Both the position numbers and the translations under genes were made by a program. Below are positions 1 through 43,510 of a DNA stretch of 43,510 bases, one piece after another; the first letter of the stretch is position 1, and every line of letters starts with the position of its first letter. The notes under the pieces are model-generated. The model searched no databases, was not told the DNA's origin, and saw only the letters and a list, made by a program, of their open reading frames with translations. Source of the stretch: Akkermansiaceae bacterium (GTDB lineage: Bacteria > Verrucomicrobiota > Verrucomicrobiia > Verrucomicrobiales > Akkermansiaceae). The stretch covers positions 1 through 43,510 of the forward strand of contig JABDMC010000045.1 of assembly GCA_013001695.1 (NCBI GenBank), written 5' to 3'.

Positions 1-57
1 CCCTTCCCCCCGGCCGGAAGGGGCTTCGAGACCGGTCCGGGGGCCGGGCGGGGAATC

Positions 58-85
58 TTGACAGGGGCCGATATTCGGCCATTCT
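58..85 (+). promoter_or_regulatory. Candidate sigma-70-type promoter of rpmE
   Basis: A perfect -35 hexamer TTGACA lies at 58-63. With a 16-base spacer the -10 position is CATTCT at 80-85, which is a weak match. The predicted transcript start would be near 92, about 40 bases before the L31 start codon. The call rests mainly on the -35 match and position. Confidence 0.35.
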
Positions 86-130
86 CTCCGCCCCTCCGGA
101 CGCCCCGGGGGCCGGAAACAGGCCATCGCC

Positions 131-436
131 ATGAAGAAAGACCTCCATCCCGAATACCATCCCGTCGTCTTTGCGGACATGACGACCGGAAAGCGATACA
201 CGACCCGCTCCACGGCCACCTCGGACCGGCAGGAGACCATTGATGGCGTCGAGCACCACGTGATCTCGATGGGCGTCACCGCCGATTCCCATCCCTTCTT
301 CACCGGCCAGAAGCAGTTCGTCGATACCGAGGGACGCATCGACAAGTTCGAGAAGCGCTTCGGCGCCGTCCGCCGGGCCAAGAAGCCCGGTCGCGGCCAG
401 AAAAAAGAGGCCGAGGAGAAAAAGGCCGAAAGCTGA
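131..436 (+). CDS. rpmE: 50S ribosomal protein L31, type B
   Basis: Structural protein of the large ribosomal subunit. The N-terminus MKKDLHPEYHPVVF, followed by a block containing DGVEHHVISMGVT and the SHPFFTGQ segment, is typical of bacterial L31. There are no cysteines, so it belongs to the zinc-independent type B (YkgM/RpmE2) form rather than the CxxC form. At 101 residues it is slightly longer than usual because of a lysine- and glutamate-rich tail after about residue 78. It stands alone, with a candidate promoter upstream and an intrinsic terminator downstream. The type B form is often linked to zinc economy, but here the extended tail and solitary setting give no sign of zinc regulation. 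Confidence 0.95.
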   Translation: MKKDLHPEYHPVVFADMTTGKRYTTRSTATSDRQETIDGVEHHVISMGVTADSHPFFTGQKQFVDTEGRIDKFEKRFGAVRRAKKPGRGQKKEAEEKKAES

Positions 437-470
437 GGCCCCGCACCCGCGGCCAAGCCCATCGACTCCC

Positions 471-499
471 AGGCGGCGCACTCCACGCGCCGCTTTTTT
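471..499 (+). terminator. Intrinsic terminator after rpmE
   Basis: A GC-rich stem GCGGCGC (473-479) pairs with GCGCCGC (487-493) across a 7-base loop, and outer G-T and A-T pairs extend it. It is followed by six T residues (494-499). It lies 35 bases after the L31 stop codon and before the next gene on the same strand. Confidence 0.8.
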
Positions 500-553
500 C
501 GTGCCCTTCCCCCTCGCGGTCCCGCCATTCCGCTGCAATGGTTCCTCGGTCCC

Positions 554-1270
554 GTGCGCTTCTCCATCGTCATCCCGGCCCACAACGAGGAGGACTTCCT
601 CCCGTCCTGCCTCGATGCCATCGAGGCCGCCGCCGCGCGCTGCCAGGCCGGGGTGGAAACGATCGTCGTCCTGAACCGCTGCACCGACCGCACCGAGGAG
701 ATCGCCGGGGCGCACCGCTGCCGGATCGTCCGCGAGGACGCCCGGAACCTCGCCCGCATCCGCAATGCCGGCGCCGCGACGGCCACCGGCGAGATCCTCG
801 TCACGGTCGACGCCGACAGCCGCATGTCGCCCCGCACCCTCTTCGCCATCGAGCGCAAGCTTGCCTCCGGCCGCTTCATCGGCGGCGCCACCATCGTCCG
901 CTTCGAGCGCCTTTCACTGGGGATCTGCCTGAGCTGCCTCGCGATCCTCTTCCACCTCCTCCGCCATGGCGGCCTCACCTACGGGCTCTTCTTCTGCCGG
1001 AAGGAGGACTTCGACGCCCTCGGCGGCTTCGACGAGTCCCTCGTCACCGTGGAGGACGTCGACTTCCGGAAGCGCCTCGTCGCCCGCGGCCGCGCCCGCC
1101 GCAAACGCTTCGCCACCCTCTGGACCGCCCCGCTCACCACCTCCTGCCGCAAGTTCGATCTCTTCGGCGACTGGTTCTTCCTCAAGAACCCCGGCTTCCT
1201 CAAGCGCTCCTTCAGCGGCAGGGACCGGCAGGCCGGGGACGAGTTCTGGTACGACGTGCGCGGAAAGTAG
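554..1270 (+). CDS. Family 2 glycosyltransferase (GT-A fold)
   Basis: Transfers a sugar from a nucleotide or lipid-linked donor; substrate unknown. The protein has 238 residues and opens with RFSIVIPAHNEEDFLPSC, the classic GT2 nucleotide-binding beginning. Further in are LNRCTDRTEEIA and the acidic metal-binding motif VDADS near residue 90. The later GGFDESLVTVEDVDFRKRL block is the usual GT2 acceptor-side motif with a catalytic acidic pair. There is no obvious membrane anchor, although residues 120-140 are hydrophobic. The start is GTG; no better start and no clear ribosome binding site are visible. It is an orphan, away from the polysaccharide cluster, and converges on rpsA. Confidence 0.85.
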   Translation: MRFSIVIPAHNEEDFLPSCLDAIEAAAARCQAGVETIVVLNRCTDRTEEIAGAHRCRIVREDARNLARIRNAGAATATGEILVTVDADSRMSPRTLFAIERKLASGRFIGGATIVRFERLSLGICLSCLAILFHLLRHGGLTYGLFFCRKEDFDALGGFDESLVTVEDVDFRKRLVARGRARRKRFATLWTAPLTTSCRKFDLFGDWFFLKNPGFLKRSFSGRDRQAGDEFWYDVRGK

Positions 1271-1332
1271 CGCCCCCGCCGCCCGGACGGTCGCCGCTCC
1301 CGCTCCCCGCGCCGGGCCCGGCTCCCGCCACG

Positions 1333-1365
1333 AAAAAGCGCCCCGGGCAAAACCCCGGGGCGCTT
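1333..1365 (-). terminator. Intrinsic terminator of rpsA
   Basis: A perfect 12-bp stem, AAGCGCCCCGGG (1336-1347) with CCCGGGGCGCTT (1354-1365), has a 6-base loop. Read on the minus strand it is followed by a run of five T (A 1333-1337 on the plus strand). It sits 31 bases beyond the rpsA stop. The stem could also slow transcription from the convergent glycosyltransferase gene, but no T run follows on the plus strand. Confidence 0.85.
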
Positions 1366-1396
1366 GAAATTCGGTTCGGGAATCAGGCCCTCCCCA

Positions 1397-3154
1397 TCAA
1401 TCCTTCTTTTCCTTCTTTTCCTTCTCCTCTTCGGGCGAGGCGCTCGGGCTCCACTCCTCCTCTTCGGGAACGGTGGCCGCCGCGGCGAGGTTGAAGGCTT
1501 GCTCGAGGCCCACGAGGTCGCTCGACGGACGCAGGGTCTCGAAACTCTGCGACTCCTTCTGCAACTGCTCCTGGGTGTAGTTGACCGCCTTGATCGAGAG
1601 GCCGATCCGGCGCTCGATCTTGTCGACCTTGATGACGCGGGCTTCCACCTCGTCACCGACCTTCAGGACATCCTTCACCCGCTCGACGTGCTCCTCGCTC
1701 AGCTGCGAGATGTGAATGAGCCCGTCGATGTCGCCCTCGAGGCTGACGAAGGCGCCGAAGCTCGCGATCTTGGCCACCGTGCCCTTCACGATGTCGCCGA
1801 CCTTGAACTTCGTGTCGATGTCCGACCACGGGTCGTTGTCGAGCTGCTTGATCCCCAGCGAAACCCGCTGGTTCTCCTTGTCGATCGAGAGGACCACCGC
1901 CTCGACTTCCTCGCTCTTCTTCAGGATCTCGCTCGGGTGGTTGATCTTGCGCGTCCACGAGAGGTCCGACACGTGAATCATCCCGTCGATGCCTTCCTCC
2001 AGCCCCACGAAGGCGCCGTAGGCGGTCAGGTTGCGCACCTGGCCCTTGATCTGCGTGCCGATCGGGTACTTCGCCTCGATCTCGTCCCACGGGTTCGGCT
2101 CGAGCTGGCGGACGCCGAGGGAAATCTTCTGCTCGTCGGTGCTGATCCCGAGGACCACGGCCTCGATTTCCTGGTCGAGCTCCAGCACGTCGCTGGGGCG
2201 CGTGATGCGCTTCACCCATGACAGCTCCGAGACGTGCACGAGGCCTTCCACCCCGCGCTCCAGTTCCACGAACGCCCCGTAGGGGAGCAGCTTCGTGACC
2301 TTCCCCTTCACCTGCGAGCCCATCGGGAACTTCGTCTCGATGTCCTCCCACGGGTTGTCGGTCATCTGCTTGAGGCCGAGGGAGACCCGCTCCTTCTCGC
2401 GATCGACGTCGAGGATCTGGACCTCGACCTCCTGGCCGATGCGCAGCATCTCGCTCGGGTGGCTGATGCGGCCCCAGCTCATGTCGGTGATGTGCAGCAG
2501 GCCGTCCATCCCCTCGAGGTCCACGAAGGCCCCGAAGTCGGTGAGGTTCTTCACCTGCCCGGTGACCTTGTCGTTCACCTTCACGGTCTGCAGGAACTTC
2601 TGGCGGCGCTCGGCGCGCTCCGCCTCGATCACCTCGCGACGGCTGAGAACGACGTTCTTCCGCTCGTCGTTCACCTTGACGATCTTGAACTCGTAGACGT
2701 TGCCGACGTACTCGGCGAGATCCTTCGGCGGGATGATGTCGACCTGGGAACCGGGGAGGAAGGCCTCCACGCCGACGTTCACCATGAGGCCGCCCTTCAC
2801 GACGCCTTTCACCTTCCCCTTCACGAGGCCGCCCGCTTCGTAGACCTTGACGATCTTCTCCCAGTTCTGCTTGTGGGCCGCCTTCTCCTTCGAGAGGACC
2901 ACCATGCCCTCGTCGTTTTCGAGGCGCTCCAGCAGGACTTCCACCTGGTCGCCGACCTCGATGTCCTCGTCTTCGAATTCGGAGCTCGGGATGACTCCCT
3001 CCGACTTGTATCCAATATCAACGATCACCACCTGGGGGCGGATCTCGATGATGGTTCCGGTCACGATGGACCCCTCGCGAAACTCGCGGAACTTCGAATC
3101 AATCAAGGAATTCAATTCCTCGTTGGCAGGCTCCGCCACTGCTGCTGTCGTCAT
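1397..3154 (-). CDS. rpsA: 30S ribosomal protein S1
   Basis: RNA-binding protein of the small subunit that helps load mRNAs. The 585 residues contain six S1 (OB-fold) domains at roughly 27-92, 110-175, 195-265, 282-352, 370-440 and 456-525. The last four carry the repeated signature [Y/D]GAFV-x-LE...GL/MxHxSxLSW. Six domains match the E. coli-type S1. The C-terminus is a low-complexity acidic-lysine tail (EEEEW...EKKEKKD). The start at 3154 has an A/C-rich leader with no Shine-Dalgarno match, which is common for S1 mRNAs in low-SD phyla. A strong terminator follows. Confidence 0.97.
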   Translation of the reverse strand: MTTAAVAEPANEELNSLIDSKFREFREGSIVTGTIIEIRPQVVIVDIGYKSEGVIPSSEFEDEDIEVGDQVEVLLERLENDEGMVVLSKEKAAHKQNWEKIVKVYEAGGLVKGKVKGVVKGGLMVNVGVEAFLPGSQVDIIPPKDLAEYVGNVYEFKIVKVNDERKNVVLSRREVIEAERAERRQKFLQTVKVNDKVTGQVKNLTDFGAFVDLEGMDGLLHITDMSWGRISHPSEMLRIGQEVEVQILDVDREKERVSLGLKQMTDNPWEDIETKFPMGSQVKGKVTKLLPYGAFVELERGVEGLVHVSELSWVKRITRPSDVLELDQEIEAVVLGISTDEQKISLGVRQLEPNPWDEIEAKYPIGTQIKGQVRNLTAYGAFVGLEEGIDGMIHVSDLSWTRKINHPSEILKKSEEVEAVVLSIDKENQRVSLGIKQLDNDPWSDIDTKFKVGDIVKGTVAKIASFGAFVSLEGDIDGLIHISQLSEEHVERVKDVLKVGDEVEARVIKVDKIERRIGLSIKAVNYTQEQLQKESQSFETLRPSSDLVGLEQAFNLAAAATVPEEEEWSPSASPEEEKEKKEKKD

Positions 3155-3273
3155 AGTCTGTGGTTAGGGTTGGTTATTGGTTAAACTTCCGTCCGGTAGT
3201 CGCCCCGATTCCGCCGCGGACATCGGGGCACCAACCGACCGCTGCAGGCTCCCGCTCCGGCGGAAGCGCGGCG

Positions 3274-3301
3274 AAGGTAGGAATCGGGCCCCGGAATGCA
3301 A
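3274..3301 (-). promoter_or_regulatory. Possible rpsA promoter
   Basis: On the minus strand TTGCAT (plus 3296-3301) is separated by 16 bases from TACCTT (plus 3274-3279), preceded by a T-rich stretch. This would give a leader of about 110 bases before rpsA. Both hexamers are only partial matches to consensus, so this is a guess from position and composition. Confidence 0.3.
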
Positions 3302-3424
3302 GGAAAATAGCCTCATTCGTCCCCCGCACGGGCGAAATCCGGGGATCCGGGACCGCGGCAGACTCCCCCCCGCCCTGCCGGATTGACCTCCCGGCAAGCC
3401 GGCCCCGGGGCCCCCTCCGACCGC

Positions 3425-3452
3425 TTGACACTGGCACCGCTTTCGCTACGGT
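3425..3452 (+). promoter_or_regulatory. Promoter of tRNA-Arg
   Basis: A perfect TTGACA (3425-3430) is followed after 16 bases by TACGGT (3447-3452), a partial -10 match. It lies 23 bases before the mature tRNA start, the usual distance for a tRNA promoter. The same stretch also contains a GG-N10-GC pair resembling a sigma-54 site, which I consider coincidental. Confidence 0.5.
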
Positions 3453-3475
3453 CCCCCTCCGTCGCTCGCGGCAAC

Positions 3476-3552
<77 letters not shown>

Positions 3553-4302
3553 CCTTTCCCGTCCCGGATCCGGGGCGACCGGATTTTGGCGCGGTCCTGC
3601 CCGATAGCCGCACCATGGGGAACCAGCATCGCGGCGTCCTCCCGTCCGATCGCCCCATCCCGAAGCCGGGCGGCACCCAGATCGATGCCAGCGGGATGAT
3701 ATCCGCCCCCCTGGGAAGATGGTCGGGCTCGAGGTCTTTGCGGAGGAGACCCTTGGCGCGCCTGCTGTCGGGCGCGTTCCGGGGGGGCACAAGGAATTCG
3801 AAGCCCGGAGACCGCCTCACCCGAATGCCTCCGGACCCACATCGATGCGAATGGCGACGGCGACCCCAAGTTCCTCGGCGCCGACGATGCCGCCGGCCGC
3901 GGCCCGTGGCGCAATCTTCACTCCGCCGGCCGGGGGCGAGGCGCGAAGACAAGCCCGCCCTCGGCATCACGGGTGAGGTCTCCCCATCCAGCTGGTGGCG
4001 CCCCCTCGCGACAACCTCGACCTCATCTCCCCCCCCGAAGCCGCGCCCGGTGAGGAGGACCAGCCGGCCCGCGAAGCGAGCCCACGCCGCTGGCCTGTTC
4101 CGGCCCCGGCCAGGAAGGAACACAGGGAGCGGCGCAGGACCGCTCTGCGGGAGCCCCACGAGGCGAGCCCTGCTCGTCCGGCACAGTGTGGATTTTTATA
4201 ATTAAAGAACCGGGGCCGGGGCCCATTTTACACATTTTATTGAAAAATATTGTCTTTAAACCTTATTTAGCTATATTGCGCCCTCAAATTTACGAATTTC
4301 CT
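3553..4302 (+). other. 750-bp stretch without a supported gene
   Basis: Several open frames cross this stretch on both strands, but none shows a recognisable family, a good start or consistent codon use. One plus-strand frame at 3841-3906 reads IDANGDGDPKFLGADDAAG, which looks like a fragment of a secreted calcium-type repeat protein. Neighbouring coding-like fragments lie in other frames, so this may be a decayed gene. The last 110 bases (about 4190-4300) turn sharply AT-rich and hold the candidate promoter of the next gene. Confidence 0.4.
4250..4277 (+). promoter_or_regulatory. Candidate promoter in the AT-rich tract before the TIGR02597-like gene
   Basis: TTGTCT (4250-4255) and TATATT (4272-4277, five of six consensus bases) are separated by 16 bases, within a tract far richer in A and T than its surroundings. 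The -10 ends 25 bases before the ATG at 4303. An alternative -35, TTGAAA at 4240, is also present. Confidence 0.4.
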
Positions 4303-6219
4303 ATGTTTCTCCAACTCAGATCTCCGTACGAGTTGAGACGATTCGCCTCCGCACTGACTGTTTTCGTCCTGCTGCTCGGCATTTCGCGCAGCACCGCGTC
4401 TCGGCCGGTCGACATCTCCTGGAATCCGAGCGATCCCGCTGAGAATGTGACGTCGTATCGCATCTTCCTCGAGACCTCGCCCCAGGTCTGGTCCATGATC
4501 GAAGAAGTTCCGGCTTCGGGGACGACCGAGGCAACCGTCGATCTTCCGGATGGATCGCAAACCATCGCGATGACCGCCCTCAATCCCTACCTCGAGTCGG
4601 AATTGTCGGCCTCGCTCGTGGTCCCGGCGAATGTCTCCGCGATTACCTTTGCCAACCTCGCTTCGGCCCAAAGCCTCAGTGGAGCCGAGGCGCAACCGGT
4701 TCCCGACGGGAACGGCAGCGGAGGCAACCCCGATGGCGATGCCCGCGCCAATCTACTCGAGCATGCCTTTGCAGATGACCTCCTGAGCGGGGCCCGTGCT
4801 TCCGCCGGATTTCAGGTCCGTGAATTCGATCCCGCCCAGGGGATCATCGAAGTGGCATTCGTCCGTCCGGAGGCGATCTCCGACGTGATTTATGTCCTCG
4901 AGGCCCGTGATACCCTTGTCGGGGACGGACCCGATGGATTGGGATGGTTTCCCGTTGCCACCATCCCGGCAGGCGGAGCGCTTCCCTCGCCGATGACTTC
5001 GTCGAGCAACGGCGACGGAACGGAAACAGTTGTCTTTCCCGATCTCACCTCCAATGTCGCCGCGCTCGCGGCCGGCTTCGGGCTGGTCAGGATCAGCGTT
5101 TCTCTCGACGCCGACCGGGACGGCATCGCCGACGCCCTTCCCTCCGACGGGACCGTTGTCACGGGACACACCAAAACCCTGGGTTGGCAGGAAAGCTCCC
5201 TCAATTCCCAGCAATCCGTCTCCCTCAACAGCCCGTTCGTGAACCAGTCGGTCTTTTCCGGGGTCGTCGACTCCGTTTCGGGAGACACGTTGGACGTTTC
5301 CGGTTCGGCGGGTGCGGTTGATCTGCGGACTGTCATCCCCGCCGACGGCTCGCATTATCTTCAAATCACGGACGGCGTTCTCGAGGGAGAACGCTTCGAC
5401 ATCGGCGGCGTCGGCGTGTCGAATCTCGTGCTGCTGAATGATCCCGATATCTTTTCCGGCAGTGACGGCGTGACGACGCTCAATACCAGCGATGGTCTGC
5501 CCACCAATGCCGAGCTCGCCGGATCATCATTTCTCGTCATTCCCCATCGCACCCTCGATCAGTTGTTCGACAAGAACACCGCTTTCGCGGGAGAAGCCCA
5601 CTCCGATCCAAACCTCGCATCGGGCATTCTCCTGTTCGACAATCGGCAAGATCTCCCCCGTTTTGAATTCCTGGTTTTGCTCGACTACACCACCGAGGTG
5701 AAGTGGGTTTCATCGAGCGATATCGGCTCGAGGCTGGACCAGGGAAGCCGGGCCCTGACGATCGGATCCGGGGTCTTTCTCAATCCCCGCCAGGGATCGG
5801 TCGACGTCATCGATATCGGGGTGATCGCGGACTATGACGTGGCGGTGGCCCTCAATGAAGGATACAACTCAGTGGCCGCTCCCTATCCCATGGACCAGAC
5901 TCCGGCCGGCCCGAACGGTCGCGGATACACGGTCGCGAACGGATTCCCGGGCGGAATCGATCCTCAACAGGCCACCGGCCTTCTTTTGTGGGCGGGGGAC
6001 ACCGCCGCCGACGCGGGAGCGGCTTATGCTCCCGCCTACAAAAGCTACATGCTCCTGGACGCGAGCGGGTTGAGGTTCTGGAGTGACTTGAACCAGGCGA
6101 CCTTGCCCAATCTTGATGACGGCCTCGTGCTCGAGAGTCATCGCAGCTCGATGCTGGTCCTTCCCGCGGGCACCTCCCTCCGGCCGCACATCTACCAGAA
6201 GCCGGCGACCCAGGAGTAG
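4303..6219 (+). CDS. Secreted FN3-domain protein with TIGR02597-like C-terminal region
   Basis: Function unknown; predicted to be exported. I chose the ATG at 4303 because it gives a proper signal peptide (basic start, hydrophobic FASALTVFVLLLGI, then ASR). Residues 36-108 form an FN3-like domain (DISWNPSDPAENVTSYRIF). Residues 140-270 hold a verrucomicrobial-style unit with NPDGDARANLLEHAF. From about 285 to the end (638) the pattern of GFxxS...LNSPF, SGVVDSVSGDTLDVSG, YLQITDGVLEGERFDI and a late hydroxyl-rich strand region resembles the TIGR02597 family of Verrucomicrobia. There is no PEP-CTERM-like tail or membrane anchor. It precedes a PrsT-like lipoprotein gene and shares its domain style with the protein after prsT, which suggests a joint surface role. 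Confidence 0.7.
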   Translation: MFLQLRSPYELRRFASALTVFVLLLGISRSTASRPVDISWNPSDPAENVTSYRIFLETSPQVWSMIEEVPASGTTEATVDLPDGSQTIAMTALNPYLESELSASLVVPANVSAITFANLASAQSLSGAEAQPVPDGNGSGGNPDGDARANLLEHAFADDLLSGARASAGFQVREFDPAQGIIEVAFVRPEAISDVIYVLEARDTLVGDGPDGLGWFPVATIPAGGALPSPMTSSSNGDGTETVVFPDLTSNVAALAAGFGLVRISVSLDADRDGIADALPSDGTVVTGHTKTLGWQESSLNSQQSVSLNSPFVNQSVFSGVVDSVSGDTLDVSGSAGAVDLRTVIPADGSHYLQITDGVLEGERFDIGGVGVSNLVLLNDPDIFSGSDGVTTLNTSDGLPTNAELAGSSFLVIPHRTLDQLFDKNTAFAGEAHSDPNLASGILLFDNRQDLPRFEFLVLLDYTTEVKWVSSSDIGSRLDQGSRALTIGSGVFLNPRQGSVDVIDIGVIADYDVAVALNEGYNSVAAPYPMDQTPAGPNGRGYTVANGFPGGIDPQQATGLLLWAGDTAADAGAAYAPAYKSYMLLDASGLRFWSDLNQATLPNLDDGLVLESHRSSMLVLPAGTSLRPHIYQKPATQE

Positions 6220-6430
6220 GACGGGCGGCGGAACCGGCACCCGCGAATCACCGTTGCCGGGACGGGCGGGAGAAGCCGGACGAGCGTGCCGCCACCGGCC
6301 GAAACCGCCCCCGGAAAAGCGCCTTCCCCCCGGCCGGTCCCCGTGGCGCGCGAGCAGCAAAAACTGCTTTATATCCACCAACCGGCGGATCTAGAATTCG
6401 GGACCGGCACACTCCTGCAGGCCCTCCCCA

Positions 6431-9400
6431 ATGCGTTCAACCACGAGATCCCTTCATCCAGCTTCGTGGGGCCCGCGTCTTACCCTCGTGCTGCTGGCCG
6501 CCTTCCTGGGCGCTTGTTCCGAGAAGGACGAGTCGTCCCGGCACCTCGAGCGGGCCGACAAGTTGGCCGCCAAGGGGGACTTCAGCGCGGCGCGCATCGA
6601 GTACCGCAACGTCCTGAAGCATGCCCCCCAAAACGGGCGAGCTCTCCGTCAACTGGGGAGCATCTGGACGGCTGATGGCGCGCCCCTCCGGGCCCTGCCC
6701 TACCTGCTGCGCGCTCGCGACCAGTCGCCCTCGGACGCCGCCGTGCGGATGGATCTTGCGCGGACGCTCCGCGCGTTGGGAAAGGGCGCCGAGGCCCGCG
6801 AAGAGGCCAAGGCCGTCCTCGAGCAGCACCCGGCGCACGAAGAAGCCGTCCTTTTGCTGGCAGAAACCGCCCGGACCGAGGAGGAGATCCGGGAATGCCG
6901 CGCTCACCTCGAGCAGGCCGGCATCGAACCGAAATCGGGGCCGGCCTACCACCTGGCACTGGCGCTTCTGGCGATGAAGGAATCAAACCTCACCGCGGCG
7001 GAAAGCGAAGCCCAAAAGGCCCTCGCCCTCGGGCCCGATTCATACCACGCCCATCTTGCCATCGCGAGGATCCGGGAAGCTCAGGGAAGCATGAAAGCGG
7101 CCGAGACGGCTCTCGAGGATGCCGTGGAATTCGCGCCAACCCGGTCTCACGCGCGAATTGAAATCGCCAACTTTCACCTTCGGCGCGGTGATCGCGCGAA
7201 AGCGCGAGAGGTGCTCGAGGCGATCAAAGCAGCCACTCCCGGGTATCTCCCCGCTGCGAATTCCCTCGCCATGATCGCGCTTCGGGAACGGGACCTCGAG
7301 CGTGCCCTCAAGGAAACCAGCCACGTCCTCGCGCGCGATCGCTCCAACTATGACGCCCGCATGTTGAAAGCCCAGGCGCAACTCGCGATGGGAAACCCAA
7401 CCGAGGCAGTCGCCACGCTCGAAGAGCTGGATGCGCAATTTCCCGGCCTCCCGCCGACGAAGATCCAGCTGGCGCGGACCTACGCCCGGGAGGGCCGCAC
7501 CGGCAAGGCGCTGGCCACCCTTGGACACGTGCTGGAGCGCTACCCCATGCACCAGGAGGCGCGCTTGCTCGAGGCGCAGCTCCGCCTGCAGAACGGCGAA
7601 CCCGCCGCGGCCATCGAGTCGATGTCCTCCCTCTTGCGGAGCGAGCCGAACCTGCCGATGGCCAGGACGCTCCTGGCCCATGCCTACAGCGCGGCCGGCC
7701 GGTTCGACGAGGCTCTCGAGATTCACCGGGCCCGGACGCAGGAGTTCCCGGAAAATCCCGAGTCCCACATCATGGTGGGCCTGATCGAGCGAATGCGCGG
7801 CCATGCGGATGCGGCGAGGACGGCTTTGCTGCGCGCCGAGGAGCTGGCGCCGGGATTGCCCCTCGTTGCCGCGCAGCTGATCGGGCTCGACCTCGAGGCG
7901 GAAAAGCCGGACGCCGCCAGGGCGCGCAGCGAGCGCCTCCTGGAGGCCCACCCCGACTCCGCGGCGGCCCATTTTCTCAAGGCCAGCATCGAGGCGCACG
8001 TCCGCAACTGGGACGTGGCGGAGGACACCCTCAAGAAGTGCCTCCAGCTGGATCCGGACTACGGGCGGGCCTATGCCATGCTGATCTCCATCTATCTCGA
8101 GACGGAGCGGCTTGAGGAAGCCCGGCGGGAATTGGGCGACTTCCTGGCGAAGGACCCTGACAACCCGGCGGCCCTGCAAAGACTCGCCTCAATCGAGCAG
8201 CAGCTTGGTGATATCCCGGCGGCCACGAAGAACTACGAGGCCGTGCTGGCCGTCGCTCCCGATTCATCGGTGGCGCAGAATAATCTCGCCGTGCTCTACC
8301 TCGCACACGGCGGCCGGACCGAGGAGGCGTATCAGCTTGCGATGAAAGCCCGCGTTGCCAATCCGGACGATGCCGCCATCGCGGACACCCTCGGCTGGAT
8401 CGTGTTTCACCGCGGGGAGTATCGCCGTGCGCTCGCCCTCCTGGAAGAGAGCAGTTCCCGGCTCGGCGACAACCCCGAGGTCCTGTATCACCTCGGACGC
8501 GCCCGCCAAGCCATGGGCGACGTCGACGGGGCCCGATCGGCATATACCGCCGCCCTCGCTGCCGCCCCGCAATTCGGCGGCCGCACCGAGGCGGCGCTTC
8601 AACTCGAATTGCTCGACGCGCTCGAGACCCGGCCGCCGCCATCCACGAAGGCCTTGGAAGATCTCATGGCACGGCACCCCAAGGACCCGGTGCCGCGGCT
8701 CGCCCTGGCGGCCAGCCTTGAACGAGCGGGGAAGTCAGCGGAGGCCGCAGCGCTCTATCATGGCGCGCTGGAGCTCAACCCCGACCTCCTCCCCGCCCAC
8801 ACGGCCCTGGCGCGGCTCTACTCGGGCTCGCTGGCGCGGCCGGAACAGGCTCTCGCCCACGCCAAGGACGCCCGCGCCCTCGCGCCGGAGGACGTCGCCG
8901 TTCTCGCCACCCTGGGCGCCTCGGCGCTCGAGGCCGGAAAGGCGGACTGGGCCTACAACCTTCTCAAGGAGAGCACCCGGGTCGATTCGGACGACAGCGG
9001 TATTCTGGTCACGCTGGCCCGGTCCGCCTACCGGACCGGTCGGGCCGCGGAGGCGGAGGCGGTGATGAATCGGGCGCAGGAATTGTCGAAGGGCGGACCG
9101 GAAGCGGAGAACATCGACACCTTTTTGCGCATGCTCCGTCTCGTGCGGGATCCTGACCGGCTGGTTGCAGCCGACGCGGAAATCGAAGAGGCCCTGCAGC
9201 GTGATCCGGCCCGCCTCCCCGCCCTCATGGCCGGGGCGAAGGCCAGCGTCTTGAAGGGCCGTCAAGACGCGGCGAAGACGGCCTACCGGGAAATCCTGGA
9301 ATCGGCGCCCGGGTTCTCTCTCGCGCAGATTGAGTTGGCATTTCTTCTCTCCCGCAGCGGGGACTCGACCGACCTCGAGGCTGCGGCCGAAATGGCGAGA

Positions 9401-9670
9401 AATCTCCGCGGCCGGATGTCCGGCGATTACCGCGTCGCGGTCCTCGCCGCCGAAGTTTGCTACCGGCAAGGCGACTTCGCCGGCGCGATCCGCCACCTCG
9501 AGGAAGCGCGTCGCCACGGAGACCTCGAAGCCGAGGCCCTCGCGATTCTCGGTCTCTCGCAGCAGGGAGCAAACGAGACCGTGGAAGCGGCAACCAATCT
9601 CCGCAAGGCGCTCGACGCCGGCCTGACCGGACCTCTCCTGGAAGAGGCGCAGGAATCTTTGCCGCGCTGA
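6431..9670 (+). CDS. prsT: PrsT-like TPR-repeat lipoprotein of the PEP-CTERM/exosortase system
   Basis: Predicted membrane lipoprotein acting as a protein-protein scaffold. The N-terminus has a basic region, a hydrophobic stretch and lipobox LGAC with the acylated cysteine at residue 29. The rest of the 1079 residues is an almost uninterrupted array of tetratricopeptide repeats. The first (AAKGDFSAARIEYRNVLKHA) matches the opening of TIGR02917 (PrsT) proteins, which accompany exosortase and PrsK/PrsR. It is somewhat longer than the roughly 900 residues I recall for the family. A PrsR-like regulator and an exosortase lie in the same window, which supports the assignment. A plain TPR lipoprotein is the alternative. 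Bases 6220-6430 upstream show no clear promoter. Confidence 0.75.
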   Translation: MRSTTRSLHPASWGPRLTLVLLAAFLGACSEKDESSRHLERADKLAAKGDFSAARIEYRNVLKHAPQNGRALRQLGSIWTADGAPLRALPYLLRARDQSPSDAAVRMDLARTLRALGKGAEAREEAKAVLEQHPAHEEAVLLLAETARTEEEIRECRAHLEQAGIEPKSGPAYHLALALLAMKESNLTAAESEAQKALALGPDSYHAHLAIARIREAQGSMKAAETALEDAVEFAPTRSHARIEIANFHLRRGDRAKAREVLEAIKAATPGYLPAANSLAMIALRERDLERALKETSHVLARDRSNYDARMLKAQAQLAMGNPTEAVATLEELDAQFPGLPPTKIQLARTYAREGRTGKALATLGHVLERYPMHQEARLLEAQLRLQNGEPAAAIESMSSLLRSEPNLPMARTLLAHAYSAAGRFDEALEIHRARTQEFPENPESHIMVGLIERMRGHADAARTALLRAEELAPGLPLVAAQLIGLDLEAEKPDAARARSERLLEAHPDSAAAHFLKASIEAHVRNWDVAEDTLKKCLQLDPDYGRAYAMLISIYLETERLEEARRELGDFLAKDPDNPAALQRLASIEQQLGDIPAATKNYEAVLAVAPDSSVAQNNLAVLYLAHGGRTEEAYQLAMKARVANPDDAAIADTLGWIVFHRGEYRRALALLEESSSRLGDNPEVLYHLGRARQAMGDVDGARSAYTAALAAAPQFGGRTEAALQLELLDALETRPPPSTKALEDLMARHPKDPVPRLALAASLERAGKSAEAAALYHGALELNPDLLPAHTALARLYSGSLARPEQALAHAKDARALAPEDVAVLATLGASALEAGKADWAYNLLKESTRVDSDDSGILVTLARSAYRTGRAAEAEAVMNRAQELSKGGPEAENIDTFLRMLRLVRDPDRLVAADAEIEEALQRDPARLPALMAGAKASVLKGRQDAAKTAYREILESAPGFSLAQIELAFLLSRSGDSTDLEAAAEMARNLRGRMSGDYRVAVLAAEVCYRQGDFAGAIRHLEEARRHGDLEAEALAILGLSQQGANETVEAATNLRKALDAGLTGPLLEEAQESLPR

Positions 9671-10071
9671 ACTTCCCGGCGGCAGGGCGCTCCACAGCGG
9701 CCGCGGTTATTGACACCGACCGGTCCCACTATCGGACGATCACGCGAAGAAGGAGAAGAAGCGGGGTGTCGTCTCCCTCCCCCGTCGTCCCGAACTTTTG
9801 TCCGGATCGTCGTCGCGTGAAGTGTTCTACTGACCGCCGGTGGACGGTTGAGAGCCTGTAATTTCGCCCTTGCACAGGTACGGCAGATTGGTTTTACGGG
9901 GGGGAATCGTTGTTACCCAGAAATTTCACCCACCGCGACGCTGTCAGCATCGACAACACCTGAAGAAGGGTGCTTCGTTGCATCGACGAAGCAGCCGCTC
10001 CGCCCAATGCCGCCGGGTGCGGCGATTTTGCGCACGCCGCCCGCTGAAGTGCGCGCCGTCAACGGAACCGG
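9671..10071 (+). other. 401-bp non-coding stretch with hairpins before the FN3 gene
   Basis: No coding frame is convincing here. The last 110 bases carry two successive hairpins: TGCTTCGT/ACGAAGCA (9971-9993) and GCCGC/GCGGC (10009-10023), the latter followed by ATTTT. This could be a leader or attenuator of the gene at 10072. TTGACA occurs at 9710-9715 but without a credible -10. Confidence 0.4.
9971..9993 (+). repeat. Perfect 8-bp inverted repeat (hairpin) upstream of the FN3 gene
   Basis: TGCTTCGT (9971-9978) is repeated inverted as ACGAAGCA (9986-9993) across a 7-base loop TGCATCG. It could be an RNA hairpin in the leader or a dimeric operator. A GG-N10-GC pair at 9968-9981 with a good TTGCAT half overlaps it, but the -24 half is poor. 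Confidence 0.45.
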
Positions 10072-11514
10072 ATGAATCAGTTCAGCGCCCGTGGGAACGC
10101 CGTATGCCCAACCGCCCGCCCGCCCATGCCCCGTCGTGGTAACGCCCCGATTGTCCGGAACGCTTTCGCCCCCGCAGCATTACTGGTCTTCCTGTCCGCC
10201 ATGTCACCGCTGGCGGCTGACACCTCGGTCCGCTTGTCGTGGAATCCCGTGTTGGAGCCCGGGGTAACCGGATACCGCGTCTACTACGCCACCGCTCACG
10301 GGGGAGAGGAACATGGAATGCAGGTCGGCAACCAGACCACCGCCGTGCTCCGCGGCCTCGCGCCGAGTACCACCTATTCGATCCACGTCACGGCCTACAA
10401 TATCTTCGGTTTGGAGAGTCCGCCATCCGACCGGGTGGTCTTGCACACCGAGCCCGAAAACTTCCGCATCAAGCTTGATGAGCTCGGGGTGAACTTGACG
10501 ATCGATGGCAAGTCCGGCGAAAGCTACGATCTGCTCGAATCGGAGGACCTGCAAACTTGGCGCAAGTTGAAGACCCTTCACAACCTCACGGGCACCTGTC
10601 ATTTCTTCCGGCCGGTCGACGTCGATGAACACCCGCGGCGCTTCTATCGTCTCGAACCGAAGGGGGAGACTTTCCCGGTGTGGATGGCCATGGCCGGACG
10701 AAGCAACCCGCTTGCCGATGACAACGGCGATGGAATCAGCAATCTGGTCACCTACGGGACGGGGGCCGACCTGTTGTCCAGTCCCCGCGAGGCCCGCCTG
10801 GAGACCAACCTTGCACAAGCCTGGGTGTCCGGGGAATTGTCCCGGATCGTCACGGTGAGTTACACCTTGCGGGAGAACCTGTCCGGGGTGATCCCCATTC
10901 TCGAGTGCTCGACCGACCTGCAGACCTGGGAAGATGCGCGGGAATTCACGATCGTGCTTTCAACGACCTCGAACGGCAACGGGACCCATACCGTCACGAC
11001 CCGGCTTCCCCACAGTCCGGGCCAGAGTCCTTCCCGGGTCTGTTTCTACCGGCTTCGCTTCCAGCTGGAAACTCCCCCCGCTCCCCCGCAGTCGTTCTGG
11101 AATTGGATGGCGGCGTGGAACCGGATCGATCCCTACACGGACGACGACGGATATGGCCTCAACAATATCCTCACCTATGCGAGCGGGGCCGATTTGACAT
11201 CCGGCCCGCGCGGCGCCCTCCTTTCACTGGATACCGCCATGTTCACGGTCGGCGGGGTGCGCAGCCGGTATCGGGTATTCAATTACGACCTGCGGGAACA
11301 TTTGACGGAACTGACGCCCGTGTTCCAAACCTCGACCGACCTCGAAACATGGCACGATGCGCATGATTCGACGGTCGAGATTTCGAGCTTTTCGAACGGG
11401 GACGGCACGCGGTCGATCTATGTGCGGGAGGCGGCCCCGGCCTCCGGGTCCCCGGATCCGCGGCGGTTCTACCGGCTGCACTTTCCGCTGGATATCGGCG
11501 GGACGACCGAGTGA
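10072..11514 (+). CDS. Secreted FN3-domain protein with two tandem verrucomicrobial-type repeats
   Basis: Function unknown; predicted to be exported. A signal sequence (FAPAALLVFLSAM...LAAD) ends near residue 50; the ATG at 10126 would give a more standard length than the one at 10072. Residues 52-135 form an FN3 domain (SVRLSWNPVLEPGVTGYRVYY). Two similar units follow at about 203-330 and 343-470. Each begins with WMAM/WNWMAAW and D-D-N/D-G, runs through an LVTYGTGADL or ILTYASGADL motif, and ends with a strand block STDLQTWEDA / STDLETWHDA and FYRLxF. A third half-unit lies at 140-195. There is no membrane anchor or sorting tail. It converges on prsR. Confidence 0.65.
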   Translation: MNQFSARGNAVCPTARPPMPRRGNAPIVRNAFAPAALLVFLSAMSPLAADTSVRLSWNPVLEPGVTGYRVYYATAHGGEEHGMQVGNQTTAVLRGLAPSTTYSIHVTAYNIFGLESPPSDRVVLHTEPENFRIKLDELGVNLTIDGKSGESYDLLESEDLQTWRKLKTLHNLTGTCHFFRPVDVDEHPRRFYRLEPKGETFPVWMAMAGRSNPLADDNGDGISNLVTYGTGADLLSSPREARLETNLAQAWVSGELSRIVTVSYTLRENLSGVIPILECSTDLQTWEDAREFTIVLSTTSNGNGTHTVTTRLPHSPGQSPSRVCFYRLRFQLETPPAPPQSFWNWMAAWNRIDPYTDDDGYGLNNILTYASGADLTSGPRGALLSLDTAMFTVGGVRSRYRVFNYDLREHLTELTPVFQTSTDLETWHDAHDSTVEISSFSNGDGTRSIYVREAAPASGSPDPRRFYRLHFPLDIGGTTE

Positions 11515-11563
11515 CCAGTCCTCCACGGCGCGCCCGGCCGCCGCATCCACCCCCGGTGCCTGG

Positions 11564-11594
11564 AAAAAAAAATCCCGGGAATGGCTTCCCGGGA
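11564..11594 (-). terminator. Strong intrinsic terminator of prsR
   Basis: A 9-bp perfect stem, TCCCGGGAA (11573-11581) with TTCCCGGGA (11586-11594), has a 4-base loop. On the minus strand it is followed by nine T (A 11564-11572 on the plus strand). It lies about 50 bases past the prsR stop and closes the long minus-strand series of genes. Confidence 0.9.
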
Positions 11595-11647
11595 CTTGCG
11601 GTGGCGCGTGGTTCGCACCTTGATGGGCTGGATCGCCGCGACGACTC

Positions 11648-13015
11648 TCAGCACCTCCGGGACTTTTCGCGCTCGATTCCCAGCTTGTTCATCAGCTCAT
11701 ACAGGGTCGGCCGGCTGATCTCGAGGGCTGCGGCCGCTGCGGTGACCTTCCCGCCGTGCCGCCGAAGGGCGCGCTCCACCAGTTCACGTTCGACCTTCTC
11801 GCGAGCCTTGCGAAGGGTGAGCGGCGCCGCCTGGGCGGCGAGATCGGCGAGCTCCATGTCCTCGATCGTGATGCGTTTGCCCTCCGCCATGATGACCGCG
11901 CGCTGCACGCGGTTTTGCAGTTCCCGGATATTTCCCCGCCAGCGCGCCACGCGAACGGCGTCCAGCGTCTGTGGCGCGAACATCAATCCGCTTGCACGGA
12001 TCTGCTCGGCGAACCTCTGCAGGAAGTCCTGTGCAAGGAGGACAACATCCTCGCCCCGCTCGCGCAGGGGGGGGACCCGGCAAACCACCACGGCCAACCG
12101 GAAGTAGAGATCCTCCCGAAAAGTGCCTTCCCGCACCTGTTCCTCGAGATCGGAATTGGTCGCGGCGAGGATGCGCGTTTCCACCTCGACCTTGCTCCGC
12201 CCGCCGACCCGCTGAACGCGATTGTCCTGAAGGAACCGCAGCAACTTGACCTGAACCGGCGCCGGGAGGGCACCAACCTCGTCGAGAAACAGGGTTCCGC
12301 CGGACGCGGATGCGATGAGCCCCTCCCGCCGCGTGAGAGCCCCCGTGAAGGCCCCCTTCTCGTGACCAAACAATTCACTTTCGAGGAGGTGTTCCGGGAT
12401 CGCGCTGCAATTGATCGCAATGAAGGGGCGGCTTGCGAGGTAGCTGCGCCGGTGGATGGCACGGGCCACCATTTCCTTTCCGGTCCCGCTCTCCCCGAGA
12501 ATCAGCACGGGGACGTTCGAATCCGCCACCTTCCGAACGGTCGTGAAGAGCTCCCTCATCGCGGGGCTCTTCCCGATCATTCCCTCAAAGCAGGTTTCCT
12601 CTCCTTGTTCCTGGCCTTCCCGGTGCTCCCGCTCGAGATTCGCGACGTAGATGCAACGCTGCAGCAAGAACTGCAGCTTCTCGACATTGACCGGCTTGCA
12701 ATGAAAATCGGAGGCGCCCGCTCCCACCGCACGCACGGCGTTGTCCCGTTCCTCCTGCCCCGACACGACAATGACACGCGCGAACCGGTCCAAGGAGAGG
12801 ATACCCGAGAGGGTCTGCATCCCTTCGTCGGGCAGGTGGGGGTTCGGGGGAAGCCCGAGATCAAGGAGGGTCACCGCGGGTCGCCCGGCCTTGAATTGCT
12901 CCAGGGCGCTGAGGCGGTCCTCGGCTAACAGGATTTCGTAATCATTCCCCAGAGCTCCGATCATCTGGGTGCGGATTCCCTCGCCATCGTCAACTATCAG
13001 AATGCTTGGCTTCAT
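11648..13015 (-). CDS. prsR: PrsR-like sigma-54-dependent response regulator
   Basis: Transcription activator, probably for exosortase/polysaccharide genes. Domain order in 455 residues: receiver domain (acidic pair D9/D10, phospho-acceptor D52, S85, K107), AAA+ sigma-54 interaction domain (Walker A GESGTGKE at 174-181, GAFTGA loop at 221-226, Walker B GGTLFLDEVG near 240) and a C-terminal Fis-type helix-turn-helix (AAAALEISRPTLYELMNKLG). An intact GAFTGA means it should contact sigma-54. The architecture and the PrsT/exosortase neighbours fit TIGR02915 (PEP-CTERM-box response regulator). Its start lies three bases after the stop of a histidine kinase remnant, so the usual kinase partner seems lost. 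An NtrC-type regulator of another process is the alternative. Confidence 0.85.
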   Translation of the reverse strand: MKPSILIVDDGEGIRTQMIGALGNDYEILLAEDRLSALEQFKAGRPAVTLLDLGLPPNPHLPDEGMQTLSGILSLDRFARVIVVSGQEERDNAVRAVGAGASDFHCKPVNVEKLQFLLQRCIYVANLEREHREGQEQGEETCFEGMIGKSPAMRELFTTVRKVADSNVPVLILGESGTGKEMVARAIHRRSYLASRPFIAINCSAIPEHLLESELFGHEKGAFTGALTRREGLIASASGGTLFLDEVGALPAPVQVKLLRFLQDNRVQRVGGRSKVEVETRILAATNSDLEEQVREGTFREDLYFRLAVVVCRVPPLRERGEDVVLLAQDFLQRFAEQIRASGLMFAPQTLDAVRVARWRGNIRELQNRVQRAVIMAEGKRITIEDMELADLAAQAAPLTLRKAREKVERELVERALRRHGGKVTAAAAALEISRPTLYELMNKLGIEREKSRRC

Positions 13016-13018
13016 CTG

Positions 13019-13180
13019 TCATCTGGGTTGTGTTCGGGTAAGGGTGACACGAAATTCGGTTCCCAAGCGCGGCGGACCCTGGACACTGGTCTTGCCGTGA
13101 TGGGCTTATGTGATCTTCCTGGACTGGAGCATCCCGATACCAGGTCCCCCGCTCGTCGCGGAGCGCAAGGGCCTGAGATG
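13019..13180 (-). pseudogene. Decayed histidine kinase C-terminal end (PrsK-like remnant)
   Basis: Read on the minus strand, one frame gives GGPGIGMLQSRKIT, a stop (TAA, 13106-13108), then AHHGKTSV...LGTEFRVTL and a final stop at 13019-13021. The two parts together match the G2 box and end of a histidine kinase ATPase domain (GTGIGL-x-x-SRKI-x-E-AHHG ... GTxFxVxLP). The stop falls where a glutamate is usual, so a single GAA-to-TAA change would explain it. The end lies three bases before prsR, the usual kinase-regulator arrangement. Upstream the frame gives no ATPase N box or full kinase. I infer a broken prsK; an assembly error is the alternative. Confidence 0.6.
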
Positions 13181-13574
13181 GGCATCTGTCACGAACGGCA
13201 CCTGGTTGAGCCGGATTGCGGCAGTCCTCCTTGTGCGGGATTTCGCAATCGTTGTCCCGTGAAGCGGTGAGAGGCTGGCAAGGTGCGGGTGCGGGAGATG
13301 GGTGCCAGCCCGATGACGACATGGCTTGTCCGCCACCGGGCCGTGCCGACGAAAGCGCGGAAGGTGTCTTCCAGGTTCACCAGGGGATGAAGGACGCCGG
13401 GAATCAGAATCGAGCCAGGGAACTTGGCGGGTGGCCGGGCCCGCGCCGGCGGACGTCAACCCCATCGCCGGAATGACCAGCCAGTCGGGCGGCCCGGCTG
13501 CGGCCGGTGGCATGGTTGTCGGGCCGGGCTTTCCGGACGCCCCCCCGCCCTTCCCTTGAGTGGACGGCGCGGCC
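13181..13574 (-). other. Non-coding stretch, probably the rest of the decayed kinase gene
   Basis: No intact gene on either strand. On the minus strand around 13330-13400 a different frame reads VLHPLVNLEDTFRAFVGTAR, which loosely resembles a histidine kinase dimerisation/H box (HDLxNL...). It lies too close to the ATPase end for an intact kinase, so deletions and frameshifts would be required. This is speculative. Confidence 0.35.
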
Positions 13575-15305
13575 CTAGAATGCGACTTCAATGCCCAGGA
13601 CGCCCTGCAGGCGCTTCCAGTCAGAGACCCCGGAATTCCCGGACCATTGAAGGGACGAGTTGAGCACGACATCCTGGCCGGAAAGAACGCGGACGTAGTC
13701 GATCGCCAGCCGGTAGCCGTCCGAATCACGGGAGGCCGGTGCTGCTCCGAAAACCGAATCGAACTGGGTATTGGTGAGCGTCCCGCGACATGTCAGCGAG
13801 CCGCGCGGGAGTTTCCTGGTGGCCGCCAACTGCAGGGTCCGGTCGTTCACGGACACGCCGCTCGCGCTCGGCGAGGGGTTCGTGCTGACAAAGACGGTGC
13901 CGTCGAGATTCCAATCGTTGCTTGGCGTGTAGATGCAGGACAGGCGCCCCGTCAGCCGTTGGCTCCCCCCTCCGACCTGACCGAATTCGGTGACGACCGC
14001 CTGGTTGATGGCTGCATACCCGAGACCGCCTTCCAGGATAATCCGGTTGTTCGGCTGGTAGCTCAGGTCAACTGCACCCGTGAACCCCGCGCTATCGCCG
14101 GATGAAGCGGTGCCGTCGGCTTGCTCCACCCCGGCTGAGATCTGGATGGTGAAGGCCTCGTCGGGGGTGTAGGCCGCCACCGCGCTCAGGGCCCACGACG
14201 AACGATCCCCCAGCGCCCCCGAGCTGGTCTCCACGTGGCGGATGGAAGGGCCGACATTCAGAAAGGGCGAAGCCCGCCAGAAAGCCGTGGCGTTCAGGAC
14301 GTAGGTCTCGGAATCCGACACCCCCACCCCGTCGTCCTCCCGGGAAAAGGCCTGCCAGGCCGCCTCGAGAAAGGAACGGGCGGAGATATCGTAGAGGGCA
14401 TCCACCACCAGACCGTAACTCTGCCTGTCGACGCGGGTTCCCACGATGCGGTCCGCCACCGAGAACTTCCCAAAGTCGAGGGTGGCGGCGATCTCCCCTT
14501 TGGCCCCTCGGAAGCGGGCCTCGATCTCGGCGCTGTGATCGATGGTATCCAGGCTGGATTCGTCGAGGTAGCGGCGGACCAGGGGCATGTAGCGGGCCGT
14601 CACCACACCCCGAACCTCCTCGGGCGCGGACCGGAATTCAAAGGTCGGGGACAGGAGGGCGGCAAGGTCGGAATCTTCGCCGCTCTCCTCGAGGAACAGG
14701 TTTGAATCGTACAAGACGCTCGCGCCCAGGCTGAACCGGAATCCTTGGCGCAACAAGGGAGCCCTGACCGGGAAAGACAGGAACTCTTCCGTCAGAACGC
14801 GGGAGCTGAACCTCTCGCGGGGAATGACCCAGCTTTCAGTGTCCTCCAAGCTCTGGTCCGCAAGGCGGTCATCGATGAAGCTCAATTCGTCGGACAATTC
14901 CTCCTCGGTATCCGGCTGGCGCTCGAGCCAATTCCGCACCTCGCTCAGGGCGGGATCTTCGACGGGGGGGTCATCGAGCTCCCCGGGGTCGGGGGTATCC
15001 GGCGACGCGTCCTTTTTCGGAAGCGCCCCCGCGTCATCGCCGGCCCGGTCCTCCGGACGCGGGGGAGGCAGCATCAGCGGGTCACCCGGAAGCTCGGGCG
15101 CCGGAAGGCCGTTCTCCGGAGGATCGGCGGGTTCCTCCTCGTCCTCGAGGCCCACCAACTCGGCGGCAGGGGAAGAGCGATCGACGCCCTGCGTGCGGGC
15201 CGCCGGTGCGAGGCACCACAAGCAGACGCCAGACATCCACGCTGCCATCGCGACTGCGCGGCCCGCAGTGGCGTCAACGATCGCGGGTTGTCGGCGAATC
15301 CTCAT
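13575..15305 (-). CDS. Outer-membrane beta-barrel protein of the exosortase/polysaccharide locus
   Basis: Predicted outer-membrane barrel. The N-terminus from the ATG at 15305 gives a signal peptide (GRAVAMAAWMSGVCLWCLAPAARTQG). An acidic, proline-rich linker to about residue 160 comes next (EDEEEPADPPENG, GDPLMLPPPRPED). The remainder is alternating amphipathic strands with many Y, R, S and aromatic girdle residues (GFRFSLGASVLYDSNLFLEE, NNRIILEGGLGYAAINQ). It ends in ...GIEVAF with C-terminal phenylalanine, the BAM recognition signature. A GTG at 15407 with GAGAGG upstream and a 4-base overlap with the preceding gene is an alternative start that adds 34 residues. Its role may be like the barrel proteins that accompany EpsH/XrtA loci. 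Confidence 0.75.
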   Translation of the reverse strand: MRIRRQPAIVDATAGRAVAMAAWMSGVCLWCLAPAARTQGVDRSSPAAELVGLEDEEEPADPPENGLPAPELPGDPLMLPPPRPEDRAGDDAGALPKKDASPDTPDPGELDDPPVEDPALSEVRNWLERQPDTEEELSDELSFIDDRLADQSLEDTESWVIPRERFSSRVLTEEFLSFPVRAPLLRQGFRFSLGASVLYDSNLFLEESGEDSDLAALLSPTFEFRSAPEEVRGVVTARYMPLVRRYLDESSLDTIDHSAEIEARFRGAKGEIAATLDFGKFSVADRIVGTRVDRQSYGLVVDALYDISARSFLEAAWQAFSREDDGVGVSDSETYVLNATAFWRASPFLNVGPSIRHVETSSGALGDRSSWALSAVAAYTPDEAFTIQISAGVEQADGTASSGDSAGFTGAVDLSYQPNNRIILEGGLGYAAINQAVVTEFGQVGGGSQRLTGRLSCIYTPSNDWNLDGTVFVSTNPSPSASGVSVNDRTLQLAATRKLPRGSLTCRGTLTNTQFDSVFGAAPASRDSDGYRLAIDYVRVLSGQDVVLNSSLQWSGNSGVSDWKRLQGVLGIEVAF

Positions 15306-15403
15306 GAGTTCGGGGTTAGCAAAGCCGCCACTTCGTAGCAAGGCTGGTTTCCGGGCGCCGGGAATCGTCCTCCGCCGGCTTGAAATCCCGCGAAGCGGCT
15401 GCT

Positions 15404-16036
15404 TCACCAGCGCCTCTCGGAGACATGGATGATGTCGTAGGGGGACAGGTAGAACGCGCCACCGCCCCGTTCACCGATGAGATTCAAGTCGTAGCGCCGG
15501 CGGGTTCCCTTGTGGGTGCGCATCACGGTCACCTTCCGCGGGTTGGCGGAAGGGGAAAACCCTCCGGCTTCCATAATGGCTTCGAGGGCGGTCATCGGGC
15601 GGGTGAGCGGAATCTTCGAAGGCCGGAGTACCTGGCCGCTGACATAGACCGCCGCCGCCACCTGGTCGAGAATGACGATGACCTCCGGATTCCTCAAATG
15701 GGGGCGATAGCGACGCTCGAGGTCCCGCTGCAGCCCGGACACGGATTTCCCGGCGGCGCTCACGTCCCCGAGGATCGGCAGACTCACGGTCCCGTCGGCC
15801 CGTATTCTCTGCCCCATGCTCAGTTCCGTGGCGCCGGGAAACGAGAGGCTGATCACATCGCCCGGGGCGAGGATGCTGCCCTTGCTGGAACCTTCCGCCA
15901 CCTGCGGGATGGGTTCCTGCACGACTCCCGGTGCAAATTCCGTGCAGGCCGCCATGCTGAGCGCGGCCAGGCACAAGACCAGTATGCCGAACCTCCGGCC
16001 GATGACGGGATGTTCGACTTGCTGCTTATTGTTCAT
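15404..16036 (-). CDS. Wza-type polysaccharide export lipoprotein
   Basis: Predicted outer-membrane/periplasmic lipoprotein that helps carry polysaccharide across the envelope. Lipobox MAAC places the acylated cysteine at residue 31. A poly-export domain follows (LAPGDVISLSFPGATELSMGQ, RADGTVSLPILGDVSAAGKS) and then one SLBB-like domain (VYVSGQVLRPSKIPLTRPMTALEAI). At 210 residues it is about half the length of E. coli Wza and lacks its extra domains, as in EpsA/XrtA-type exporters. It overlaps the exosortase gene by 11 bases, and the beta-barrel gene is next. No Wzc/chain-length regulator accompanies it. Confidence 0.9.
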   Translation of the reverse strand: MNNKQQVEHPVIGRRFGILVLCLAALSMAACTEFAPGVVQEPIPQVAEGSSKGSILAPGDVISLSFPGATELSMGQRIRADGTVSLPILGDVSAAGKSVSGLQRDLERRYRPHLRNPEVIVILDQVAAAVYVSGQVLRPSKIPLTRPMTALEAIMEAGGFSPSANPRKVTVMRTHKGTRRRYDLNLIGERGGGAFYLSPYDIIHVSERRW

Positions 16037-17027
16037 TTTTCTGTGGGTTGTTTCTTGATGCTCGGATTTCGCTTTGCCGGAGAAACAAGGCCACCATGGC
16101 CAGGATTCCAGCGGCCGCCGCGAAGAACAGGGGTCCTCCCTCGCGGTGGATGAAGCTGTTGATCATGTGAGGTCCGTGGTGCACGCAGAGCAGTGCGATC
16201 ACGAGAATTCGCACCGCGTTTCGAATGATGCTCAGCGGAACCACGATCAGGAGGAGCAGGGCCTTTCTCCAGCGCGAGGCGAGGAAAAGGTGGGAGGCCA
16301 GGGTGCCGATGATCAAGAGGACCCAGGTCGACCGGATGCCGCTGCACTCGGTCGCGATCTCGAGCGTGATGCCCGGAACCTCGAACACCAACCCTTCGCG
16401 GAAGAAGGAAATCCCGGCCCACTCGAAGAGAACCGGAACAACCTCCCCGGAGGCCATGATGAGGGCCTTCTCCACTGCAGCGGCCATGGCGTCGGGCATG
16501 GGGATCATGAAGGCCAGGAAGCAGAACGGGAACGCCATGGCGCGCATCCATTTCCGGCCCATGAGGGCAAAGCCTCCGGCCGCCACGAAACACACGTAAG
16601 ACGCCGTCCCAACGGCAAGGGCGTCATTCGCACTCAATAGGATCCCGTCGTGCCGGCGGGCCAGGAAGAACGCCAGCGCGGCCACCCCGGCGAGGGCGAA
16701 GAATATCGCCCCGGACCGGCGGGGAGACGACGCCGCGGGACTTTGGTGCCGGTTCGTCCAGAGGAGCCAGCCGGAGATGACGGGAACGAGGAGGATGTGC
16801 GAATGCAGTTCGTGAGCGAGGGCATGCCGCCCGAGCTCCACGAGAAGCCACCCGTAGGAGGCGGTCAGGACGGCAAGGTAGACGATGAGGCGCCCGCCCT
16901 CCGGGAGGGGAGGCCGCATCCGGGCCCCGCCGCGGGGGCTCCCGAGGTTCCCCTTGGGAATCCCCGGTTCGGAGGCACCCGCCTGTCGCGATCCCTCCGC
17001 GGCCTCCAAATATTGTTCCGATGGCAT
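16026..17027 (-). CDS. xrt: Exosortase (EpsH/Xrt family)
   Basis: Inner-membrane cysteine protease/transpeptidase that cleaves C-terminal sorting signals. The 333 residues begin with a charged cytoplasmic stretch to about 45, then eight or so hydrophobic segments. The signature catalytic residues are visible: ATECSGIRS with Cys228, RNAVRI with Arg273, and SFIHREGG with His294. The position between a UDP-sugar dehydrogenase and a Wza-type lipoprotein is the usual polysaccharide-linked setting. I cannot assign the subtype; no PEP-CTERM, VPDSG or similar substrate tail occurs in the window, so targets must be elsewhere. Confidence 0.92.
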   Translation of the reverse strand: MPSEQYLEAAEGSRQAGASEPGIPKGNLGSPRGGARMRPPLPEGGRLIVYLAVLTASYGWLLVELGRHALAHELHSHILLVPVISGWLLWTNRHQSPAASSPRRSGAIFFALAGVAALAFFLARRHDGILLSANDALAVGTASYVCFVAAGGFALMGRKWMRAMAFPFCFLAFMIPMPDAMAAAVEKALIMASGEVVPVLFEWAGISFFREGLVFEVPGITLEIATECSGIRSTWVLLIIGTLASHLFLASRWRKALLLLIVVPLSIIRNAVRILVIALLCVHHGPHMINSFIHREGGPLFFAAAAGILAMVALFLRQSEIRASRNNPQKNEQ

Positions 17028-17073
17028 GAGATTGGTTCAGTGCCGGCATCCACCGCCCCGCTCGGGGCGGAAT

Positions 17074-18477
17074 TCAGGCTTTCCACACCTGTCCGTCGGC
17101 GGTGTCGGTGCCGCTCATGGCGTTCCGCGTGTCGACAATGCATTGCGCCCACGCAGCGAGGTCCCCGAATCGGATAGCGTTGTGAGCGGTGGCTATCAGG
17201 ACGAGGTCGAAGCTCTCGATGGTCTTGCGGTTCCACTCGACGGACTCCTTCCCCGCCCACGAGGCGTGCTCACGGGTCATTCCGATCACGGGGACATACG
17301 GATCAAAATACTCCACCGCCGCTCCCCCCTCGGCGAAGAGCTGCATCAGCGCGTAGCTTGGCGATTCCCGCTCGTCGTCGACGTTCGGCTTGTAGGCCAG
17401 ACCGATCAAGAGGACCCGGGACCCATTCACCGACTTGCCATGGGCGTTGAGCGCATCAATGGCGCGGCTCATCACGTAGCGGGGCATCGCGGAATTGATT
17501 TCCCCGGCCAGCTCGATAAATCGCGTGTCTTGAGCGAACTCGCGGGCCTTCCACGTCAGGTAGAACGGGTCGATCGGAATGCAATGTCCTCCCAGTCCCG
17601 GGCCCGGATAGAATGGCATGAAGCCGAAGGGTTTCGTCTTCGCGGCCTCGATCACCTCCCAGATGTCGATCCCCATGGCGGCGTAGACCACCTTCAGTTC
17701 GTTGACGAGGGCGATATTCACGCTGCGGAAGATGTTCTCGAGGAGCTTGGCAGCCTCGGCCACCTGGCACGAAGCCACCGGGACGAGGTGATCAAGCGCC
17801 CGGCTGTAGAGCTTCATCGCCTTTTCGAGGCAAGCCGGGGTGTATCCGCCGACCAGCTTCGGCACGCTGCCCACCTTGCTGGCGGGATTGCCGGGATCCT
17901 CCCGTTCGGGCGAGTAGGCCAGGTGAAAGTCCTTCCCGGCGGTCATCCCCGATCCCTCCTCGAGGACGCGACGGAGTTCACCCTCCGTCGTGCCCGGGTA
18001 GGTCGTCGATTCGAGCGCCACGAGGGTCCCCGGTGCGAGGTGGGCCGCCACGGACTCCGCGGTCTTCAGGACGTAGGAAATGTCCGGATCCCGGTGTTTT
18101 CCGAGTGGCGTCGGCACGCAGATGACCACCGCCGATGCCTCCCTCACACGGGAGAAATCGGTGGAGGCCGCCAGCCGCCCGATCCGGCGCAGTTCGGACA
18201 CCGCCCTCGACTCGATATGCTTGATGTAACTGGTTCCCTCGGTGAGGAGCCGCACCTTCTCGGGATCGATATCGAGACCCAGCACCCTGAGGCCGACGGA
18301 GGCAAACTGCATCGAGAGCGGCAGGCCGACGTAACCAAGGCCGATCACAATCACATCCGCGGTCCAAACCTGTGTCTCGGCGGCTACGGCAGCCGCCGGC
18401 GCTCCGGCGGGCAGCGGTGCCTTGACCTCGGAATCGGATGCACACGAGAGAGATTTGTCCGGCTGTTTCGTCTTCAT
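17074..18477 (-). CDS. Nucleotide sugar dehydrogenase (UDP-N-acetyl-glucosamine/mannosamine 6-dehydrogenase type)
   Basis: Oxidises C6 of a UDP-hexose to the uronic acid with two NAD+. The 467-residue protein has a 38-residue extra N-terminus, an NAD-binding Rossmann start (DVIVIGLGYVGLPLS, 41-55), STTYPGT, and the catalytic segment GPGLGGHCIPIDP with Cys299. The C-terminal UDP-binding domain has LIGLAYKPNVDDERESPS. The ESTTYPGTTE and LAYSPERxDPG segments fit the WbpA/WecC group better than Ugd. No UDP-GlcNAc 2-epimerase is in the window, so the substrate is uncertain. It precedes the exosortase gene with a 46-base gap. Confidence 0.9.
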   Translation of the reverse strand: MKTKQPDKSLSCASDSEVKAPLPAGAPAAAVAAETQVWTADVIVIGLGYVGLPLSMQFASVGLRVLGLDIDPEKVRLLTEGTSYIKHIESRAVSELRRIGRLAASTDFSRVREASAVVICVPTPLGKHRDPDISYVLKTAESVAAHLAPGTLVALESTTYPGTTEGELRRVLEEGSGMTAGKDFHLAYSPEREDPGNPASKVGSVPKLVGGYTPACLEKAMKLYSRALDHLVPVASCQVAEAAKLLENIFRSVNIALVNELKVVYAAMGIDIWEVIEAAKTKPFGFMPFYPGPGLGGHCIPIDPFYLTWKAREFAQDTRFIELAGEINSAMPRYVMSRAIDALNAHGKSVNGSRVLLIGLAYKPNVDDERESPSYALMQLFAEGGAAVEYFDPYVPVIGMTREHASWAGKESVEWNRKTIESFDLVLIATAHNAIRFGDLAAWAQCIVDTRNAMSGTDTADGQVWKA

Positions 18478-18558
18478 AATGTCCAGTGTTTCGGAGTTGA
18501 ATCGGCCTTGTCATGGCGGCCGTGCAAGGGGTCTGCGATGATGCCCACGGGGATCGAT

Positions 18559-19308
18559 TCAATCGCCGGGAGGCGTCGCAAGGTAATCGTCCCATTCGGC
18601 CGGCAAGCGGGACTGCTCGACCTCGCTACCGAGCCGACCCTCCCAGTCCGGCTCGAAGGTCGTCGAGGTTCCGTAGACCATGGCGAGGTCCGTGTTGCCG
18701 ATGTTCCGGAGTGCATGAGCGACCCCCGGAGGGATGATCACCGCGACATTGCCGGCGCCCGGGAGCGAGTCGCCGTCGATCGTGACGCGCATCACCCGCC
18801 GGGGGAGGCCCTCGCGCTCGTCGACGAGCAGCAACTCACAGATGCTGGTCAGGAAGAACATCACGTCCCACTGTTCCCGGTCGTAGGGTCGCATGGAATA
18901 GTCCCCGGGATGGTCGAGGTAGAGTTCCCGGAACCATTCCGCGGCCGTCCGGCCCTCTGGAACGAAGGGTGGGTGAATGTGGAAACCTTTCGCGCTCTTG
19001 TAGTGCATGAGAGCGGCGGACCACTGCTGTGGGACGAGCCCGATGGAAGCAAGAACACCCTCCGAGGTCCGCGCCAATTCCGCAAAGTATCCCCGGTCCT
19101 TTTGCTGGAAGACACGGCGTGGGATGAATTCCACGCCCGGAATCCAAGCTTCCGCCAGTTCGTCGCGGAGGGAGACGGCTTCCGCCGATGCGAGTCCGGT
19201 CGATCCGAGCCGTTCCATGGGATCCCCGCCGGAATAGTTGCGGGTCTCGAGCCGGGCTCGTGCCGTGGCCCGGATCCCGGCCCACGTATGCTGATGGTCA
19301 TTCTTCAT
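18559..19308 (-). CDS. RmlC-like cupin, divergent (sugar epimerase family)
   Basis: Probable nucleotide-sugar-modifying cupin. The core WIPGVEFIPRRVFQQKDRGYFAEL, a jelly-roll with HYKSAKGFHIHPP, and VIIPPGVAHALRNIG...VYGTSTTFEP resemble dTDP-4-dehydrorhamnose 3,5-epimerases. However, the usual catalytic histidine context (RGLHxQ) is replaced by KGFHIHPP and an extra loop with FRELYLDHPGDYSM is present. The start is unsure: ATG at 19308 (chosen because codons before 19218 still have high GC at third positions) or ATG at 19218, preceded by GGCGGGGAT. An 80-base gap separates it from the dehydrogenase gene. It may act as a 3,4-isomerase or 3,5-epimerase, or be a non-enzymatic cupin. Confidence 0.6.
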   Translation of the reverse strand: MKNDHQHTWAGIRATARARLETRNYSGGDPMERLGSTGLASAEAVSLRDELAEAWIPGVEFIPRRVFQQKDRGYFAELARTSEGVLASIGLVPQQWSAALMHYKSAKGFHIHPPFVPEGRTAAEWFRELYLDHPGDYSMRPYDREQWDVMFFLTSICELLLVDEREGLPRRVMRVTIDGDSLPGAGNVAVIIPPGVAHALRNIGNTDLAMVYGTSTTFEPDWEGRLGSEVEQSRLPAEWDDYLATPPGD

Positions 19309-19663
19309 GCCAATAAGAGGCGAGGTATACTCCGTGGTCGGTTCGCGCATCTCGCCGGACCGGCTCCCTGGGAACGGCGCGGTCGATTTCTCCCCGGTGC
19401 GTGGCGATCTCCGGGGACGGACTCAACGGTCCGCCGTGGATCTGGTTGCCGCCGAGCACCACGCACAGAGGCCCCGGGGAGCGGATCACTCTCAACCATG
19501 TTTGTTTCCACGAATGCGGAAGGAATGTCGATCGCACGGTCTGCGTGCGATTCGGCCGCGGGATGGTCCGGATCGCCGGCATCGGTGATACTTGTCCACC
19601 CGTGATCGATATCCTCATGTGATTGTTTCCCAGGCTCGGCATGCCCGCCGCTTCGTCCGTCCC
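19309..19663 (-). other. 355-bp stretch with one doubtful small reading frame
   Basis: On the minus strand an ATG at 19618 opens a 106-codon frame ending at 19298, overlapping the start of the cupin gene by 11 bases. It begins MRISITGGQVSPMPAIRTIP and has no recognisable family or domain. Third-position usage is mixed. It could be a small operon gene, but I do not consider it supported. Confidence 0.25.
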
Positions 19664-20635
19664 TCAGGCCTTGGCCGACGGCGCCAGCGCCGGCTTCATC
19701 CCCTCGACGTGCTCGCGGAGGGCCTCCCGCCAGGGACGCGGGCGCAACCCGGTCAGCTGCGTGAGTTTCCCGGTGCTCATCGCGCTGTTCAGCGGGCGCC
19801 GTGCCAGAAAGGCCGGGATGGCGTCCAGGGAGCCCGGGCCGATCTGGTCCGTCTGGAGGCTCCTCCCGAGCTCCCGTGCCAGGTCGATGCAGCCCTGCCC
19901 CCATTCCCGCCAACTGCACGGGCTCGAGTTGCACAGGTGGACGATTCCGCGCACCCCGTCACGAGTCGGCCCAAGGAGCAGGGCGTCGAGCCATTCCGCC
20001 ACGTCCGGGGAATATGCCGGGCACCCGATTTTCTCGGCCGGGAGGGTCACGGCCGATTCGACGCCGGCCTTGTCGATGATCCACTCGGGAAAGGCCGGCT
20101 TCCCTGGTCCAAACAGCCACGAGAGGCGCACCACCAGGTTGTCTTCCGAGACATCCAGGACGTATTCTTCACCCTTCAGTTTTGATGCTCCATAGACGCT
20201 GATGGGATTCGTCTCATCATCCTCGGAGTAGAGTCCGGGGGCATCGCCGTCGAAGACGAAGTCGGTGCTTGTCAAGACCATCGGGATCCCTCTCCGCGCG
20301 CAGGCCCGCGCCACCGCCAGGGGCCCTTCGGCATTCACCGCAAACGCCTCGCTTTCGTGATCCTCGCAATAGTCGACCGCGGTCAGCGCCGCGGTGAGGA
20401 TGAGCACGTCGAAGTCGATCGAATCAAGAGCCCGGTCGATGGAGTGCGGTTGCGCGAGATCCATCTGATCATGGCCGAGGCCGATCACGGTATGCTGCCC
20501 CCCGAACCGGTTCACCAGCGCCTGCCCGAGCCGTCCGCCGGCGCCGGCAATCGCGATTCGTCGGGGCGCCACCTCTTCCCGGGGCGCCCGCAGTCCAGCC
20601 TGCTCTGAATTCTTGGTCATTGAGGTCGAAATCAC
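19664..20635 (-). CDS. rfbD: dTDP-4-dehydrorhamnose reductase (RmlD family)
   Basis: Reduces a nucleotide-linked 4-keto-6-deoxysugar. The NAD(P) motif GAGGRLGQ (31-38), the active-site TSTDFVFDG (122-130) and the YGASK dyad (Tyr148, Lys152) are present, followed by the RmlD-typical PAYSPDVAEWLDALL. The 323-residue length fits. The start ATG overlaps the stop of the upstream gene by 4 bases (ATGA). No rfbA, rfbB or second typical rhamnose enzyme is adjacent, so the actual substrate may be the CDP-4-keto sugar made by the cassette at 28.5-32.2 kb. Confidence 0.85.
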   Translation of the reverse strand: MISTSMTKNSEQAGLRAPREEVAPRRIAIAGAGGRLGQALVNRFGGQHTVIGLGHDQMDLAQPHSIDRALDSIDFDVLILTAALTAVDYCEDHESEAFAVNAEGPLAVARACARRGIPMVLTSTDFVFDGDAPGLYSEDDETNPISVYGASKLKGEEYVLDVSEDNLVVRLSWLFGPGKPAFPEWIIDKAGVESAVTLPAEKIGCPAYSPDVAEWLDALLLGPTRDGVRGIVHLCNSSPCSWREWGQGCIDLARELGRSLQTDQIGPGSLDAIPAFLARRPLNSAMSTGKLTQLTGLRPRPWREALREHVEGMKPALAPSAKA

Positions 20636-22257
20636 TTCCGGGGAGCTTTGCCCGCCGGTCGGATGAGGTTTTTCGACGGAGTCGTGGCGCGGACCGCCCC
20701 CCCCGTCTCGCCGTCCACTTCCCCCGGCGCGGACCGCCGGACGTAGGCCATCGCGAGGAAGTAAGCGCCACCGAGGACAACCGCCAGAACGGCAAGCAAG
20801 CCGCCGCGGACCTCCTCGCCGGTCACGGCGCAGGCGAGGGTGTAGGTCCCGCCTCCCGCCGCGTAGAGGGCGGCCAGCGTGATCAAATGGGCGCGCCGCG
20901 CCGGCATTGCGGACGCCGCGAGGCAGAAAACCAGCGGCCCAACCGCGAAGGCCAGGAACACCATCCCCGAGATCCGCGCCGCACCGCCCATGCCGAACGG
21001 CAGATAGTAGGCCGGATCGCGAAGGCTCATGGCGCCGTCCAAACGCCGTCCGTCCAGATAAAGTGACGACTTGCCGCGGTCGTAGACCGCCACGACATGG
21101 CGGAGTGTGCCGGTGATATCCTCTCCCTCCGAGCGGGCGGCGTGATGCAGGCCATTGGCTCCGCTGATTTCGTTCCTGACGCGAAAGACCAGGTCAGACC
21201 GGTTCTGCCCGAGGGTGAAGTTCCGTTCTCCCACCCCGCCCGAGAGGCTCACGATGCGGGCCGGCCCGCCCTGGGTGACGTTTGCGGGCGTGACGAGGAC
21301 GGATGCGCTGAAGGCCCGCGACCGGCGAACGGCCTCCGTAATCGCGGTCGCGGGTCCACGGCTGCGAACCAGCGCCGGGGGATGGAGTGTCAACCCTTCG
21401 GTGGGATCCCACTCGCACTCTGCCGGAATGGAGAGGGTCAGGCGCGGATCGGAGAGGATCCCCGCGGGCGGGAGTTCCGTCACCGGTCCCCCGGCGAAAT
21501 CCCACGCCGCCAACGGAGTCGGGGCGGACCCGCCGGGCGATTCGGGCCCCGTTGTGAGACCCGCCCGGAGTGCCGCCACATCGTTCTCCCCCAGCGCGAA
21601 TCCGAAGATCCCGAGGTGCCGGATGCGGCCCGACCAAGGGCGGTTCCCATCGGCTTCATTGCCGATCACCAGGGGGAATTCCCCGCTCCATTGGAGGGCT
21701 GGAGCGCCGAAGACCGGCCGGAAGACCGACAGACTCCAGAGCGTGATACCCAGAGGAATTGCAATCATGATCCTAATCCACTGCCCGCGCCCGAATTCCC
21801 GCCACGCTCCTGCCGAGAAACGGCGTCCAGCCTTCCAGCGGCTCCCGCCCCAAAGCCCCGCCCAGAGAGCGACGGCATTGCCGGCGGCCGCCGCCGCGCT
21901 CGCATGCCGGCCCGGATGATAGAGTTTCGCGGCTTCAATCGACAGGCAGAACAGCAGCGCGAGAGCGGGAAGAACCCACAAGGGGAGCCGCCGCAGGAAG
22001 CGGTCATGAGCTCCGGCGAGGAGCCATCCAAAAATACCGAAGGCCGCTGAGCGCCCCAGCCAGATCGGGATCTCCCGCAGGGCGAAGGGTTCGTGGAAGG
22101 CTGCGGAAAGCTCCCCTGCAAGGTCGTTCTGCCGCCAGTCATCGAAGTCTCCCGTGACGCGCCACAGGTTGAGGGCCACGAGCCAGGCGAGCGCCACGAG
22201 CGCCCAGAGCCGCTCGGCCCGGACTGTCGACGGTGGAACACTTGCGATGGCTGGCAT
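20632..22257 (-). CDS. Membrane protein with VanZ-like and LamG-like (concanavalin-type) domains
   Basis: Function unknown; predicted to span the membrane, with a large extracytoplasmic domain. From the ATG at 22257 (541 residues), membrane helices run from about 12 to 170 (LWALVALAWLVALNLW ... LPLWVLPALALLFCLSIEAAKLY) in a VanZ-like arrangement. Another lies near 175-195. About residues 200-420 form a LamG/ConA-like sandwich (LQWSGEFPLVIGN, LAAWDFAGG, RHVVAVYDRGKSSLYLDGRRLDGAM). Three or four further helices and a basic tail end the protein. The longer frame from 22428 would overlap the preceding gene by 50 bases. The gene lies between rfbD and a WbsX-like gene, which suggests a role in polysaccharide assembly or anchoring. 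Confidence 0.6.
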   Translation of the reverse strand: MPAIASVPPSTVRAERLWALVALAWLVALNLWRVTGDFDDWRQNDLAGELSAAFHEPFALREIPIWLGRSAAFGIFGWLLAGAHDRFLRRLPLWVLPALALLFCLSIEAAKLYHPGRHASAAAAAGNAVALWAGLWGGSRWKAGRRFSAGAWREFGRGQWIRIMIAIPLGITLWSLSVFRPVFGAPALQWSGEFPLVIGNEADGNRPWSGRIRHLGIFGFALGENDVAALRAGLTTGPESPGGSAPTPLAAWDFAGGPVTELPPAGILSDPRLTLSIPAECEWDPTEGLTLHPPALVRSRGPATAITEAVRRSRAFSASVLVTPANVTQGGPARIVSLSGGVGERNFTLGQNRSDLVFRVRNEISGANGLHHAARSEGEDITGTLRHVVAVYDRGKSSLYLDGRRLDGAMSLRDPAYYLPFGMGGAARISGMVFLAFAVGPLVFCLAASAMPARRAHLITLAALYAAGGGTYTLACAVTGEEVRGGLLAVLAVVLGGAYFLAMAYVRRSAPGEVDGETGGAVRATTPSKNLIRPAGKAPRK

Positions 22258-22378
22258 GCGATTGCGGGATGCGCCCCCAAGGGACGGCTCCTGTGACGAG
22301 TCCGCCACGGAACTGCGGGACAGGTGAGGGTAGGAGGAAACATCGGAAAAAGGCCGCTCCGGCGCGGGCGAGGCTGGT

Positions 22379-23629
22379 TCACACCACCGCGGAATCCCTG
22401 CCGTCCATGCATTCCTCCCGCACGACATCCAGGTAGCGGTGTCCGAACCGCTGGTCCGGTTCGAGATAATTCCCTTCGGCCCACTCGTTCCATGACTTGA
22501 CGAAGACGAGGCGGTTCTCCCGCGGCAGGCGCTCGGCCCAGTCGAGGGCCCTCCGAAGGTGGCCCCGAAACAACTCCGGCGACGAATCCGTCAGGATCAG
22601 GGCGCGCCGTCCGGACCTGGGGGAGTTGTCCCAGTTCGGCAGCACGCAAGGGTACTCCCGCTGGCCGCCGCTGGCCGTGCGCAGCTCGCGGTCCAGGACG
22701 CCGACGGCATCGGCATAACGAAACACCTCCAGCGGCTGACGGCGCCAGCGCCGGAGACGATGACGCACGCGGTCGGGCAGGGCATGCCGGAATGCCTGCG
22801 CCTTGTGCCACAGGGGCGCCGCATCGGTCCCGTTCGACCGCGCCAGGGCGATATCGTATTTCGAGTAAGCCGAAACTGCCCGGGGGTTGCTGTAGACCAC
22901 TCCGTCGAAGCCTTCCTCGATCGGGTCGTAGTCGTCATCCCGCGCCCAGAGGTTGGCGACGAAATGCAGTCCCGAGAGCCCATTGGACGACGCGAGGTTT
23001 CGCCACTGCTCAAGGAAGCGTGCCGCTTCGGGAAGTTCCCGCGGGGCATAGATCAAGACGAGCGGCTTTCCCTCCACGCAGATGTGGCGGGAGTCGAGCA
23101 TGGCCGGAAGCAGGGCGTGAAAATGCCGCTCGTGGTCCTCCGCTCCCGGGTAGGTCTGCTCCATGAGGATGCGGTTCGGCGCACCGTGCCACGTCCCGGT
23201 CCACGACTGGTTCGCCCACCCGACGCAAAACGGGTAGTCCGGCTCTCCCGAAGCCACCATCTCCATGAAGGGCCTCTCGAGAAGACGCTTTCCCCCGAAC
23301 CAGTAATGCCAGTAACAAAAGCCTTCGATGCCCGCCTTGCGGGCAAGCTCGGCTTGCGCGTGCCGGGTCTCGGGAACCCGCAAGTCGTAGAAGCCCAAAT
23401 CGGCGGGGAGGCGCGGCTGCCAGTGGCCCGGGAAGAGCGGCTTGGCCTTGGCCACGTTGGTCCACTCCGTGAATCCTGACTCCCACCATTCGTCGTTTTC
23501 AGGAATCGGGTGGAACTGGGGCAGGTAGAAGGCGATCAGCCGGGCCCTCCGGCCGCCGGTCAATTCACCGGGAGCTGCGGATTCGCACTGCTCCAGCACG
23601 CGTGACTTGGTTCCATGCATCGTCGACAT
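22379..23629 (-). CDS. WbsX-like glycosyltransferase (GH99-like domain)
   Basis: Likely sugar transfer or processing in polysaccharide synthesis. The hallmark start IAFYLPQFHPIPENDEWWE, then GFTEWTNVAKAKPLFPGH and GFYDLR, and the end VFVKSWNEWAEGNYLEPD, are the glyco_trans_WbsX (GH99-like) signatures. The ATG at 23629 (416 residues) is chosen because the longer frame runs into the preceding gene, whose stop is 26 bases upstream. Catalytic residues for this family are inferred rather than established. No membrane segment is visible. It sits in a run of glycosyltransferase genes. Confidence 0.85.
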   Translation of the reverse strand: MSTMHGTKSRVLEQCESAAPGELTGGRRARLIAFYLPQFHPIPENDEWWESGFTEWTNVAKAKPLFPGHWQPRLPADLGFYDLRVPETRHAQAELARKAGIEGFCYWHYWFGGKRLLERPFMEMVASGEPDYPFCVGWANQSWTGTWHGAPNRILMEQTYPGAEDHERHFHALLPAMLDSRHICVEGKPLVLIYAPRELPEAARFLEQWRNLASSNGLSGLHFVANLWARDDDYDPIEEGFDGVVYSNPRAVSAYSKYDIALARSNGTDAAPLWHKAQAFRHALPDRVRHRLRRWRRQPLEVFRYADAVGVLDRELRTASGGQREYPCVLPNWDNSPRSGRRALILTDSSPELFRGHLRRALDWAERLPRENRLVFVKSWNEWAEGNYLEPDQRFGHRYLDVVREECMDGRDSAVV

Positions 23630-23655
23630 CTCAATGGTTGGCCGGGAAGGCCGGC

Positions 23656-24966
23656 TTAGGAGGTTCCGGAAACGGCGAAGACATCGCTTCGAGCCGGCGC
23701 CCCGCCGCGGGGCCGGCCCCGTTCGGTGGCGGCCCGGAGGAACGCCTCGAGGCGGTCGATGGCTTCGCTCCATCCCCAGTGTTTCAAAACTTCCTCCCGG
23801 GCGGAGGCACAGAGGCGGGCGTAACGCTGCTCGTCACCGATCACACGCTCGATGGCCCTCGCCAGTCCCCCCGGGTCCCGGCTCGCGGACAGGATCCCGT
23901 TCACATCATTCTTGACGGTCTCGCGGAGCCCGCCTTCCGCAACCGCCACCACGGGCGTCCCGCAGGCGTTCGCCTCGAGGGGGACGTAACCGAACGGCTC
24001 GAGCACCGCGGGGAACACCACCAATCGCGCCCGTTGCATGGCTTCCAGCAATTCCGCCTCCGAGGCCATTTCGCGAAAGTCGAAAGCCACCCCCTTCTCG
24101 TCCGCCAAGGCGCGGCATGATGCGAGGTAGGCGGGATCAGAGAAGTTTCCCAGCCAACGGAGGGGCATGCGTTGCTCCGGTGGCAGCAGTGCCAGCGCCT
24201 CGATGGCGAGGTGCGCCCCTTTCGGCGCGTAGAGACCACCGACCCCGAGAACATAATCCTCCCTGGTTCCCTCTCCCGGCGTGAATCGATCCGTGTCGAT
24301 GCCGAGATAGCAGACCTCGGCATCGAGCCCGTAGGTCCGAACGACACTCTCCCGGCTGAACAGCGAATTAACGAGGATCATCTCGAATTGCGCCGCCGCG
24401 GCGCGCTCCTCGCGGGCTTGAACCCGGAATCCGTAGGTCCGCACGGCATCGGCCAGGAAGCGGCTCACGCCCCGCGGCGACCAGCCGGGATGGCCGTTGC
24501 GGCCCATGGCCTGCCACACCAGCCGAGGCCTCGCTTCGTAAAGCTCGCGGTAGACCTCATGCAGGTAGATGGCGGCCGGGATGCGGAGGAACTGTGCCAG
24601 CGGATGCATGTAGAAGAGCTTCGACGAATGACTCAGGACCACATCGAACCCGCCCTCATTGATCTCGGCGGCGCAGGCCCGGCAGTGACGCGACAAGGCC
24701 TCGAGGTCATGCAGGATGCCGCGCGTCTCGGACCACGCGCGGGCGAGATCCAGCCGGCCCGTGGCGGGTTCCCCCTCGTGGAGCGGCAACCGGTGTTCCT
24801 TCGCAATCCCATCGAGCGGCAGGAAATCACGGTCCGAATTCTCCGGGCACCAGATCTCGACGTGATGGCCGCGCTCGGCGAGCCCCCGGACCTGGTTGAA
24901 AAGAGCCCGCTTCCCTCCCCCGCTCGGAAGATTGTGCCAAATTGCGATTTTCATTGGCGTCGGCAT
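23656..24966 (-). CDS. Family 4 glycosyltransferase
   Basis: GT-B retaining glycosyltransferase for polysaccharide assembly. The start MPTPMKIAIWHNLPSGGGKRA gives the N-terminal Rossmann domain. The C-terminal donor domain has YLGIDTDRF, the strand VLGVGGLYAPKGAHL, and the E-x7-E motif EPFGYVPLEANACGTPV. The start shares one base with the stop of the upstream GT2 gene (TGATG), pointing to translational coupling; an ATG at 24954 is an alternative. The 436-residue length is normal. Substrates cannot be told from sequence. Confidence 0.88.
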   Translation of the reverse strand: MPTPMKIAIWHNLPSGGGKRALFNQVRGLAERGHHVEIWCPENSDRDFLPLDGIAKEHRLPLHEGEPATGRLDLARAWSETRGILHDLEALSRHCRACAAEINEGGFDVVLSHSSKLFYMHPLAQFLRIPAAIYLHEVYRELYEARPRLVWQAMGRNGHPGWSPRGVSRFLADAVRTYGFRVQAREERAAAAQFEMILVNSLFSRESVVRTYGLDAEVCYLGIDTDRFTPGEGTREDYVLGVGGLYAPKGAHLAIEALALLPPEQRMPLRWLGNFSDPAYLASCRALADEKGVAFDFREMASEAELLEAMQRARLVVFPAVLEPFGYVPLEANACGTPVVAVAEGGLRETVKNDVNGILSASRDPGGLARAIERVIGDEQRYARLCASAREEVLKHWGWSEAIDRLEAFLRAATERGRPRGGAPARSDVFAVSGTS

Positions 24967-26105
24967 CACGCAACCGGTTCCTTCAGGCGTTCGGGCGGGG
25001 CGGACGCCCCCGGGTCGTTCTCTTCCACCAACTCGATCGGCTCCCGGCCCGCGGCCCGGACCCAAGCCGCGATCCGCTGCGGCGCCTCGTCCAGCCAGTC
25101 GAAGGATTCGCCCCGGCGCCGGGCCCGCAGGTGCTCCCGCGCGACCCACGAGCCGGCGAGCGCCTTGCGCATCAGGAACCAGCGCCGCTCCAGGACCCGG
25201 GGGGAACTGGTCAACTCCTCCAGGCGCCAGGCCGTTTCCCGCATCGCGGCACCCTGCCGGTTCCATTTCGGGTCCACCCGGACACCGGTTTCCGTCTCGA
25301 GGACGGGGCCAAGTTGCGCCAGCGCGTGGTCGACCATTTCCCCGATCTTGATGCGCAGTTCGGCGATGTTGGCACGGTTGTCGGAGGTGGCCTGCGCCGG
25401 ATGCTCACGCCACGCCCCCCATGTTCCCGGCACATGGATCGTGTCCCCGCAGAGGGCGGCCCGCATGTTCAGATTGAAGTCGCCCGGTGATCCCCACCGG
25501 GTTTCGAAAACCCCGACGCGGTCGAGAAGACTCCGGCGAATCAGGAGCTGCGTCCACGAGGTATACACGCTCTCCCCGGTCAGATGCAGCAACCCGTCGA
25601 ACGGAGCCCGGCGAATATGCATGCGATCGAGGAGATCCGTCCCGCACCGCGAAAAGATCGAGTGGGTCCCCCACCATTGCGCCGCCGTCTCGCCCGCCTC
25701 ACCGATGATCCGCAGCTTGGTGTGCGCGATATCGCACCCGGCGTGGGTCTCCAGCGCGCCCGCCATCTTCTCGAGGTAATCCGGCGCCATGACATCGTCG
25801 GCCGCCGGGCCGTAAACGTACTTTCCGTTCGCCAGCCGCAAGGCCCGGTTCCAGTTGTCGTAGATGCTGACAAACTCGTCAAAGTGGTGAAAGCGGATGC
25901 GCGGGTCCGCCCGCGCGTAGCCCTCCACGATGCCGCGGGTCCGGTCGGTGCTGCAATTGTCGACGATGACGTGCTCGAAGTCGCCGCAACTCTGTGCCTG
26001 AACGCTCTCGATGCACTCCGCAATGAACCGCTCCCCATTGTAGACGGGGGTGATCACACTCACCAGTGGCGCTTTCGACTGCATCTCTCGTCGGGTGGTG
26101 GTCAT
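24966..26105 (-). CDS. Family 2 glycosyltransferase
   Basis: GT-A glycosyltransferase. After the chosen start MTTTRREMQSKAP comes VSVITPVYNGERFIAECI, then VDNCSTDRTR and the metal-binding region YGPAADDVM (ADD). A long C-terminal part (WQxxGTHSIFSRC..., about 200 residues after the catalytic domain) is unassigned; it is rich in R and E and ends without a membrane segment. The longest frame starts at 26246 but would overlap the preceding gene by 47 bases; ATGs at 26144 and 26084 are also possible. It is directly coupled to the GT4 gene that follows. Confidence 0.82.
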   Translation of the reverse strand: MTTTRREMQSKAPLVSVITPVYNGERFIAECIESVQAQSCGDFEHVIVDNCSTDRTRGIVEGYARADPRIRFHHFDEFVSIYDNWNRALRLANGKYVYGPAADDVMAPDYLEKMAGALETHAGCDIAHTKLRIIGEAGETAAQWWGTHSIFSRCGTDLLDRMHIRRAPFDGLLHLTGESVYTSWTQLLIRRSLLDRVGVFETRWGSPGDFNLNMRAALCGDTIHVPGTWGAWREHPAQATSDNRANIAELRIKIGEMVDHALAQLGPVLETETGVRVDPKWNRQGAAMRETAWRLEELTSSPRVLERRWFLMRKALAGSWVAREHLRARRRGESFDWLDEAPQRIAAWVRAAGREPIELVEENDPGASAPPERLKEPVA

Positions 26106-26199
26106 TTCGCCGAGGTATTCCCGCGTCCCGGGGCTGCGTTTCATGATGACGGGCGCATGCACGCCCGGGCGGGGACCGGCCCCGGGGCGCACCCGGCGC

Positions 26200-27183
26200 T
26201 CAGGGTGCGCTGCCGTGAACCTGGACCCCGCTCCCGGCATGCTCACGATACCAGTCGATCGTCCTCCGGAGGCCCTCCCGGAACGGAACCTGCGCCCGCC
26301 ATCCGATGGCCCGGGCGGTCGATTCCGTGTCGGCGCTGTGCACGACTTCGTTGCTGCGATCGCCGACCGCGCCGAACTCCGGAACGACCGGACTGCCGAG
26401 CAACTCCACGAGCAGCTCCACAGCCTCGCGGCTCGTGTGGAACTCGCCGGTGCCGAGATCGATCGTGCCGCCGTCGATTCCGGGCGCGCGAATCAGAGCA
26501 AGCATGCCTTCGACAAGATCGTCCACGAAGATCCAGTCCATGGGCCGGGATCCGCTCATCAGCTTCGGAGGCTTCCCGTCGAGCAGCGAGAGGATCGAGT
26601 AGGGGATCAGCTTGGTGAGGTCCCGCTGGCCGGGCCCGTAGGTCATGAAAATCCGCCCGACGACGACGGGCGTCCCGTAGAGTTCGTGAAACATGCGCGC
26701 GTAGCAGCTCGCCGCGAACTTGGAAGCCGCGTAGGGAGATGTCGGGACGGGCGCCGCGCCGGCGTTGCCGAGACCCGCCTCTTCGAGCGACCCCGCGAGG
26801 AACAGACGTTCGCAACCGGCCTCGGTGCAGGCCGTGAGGAGGTTCACCGTCGAAACGAGATTGTCGCCGAGAGCGGGCTGAACATGCTCGATGCCCCGGG
26901 CGCCCTTCACGTGGCCGGCGAGGTGGAAGATGTAATCCGGCCGCACTTCCCGGATCAACTCCCGCACGGATCCGGCGGCGCTGAGATCGAGCCGATGCCC
27001 GTGCACGCCGGCCAACGAGGCGGGCAGCGGGTTTCCGCGGGAGACGCCGTGCACCGCGACGCCATCCGCAACGAGCCGCAGGCAAAGCCGGGACCCGATG
27101 AACCCCGAGGCCCCGGTCACAAGGGCGACCTTGCCCGCCCGTTCCGGGGCGCAGGTGCCGCCTGGTTGTCCGTCCGTTCCCAT
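26200..27183 (-). CDS. NAD-dependent epimerase/dehydratase family (extended SDR)
   Basis: Acts on a nucleotide sugar, perhaps as a 4-reductase or epimerase in the CDP-sugar pathway. GASGFIG (24-30) is the NAD motif, and Ser132, Tyr151 and Lys155 (SPYAASK) form the catalytic set. Later MTYGPGQRDLTKLIPYSI and DWIFVDDLVEG are typical extended-SDR landmarks. The ATG at 27183 lies five bases inside the spacer after the peptidase-like gene, whose stop is at 27188. Being next to rfbC, the C-methyltransferase and rfbG, it may be the final reductase. It differs from RmlD. Confidence 0.8.
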   Translation of the reverse strand: MGTDGQPGGTCAPERAGKVALVTGASGFIGSRLCLRLVADGVAVHGVSRGNPLPASLAGVHGHRLDLSAAGSVRELIREVRPDYIFHLAGHVKGARGIEHVQPALGDNLVSTVNLLTACTEAGCERLFLAGSLEEAGLGNAGAAPVPTSPYAASKFAASCYARMFHELYGTPVVVGRIFMTYGPGQRDLTKLIPYSILSLLDGKPPKLMSGSRPMDWIFVDDLVEGMLALIRAPGIDGGTIDLGTGEFHTSREAVELLVELLGSPVVPEFGAVGDRSNEVVHSADTESTARAIGWRAQVPFREGLRRTIDWYREHAGSGVQVHGSAP

Positions 27184-27187
27184 GATC

Positions 27188-28501
27188 TTACCGGTTTCCG
27201 GCCGGTCCCAGCAATCCCGCCTCGGCGAGGGCACCGGCCGCGGCGGCGATCGTCTCGAATTTCACTCCCGCCCGCTCCGCGATGGAGAGCAGATCGTGCT
27301 CGCCGTCCGACTGGTTGAGGACCCAGAGGAGGGCCAGCTCATCGAATTCGCCGCGGCGCATGCCCCCCGTCTCGCCGTAGAGTCCGCGCTTGCCCAGGGC
27401 GGGTTCGCATTTCGGGTTCCGGTTCAGGTAGACGGCATTTCGTTCGAGGACCTGCAGGATTCTCCACGTGTTCCGGAGGGAATCCTCGAGCGCATCCCGA
27501 TCGAGAAAATCCACGTTGTCCGCGCTGGTGTGATACTCCGGGAACGTGCCGTGCTGGGATCGCATCAGGCAGCCCACCGGGAGGTTGAAGCCGGGCGAGC
27601 AGTATTGCCGTTCGTCGTAACCGTAGGGGAAGAAGTCGATGACGCGATCCTCCGCGCCGGAGTCCGCGAGGACGTGGGACGCTGCCCGGTCAACGAGCGC
27701 GTCCCCGCGGCGCGACCGCTTGTAGGTCATGGGGCCCGGATCCCCGAGACAGGTCAGGACGAGTCCATGGACGATGTCGCTCGCCCGGGCCTCGTTCAAT
27801 GCCAACCACGTGATCGAACCGATCGTGCCCGGGATGAACAGGAACCGGTAGGACAGGCGGTGGGGACCCGCCTGCAGACGCCGGGCCAGGAAGGCCGCCA
27901 CGGCCATTCCCGACAGGTTGTCGTTCGCGAGAGAGGGGTGGCAGACATGACAGGAAATCAGCACTTCTTCCGGGCTCTCGCCGGGCAACAGGCATTCGCC
28001 GTACGTCAGGCTGCCGGCCTCCAGCGTGGAGTCGATGCACACCTCATAGGTTCCGTCCTCGAGCGATTGCAGGGTCTCGTGCGGGAGGCAGAATCCCCAC
28101 GTCTCCTTGTAGTAGGAGGTGCGGTAGGGGATCACTCCGGGTTTGTCGGGAAGCGAGTGCAGGTGGGGCCTCAGCTTTTCCAGGGGCATCTTCTCGCGCA
28201 CCGGCACGCTGTAACCGACGACATGGAGGTTGTGGTCGGCGAAATCGACGACTCGCTCACCGTGGGGATCCTCGATCCACGCTTCGCGAATGTTCCATTC
28301 GCGCGGAACAGACCAGTCGAAGACCTCGGTGCCGGTGGGCACCTCGTGCACTTCAAGCGGAATCCACTCCGAAAGGATCTCGAGGGTCTCCCGCACGCCG
28401 TCCCCCGTGATGCTCCGGCAGATCGGATAGAGCCGGCTGACGAGGTCCAGCATCGCGGTCCCCGGGCTGCCGAGCGCCTGCTCCTGGTTCCTGATGGTCA
28501 T
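27188..28501 (-). CDS. DUF4910 / M28-like zinc aminopeptidase-type protein
   Basis: Metal-dependent hydrolase of unknown substrate. The core ISCHVCHPSLANDNLSGMAVA (histidines 185 and 188, aspartate 194) is the metal-binding core of the DUF4910/DUF2172 family, related to M28 peptidases. FFPYGYDERQYCSPG and SQHGTFPEYHTSADN are other family motifs. A C-terminal winged-helix-like segment (about 360-437) is also usual. The ATG at 28501 overlaps the rfbC-like stop by four bases. Such proteins turn up in O-antigen and other surface-sugar loci, where they are thought to act on sugar or amide groups. No signal peptide is visible, so cytoplasmic. Confidence 0.8.
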   Translation of the reverse strand: MTIRNQEQALGSPGTAMLDLVSRLYPICRSITGDGVRETLEILSEWIPLEVHEVPTGTEVFDWSVPREWNIREAWIEDPHGERVVDFADHNLHVVGYSVPVREKMPLEKLRPHLHSLPDKPGVIPYRTSYYKETWGFCLPHETLQSLEDGTYEVCIDSTLEAGSLTYGECLLPGESPEEVLISCHVCHPSLANDNLSGMAVAAFLARRLQAGPHRLSYRFLFIPGTIGSITWLALNEARASDIVHGLVLTCLGDPGPMTYKRSRRGDALVDRAASHVLADSGAEDRVIDFFPYGYDERQYCSPGFNLPVGCLMRSQHGTFPEYHTSADNVDFLDRDALEDSLRNTWRILQVLERNAVYLNRNPKCEPALGKRGLYGETGGMRRGEFDELALLWVLNQSDGEHDLLSIAERAGVKFETIAAAAGALAEAGLLGPAGNR

Positions 28502-29025
28502 GAAAATAGCGGCCAGCGGGTATCCTGCTCGGAAATCGCGCTGACAGGCAGCGGCCACTCGATCCCGAATCCCGGGTCATCGTGACGAAACCCCGCGGCA
28601 TGGCCGGGCAAATGAAACTCGCTCATCTGATAATGAACTTCGGTGTCGTCCGCGAGAGTCTGGAAACCATGGGCGAATTCCCTGGGCACGAACAGCGCAC
28701 GTCGATTGTCGGCCGTCAGGTCCACCGCGAAATGCTGCCGGAACGTCGGGGAGGCGGGCCGGAGATCGGCGATGACATCGTGAATCGCACCCCGGATGCA
28801 GCGGACAACCTTCGCCTCGCTGTGCGGGGGCGCCTGGAAATGCATGCCGCGCAGGGTGCCTGCCCGGAGGTTGAAGGAGGTGTTGCTCTGCGGGAATTCC
28901 GTCTCGATGCCATGAGCCGCGAATTCCCGGCGGCAGAAGGTCCGCGCGAAGAATCCCCGCTCGTCGTCGTGGGTCTCGAGGTCGATCACGAATGCTCCTT
29001 CCAATGGTGTCTGATGGAAGATCAT
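28498..29025 (-). CDS. rfbC: dTDP-4-dehydrorhamnose 3,5-epimerase family (RmlC-like)
   Basis: Likely epimerises a 4-keto-6-deoxy nucleotide sugar. The 175-residue jelly roll has TLRGMHFQ with His62, EAKVVRC with Lys72 and a final DPGFGIEWP. The position of the usual catalytic tyrosine (xYxPE) reads EFHLPG, so residue 138 is histidine here. It lies between the C-methyltransferase gene and the DUF4910 gene, with a 4-base overlap to the latter, so its substrate is probably the CDP-4-keto sugar rather than dTDP-glucose derivatives. Start ATG with no clear ribosome site. Confidence 0.82.
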   Translation of the reverse strand: MIFHQTPLEGAFVIDLETHDDERGFFARTFCRREFAAHGIETEFPQSNTSFNLRAGTLRGMHFQAPPHSEAKVVRCIRGAIHDVIADLRPASPTFRQHFAVDLTADNRRALFVPREFAHGFQTLADDTEVHYQMSEFHLPGHAAGFRHDDPGFGIEWPLPVSAISEQDTRWPLFS

Positions 29026-29064
29026 GCCGGAATGCCGATGGGTCGATGATTCGTTCCGGCGCGG

Positions 29065-30312
29065 TCAGGGGTAGACGGTGGTCTCCGGAATCGGGACGAC
29101 GAACTGCCCGCCCCAATCGCGGATGGCGGCCATCTGTTCCATGATTTCCTCCCGCAGGTTCCAGGGGAGAATGAGGAGGTAGTCGGGCCGCGTCTCGCCG
29201 ACCTTGGATGGCGCCTCGATGGGAATGTGGGTCCCCGGCAGGGCGAACCCCTGCTTGTGCGGGCTGCGGTCCACCACGTAGTCGATGAAGTCGCGACCCA
29301 CCCCGCAGTAATTGAGCAGGGTATTCCCCTTGGCGGCGGCACCGTAGGCGACGATGGATTTGCCCGCCCGCTTGGCCTCGATCAGGAAGGAGAGCAGCTT
29401 CCGCTTCGTCTCCTTCACTTGTTCGCCAAACTGCAGGTAGACGTTCAGTTGATCCAGCCCCGCTTCGAGCTCCTTCTTCTTCAAGCGCTCGACGTTGGCG
29501 GTCACGGGCGGTTCGGCGGCTTCCTCGTGCCGGCCGAAGATCCGCAGGGATCCCCCGTGAGTCGGCAGCTCCTCCACGTCGAACAGGGTGATGCCGTGGC
29601 GGGCGAAGACCCGCTCCACCGTGAGAAAGGAGAAGTAGGAGAAGTGCTCGTGGTAAATCGTGTCGAACTGGTTTTGCGTCATCAGGTTGAGGAGGTGGGG
29701 GAACTCCATCGTGATAATCCCGGAGGGCCCGAGGATCACCTTCATCCCCGCCACGAAGTCGTTCAGGTCGGGGACGTGGGCGAGGACATTGTTCCCGAGG
29801 AGGAGGTCCGCGGTCCGGCCCTCCGCCGCGAGCTCCTTCGCCGTCTCCACCCCGAAGAAGCGCACCAGCGTCTCGATGCCTTTCTCGGTGGCCGTCCGGG
29901 CCACGTTCTCCGCCGGCTCGATTCCGAGCACCGGCACCCCCTCCTGGTGGAAGTACTGCAGGAGGTAACCGTCATTGCTTGCGATCTCGACGACGAGGGA
30001 ATCCCTCCCGATGCCGAAGCGGCCGGTCATGTCGCGACAGTAGGTCTCGGCGTGACGCAGCCAGCCTTCGGAGAAGGACGAAAAGTAGGCGTACGACTGG
30101 AAAATCGCCTCGGGAGATTCGTATTCCTCCAACTGGACGAGGAAACACTCGGGGCAGATGTGGGCGCGGAGCGGGTAAAACGTCTCCGACTGCCCGCCGG
30201 CCCGCGGATCCGGATAGGCGTTGGCCAACGGTGTCATCCCGAGATCGGCAAAGACGTGTTCGAGGGCCTTGCCGTCAAAGCGGCAGCTGGGAACGCGGGG
30301 CATGCTCATCAC
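29065..30312 (-). CDS. Sugar C-methyltransferase (TylC3/NovU type)
   Basis: SAM-dependent methyltransferase that adds a methyl to carbon of a 4-keto-6-deoxysugar, most likely C3. Domains in order: N-terminal zinc-type segment (CRFD...CPEC), methyltransferase core with LVVEIASNDGYLLQYF and GIEPAENVA, and C-terminal domain with YGAAAKGNTLLNYCGV. YHEHFSYFS in the middle carries the conserved histidine-glutamate-histidine. One of the four zinc cysteines appears to be aspartate (Cys10, Asp13, Cys53, Cys56). It follows rfbG with a GTGATG junction, so the start is GTG 30312 or ATG 30309. Confidence 0.88.
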   Translation of the reverse strand: MMSMPRVPSCRFDGKALEHVFADLGMTPLANAYPDPRAGGQSETFYPLRAHICPECFLVQLEEYESPEAIFQSYAYFSSFSEGWLRHAETYCRDMTGRFGIGRDSLVVEIASNDGYLLQYFHQEGVPVLGIEPAENVARTATEKGIETLVRFFGVETAKELAAEGRTADLLLGNNVLAHVPDLNDFVAGMKVILGPSGIITMEFPHLLNLMTQNQFDTIYHEHFSYFSFLTVERVFARHGITLFDVEELPTHGGSLRIFGRHEEAAEPPVTANVERLKKKELEAGLDQLNVYLQFGEQVKETKRKLLSFLIEAKRAGKSIVAYGAAAKGNTLLNYCGVGRDFIDYVVDRSPHKQGFALPGTHIPIEAPSKVGETRPDYLLILPWNLREEIMEQMAAIRDWGGQFVVPIPETTVYP

Positions 30313-31379
30313 GATGCGAGTTGGGTGAATTCACCGATCTGGGCCTCCGTGACCTCGCGCATGTCGGAACCCGACTGCAGGGCTCGATACCACCTCACCG
30401 TCCAGTCGAGGGCCGCGTCGAGCGTCAACTGCGGGCGCCAGCCCATGCGGCTCCTCGCCTTCGAGGAATCGACTTTCAGGAAGTGGGCTTCGTGCGGCTG
30501 CGCGCCGGATCCGGTCGACACGCCGGCTCCGTCGCCCCAGAGATCCTTCAGGCGGCCCGCGATCCATCCCACCGTCCGGGCCTCGGTCTCGTCGGGCCCG
30601 AAATTCCACGCCTCGCAGTATCCGCCGTCGTTGGTGTGGAGGCGTTCGGCGAGCATCAGGTAGCCGGCAAGGGGCTCGAGGACGTGCTGCCACGGGCGCA
30701 CCGCCCCGGGAAAGCGCAAGGTGAGCGTTTCCCCGGCCAGGAATGCCCGCATGGCATCCGGCACGAGCCGGTCGGTGGCCCAGTCACCACCGCCGATGAC
30801 GTTGCCGGCACGCGCCGAGGCGACCCGGAGATCCCCGCCGCCGTTCTTCCCGAAGAATGACTGGCGATACGCGGAGGTCACCAGCTCCGCGCACCCTTTG
30901 CTGCTGCTGTAGGGATCGTGTCCGCCCATCGGTTCGTCCTCCCGGTAGGCCCAGAGCCACTCCTTGTTCTCGTAGCACTTGTCCGACGTCACGATGACTC
31001 CCGCGCAGACCGACTCGAGTCGGCGCATCGCTTCCAGAACATGGAGCGTCCCGAGGACGTTCGTCTCGAATGTCTCCACGGGCCGGTCGTAGGATTCCCG
31101 AACCAGTGACTGGGCTGCGAGGTGCATCACGACGTCCGGGCGGAACTCGCTCATGGCGGCGCACAGCCGCTCGAGATCCCGGACATCCTCCTCTCCGGTG
31201 CCGAGGTGCGCATGGAGCCCGGCCTGGCGATAGAGGCTCGGATCGGTCGGCGGCGCCAGCGAATAGCCCCGCACCTCGGCCCCCATGCGGCGAAGCCACA
31301 GCGACAGCCAGCTTCCCTTGAAGCCGGTGTGGCCGGTGAGGAAGACCTTCTTCCCGCGCCAGAATTCCTCGTTGATCAT
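30309..31379 (-). CDS. rfbG: CDP-glucose 4,6-dehydratase
   Basis: Converts CDP-glucose to CDP-4-keto-6-deoxyglucose. The NAD motif TGHTGFKGSW (15-24), HLAAQSLVRESY, TSDKCYENKEW and the YSSSK dyad are signatures specific to the CDP-glucose branch. The internal start MINEEFW (31379) overlaps the rfbF stop by four bases (ATGA). Length 356 is usual. It follows rfbF in the natural order and precedes the C-methyltransferase. Confidence 0.95.
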   Translation of the reverse strand: MINEEFWRGKKVFLTGHTGFKGSWLSLWLRRMGAEVRGYSLAPPTDPSLYRQAGLHAHLGTGEEDVRDLERLCAAMSEFRPDVVMHLAAQSLVRESYDRPVETFETNVLGTLHVLEAMRRLESVCAGVIVTSDKCYENKEWLWAYREDEPMGGHDPYSSSKGCAELVTSAYRQSFFGKNGGGDLRVASARAGNVIGGGDWATDRLVPDAMRAFLAGETLTLRFPGAVRPWQHVLEPLAGYLMLAERLHTNDGGYCEAWNFGPDETEARTVGWIAGRLKDLWGDGAGVSTGSGAQPHEAHFLKVDSSKARSRMGWRPQLTLDAALDWTVRWYRALQSGSDMREVTEAQIGEFTQLAS

Positions 31380-32152
31380 TTCCAGACCTTCCACGGGGCG
31401 TTTCCGCTCGACCAGAGCTTCTCGAGCTGGTTCCGGTCGTGGATGTTGTCCATGCAGTACCAGAAATCAGAGTGCTTGAACCCCGAGAGCTGGTCATCTT
31501 CGGCGAGCTGGTTGAGGGGTTCGAGCTCGAAGGCGGTGGAATCGCCCTCGATGTAATCCATGATTTCCGGCTCGAGGACGAAAAACCCGCCATTGACCCA
31601 CGCCCCGTCGCCCTGCGGCTTCTCGCGAAAGGCCGCAATCCGCGAATCGCTTTCGCCGAGACGAAACGAACCGAACCGGCCGGGTGGCTGCACCGCGGTC
31701 AGGGTGGCCCGGCGGCCCTCGCTTCGATGAAAGGCGATCAGCTCCTTCATGTTCACGTTCGCCACACCGTCCCCGTAGGTCAGGCAAAAGGTCGATCCGT
31801 CGATGTAGTCGGCGATCCGCTTGATCCGCCCGCCGGTATGGGTGCTGTCACCGGTATCGACGAGCGTCACCCGCCACGGCTCGGCCCGGTTCTGGTGGAC
31901 GTTCAGGGAGTTGTTCTGGATATCGAAGGTGACGTCGGCAGTGTGCAGGAAATAGTTCGCGAAGTATTCCTTGATCATGTGCCCCTTGTATCCGCAGCAG
32001 ATCACGAAATCGTTGAGCCCGAAAGCCGAGTAGATCTTCATGATGTGCCAGAGGATGGGCCGGTTCCCCACTTCGACCATGGGCTTCGGCCGCAGTGTGC
32101 TCTCTTCGCTGATGCGGGTTCCGAGCCCGCCTGCGAGAATTACGACTTTCAT
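31376..32152 (-). CDS. rfbF: Glucose-1-phosphate cytidylyltransferase
   Basis: Makes CDP-glucose from CTP and glucose-1-phosphate. The start KVVILAGGLGTRISEESTL, RPKPMVEVGNRPILWHIM, and FCLTYGDGVANV are the diagnostic RfbF pattern, and the 258-residue length matches the family. The gene has a CA-rich leader without a Shine-Dalgarno match, and a small GC hairpin lies 28 bases upstream (32180-32194). It is the first gene of the CDP-sugar cassette and may have its own promoter, as the upstream gap of 105 bases is larger than most here. Confidence 0.96.
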   Translation of the reverse strand: MKVVILAGGLGTRISEESTLRPKPMVEVGNRPILWHIMKIYSAFGLNDFVICCGYKGHMIKEYFANYFLHTADVTFDIQNNSLNVHQNRAEPWRVTLVDTGDSTHTGGRIKRIADYIDGSTFCLTYGDGVANVNMKELIAFHRSEGRRATLTAVQPPGRFGSFRLGESDSRIAAFREKPQGDGAWVNGGFFVLEPEIMDYIEGDSTAFELEPLNQLAEDDQLSGFKHSDFWYCMDNIHDRNQLEKLWSSGNAPWKVWK

Positions 32153-32179
32153 AATGTTGTGTTGAGATTGTTTCGACCG

Positions 32180-32194
32180 CCCCGGCAGCCGGGG
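32180..32194 (-). other. Short GC hairpin before rfbF
   Basis: CCCCGG pairs with CCGGGG across three bases. No T run follows, so it is not a standard terminator. It could slow transcription into rfbF or just reflect composition. Confidence 0.25.
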
Positions 32195-32257
32195 GTCCGG
32201 TCCGGGCGAGCCGCGAATCTCGGCGGCGGTATCGCGGCCGGAACCCGGGTGACGCCC

Positions 32258-33004
32258 TCAGCCGGTCATCGTGCGCACCGATTCCAGGTCGCTCCGCAGT
32301 TTGGCCACCTTCGCCGCGGGGCCCACCGCCACCGCTCCCGGCGGGATGTCCCGCGTCACGACCGCGCCGGCGCCGACCACCGCGCCGCGGCCGATGGTCA
32401 CCCCGGAGAGCACCGTCACCCCGACGCCCAGCCAGGCCCCTTCCTCGATGATGATCGGGCCCTTCGAGCAGAGGTCCTGCGCATGGATCGGCTCCCCCGC
32501 CTCGATGCCGTGATCATAACTGAAAAACGAGCACCCCGGTGCGATCTGGACGTTGGGACCAATCACGATCGGCTCCAGCGCGGAGAGGAGGAGACAGCGG
32601 CCCTGGATCCCGGTCCCCTCCCCGATCGAGATGGCCCCGCCTTCCAGGAGCTCGAGATTTGTTTCGCGGTTGATGTGCACGTAGTCGCCGAGCTGGACCC
32701 GCCCCGGAACCGGATCGCCGCTCCGCACGCGGCCCGCGGGCACCCTTGCCATTCCTTCCCAGGACGCGATGACGACCCGTTCACCGATCATCACATGGGC
32801 ACCCAGCTGGAGATCCACATCGACAATCTCCGCACTGGGCGCGACGTAGCCCTTTCGCGACAGGCGCGCGAGCGGGTAGCGGCCCCGGTAGGGACGCACG
32901 CCAATCGCCGCGAGGCGGGTCGCCATGCGGCCCGCCGGGGTCCACCCCCCGCGATTCAGCCAGAACCTCCTCCAGCGTGTTATGATTTTTTCGACCATTC
33001 CCAT
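32258..33004 (-). CDS. Hexapeptide-repeat acyltransferase (LbH)
   Basis: Likely O-acetyltransferase decorating the polysaccharide or a sugar precursor. The 248-residue protein has repeats such as VQLGDYVHINRETNLELLEGGAISIGEGTGIQGRCLLL and the end IIIEEGAWLGVGVTVLSGVTIGRGAVVGAGAVV, which form a left-handed beta-helix. FFSYDHGIEAG supplies the catalytic-type histidine context. N-terminal residues 1-45 are basic and probably soluble. The ATG at 33004 (or 32998) is preferred because the longest frame starts inside the upstream gene. Confidence 0.88.
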   Translation of the reverse strand: MGMVEKIITRWRRFWLNRGGWTPAGRMATRLAAIGVRPYRGRYPLARLSRKGYVAPSAEIVDVDLQLGAHVMIGERVVIASWEGMARVPAGRVRSGDPVPGRVQLGDYVHINRETNLELLEGGAISIGEGTGIQGRCLLLSALEPIVIGPNVQIAPGCSFFSYDHGIEAGEPIHAQDLCSKGPIIIEEGAWLGVGVTVLSGVTIGRGAVVGAGAVVTRDIPPGAVAVGPAAKVAKLRSDLESVRTMTG

Positions 33005-33020
33005 GTGCCGTCCGGGCATG

Positions 33021-34319
33021 TCAGCCGCTGGATTGTGCCGCCAGCGGACGCTCATCGGCGTCGTGCCTCCGTGGAGGCGTGGTCTCCGGCGGGTTCTCGA
33101 TCAACCCGTGCTCGGAAAGCAGCCTCGTCATGACGTCCCGGTAGACCGATGCAAAGTGGTCCCGGGTGTGGTGGGCCCGGGCATGTTTCCAGGCCCGGCG
33201 CGCCCGGTCGCGGAACTCCTCCGGCGGAAGGTCCGCCACCTCCTGCACCGCCTGCCGGATCCCGGCGACCGAGCAATCTCCCAGCTCCACCCCGAAGTCC
33301 TCCGCCGGGATACCGGTCTCCGGGCTCATGATGGGGATCAACCCGGCGTGCATGCACTCGATCGTGCTCGTGCTGAGGCCCTCCGAGCAACTCGGATACA
33401 CCAGCGCGCCGCACGATCCCAGGATCTTCCGAAATTGCTCCCCCTCGACATCCACCCAGCCGACGGCGTCGACGTTGGGGGAGTCATACAGTTCCCGGTG
33501 GAAGGCCCGCTTGAAATCCGGTTCCGAATCGAGCGGGGCGCAGACCGTGAGGTGGCAATCCGGGAGCAGGGCAAACGCCTCGAGGACGAGGTCGAGCCCC
33601 TTGTGCACCAGGCCCCCGCTCCCCATCCAGAGGAAGCGCGACCGGCACCGTTCCCAATCCTTGTCGGCCGGCCAGTCGTGGAGCTGCGCGACGGGCGCCG
33701 GCAACGGGTGGATCGGCGTGCCGGCATACTCATGGGTGCGCACCGCGAAAGGTCCCGCGTTGCCGGTGGCGCGGTCGGCGAACTCGATTCCCCGCGAGGG
33801 TTGCTCAAAGCGCCGCGCCTGGAGCGCGACCCGCCGCCGATCAGCAAGCTCCCTCAAGCGGACCGCTTCACCCGCGTTGTTTGCGAGGAGATGCGCGGTA
33901 TCGATGTGGAAGATCTTGAGGCAGCCGTCGCCAAGCAAGGGCGCAAGGCGTTCCATGTTGTTCCGCACATCCACAAAGACATCATACTTCTTTTCCGGAA
34001 CGAACCGCGCGTTGCGATAGTCGATCACATCCACCGTGAATCCCAGCTCGCTCAGGGTCCGCACCATTTGACGCGATTGCCAGTAGTTCGTGTGCGTCTT
34101 CATCAGCGGGTCGTCGTCGGCCATGACGAATCCCTCGATCCGGTAGGAAAAGAGCGCCCTCCCCCGCTCCGGCCCGATGGCCGGCACGGTCACTTCCTGG
34201 TGGATGCGCCATTCGTACCCGATCGATCGCAGGCAACGGCGGATCGCGTTCCGCACTTCCGCCGCGACGAAAAGCGGGCGCCATCGCTTGAGGGCCTTCT
34301 TCAGGTTCCGGAACATCAT
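33021..34319 (-). CDS. Glycosyltransferase, GT-B type (GT4-like)
   Basis: Probable retaining glycosyltransferase. The 432-residue protein begins MMFRNLKKALKRW after ATG 34319. N-terminal half: MADDDPLMKTHTNYWQ and VDVIDYRNARFVPEKKYDVFVDVRN, as in families that use sugar-phosphate donors. C-terminal donor domain: FLWMGSGGLVHKGLDLVLEAF, SEGLSTSTIECMHAGLIPI and a GIPAEDFG segment. It lies between the GIPC-like gene and an acyltransferase. Family number within GT-B cannot be fixed from sequence alone. Confidence 0.82.
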   Translation of the reverse strand: MMFRNLKKALKRWRPLFVAAEVRNAIRRCLRSIGYEWRIHQEVTVPAIGPERGRALFSYRIEGFVMADDDPLMKTHTNYWQSRQMVRTLSELGFTVDVIDYRNARFVPEKKYDVFVDVRNNMERLAPLLGDGCLKIFHIDTAHLLANNAGEAVRLRELADRRRVALQARRFEQPSRGIEFADRATGNAGPFAVRTHEYAGTPIHPLPAPVAQLHDWPADKDWERCRSRFLWMGSGGLVHKGLDLVLEAFALLPDCHLTVCAPLDSEPDFKRAFHRELYDSPNVDAVGWVDVEGEQFRKILGSCGALVYPSCSEGLSTSTIECMHAGLIPIMSPETGIPAEDFGVELGDCSVAGIRQAVQEVADLPPEEFRDRARRAWKHARAHHTRDHFASVYRDVMTRLLSEHGLIENPPETTPPRRHDADERPLAAQSSG

Positions 34320-34371
34320 CAAGCCGGTTTCAGGGTGTCCATCGGGGCGCGGGAATCGCGGACGGCGGTCA

Positions 34372-35313
34372 TCATCGGAGGGGCGCTCCCCACGCCCAGC
34401 CGTCCACCAGGGCGATCCACTCGCCGTCATCCAGTTGCTGGGCATCGACGTGGTGCATGCCCGCCGCATTCCATCCCTGCCCGCTCGCACCGAGCATCGG
34501 GCCGCGGCGCACGGGCCGCTCCTCGTAGGTGTCGGCCGTCAGGGTCGTGATCTCGAAGGCGCGCACCGCACCACCGTAAACCTCGCTGCAATCCTGGGCG
34601 AAGCGCACGGGTCGCCCCCCGGCCACCACCACCCGTCCCGCGGGCCGCGCGGTGCGATTGTCGTCGGCAACCACCGGGCTCATCGGGTGCTCCGCCCACG
34701 GTCCGAGCGGAGAATCCGCCGTGAAGAGCCGCAAGGTGTCGGCGCGAAAGTCCGGACGCCCGTGGCCGACGAACAGCCACCAGTTGTCCTCGAAGTGGAA
34801 AATCGAGGGATCCACGTAGCCCCGCCCCTCCAGCAGGACCTTCTCGAGGACCCAGCGGCCGGGAAACGCGTCGGCGCGATAGAGCCGCACCGATCCGGTC
34901 TCGAAGCACTCCGGAACCATGTAGTGCCCGCCCGTCCACTCGAAGACGTAGGGATAGGACAAGTGGAACGGCTCACTCAGCACGATGCCCCTGTCCTCCC
35001 ATCGTCCGCCATCGGGGCTCGTCGCCAGACCGATCTCCCCCTGGCTCGTCTCCTGGTTGTGGACCTCGTAAAACATGAACCACTCCTCATTGGTCCTGAT
35101 GAGAAAGGGATCCGCGACGAAATCCCCGCGCACCGAACCGAGATTTTCGCGGGCGAACACCGGCCCGCCGTCCGCCGCACGCGGCCGCAACTCCGTGGGA
35201 GACGGCCCCGTGTACATCGCAATCGCGAAGACCGGTATCTCGGGAACCGTGGCCGCCACGCTCGGGGCGATTCCGAGCAGCTTCTTGATTCCCGCTTTGA
35301 AACTCCTCCGCAT
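34372..35313 (-). CDS. GIPC-transferase-like five-bladed beta-propeller protein
   Basis: Probable sugar-transfer or sugar-binding protein. The 313-residue sequence resembles the N-terminal domain of plant glucosamine inositolphosphorylceramide transferase and GH43-like propellers. DPFLIRTNEEWFMFYEVHNQETSQGEIGLATSPDGGRW is one blade, and PYVFEWTGGHYMVPECFETGSVRLYRAD and YVDPSIFHFEDNWWLF are others. It carries no classic glycosidase signal peptide, and the operon position between a GT and a sulfotransferase suggests a cytoplasmic transferase. Start: ATG at 35313 (MRRSFKAGIKK); longer starts to 35415 are possible. Confidence 0.6.
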   Translation of the reverse strand: MRRSFKAGIKKLLGIAPSVAATVPEIPVFAIAMYTGPSPTELRPRAADGGPVFARENLGSVRGDFVADPFLIRTNEEWFMFYEVHNQETSQGEIGLATSPDGGRWEDRGIVLSEPFHLSYPYVFEWTGGHYMVPECFETGSVRLYRADAFPGRWVLEKVLLEGRGYVDPSIFHFEDNWWLFVGHGRPDFRADTLRLFTADSPLGPWAEHPMSPVVADDNRTARPAGRVVVAGGRPVRFAQDCSEVYGGAVRAFEITTLTADTYEERPVRRGPMLGASGQGWNAAGMHHVDAQQLDDGEWIALVDGWAWGAPLR

Positions 35314-35513
35314 CAGACTCACGGCGCGAGGCCCTCCCCGTGCTGATTCCGGCACCACGACGCGGTTCGCCGCGCGCCCTCTTCCCATGAAATTCGCGGT
35401 TCCCATCCGGGGCATCCCCGGGCTTCGGCCCGCAGGATCTTCCTGTGTTCAATCGTCATCACTTCATCCGCCTGGACCATCCCACCCCGGCGGCATCAAC
35501 CACCGCGAGGCGA

Positions 35514-36395
35514 TCACTCGAGGTAGCCAACCCGCTTCATCGTCGCCGCAAACCGCTCCTCGATCCGCGCCACCACCTCCGGTGGAATCTCCCTGCGCCA
35601 ACTGTCGGTCTTCCCCTTCCGCACAAAGAACCCCTTCTTTCCCTTCTCCCCCGGATACGATTCGGCACCGTAGTTCAGCTCTTCCGAGCGCATGCTCTTG
35701 AAATCGCCGCGCTGGACCGCCATCTCGAGGAGCTCATCGTCGCAATCGATTCCCAGGAACGACATCAGCGAGACGAGCACGCCCTTGCAGTCCTGCTTCA
35801 GCTGCTCATAGGACACGATCTTGACCGCCTGGCTCTTGGCCCGCTGCGTCCAGTCCTCCACCTGCCGGTCCCAACGAATCAGGAACGGTTCGAGGCGCTT
35901 GATGCATCCATTCTCGAGCATCTCGTCCACGAAGTCCCCGATCGCCCAATCCGTCTCCCCGGTGTCATGCACGCAATGATGGTAATACGAGAGGAGCACC
36001 GCCCGGGGATCCCGCAGAATGTAGATCGTGCGGGGGTAGAGGCCCGGATAGACCGGCCCCTCGTTTCGAAAGAGCCGGGGCCGGGTCAGCTGCCCGAATT
36101 GCTCGATGCGCGCGTCCTCCGCGTGCAACACCGGCACGTGCTCCCCGATATTCGAGATGTTGATCCTCCGGTCGACGTCGTTGCGGGCCGCGATCGCCAG
36201 CATGTACGCCAGCCATGTGTTCCCCGATTTCGGATGCCCGACAATGAACACATCGTCCGGTCGCAAATTGCGTTCGAACCTGCTCCGCTTGGCCCGCTCC
36301 CGCAGCCGGTGACGGGCGCCGTGCAGGATGCTCTTCGCAAATCCCGGAACGACCCGGGAAATCGCCGCTCTGGTATCCATGATCAATTCGCTCAT
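35514..36395 (-). CDS. Sulfotransferase (PAPS-dependent)
   Basis: Transfers sulfate from PAPS to a sugar or other acceptor. The 5'-phosphosulfate loop VGHPKSGNTWLAYML (52-66) and the 3'-phosphate motif ILRDPRAVLLSYYHH (126-140) are intact. The rest of the 293 residues fits the Sulfotransfer_1 fold, with a KGxxGxxR-like end (GKKGFFVRKGKTDSWRREI). No signal peptide. Its position amid methyltransferases and glycosyltransferases suggests sulfation of the polysaccharide repeat or its lipid-linked precursor. A CA-rich leader precedes the start. Confidence 0.9.
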   Translation of the reverse strand: MSELIMDTRAAISRVVPGFAKSILHGARHRLRERAKRSRFERNLRPDDVFIVGHPKSGNTWLAYMLAIAARNDVDRRINISNIGEHVPVLHAEDARIEQFGQLTRPRLFRNEGPVYPGLYPRTIYILRDPRAVLLSYYHHCVHDTGETDWAIGDFVDEMLENGCIKRLEPFLIRWDRQVEDWTQRAKSQAVKIVSYEQLKQDCKGVLVSLMSFLGIDCDDELLEMAVQRGDFKSMRSEELNYGAESYPGEKGKKGFFVRKGKTDSWRREIPPEVVARIEERFAATMKRVGYLE

Positions 36396-36422
36396 TGTGG
36401 GGGGTGTTGCGCGGCCACGCCG

Positions 36423-37328
36423 TCAGGTTGCCACCTTCTCCGCCTCCCGCGCCGGGGGCGCCTCCACCCTCGCGTCGTTGACTTCCCCGTGAAGGTTCGC
36501 CGAAAAGGCCGCGATCTTCCAGTTCCTCACGATGCTTTTCGAATGCTGTCGGAGCAGGTTCTCCAGGGGTGACACATCCGGCCACTGATGGTCGTCCAGC
36601 ATGATCACGCCGTTGTCCGCCAGGAGGGCGAGCGACAACCCGATGTCCACCGCGGGCGTCAACCCCTCGTGGTAGCCATCGACATAGATCAGCTCGAATC
36701 GGGCCTCCTCCGCGATCAACTCCCGGAGGCCATTCAGGCTGGTGGTTCGCCGCTGCTCGACGTCCAGCCCGGCCGATTCGTAGAGCCGCAGGGCCCCTTC
36801 ACGCATCCCGTCCGTTGCCTGGCTGACGCCGCTCTTTCCCCATGGGCTGCGCTGACCCTCGACGTAGCCGTCGTCGAAGTACGGATCCACCGAGACGAGA
36901 CGGCCGAGCCGCCTCTTCTGTCGCAGGAGCAGACCCATGAGGCTCATTGAAAGCCCCTGTGCCGAACCGATTTCAAGGTAGTTGATCCGTTCGAAGCGCC
37001 CCGCGAGGGAATCCAGCACCGTCTCGAAGACATGCACGACCTCCCGGTTCGTCGCGAAACTCATGTACTCGTAACGCTGACCGTAGATTGCGCGGGCCAT
37101 CTCGCGAAGGGCCAGGGTCTCGGCCTCCGCCTCCGGCGAAACGTGCAGACCCGAGTAATCCTTCAGCTGACCGCGCCGCAGCCGGCGCTGTGCCGGCGTA
37201 AACCTGACCAGATAGTTCCAGAGTTCGGAGGCGTCACTCCGCACACTCTCGGAGTGCTTCTCCAACCCCGCGGCCCGGCGGATGCTCCGCACCGCGCAAC
37301 TCGCCCCCATTTTCAAGTAGTCCTTCAT
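36423..37328 (-). CDS. Class I SAM-dependent methyltransferase (Methyltransf_24/CmcI-like)
   Basis: Probably methylates a sugar hydroxyl. The core INYLEIGSAQGLSMSLMG (motif I with acidic E), VSVDPYFDDG and FELIYVDGYHEG, followed by DNGVIMLDDHQW, are those of the Methyltransf_24 family. The N-terminal 70 residues are basic, with a stretch of leucines, and have no defined domain. Length 301. It lies 20 bases after the fusion gene and 27 bases before the sulfotransferase gene. Confidence 0.82.
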   Translation of the reverse strand: MKDYLKMGASCAVRSIRRAAGLEKHSESVRSDASELWNYLVRFTPAQRRLRRGQLKDYSGLHVSPEAEAETLALREMARAIYGQRYEYMSFATNREVVHVFETVLDSLAGRFERINYLEIGSAQGLSMSLMGLLLRQKRRLGRLVSVDPYFDDGYVEGQRSPWGKSGVSQATDGMREGALRLYESAGLDVEQRRTTSLNGLRELIAEEARFELIYVDGYHEGLTPAVDIGLSLALLADNGVIMLDDHQWPDVSPLENLLRQHSKSIVRNWKIAAFSANLHGEVNDARVEAPPAREAEKVAT

Positions 37329-37348
37329 TCTGACTCGTTTCGGTGGAT

Positions 37349-38815
37349 TCAGGACCGCAGCCCGATCTTCCGGGCGGCCTTCGACAGCGCGCTGCGCGCC
37401 GGGCCGGGAAGCGCCTCCTTAAGCCGGCGCGACAACGGCACCGGCTCCTTGTACTCCGGATACCGCAATCCCGGAGCGGGCAAACCGCCGACCGCGCACT
37501 GCTCCACCAGGAAGCGCCGAATTTCGGCGTAGCGATCGTGTCCGGAGTGGTAGACCACGGCCCCCTCGGGGTCCTCCTCCTTGAATCCGAAGGCGTGCTC
37601 GGAGGGGTTCATCTCCTCATAGGGGACGGAATTCTTCCCGATGGCCAGGGCCAGTCCCCACTGGTCGGGACAGCGGGAGTCGTCGTTGGGCATCTCCAGT
37701 TCCCCGGCCCGGAAGAGACGCATGATCTCGATCCAGTCCTCCGCGATCTTCCGGTGGGCGTACTGCTGGAAGATGACGAACCCGGAGTTGAACATCGGCA
37801 CGTCGGTGGACCCGAAACGGTCCCTCAGCGCCGCCCAGATCTCCGCGTTCCACAGCACCCGCCCGTAGATCGCGGCCGGCCGCGCCATGAACGGACGGTC
37901 GCTGCGCCGCCAGATCCGGTCCAACGGACGCAGGAGAAAGGTGTCGGTATCCAGGAACACGACACGCTCGCTCCGCAGGTTGCAGATCTGCGCCTTGTCG
38001 GCGAAGGGATAATCCGCGATGAGGGAATCGAAGGGGCGGACGCTGATCCGCCGATCTTCCGCGCTCAGTTGGCCCTCGCAGCCCCGCGGGACAAAAACCG
38101 AGACCCGGTCGAACCCGCTACCCGATTCCACCAGGGTCCGGAGCGACATGTCGAGCTGCCCGAAACGATCGGGAGTCGCGACATAGGCGATCTCCGTCAC
38201 CGGCTCGCCGGACCCGGGCCGGGCGAGATCGAAGACCGCGAGCCGTTCGCAATCCAGCCTGAATGGCGCGAGGTGCCGGTCCACATAGGCGAAGGGGAGG
38301 CCTGACATTTCCTCGTCAAAATCCCGGTACCACATCTGGGTGTTGTTCGAATCGTGACGGCCCACGGCGTAGGTGATGGCCGCCGCCCGCGCTCCGGAAT
38401 TGAAGAAGAAGTGACAGAGTTTCCGGTAGGTCTCGTCGGACTCGATGTGGAAGAGGACGTCAAAGCAGACAATCAGGTCGCAGGGAGGGACATCCAGGGT
38501 CTCCAGGCTGTCGAGATCGCTGTGTATGAACGTCTTGCCCGGAAACCTTTCCCGGTTCTTCGCGAGCACCTCCTCGGAGAAGTCCACTCCGATGTAGTCC
38601 AACTGCTCCAGTTCCGGGAGGTCGGAAAGCACCTGCATGTCGCCGCACCCGAGGTCGAGAACGGAGGTGACGCCATGCCGGCGGATGGCCTCCGAGAGGA
38701 TGTCGAGCTTGCGCCGCTTCCAGTAGCCCTTGGATCCGACTCCGGAGCCGAGGGCGGGATCTTCCCGATAGCGCTTCTCCCAGAAGGCCAACGCCGTTGA
38801 GTTCTTGGATGTCAT
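37349..38815 (-). CDS. Methyltransferase-glycosyltransferase fusion
   Basis: A two-domain protein of 488 residues. Residues 1-195 form a class I methyltransferase: VLDLGCGDM (52-60), GVDFS and DLIVCFDVLFHIESDETY. Residues about 205-425 form a GT-A sugar transferase resembling GT8: VTEIAYVATPDRFGQLDMSL, then VVFLDTDTFLLRPL with the DTD metal motif at 289-291, MFNSGFVIFQQ and DQWGLALAIG. A basic tail follows. Both halves look complete, so one polypeptide may add and methylate the same residue. It is transcribed after the Wzt gene. Confidence 0.78.
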   Translation of the reverse strand: MTSKNSTALAFWEKRYREDPALGSGVGSKGYWKRRKLDILSEAIRRHGVTSVLDLGCGDMQVLSDLPELEQLDYIGVDFSEEVLAKNRERFPGKTFIHSDLDSLETLDVPPCDLIVCFDVLFHIESDETYRKLCHFFFNSGARAAAITYAVGRHDSNNTQMWYRDFDEEMSGLPFAYVDRHLAPFRLDCERLAVFDLARPGSGEPVTEIAYVATPDRFGQLDMSLRTLVESGSGFDRVSVFVPRGCEGQLSAEDRRISVRPFDSLIADYPFADKAQICNLRSERVVFLDTDTFLLRPLDRIWRRSDRPFMARPAAIYGRVLWNAEIWAALRDRFGSTDVPMFNSGFVIFQQYAHRKIAEDWIEIMRLFRAGELEMPNDDSRCPDQWGLALAIGKNSVPYEEMNPSEHAFGFKEEDPEGAVVYHSGHDRYAEIRRFLVEQCAVGGLPAPGLRYPEYKEPVPLSRRLKEALPGPARSALSKAARKIGLRS

Positions 38816-38855
38816 GAGAATCGTGCCCGGGCCGATGCCGGGTCGCGGTAAGGGA

Positions 38856-40193
38856 TCAGAGTTCCTGTGCCACCGCTTCAGGCGTGGACAAGGGCGATTC
38901 GTGGCACCGTGGAGTCACCGTCCACGTCGGTTCCAAACTCAGGACCCCCGTAAAGCGGGGGTCCGACTCCACGTTCAGGCGGACGTTTCGTTTCCAATCA
39001 AACAGTTCATGGGTCTCTCCGTCCATCAGGCAAAAACAGAAATCCAGCGCCTCGCTATGAAGCGGCAGGCTGTCGAAGGTGACACTGAGGGTCCCCTTCG
39101 CGGGCAAGCTGCCCAGACGCTGTCCGCAGCTTTGGGTGGTGGCCTGGAAGAGCTTTTCCCCGCGACAACGGATCAGCAGGTCGAACAACGGGTCGGTCAC
39201 GGAGGCGGCGTGCCGCTCATAATCGACGGCGAATGTCACCGCTTGTCCGGTCTTCGCCCGGGTGATGGCATTGCCGTCGGCGTCGAGAAAACGCGCTCCC
39301 GTAAATGCAACCCCGCCGCTGCCGTTGACAATTGACCAGTCGGGCCCGTCATGGTGATCGCTCCCCTGCATGTCTGCGAGGAAGAGACCGATTCCCTCCT
39401 GGGTGTCTCCCACGAACTCGACCCGGCCCTTCTTCATGAATACGACCTTCGTGCAATGGCGCGAGATGTGCTGCATGTTGTGAGAGACGAGAATGAAGGG
39501 CACGCCCCGCCGTCTCAAATCGGCGAGCGCATTGAAGCATTTCGCCTGGAAGGCCACGTCGCCGACTGCCAACACCTCGTCGAGGAGCAGGATGTCCGGG
39601 TTCAGCGCGCTGGCCACTGCGAAGCCCAGCCGGACCTGCATCCCCGAGCTGTAACTCTGGACGGGGGCATCGATGAACTCCCCGATCTCGGCGAACTCCA
39701 CGATTGAATCGAACTTCGCATTGATCTCCTTTTTCGTCAGCCCGAGCACCGAGGCGTTCACATAGACGTTCTCCCTGCCGGTCAGGATCGGATTGAATCC
39801 CGCGCCCAGGGCAATCAGCGCCCCGACCCGGCCCCGCATCGTGATGTACCCGGTATCCGGGCGGATGAGCCCGTTGAGCATTTTCAGGAGGGTCGTCTTG
39901 CCGGCACCGTTGTGGCCGATGAGGCCGAGGGACTCGCCTCGGCGCAATTCAAACGATGCCCCGTCGACCGCCCAGAACTCGTCTTTCCGCAGGCGATCCC
40001 CTCTCTGACGCATCCCGAGGGCTTCCCGGGCCACGTCCTGAACCCCGTAGAAGAGGGACCGCTTCAAATCCCGGCAGAACTTCTTGCGGACCTCCTCCGC
40101 CACGACGAGCACGTCAGTATCGTCCTGCCGCCCCCGTGGGGAGCCGGCCTCCTCCGGTGAGGCGCCGGCGGCGGGTTCGTGGATGGAACTCAT
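38856..40193 (-). CDS. wzt: ABC exporter ATP-binding protein with C-terminal sugar-binding domain (Wzt)
   Basis: Energises export of a lipid-linked polysaccharide. The nucleotide-binding domain has Walker A GHNGAGKTT (93-101), signature YSSGMQVRLG (181-190) and Walker B DILLLDEVLAVGD (200-212). Residues about 285-445 form a Wzt C-terminal beta-sandwich (VAFTGARFLDADGNAITR ... LDFCFCLMDGETHELFDW). This domain usually recognises the finished, terminally modified chain, which fits the methyltransferase neighbours. The start ATG at 40193 is chosen because the longest frame would overlap the permease gene by 74 bases. Confidence 0.92.
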   Translation of the reverse strand: MSSIHEPAAGASPEEAGSPRGRQDDTDVLVVAEEVRKKFCRDLKRSLFYGVQDVAREALGMRQRGDRLRKDEFWAVDGASFELRRGESLGLIGHNGAGKTTLLKMLNGLIRPDTGYITMRGRVGALIALGAGFNPILTGRENVYVNASVLGLTKKEINAKFDSIVEFAEIGEFIDAPVQSYSSGMQVRLGFAVASALNPDILLLDEVLAVGDVAFQAKCFNALADLRRRGVPFILVSHNMQHISRHCTKVVFMKKGRVEFVGDTQEGIGLFLADMQGSDHHDGPDWSIVNGSGGVAFTGARFLDADGNAITRAKTGQAVTFAVDYERHAASVTDPLFDLLIRCRGEKLFQATTQSCGQRLGSLPAKGTLSVTFDSLPLHSEALDFCFCLMDGETHELFDWKRNVRLNVESDPRFTGVLSLEPTWTVTPRCHESPLSTPEAVAQEL

Positions 40194-40218
40194 GATGATG
40201 AAGCGGATGGGAGCGGGC

Positions 40219-41094
40219 TCATCCGCCCATGCGGGCGATGAGATGAGGCAGGGCGAGCCGGTAGAGCGTCCAGCCGGCAAGAAGCAGCACAACGGTGACC
40301 CCGAAGACGCCGAGGAAGCCGCCGAGGTGTTCGGATGGCCCCGTGGTGAGCCAGTCGCGCGACGTCGTCACCAGCGGACTGACCGGATTCCAGTGATTCA
40401 ACACCGTGGCGAGGCCGGCCTGCGGAGCCGGGTAGAGGACCGGCGTCACGAACAGCCAGAAAGTCGTGAGGAGGGTCAGTCCCTGGCCAACATCCTGATA
40501 GAGCATGCCAAGGGGCGCCAGGAGGATCCCGATCATGTATCCAAGAGCGATGATCGCCACCACCCCGAACGGAAAGAGCCAGGCCGTGGCGGGCGGGCTG
40601 ATCTGGAACCACAAGAATACCGCCACCAAGAGGACCAGCCGGATGATAAAGTTGAAGAGCACCTCCCCGAGGGCCGCCAGCAGGATCGCCTCCCGGGGAA
40701 AGTTGATCTTGGTGAGCATCGGTTTGGCGGCGGTGAGCGAGCGCAGGGGGTACTGCATGGCATCAACGAAGGTTTGCCACAGGACCATCCCGATGAGCGC
40801 GAAGGCCGCGTAGGGAATCGCGGTCTCCCCCATGGAGAAGACACCCGTTGAACGAAGGAACACGAAGGTGGCGGTCGCCGCGATCGGCGGCAGGAATGCC
40901 CAAACATACCCGAGGATGCTCTGGCGATAGCGGGCGCTCACATCCCGCACGAAGAGGCGCCATGCCAGTTCGCGGGATCGCAGGAGATCGGTGGCCATCT
41001 CCCGGAGGAGGGCCCCGGGGCGCCGCAGGAGAGGATCGGGGCCGTAGCGGACCACCGGCCCGGCGTCTGGAGCCGTTGGGGTGCTGGATTTCAT
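40219..41094 (-). CDS. wzm: ABC-2-type polysaccharide exporter permease (Wzm)
   Basis: Membrane subunit forming the export channel with Wzt. The 291 residues have an N-terminal amphipathic segment (LAWRLFVRDVSARYRQSILGYVWAF), the typical Wzm/TagG motif. They then contain six hydrophobic spans (for example FIIRLVLLVAVFLWF, LLAPLGMLYQDVGQGLTLLTTFWLFVTPVLYP). PLVTTSRDWLTTG precedes the last span. The gene ends 25 bases before wzt, so the pair is co-transcribed. Confidence 0.93.
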   Translation of the reverse strand: MKSSTPTAPDAGPVVRYGPDPLLRRPGALLREMATDLLRSRELAWRLFVRDVSARYRQSILGYVWAFLPPIAATATFVFLRSTGVFSMGETAIPYAAFALIGMVLWQTFVDAMQYPLRSLTAAKPMLTKINFPREAILLAALGEVLFNFIIRLVLLVAVFLWFQISPPATAWLFPFGVVAIIALGYMIGILLAPLGMLYQDVGQGLTLLTTFWLFVTPVLYPAPQAGLATVLNHWNPVSPLVTTSRDWLTTGPSEHLGGFLGVFGVTVVLLLAGWTLYRLALPHLIARMGG

Positions 41095-41167
41095 GTGCTT
41101 GTCTGGAAGGTTTCGGGTGGGCGGACCCTTGAGGCGTCGAGGAGGGGCATTCTTGAAGCGACCACCG

Positions 41168-42106
41168 TCATGATGCGTCTCCCGCCCCGACCGGATCGGC
41201 CCGCAGCCACTTGTCTCTCAAGGCGCGCCTCTCCTCGCCGGAGTAGAAGTGCTTCATGAACTTTGAGTCGTGCATCCGATCCACGTAGTCGGCCGTCAGG
41301 CGGATCTCCTTCCGAAATCGCGAGTAGGCGGAGGAATACTCCTTTTCGTCCCCGACGTTGGCGTTCAAAAGCTGGAAGTCGGGGATGCCGAGGAACTCGC
41401 CGATCGCGCGGGGCCCGCACCGGTCCAGGTCTTCCAGCCGCAGGAGCAGGAGCTCGGCGTTGTCGTTTTCGAAGCGCTGGTAGCCGTCCCCGGTGGGGAA
41501 CGGCCGGGAGTAGACATCGATCCCGAACTGCGGCTCGAGGTGAACGTCGAACCACTCCAAGGGGACCTCGTGCCGCTGGAACTTGTTGACGAACAAATCG
41601 ACCAGACGCGGCATCTGCTCCTCCATCGGGGCCTCCTCCTTCTCGAGCTCTGCGGCTTCCGCCGCAAAATAGATCGGGAAGGCCTGGAAGAACCCGGAGA
41701 TGTTCCGCGCGATGGGGTCCCGAATCAGGGTAATGATCTTCCAGCGGCCGTCTCGGGATCCCCGGTCCATCTGATTGCGCAGATACTCGCTGGCGAACAG
41801 GTGCTCGTCCGCAATGAAGCGTCCGTGGACCCTGGAAGCCTCGCGAAACTGCTTCTGCACCTTCCGGATCCAGTCCCGCCCGAGGAAGTGCACCTGGAAG
41901 ACCTCGTAGTCCAGCGGATAGCGGCTCAGCGAATTGACCACCGTCGATGACCCGACCTTCCCCATCTGGTAAACCAGCAGGGGCTGCTTCGTCCGGTCGC
42001 GGCTCCTCGAATACGCCAGGTAGCGCAGCCGCGAGCCGATGGCAAAGTTGCGATAGGCCAGGCGCCTGGCCATCCGCAGCGGGGTTGAGGCTGTGGGAAA
42101 CTTCAT
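41168..42106 (-). CDS. Putative capsular polysaccharide synthesis/sulfotransferase-like protein
   Basis: PAPS-type sulfotransferase-like protein of the capsule synthesis group (NKWYS/PF10364 style). LLVYQMGKVGSSTVVNSL is the phosphate-binding start, and TLIRDPIARNISGFFQAF the second motif. MPRLVDLFVNKF and PLEWFDVHLEPQFGIDVYS are family-like; the end LTADYVDRMHDSKFMKHFYS resembles that of family members. Start ATG 42106 has AAACGGAG about 14 bases upstream. With the sulfotransferase at 35.5-36.4 kb this makes two candidate sulfotransferases in the locus. Confidence 0.75.
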   Translation of the reverse strand: MKFPTASTPLRMARRLAYRNFAIGSRLRYLAYSRSRDRTKQPLLVYQMGKVGSSTVVNSLSRYPLDYEVFQVHFLGRDWIRKVQKQFREASRVHGRFIADEHLFASEYLRNQMDRGSRDGRWKIITLIRDPIARNISGFFQAFPIYFAAEAAELEKEEAPMEEQMPRLVDLFVNKFQRHEVPLEWFDVHLEPQFGIDVYSRPFPTGDGYQRFENDNAELLLLRLEDLDRCGPRAIGEFLGIPDFQLLNANVGDEKEYSSAYSRFRKEIRLTADYVDRMHDSKFMKHFYSGEERRALRDKWLRADPVGAGDAS

Positions 42107-42150
42107 CGAGGTCCGCTCCGTTTCATCTTGCTCAATTCCAATCTCGACCG

Positions 42151-43506
42151 TCAGACGTAATGATTGGGGATATCAAACGCCGCGAATCGGTCGATGAGGG
42201 ACAGCACCCCCGCCGAACGCTCGTGGCGCTTGAGGGCCACGAGATCCTCACGACTGCAGGCGACGGAATCCGGCATGTACTCGGACATGCCGGGATTGTC
42301 CTGCTCGTAATGGGGCGACGGGGAAGTCCGGACAAGGGTGACCCCCTCCCGGGACGTGCCCGCACTTTCCTTGAAGAGCGGATTGAGCTGCACGTTGCCC
42401 CGCCCATGCGGCCACTCGGAAAATTCCCCGTAGTCGCGGAGCGCATCCTCCTTGCGGGAGGCGACCATGGTCAGCAAGCCGGTCCCCTCGAGGTCCCGGG
42501 AGGGAGTGCCGCCGGCAAGCGCCGGCCCCTTGCCATGGGCGTAGCGCTCCACGACCTCGGATTCGGCCACCATGCGTGACGGCCAGTCTCCGAACAGCTG
42601 CGCATAGCCTTCCGGCGTCAGGGCCGTGTTCGAAGCGGGCGCAGGGACCAGCGAGTTTCTCAGCGAGATGACCGCAACCCACGCCGATTCGTCGACGACC
42701 CGGCGAATTTCCGCCCACGCACATTCCTTGTCCCCGAAGAAGTGGAAGCTGTTGCAGCATGTCACCGCGGAAAACACCCCGTCCTTGAACGGATACGCCT
42801 GAACCGCGTCGGCGTGGATGAACTCCGCTTCCGGACAGACCCATTTCTTGGCCACATAAAGCAGGAAGAACTCGGAATCCAGCCCCACCGCCGTTCGCTC
42901 TCCGCAGTTGACCAACCCGCGCGTCAAGTGGCCGAACCCGCAAGCCAGGTCCAGCACCCGTTTCCCGGTCCGCGGCATGGCCGCCGAGACCGACAACGCG
43001 GCGAGGTGACGAGGCTGGCCAAACCGGTAGAAGAAGTAGTCGAAGGCATTCCTGCCGTCCTTGAAGTGGAGCTTGAAATAGTCCCGGAATATGTCCCTCG
43101 CCGAGAACCGCTCCGGGCCGCGCATGAGGCGGATCGAGAGCCTTCGAGCCGCCCGGTCACTCAAATGCCTCCGGATTCGGCGCGCCGCCTGCCTCCCTCC
43201 CGGAAAAGCCGCCATCGGCCGGAGCCACAACGGCATGCCGTCGCTGGTTGCCTGCGGATGCCCCGTCATCACCTCGAGCGCCTCCTCATACCGCTTCGCC
43301 TTGACCAGCTCCACGGCCCGTTTTCGTTGACCATCCGCCGGTCCGCCAAATCTCAACACCGGAATCCCGCCCACCACGGGATACTCGTGTTCCGGGCACG
43401 CGAGGATGCCGTGCTCGATCTCGCCGTCCTCCCGTTGGAGGCCGGAAGCCTCCAGGCACTTTCCGCACTGGGGGCAGATCAAGCTCGATATCATGCTCTC
43501 GTGCAT
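42151..43506 (-). CDS. Methyltransferase with Trm112-like N-terminal zinc domain
   Basis: SAM-dependent methyltransferase, acceptor unknown. N-terminal ICPQCGKCLEA...LACPEHEYPVVGGIPVL resembles a Trm112 zinc segment, here with Cys11, Cys14, Cys37 and His40 (fourth ligand changed). The class I methyltransferase core has RVLDLACGFGHLTRG and AVGLDSE, and the FxAVTCCNSFHFF region matches Methyltransf_11. The C-terminal 110 residues are unassigned. It runs to within five bases of the window edge, so an upstream start is possible; ATG 43494 is another. It is the first gene of the minus-strand cluster visible here. Confidence 0.78.
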   Translation of the reverse strand: MHESMISSLICPQCGKCLEASGLQREDGEIEHGILACPEHEYPVVGGIPVLRFGGPADGQRKRAVELVKAKRYEEALEVMTGHPQATSDGMPLWLRPMAAFPGGRQAARRIRRHLSDRAARRLSIRLMRGPERFSARDIFRDYFKLHFKDGRNAFDYFFYRFGQPRHLAALSVSAAMPRTGKRVLDLACGFGHLTRGLVNCGERTAVGLDSEFFLLYVAKKWVCPEAEFIHADAVQAYPFKDGVFSAVTCCNSFHFFGDKECAWAEIRRVVDESAWVAVISLRNSLVPAPASNTALTPEGYAQLFGDWPSRMVAESEVVERYAHGKGPALAGGTPSRDLEGTGLLTMVASRKEDALRDYGEFSEWPHGRGNVQLNPLFKESAGTSREGVTLVRTSPSPHYEQDNPGMSEYMPDSVACSREDLVALKRHERSAGVLSLIDRFAAFDIPNHYV

Positions 43507-43510
43507 CAGA

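Follow-up and report, generated by a model that had tools for sequence, protein, structure and literature searches.

Relics of a prsK kinase gene beside an intact prsR in an exosortase locus of an Akkermansiaceae bacterium

The window (the whole stretch of DNA analysed, 43,510 nucleotides from an Akkermansiaceae bacterium) carries an exosortase cluster in which prsR, encoding a sigma-54 enhancer-binding response regulator of 455 aa, lies intact on the minus strand (11648-13015), and in which a prsK pseudogene, made up of relics and eroded DNA, occupies the same strand between prsR and the preceding ORF (13019-13574). The genes ahead of the pseudogene are likewise on the minus strand: a 610-aa ORF (13575-15407) with no Pfam or NCBIfam match, which, judged by eye, looks like an outer-membrane barrel protein; a polysaccharide export protein (15404-16036) related to TIGR03027 but below its cut-off; an exosortase nearest to XrtC (16026-17027), which scores 238.7 bits with TIGR04151 (below the cut-off of 300) and 109.3 bits with TIGR02602 (over the cut-off); and a nucleotide sugar dehydrogenase (17074-18477; TIGR03026, 404.6 bits). 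On the plus strand, opposite prsR, stands an intact prsT for the TPR lipoprotein of the PEP-CTERM system (6431-9670; TIGR02917, 500.2 bits against a cut-off of 312.2). The genome as a whole retains RpoN, PrsT and four exosortase-like genes (two over cut-off), and its sorted proteins comprise 32 PEP-CTERM and two VPDSG-CTERM matches.

A preliminary description of this DNA had read the minus-strand frame ending at 13019 as the G2-box and tail of a histidine kinase ATPase domain, interrupted by an in-frame stop and itself closing three bases ahead of prsR. On re-reading this holds: the last part of the frame consists of GGPGIGMLQSRKIT, a TAA at 13106-13108, AHHGKTSVQGPPRLGTEFRVTLTRTQPR and a closing TGA (13019-13021), three bases before the prsR ATG (13013-13015). 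The C-terminal relic proper (13040-13198, minus strand), with F-box region, G2-box (GPGIGM) and HATPase tail, does match the ATPase domains of PrsK when aligned to them; pairwise searches gave 40-45% identity to the PrsKs of relatives with E down to 1e-8 (45% over 53 aa, E 5e-8, against the C-terminus of one of them), and a frameshift-tolerant profile scored it at 98.7, whereas none of 40 dinucleotide shuffles exceeded 29.9. A second, N-terminal relic in another frame of the minus strand had been overlooked. It was detected by profile and pairwise similarity and represents part of the 7TM sensor region; the frameshift-tolerant profile scored 88.1 at 13285-13383 (shuffle maximum 35.1), where the translation LVNLEDTFRAFVGTARWRTSHVVIGLAPISRTR, with the core VNLEDTFRAFVGTARWRTSHVVIGL, matches the 7TM sensor consensus LVNLEKTFRSAVGTMRWRVKFLVLGLGIIFGVR, and pairwise searches widened it to about 13249-13410. 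It corresponds to PrsK residues of about 149-204, HisKA_7TM spanning residues 9-232 in a relative's PrsK.

Both relics were also recovered unprompted when the whole genome was searched with a PrsK profile (C-terminal, 13031-13195, E 6.5e-10, with one TAA; N-terminal, 13282-13392, E 3.7e-7). A 7TM-region piece and a HATPase piece, arranged as in PrsK and found where PrsK would lie, mark them as PrsK in origin. They are 40-61% identical to relatives, compared with means of 60-68% among the relatives themselves in the same segments. From 13574 to 13411, where ~164 bp stand in place of ~148 expected residues, no similarity was detectable. GC content hardly varies between codon positions across the pseudogene span (0.65/0.66/0.68); the values are 0.70/0.43/0.79 in prsR and 0.66/0.51/0.79 in the next gene.

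Measured from the coordinates of the flanking relics against the PrsKs of relatives, a deletion scar of ~50 bp (13199-13248, minus strand) replaces ~442-456 residues, or ~1.33 kb. The missing stretch comprises the rest of the 7TM region, the GAF domain, the DHp domain with its phospho-acceptor His, the N-box and the G1-box, and the counterparts of a relative's H501 (DHp), N608/N612 (N-box) and D640/G642/G644 (G1-box) all fall inside it; of the ATPase domain only the G2-box end remains. The relic thus lacks the DHp histidine, N-box, G1-box and open frame of a PrsK. We conclude that prsK is destroyed and that the kinase is dead whatever the status of the TAA, which is incidental because the catalytic core is absent. 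A sequencing error at the TAA, raised as an alternative in the preliminary description, can be ruled out: relatives have intact kinases, yet here ~1.33 kb is missing together with the catalytic core, for which one miscalled base is insufficient. That the organism has a full prsK and the contig is wrong at this point is highly improbable. The assembly, in 399 contigs at 97% completeness, gives this idea some room, but two eroded relics in different frames, the missing 1.33 kb, the stop and the lost codon periodicity do not add up to one error; moreover, the relics are diverged rather than cut pieces of a good gene, and the PrsK profile found no stray PrsK fragment elsewhere in the genome.

Relocation of prsK within the genome was considered and rejected. 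No match in the genome exceeded the TIGR02916 cut-off, and a profile built from the PrsKs of seven relatives gave, apart from the relics, only hits confined to kinase-core positions, the best at 127.6 bits; the PrsKs of relatives score 343-379 bits. The nearest of these kinase-core matches, C371 and C5, were considered as orphan-kinase candidates. The earlier proposals that prsK decayed in this lineage and left its regulator without a cognate kinase are therefore supported, by the two relics, by the loss of ~1.33 kb and by the failure of both searches to find another PrsK. In eight related loci (L029, L041 and L116-L121) the prsK coding sequence lies directly ahead of prsR, in many cases adjoining it or running into it; seven of the eight copies are full length, and that of L029 reaches the contig edge. 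Two PrsKs of relatives that were tested are over the TIGR02916 cut-off, as are those of further genomes. An adjacent kinase is the usual state of PrsR loci across the phylum, the exceptions seen being G456 (with PrsK on another contig), a second PrsR copy in G636, and L030 of genome G647; a close PrsR was absent from the sampled members of the genus to which the window belongs.

The surroundings of the pseudogene also differ from those in relatives. In L116, L117, L118 and L121, a relative of the fibronectin-type gene at 10072-11514 stands divergently just before prsK, and prsT, wherever it is visible on the contig, usually comes after prsR in the same orientation. In the window, the fibronectin-type gene separates prsT from prsR (6431-11514), prsT is inverted, and the prsK relic is preceded by another ORF. 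One could envision from this arrangement that a rearrangement may have broken the locus at the 5′ end of prsK, which would strip the gene of its promoter and start.

The usual companion of PrsR is thus present at this locus as a pseudogene only, not as a working gene. PrsR itself is intact. Called PrsR-like in the preliminary description, it proves to be a true PrsR, with 552.7 bits for TIGR02915 against an equivalog cut-off of 502.6; it has REC, AAA+ and Fis-type HTH domains (Pfam Response_reg, Sigma54_activat and HTH_8) and keeps the receiver acid pair, acceptor Asp, Ser and Lys, the Walker motifs and GAFTGA. Among 20 PrsRs placed on a tree, its sister (support 97/92) is that of L121, a member of the same family that has an intact PrsK; the end branches are 0.67 for the window and 0.61 for L121. 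The PrsR of the window has three private changes at otherwise invariant columns (0-4 in the others). We reject the notion that prsR is a pseudogene on the open frame, the kept motifs and the branch length; that its product is active, we infer. Its 14 non-conservative departures at conserved columns are, however, the most among the 20 (others 1-12), and six of its departures at conserved columns lie in the receiver, against a maximum of three in any other. Half of these six (D11G, K19I and W20G) are in alpha-1, the receiver helix that sets kinase partnering and holds partner-specificity residues (PMC2991266), and further departures reach the AAA+ domain (E235A, E249A and P360R). A strong claim of clustering in alpha-1 was set aside as weakly supported, with hypergeometric P values of 0.013 over all conserved columns and 0.049 within the receiver for an interval picked after the changes were seen. 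The excess of departures is modest, and relaxed constraint and a change of partner would account for it about equally well.

Our preferred reading, to which we assign a probability of about one in two, is that PrsR has been maintained as an orphan, takes its phosphate from another donor and governs a shrunken regulon. In this account, prsK, formerly directly before prsR, was destroyed by deletion of its middle ~1.33 kb, sparing only the G2-box end of the catalytic core, its 5′ part was eroded or cut off, and the stop and frame changes are present; PrsR, with receiver, sigma-54 ATPase and HTH intact, was retained as an orphan response regulator. It would now receive phosphate from a non-cognate kinase or a small-molecule donor through loosened docking specificity, and would act on fewer exosortase-linked sigma-54 promoters than before. 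The persistence of RpoN, PrsT, the exosortases and the PEP-CTERM proteins speaks for this reading. Loosened docking is suggested because the receiver departures are in excess and three of them lie in alpha-1 with the partner-specificity residues. No donor kinase for PrsR was identified, and no PrsR target was identified; both count against a maintained orphan. So does the spread of the excess of departures into the AAA+ domain, because of which relaxed constraint on the whole protein fits as well.

The latter observation bears on a close rival, in which loss of prsK came first and PrsR has since been drifting, its frame still open but of no more use, as its input and sigma-54 targets are gone. 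We regard such drift as possible though doubtful. Consistent with it, departures at positions conserved in the 20 PrsRs are most numerous here and include conserved AAA+ residues, and the TIGR02915 score is the lowest among primary PrsR copies. Against this, the branch length is similar to that of the sister L121, the receiver chemistry, Walker motifs and GAFTGA are intact, and prsR has no frame lesion although the adjoining prsK has lost most of its length; the divergence of the relics from relatives implies that some time has elapsed, during which PrsR has stayed unbroken. Decay of PrsR is a third outcome, beyond the two named in the preliminary description, namely service by another kinase and constitutive action.

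Drift would also be consistent with the absence of recognisable targets. Neither VPDSG-CTERM gene of the genome has a sigma-54-like site beyond chance upstream, whereas some in relatives clearly do. Such a site stands before one of these genes in G296 and before one or two in G073, with 10 of 11 positions matched in both genomes, and before one in G088, with 11 of 11. G088 has a further perfect site ahead of a gene that is next to prsR and is not itself a VPDSG-model match. Among PEP-CTERM genes of the window's genome the best sigma-54-like site matches at 9 of 11 positions, and none is higher. The upstream scans of VPDSG-CTERM and PEP-CTERM genes thus named no PrsR target, although a missing consensus match is not proof of absence. 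Exact matches to the sigma-54 consensus genome-wide proved uninformative, with two in the genome and two in a reversed control. In relatives that keep PrsK and PrsR, sigma-54-like sites of 10-11 of 11 occur upstream of genes of the sorted-protein type (L120:4235-4250, L206:958-973, L213:2232 and L203:2125). Among the papers searched, none treated VPDSG together with exosortase.

Alternatively, PrsR could act without phosphorylation, either because its unphosphorylated form is active enough or because it is activated by abundance, leaving its genes constitutively on. The absence of an intact PrsK from the genome searches is in keeping with this, and kinase-free PrsRs can evidently arise: the second PrsR copy in G636 (L171, the same gene as L177:7561-9111) has no adjacent kinase and has lost both the acid pocket, through D10R, and the acceptor Asp, replaced by E, and with 19 departures at conserved receiver columns and only three in the AAA+ domain it looks phosphorylation-independent. 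The PrsR of the window, however, keeps all of the receiver chemistry residues, which a regulator of this kind would not need, and we consider such action improbable here.

Loss of the kinase may not be confined to this lineage. In L030, from an Opitutaceae MAG (G647), a PrsR 55% identical to that of the window is encoded at 8001-9338, with no PrsK in the genome, which may be incomplete, at E ≤ 1e-40 and with no kinase relic beside prsR; this is possibly a second kinase loss. A broader proposal would join these cases, holding that PrsR was rewired after loss of PrsK, with alpha-1 changed and an unrelated kinase driving the exosortase-linked genes, and that PrsK has been lost more than once in Verrucomicrobiota (in the window, in G647 and, with a phosphorylation-dead second copy, in G636). 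Taken as a whole we think this rather unlikely.

The locus is a natural experiment on how the PEP-CTERM/exosortase system is regulated, with the sensor gone and the regulator and sorting system kept, and it suggests that caution is necessary before the PrsK signal is assigned to every PrsR locus. Should PrsR prove to have been rewired, the altered alpha-1 helix would illustrate in nature how a regulator parts from its partner.

Compared with the described PrsK/PrsR system of PEP-CTERM/exosortase loci (TIGR02916/TIGR02915; Haft et al. 2006, PMC1569441), the window is alike in its PrsR equivalog with the kinase, here a relic, directly before it, and in having PrsT, exosortase and exopolysaccharide genes at the same locus; it differs in having only a pseudogene for the kinase, PrsT on the opposite strand and an XrtC-like exosortase. 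L030 resembles the window in a PrsR with no PrsK found in its genome and differs from it in having no kinase relic. The nearest studied parallel is RisA of Bordetella pertussis, whose adjacent risS is a pseudogene, which is served by the unlinked kinase RisK, and some of whose functions belong to the unphosphorylated form (PMC5020355). There, as in the window, the regulator is intact and the adjoining kinase a pseudogene, but RisA belongs to another regulator family, and risS carries a frameshift whereas the kinase of the NtrC-type regulator described here is reduced to scraps. In Francisella, kinase pseudogenes with kept regulators are found among orphan or broken two-component genes (PMC6584805), similar to the window in that combination but in other families and another biology. 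Kinase loss beside a kept regulator is thus already known elsewhere, and the window provides a clear if rather unremarkable example.
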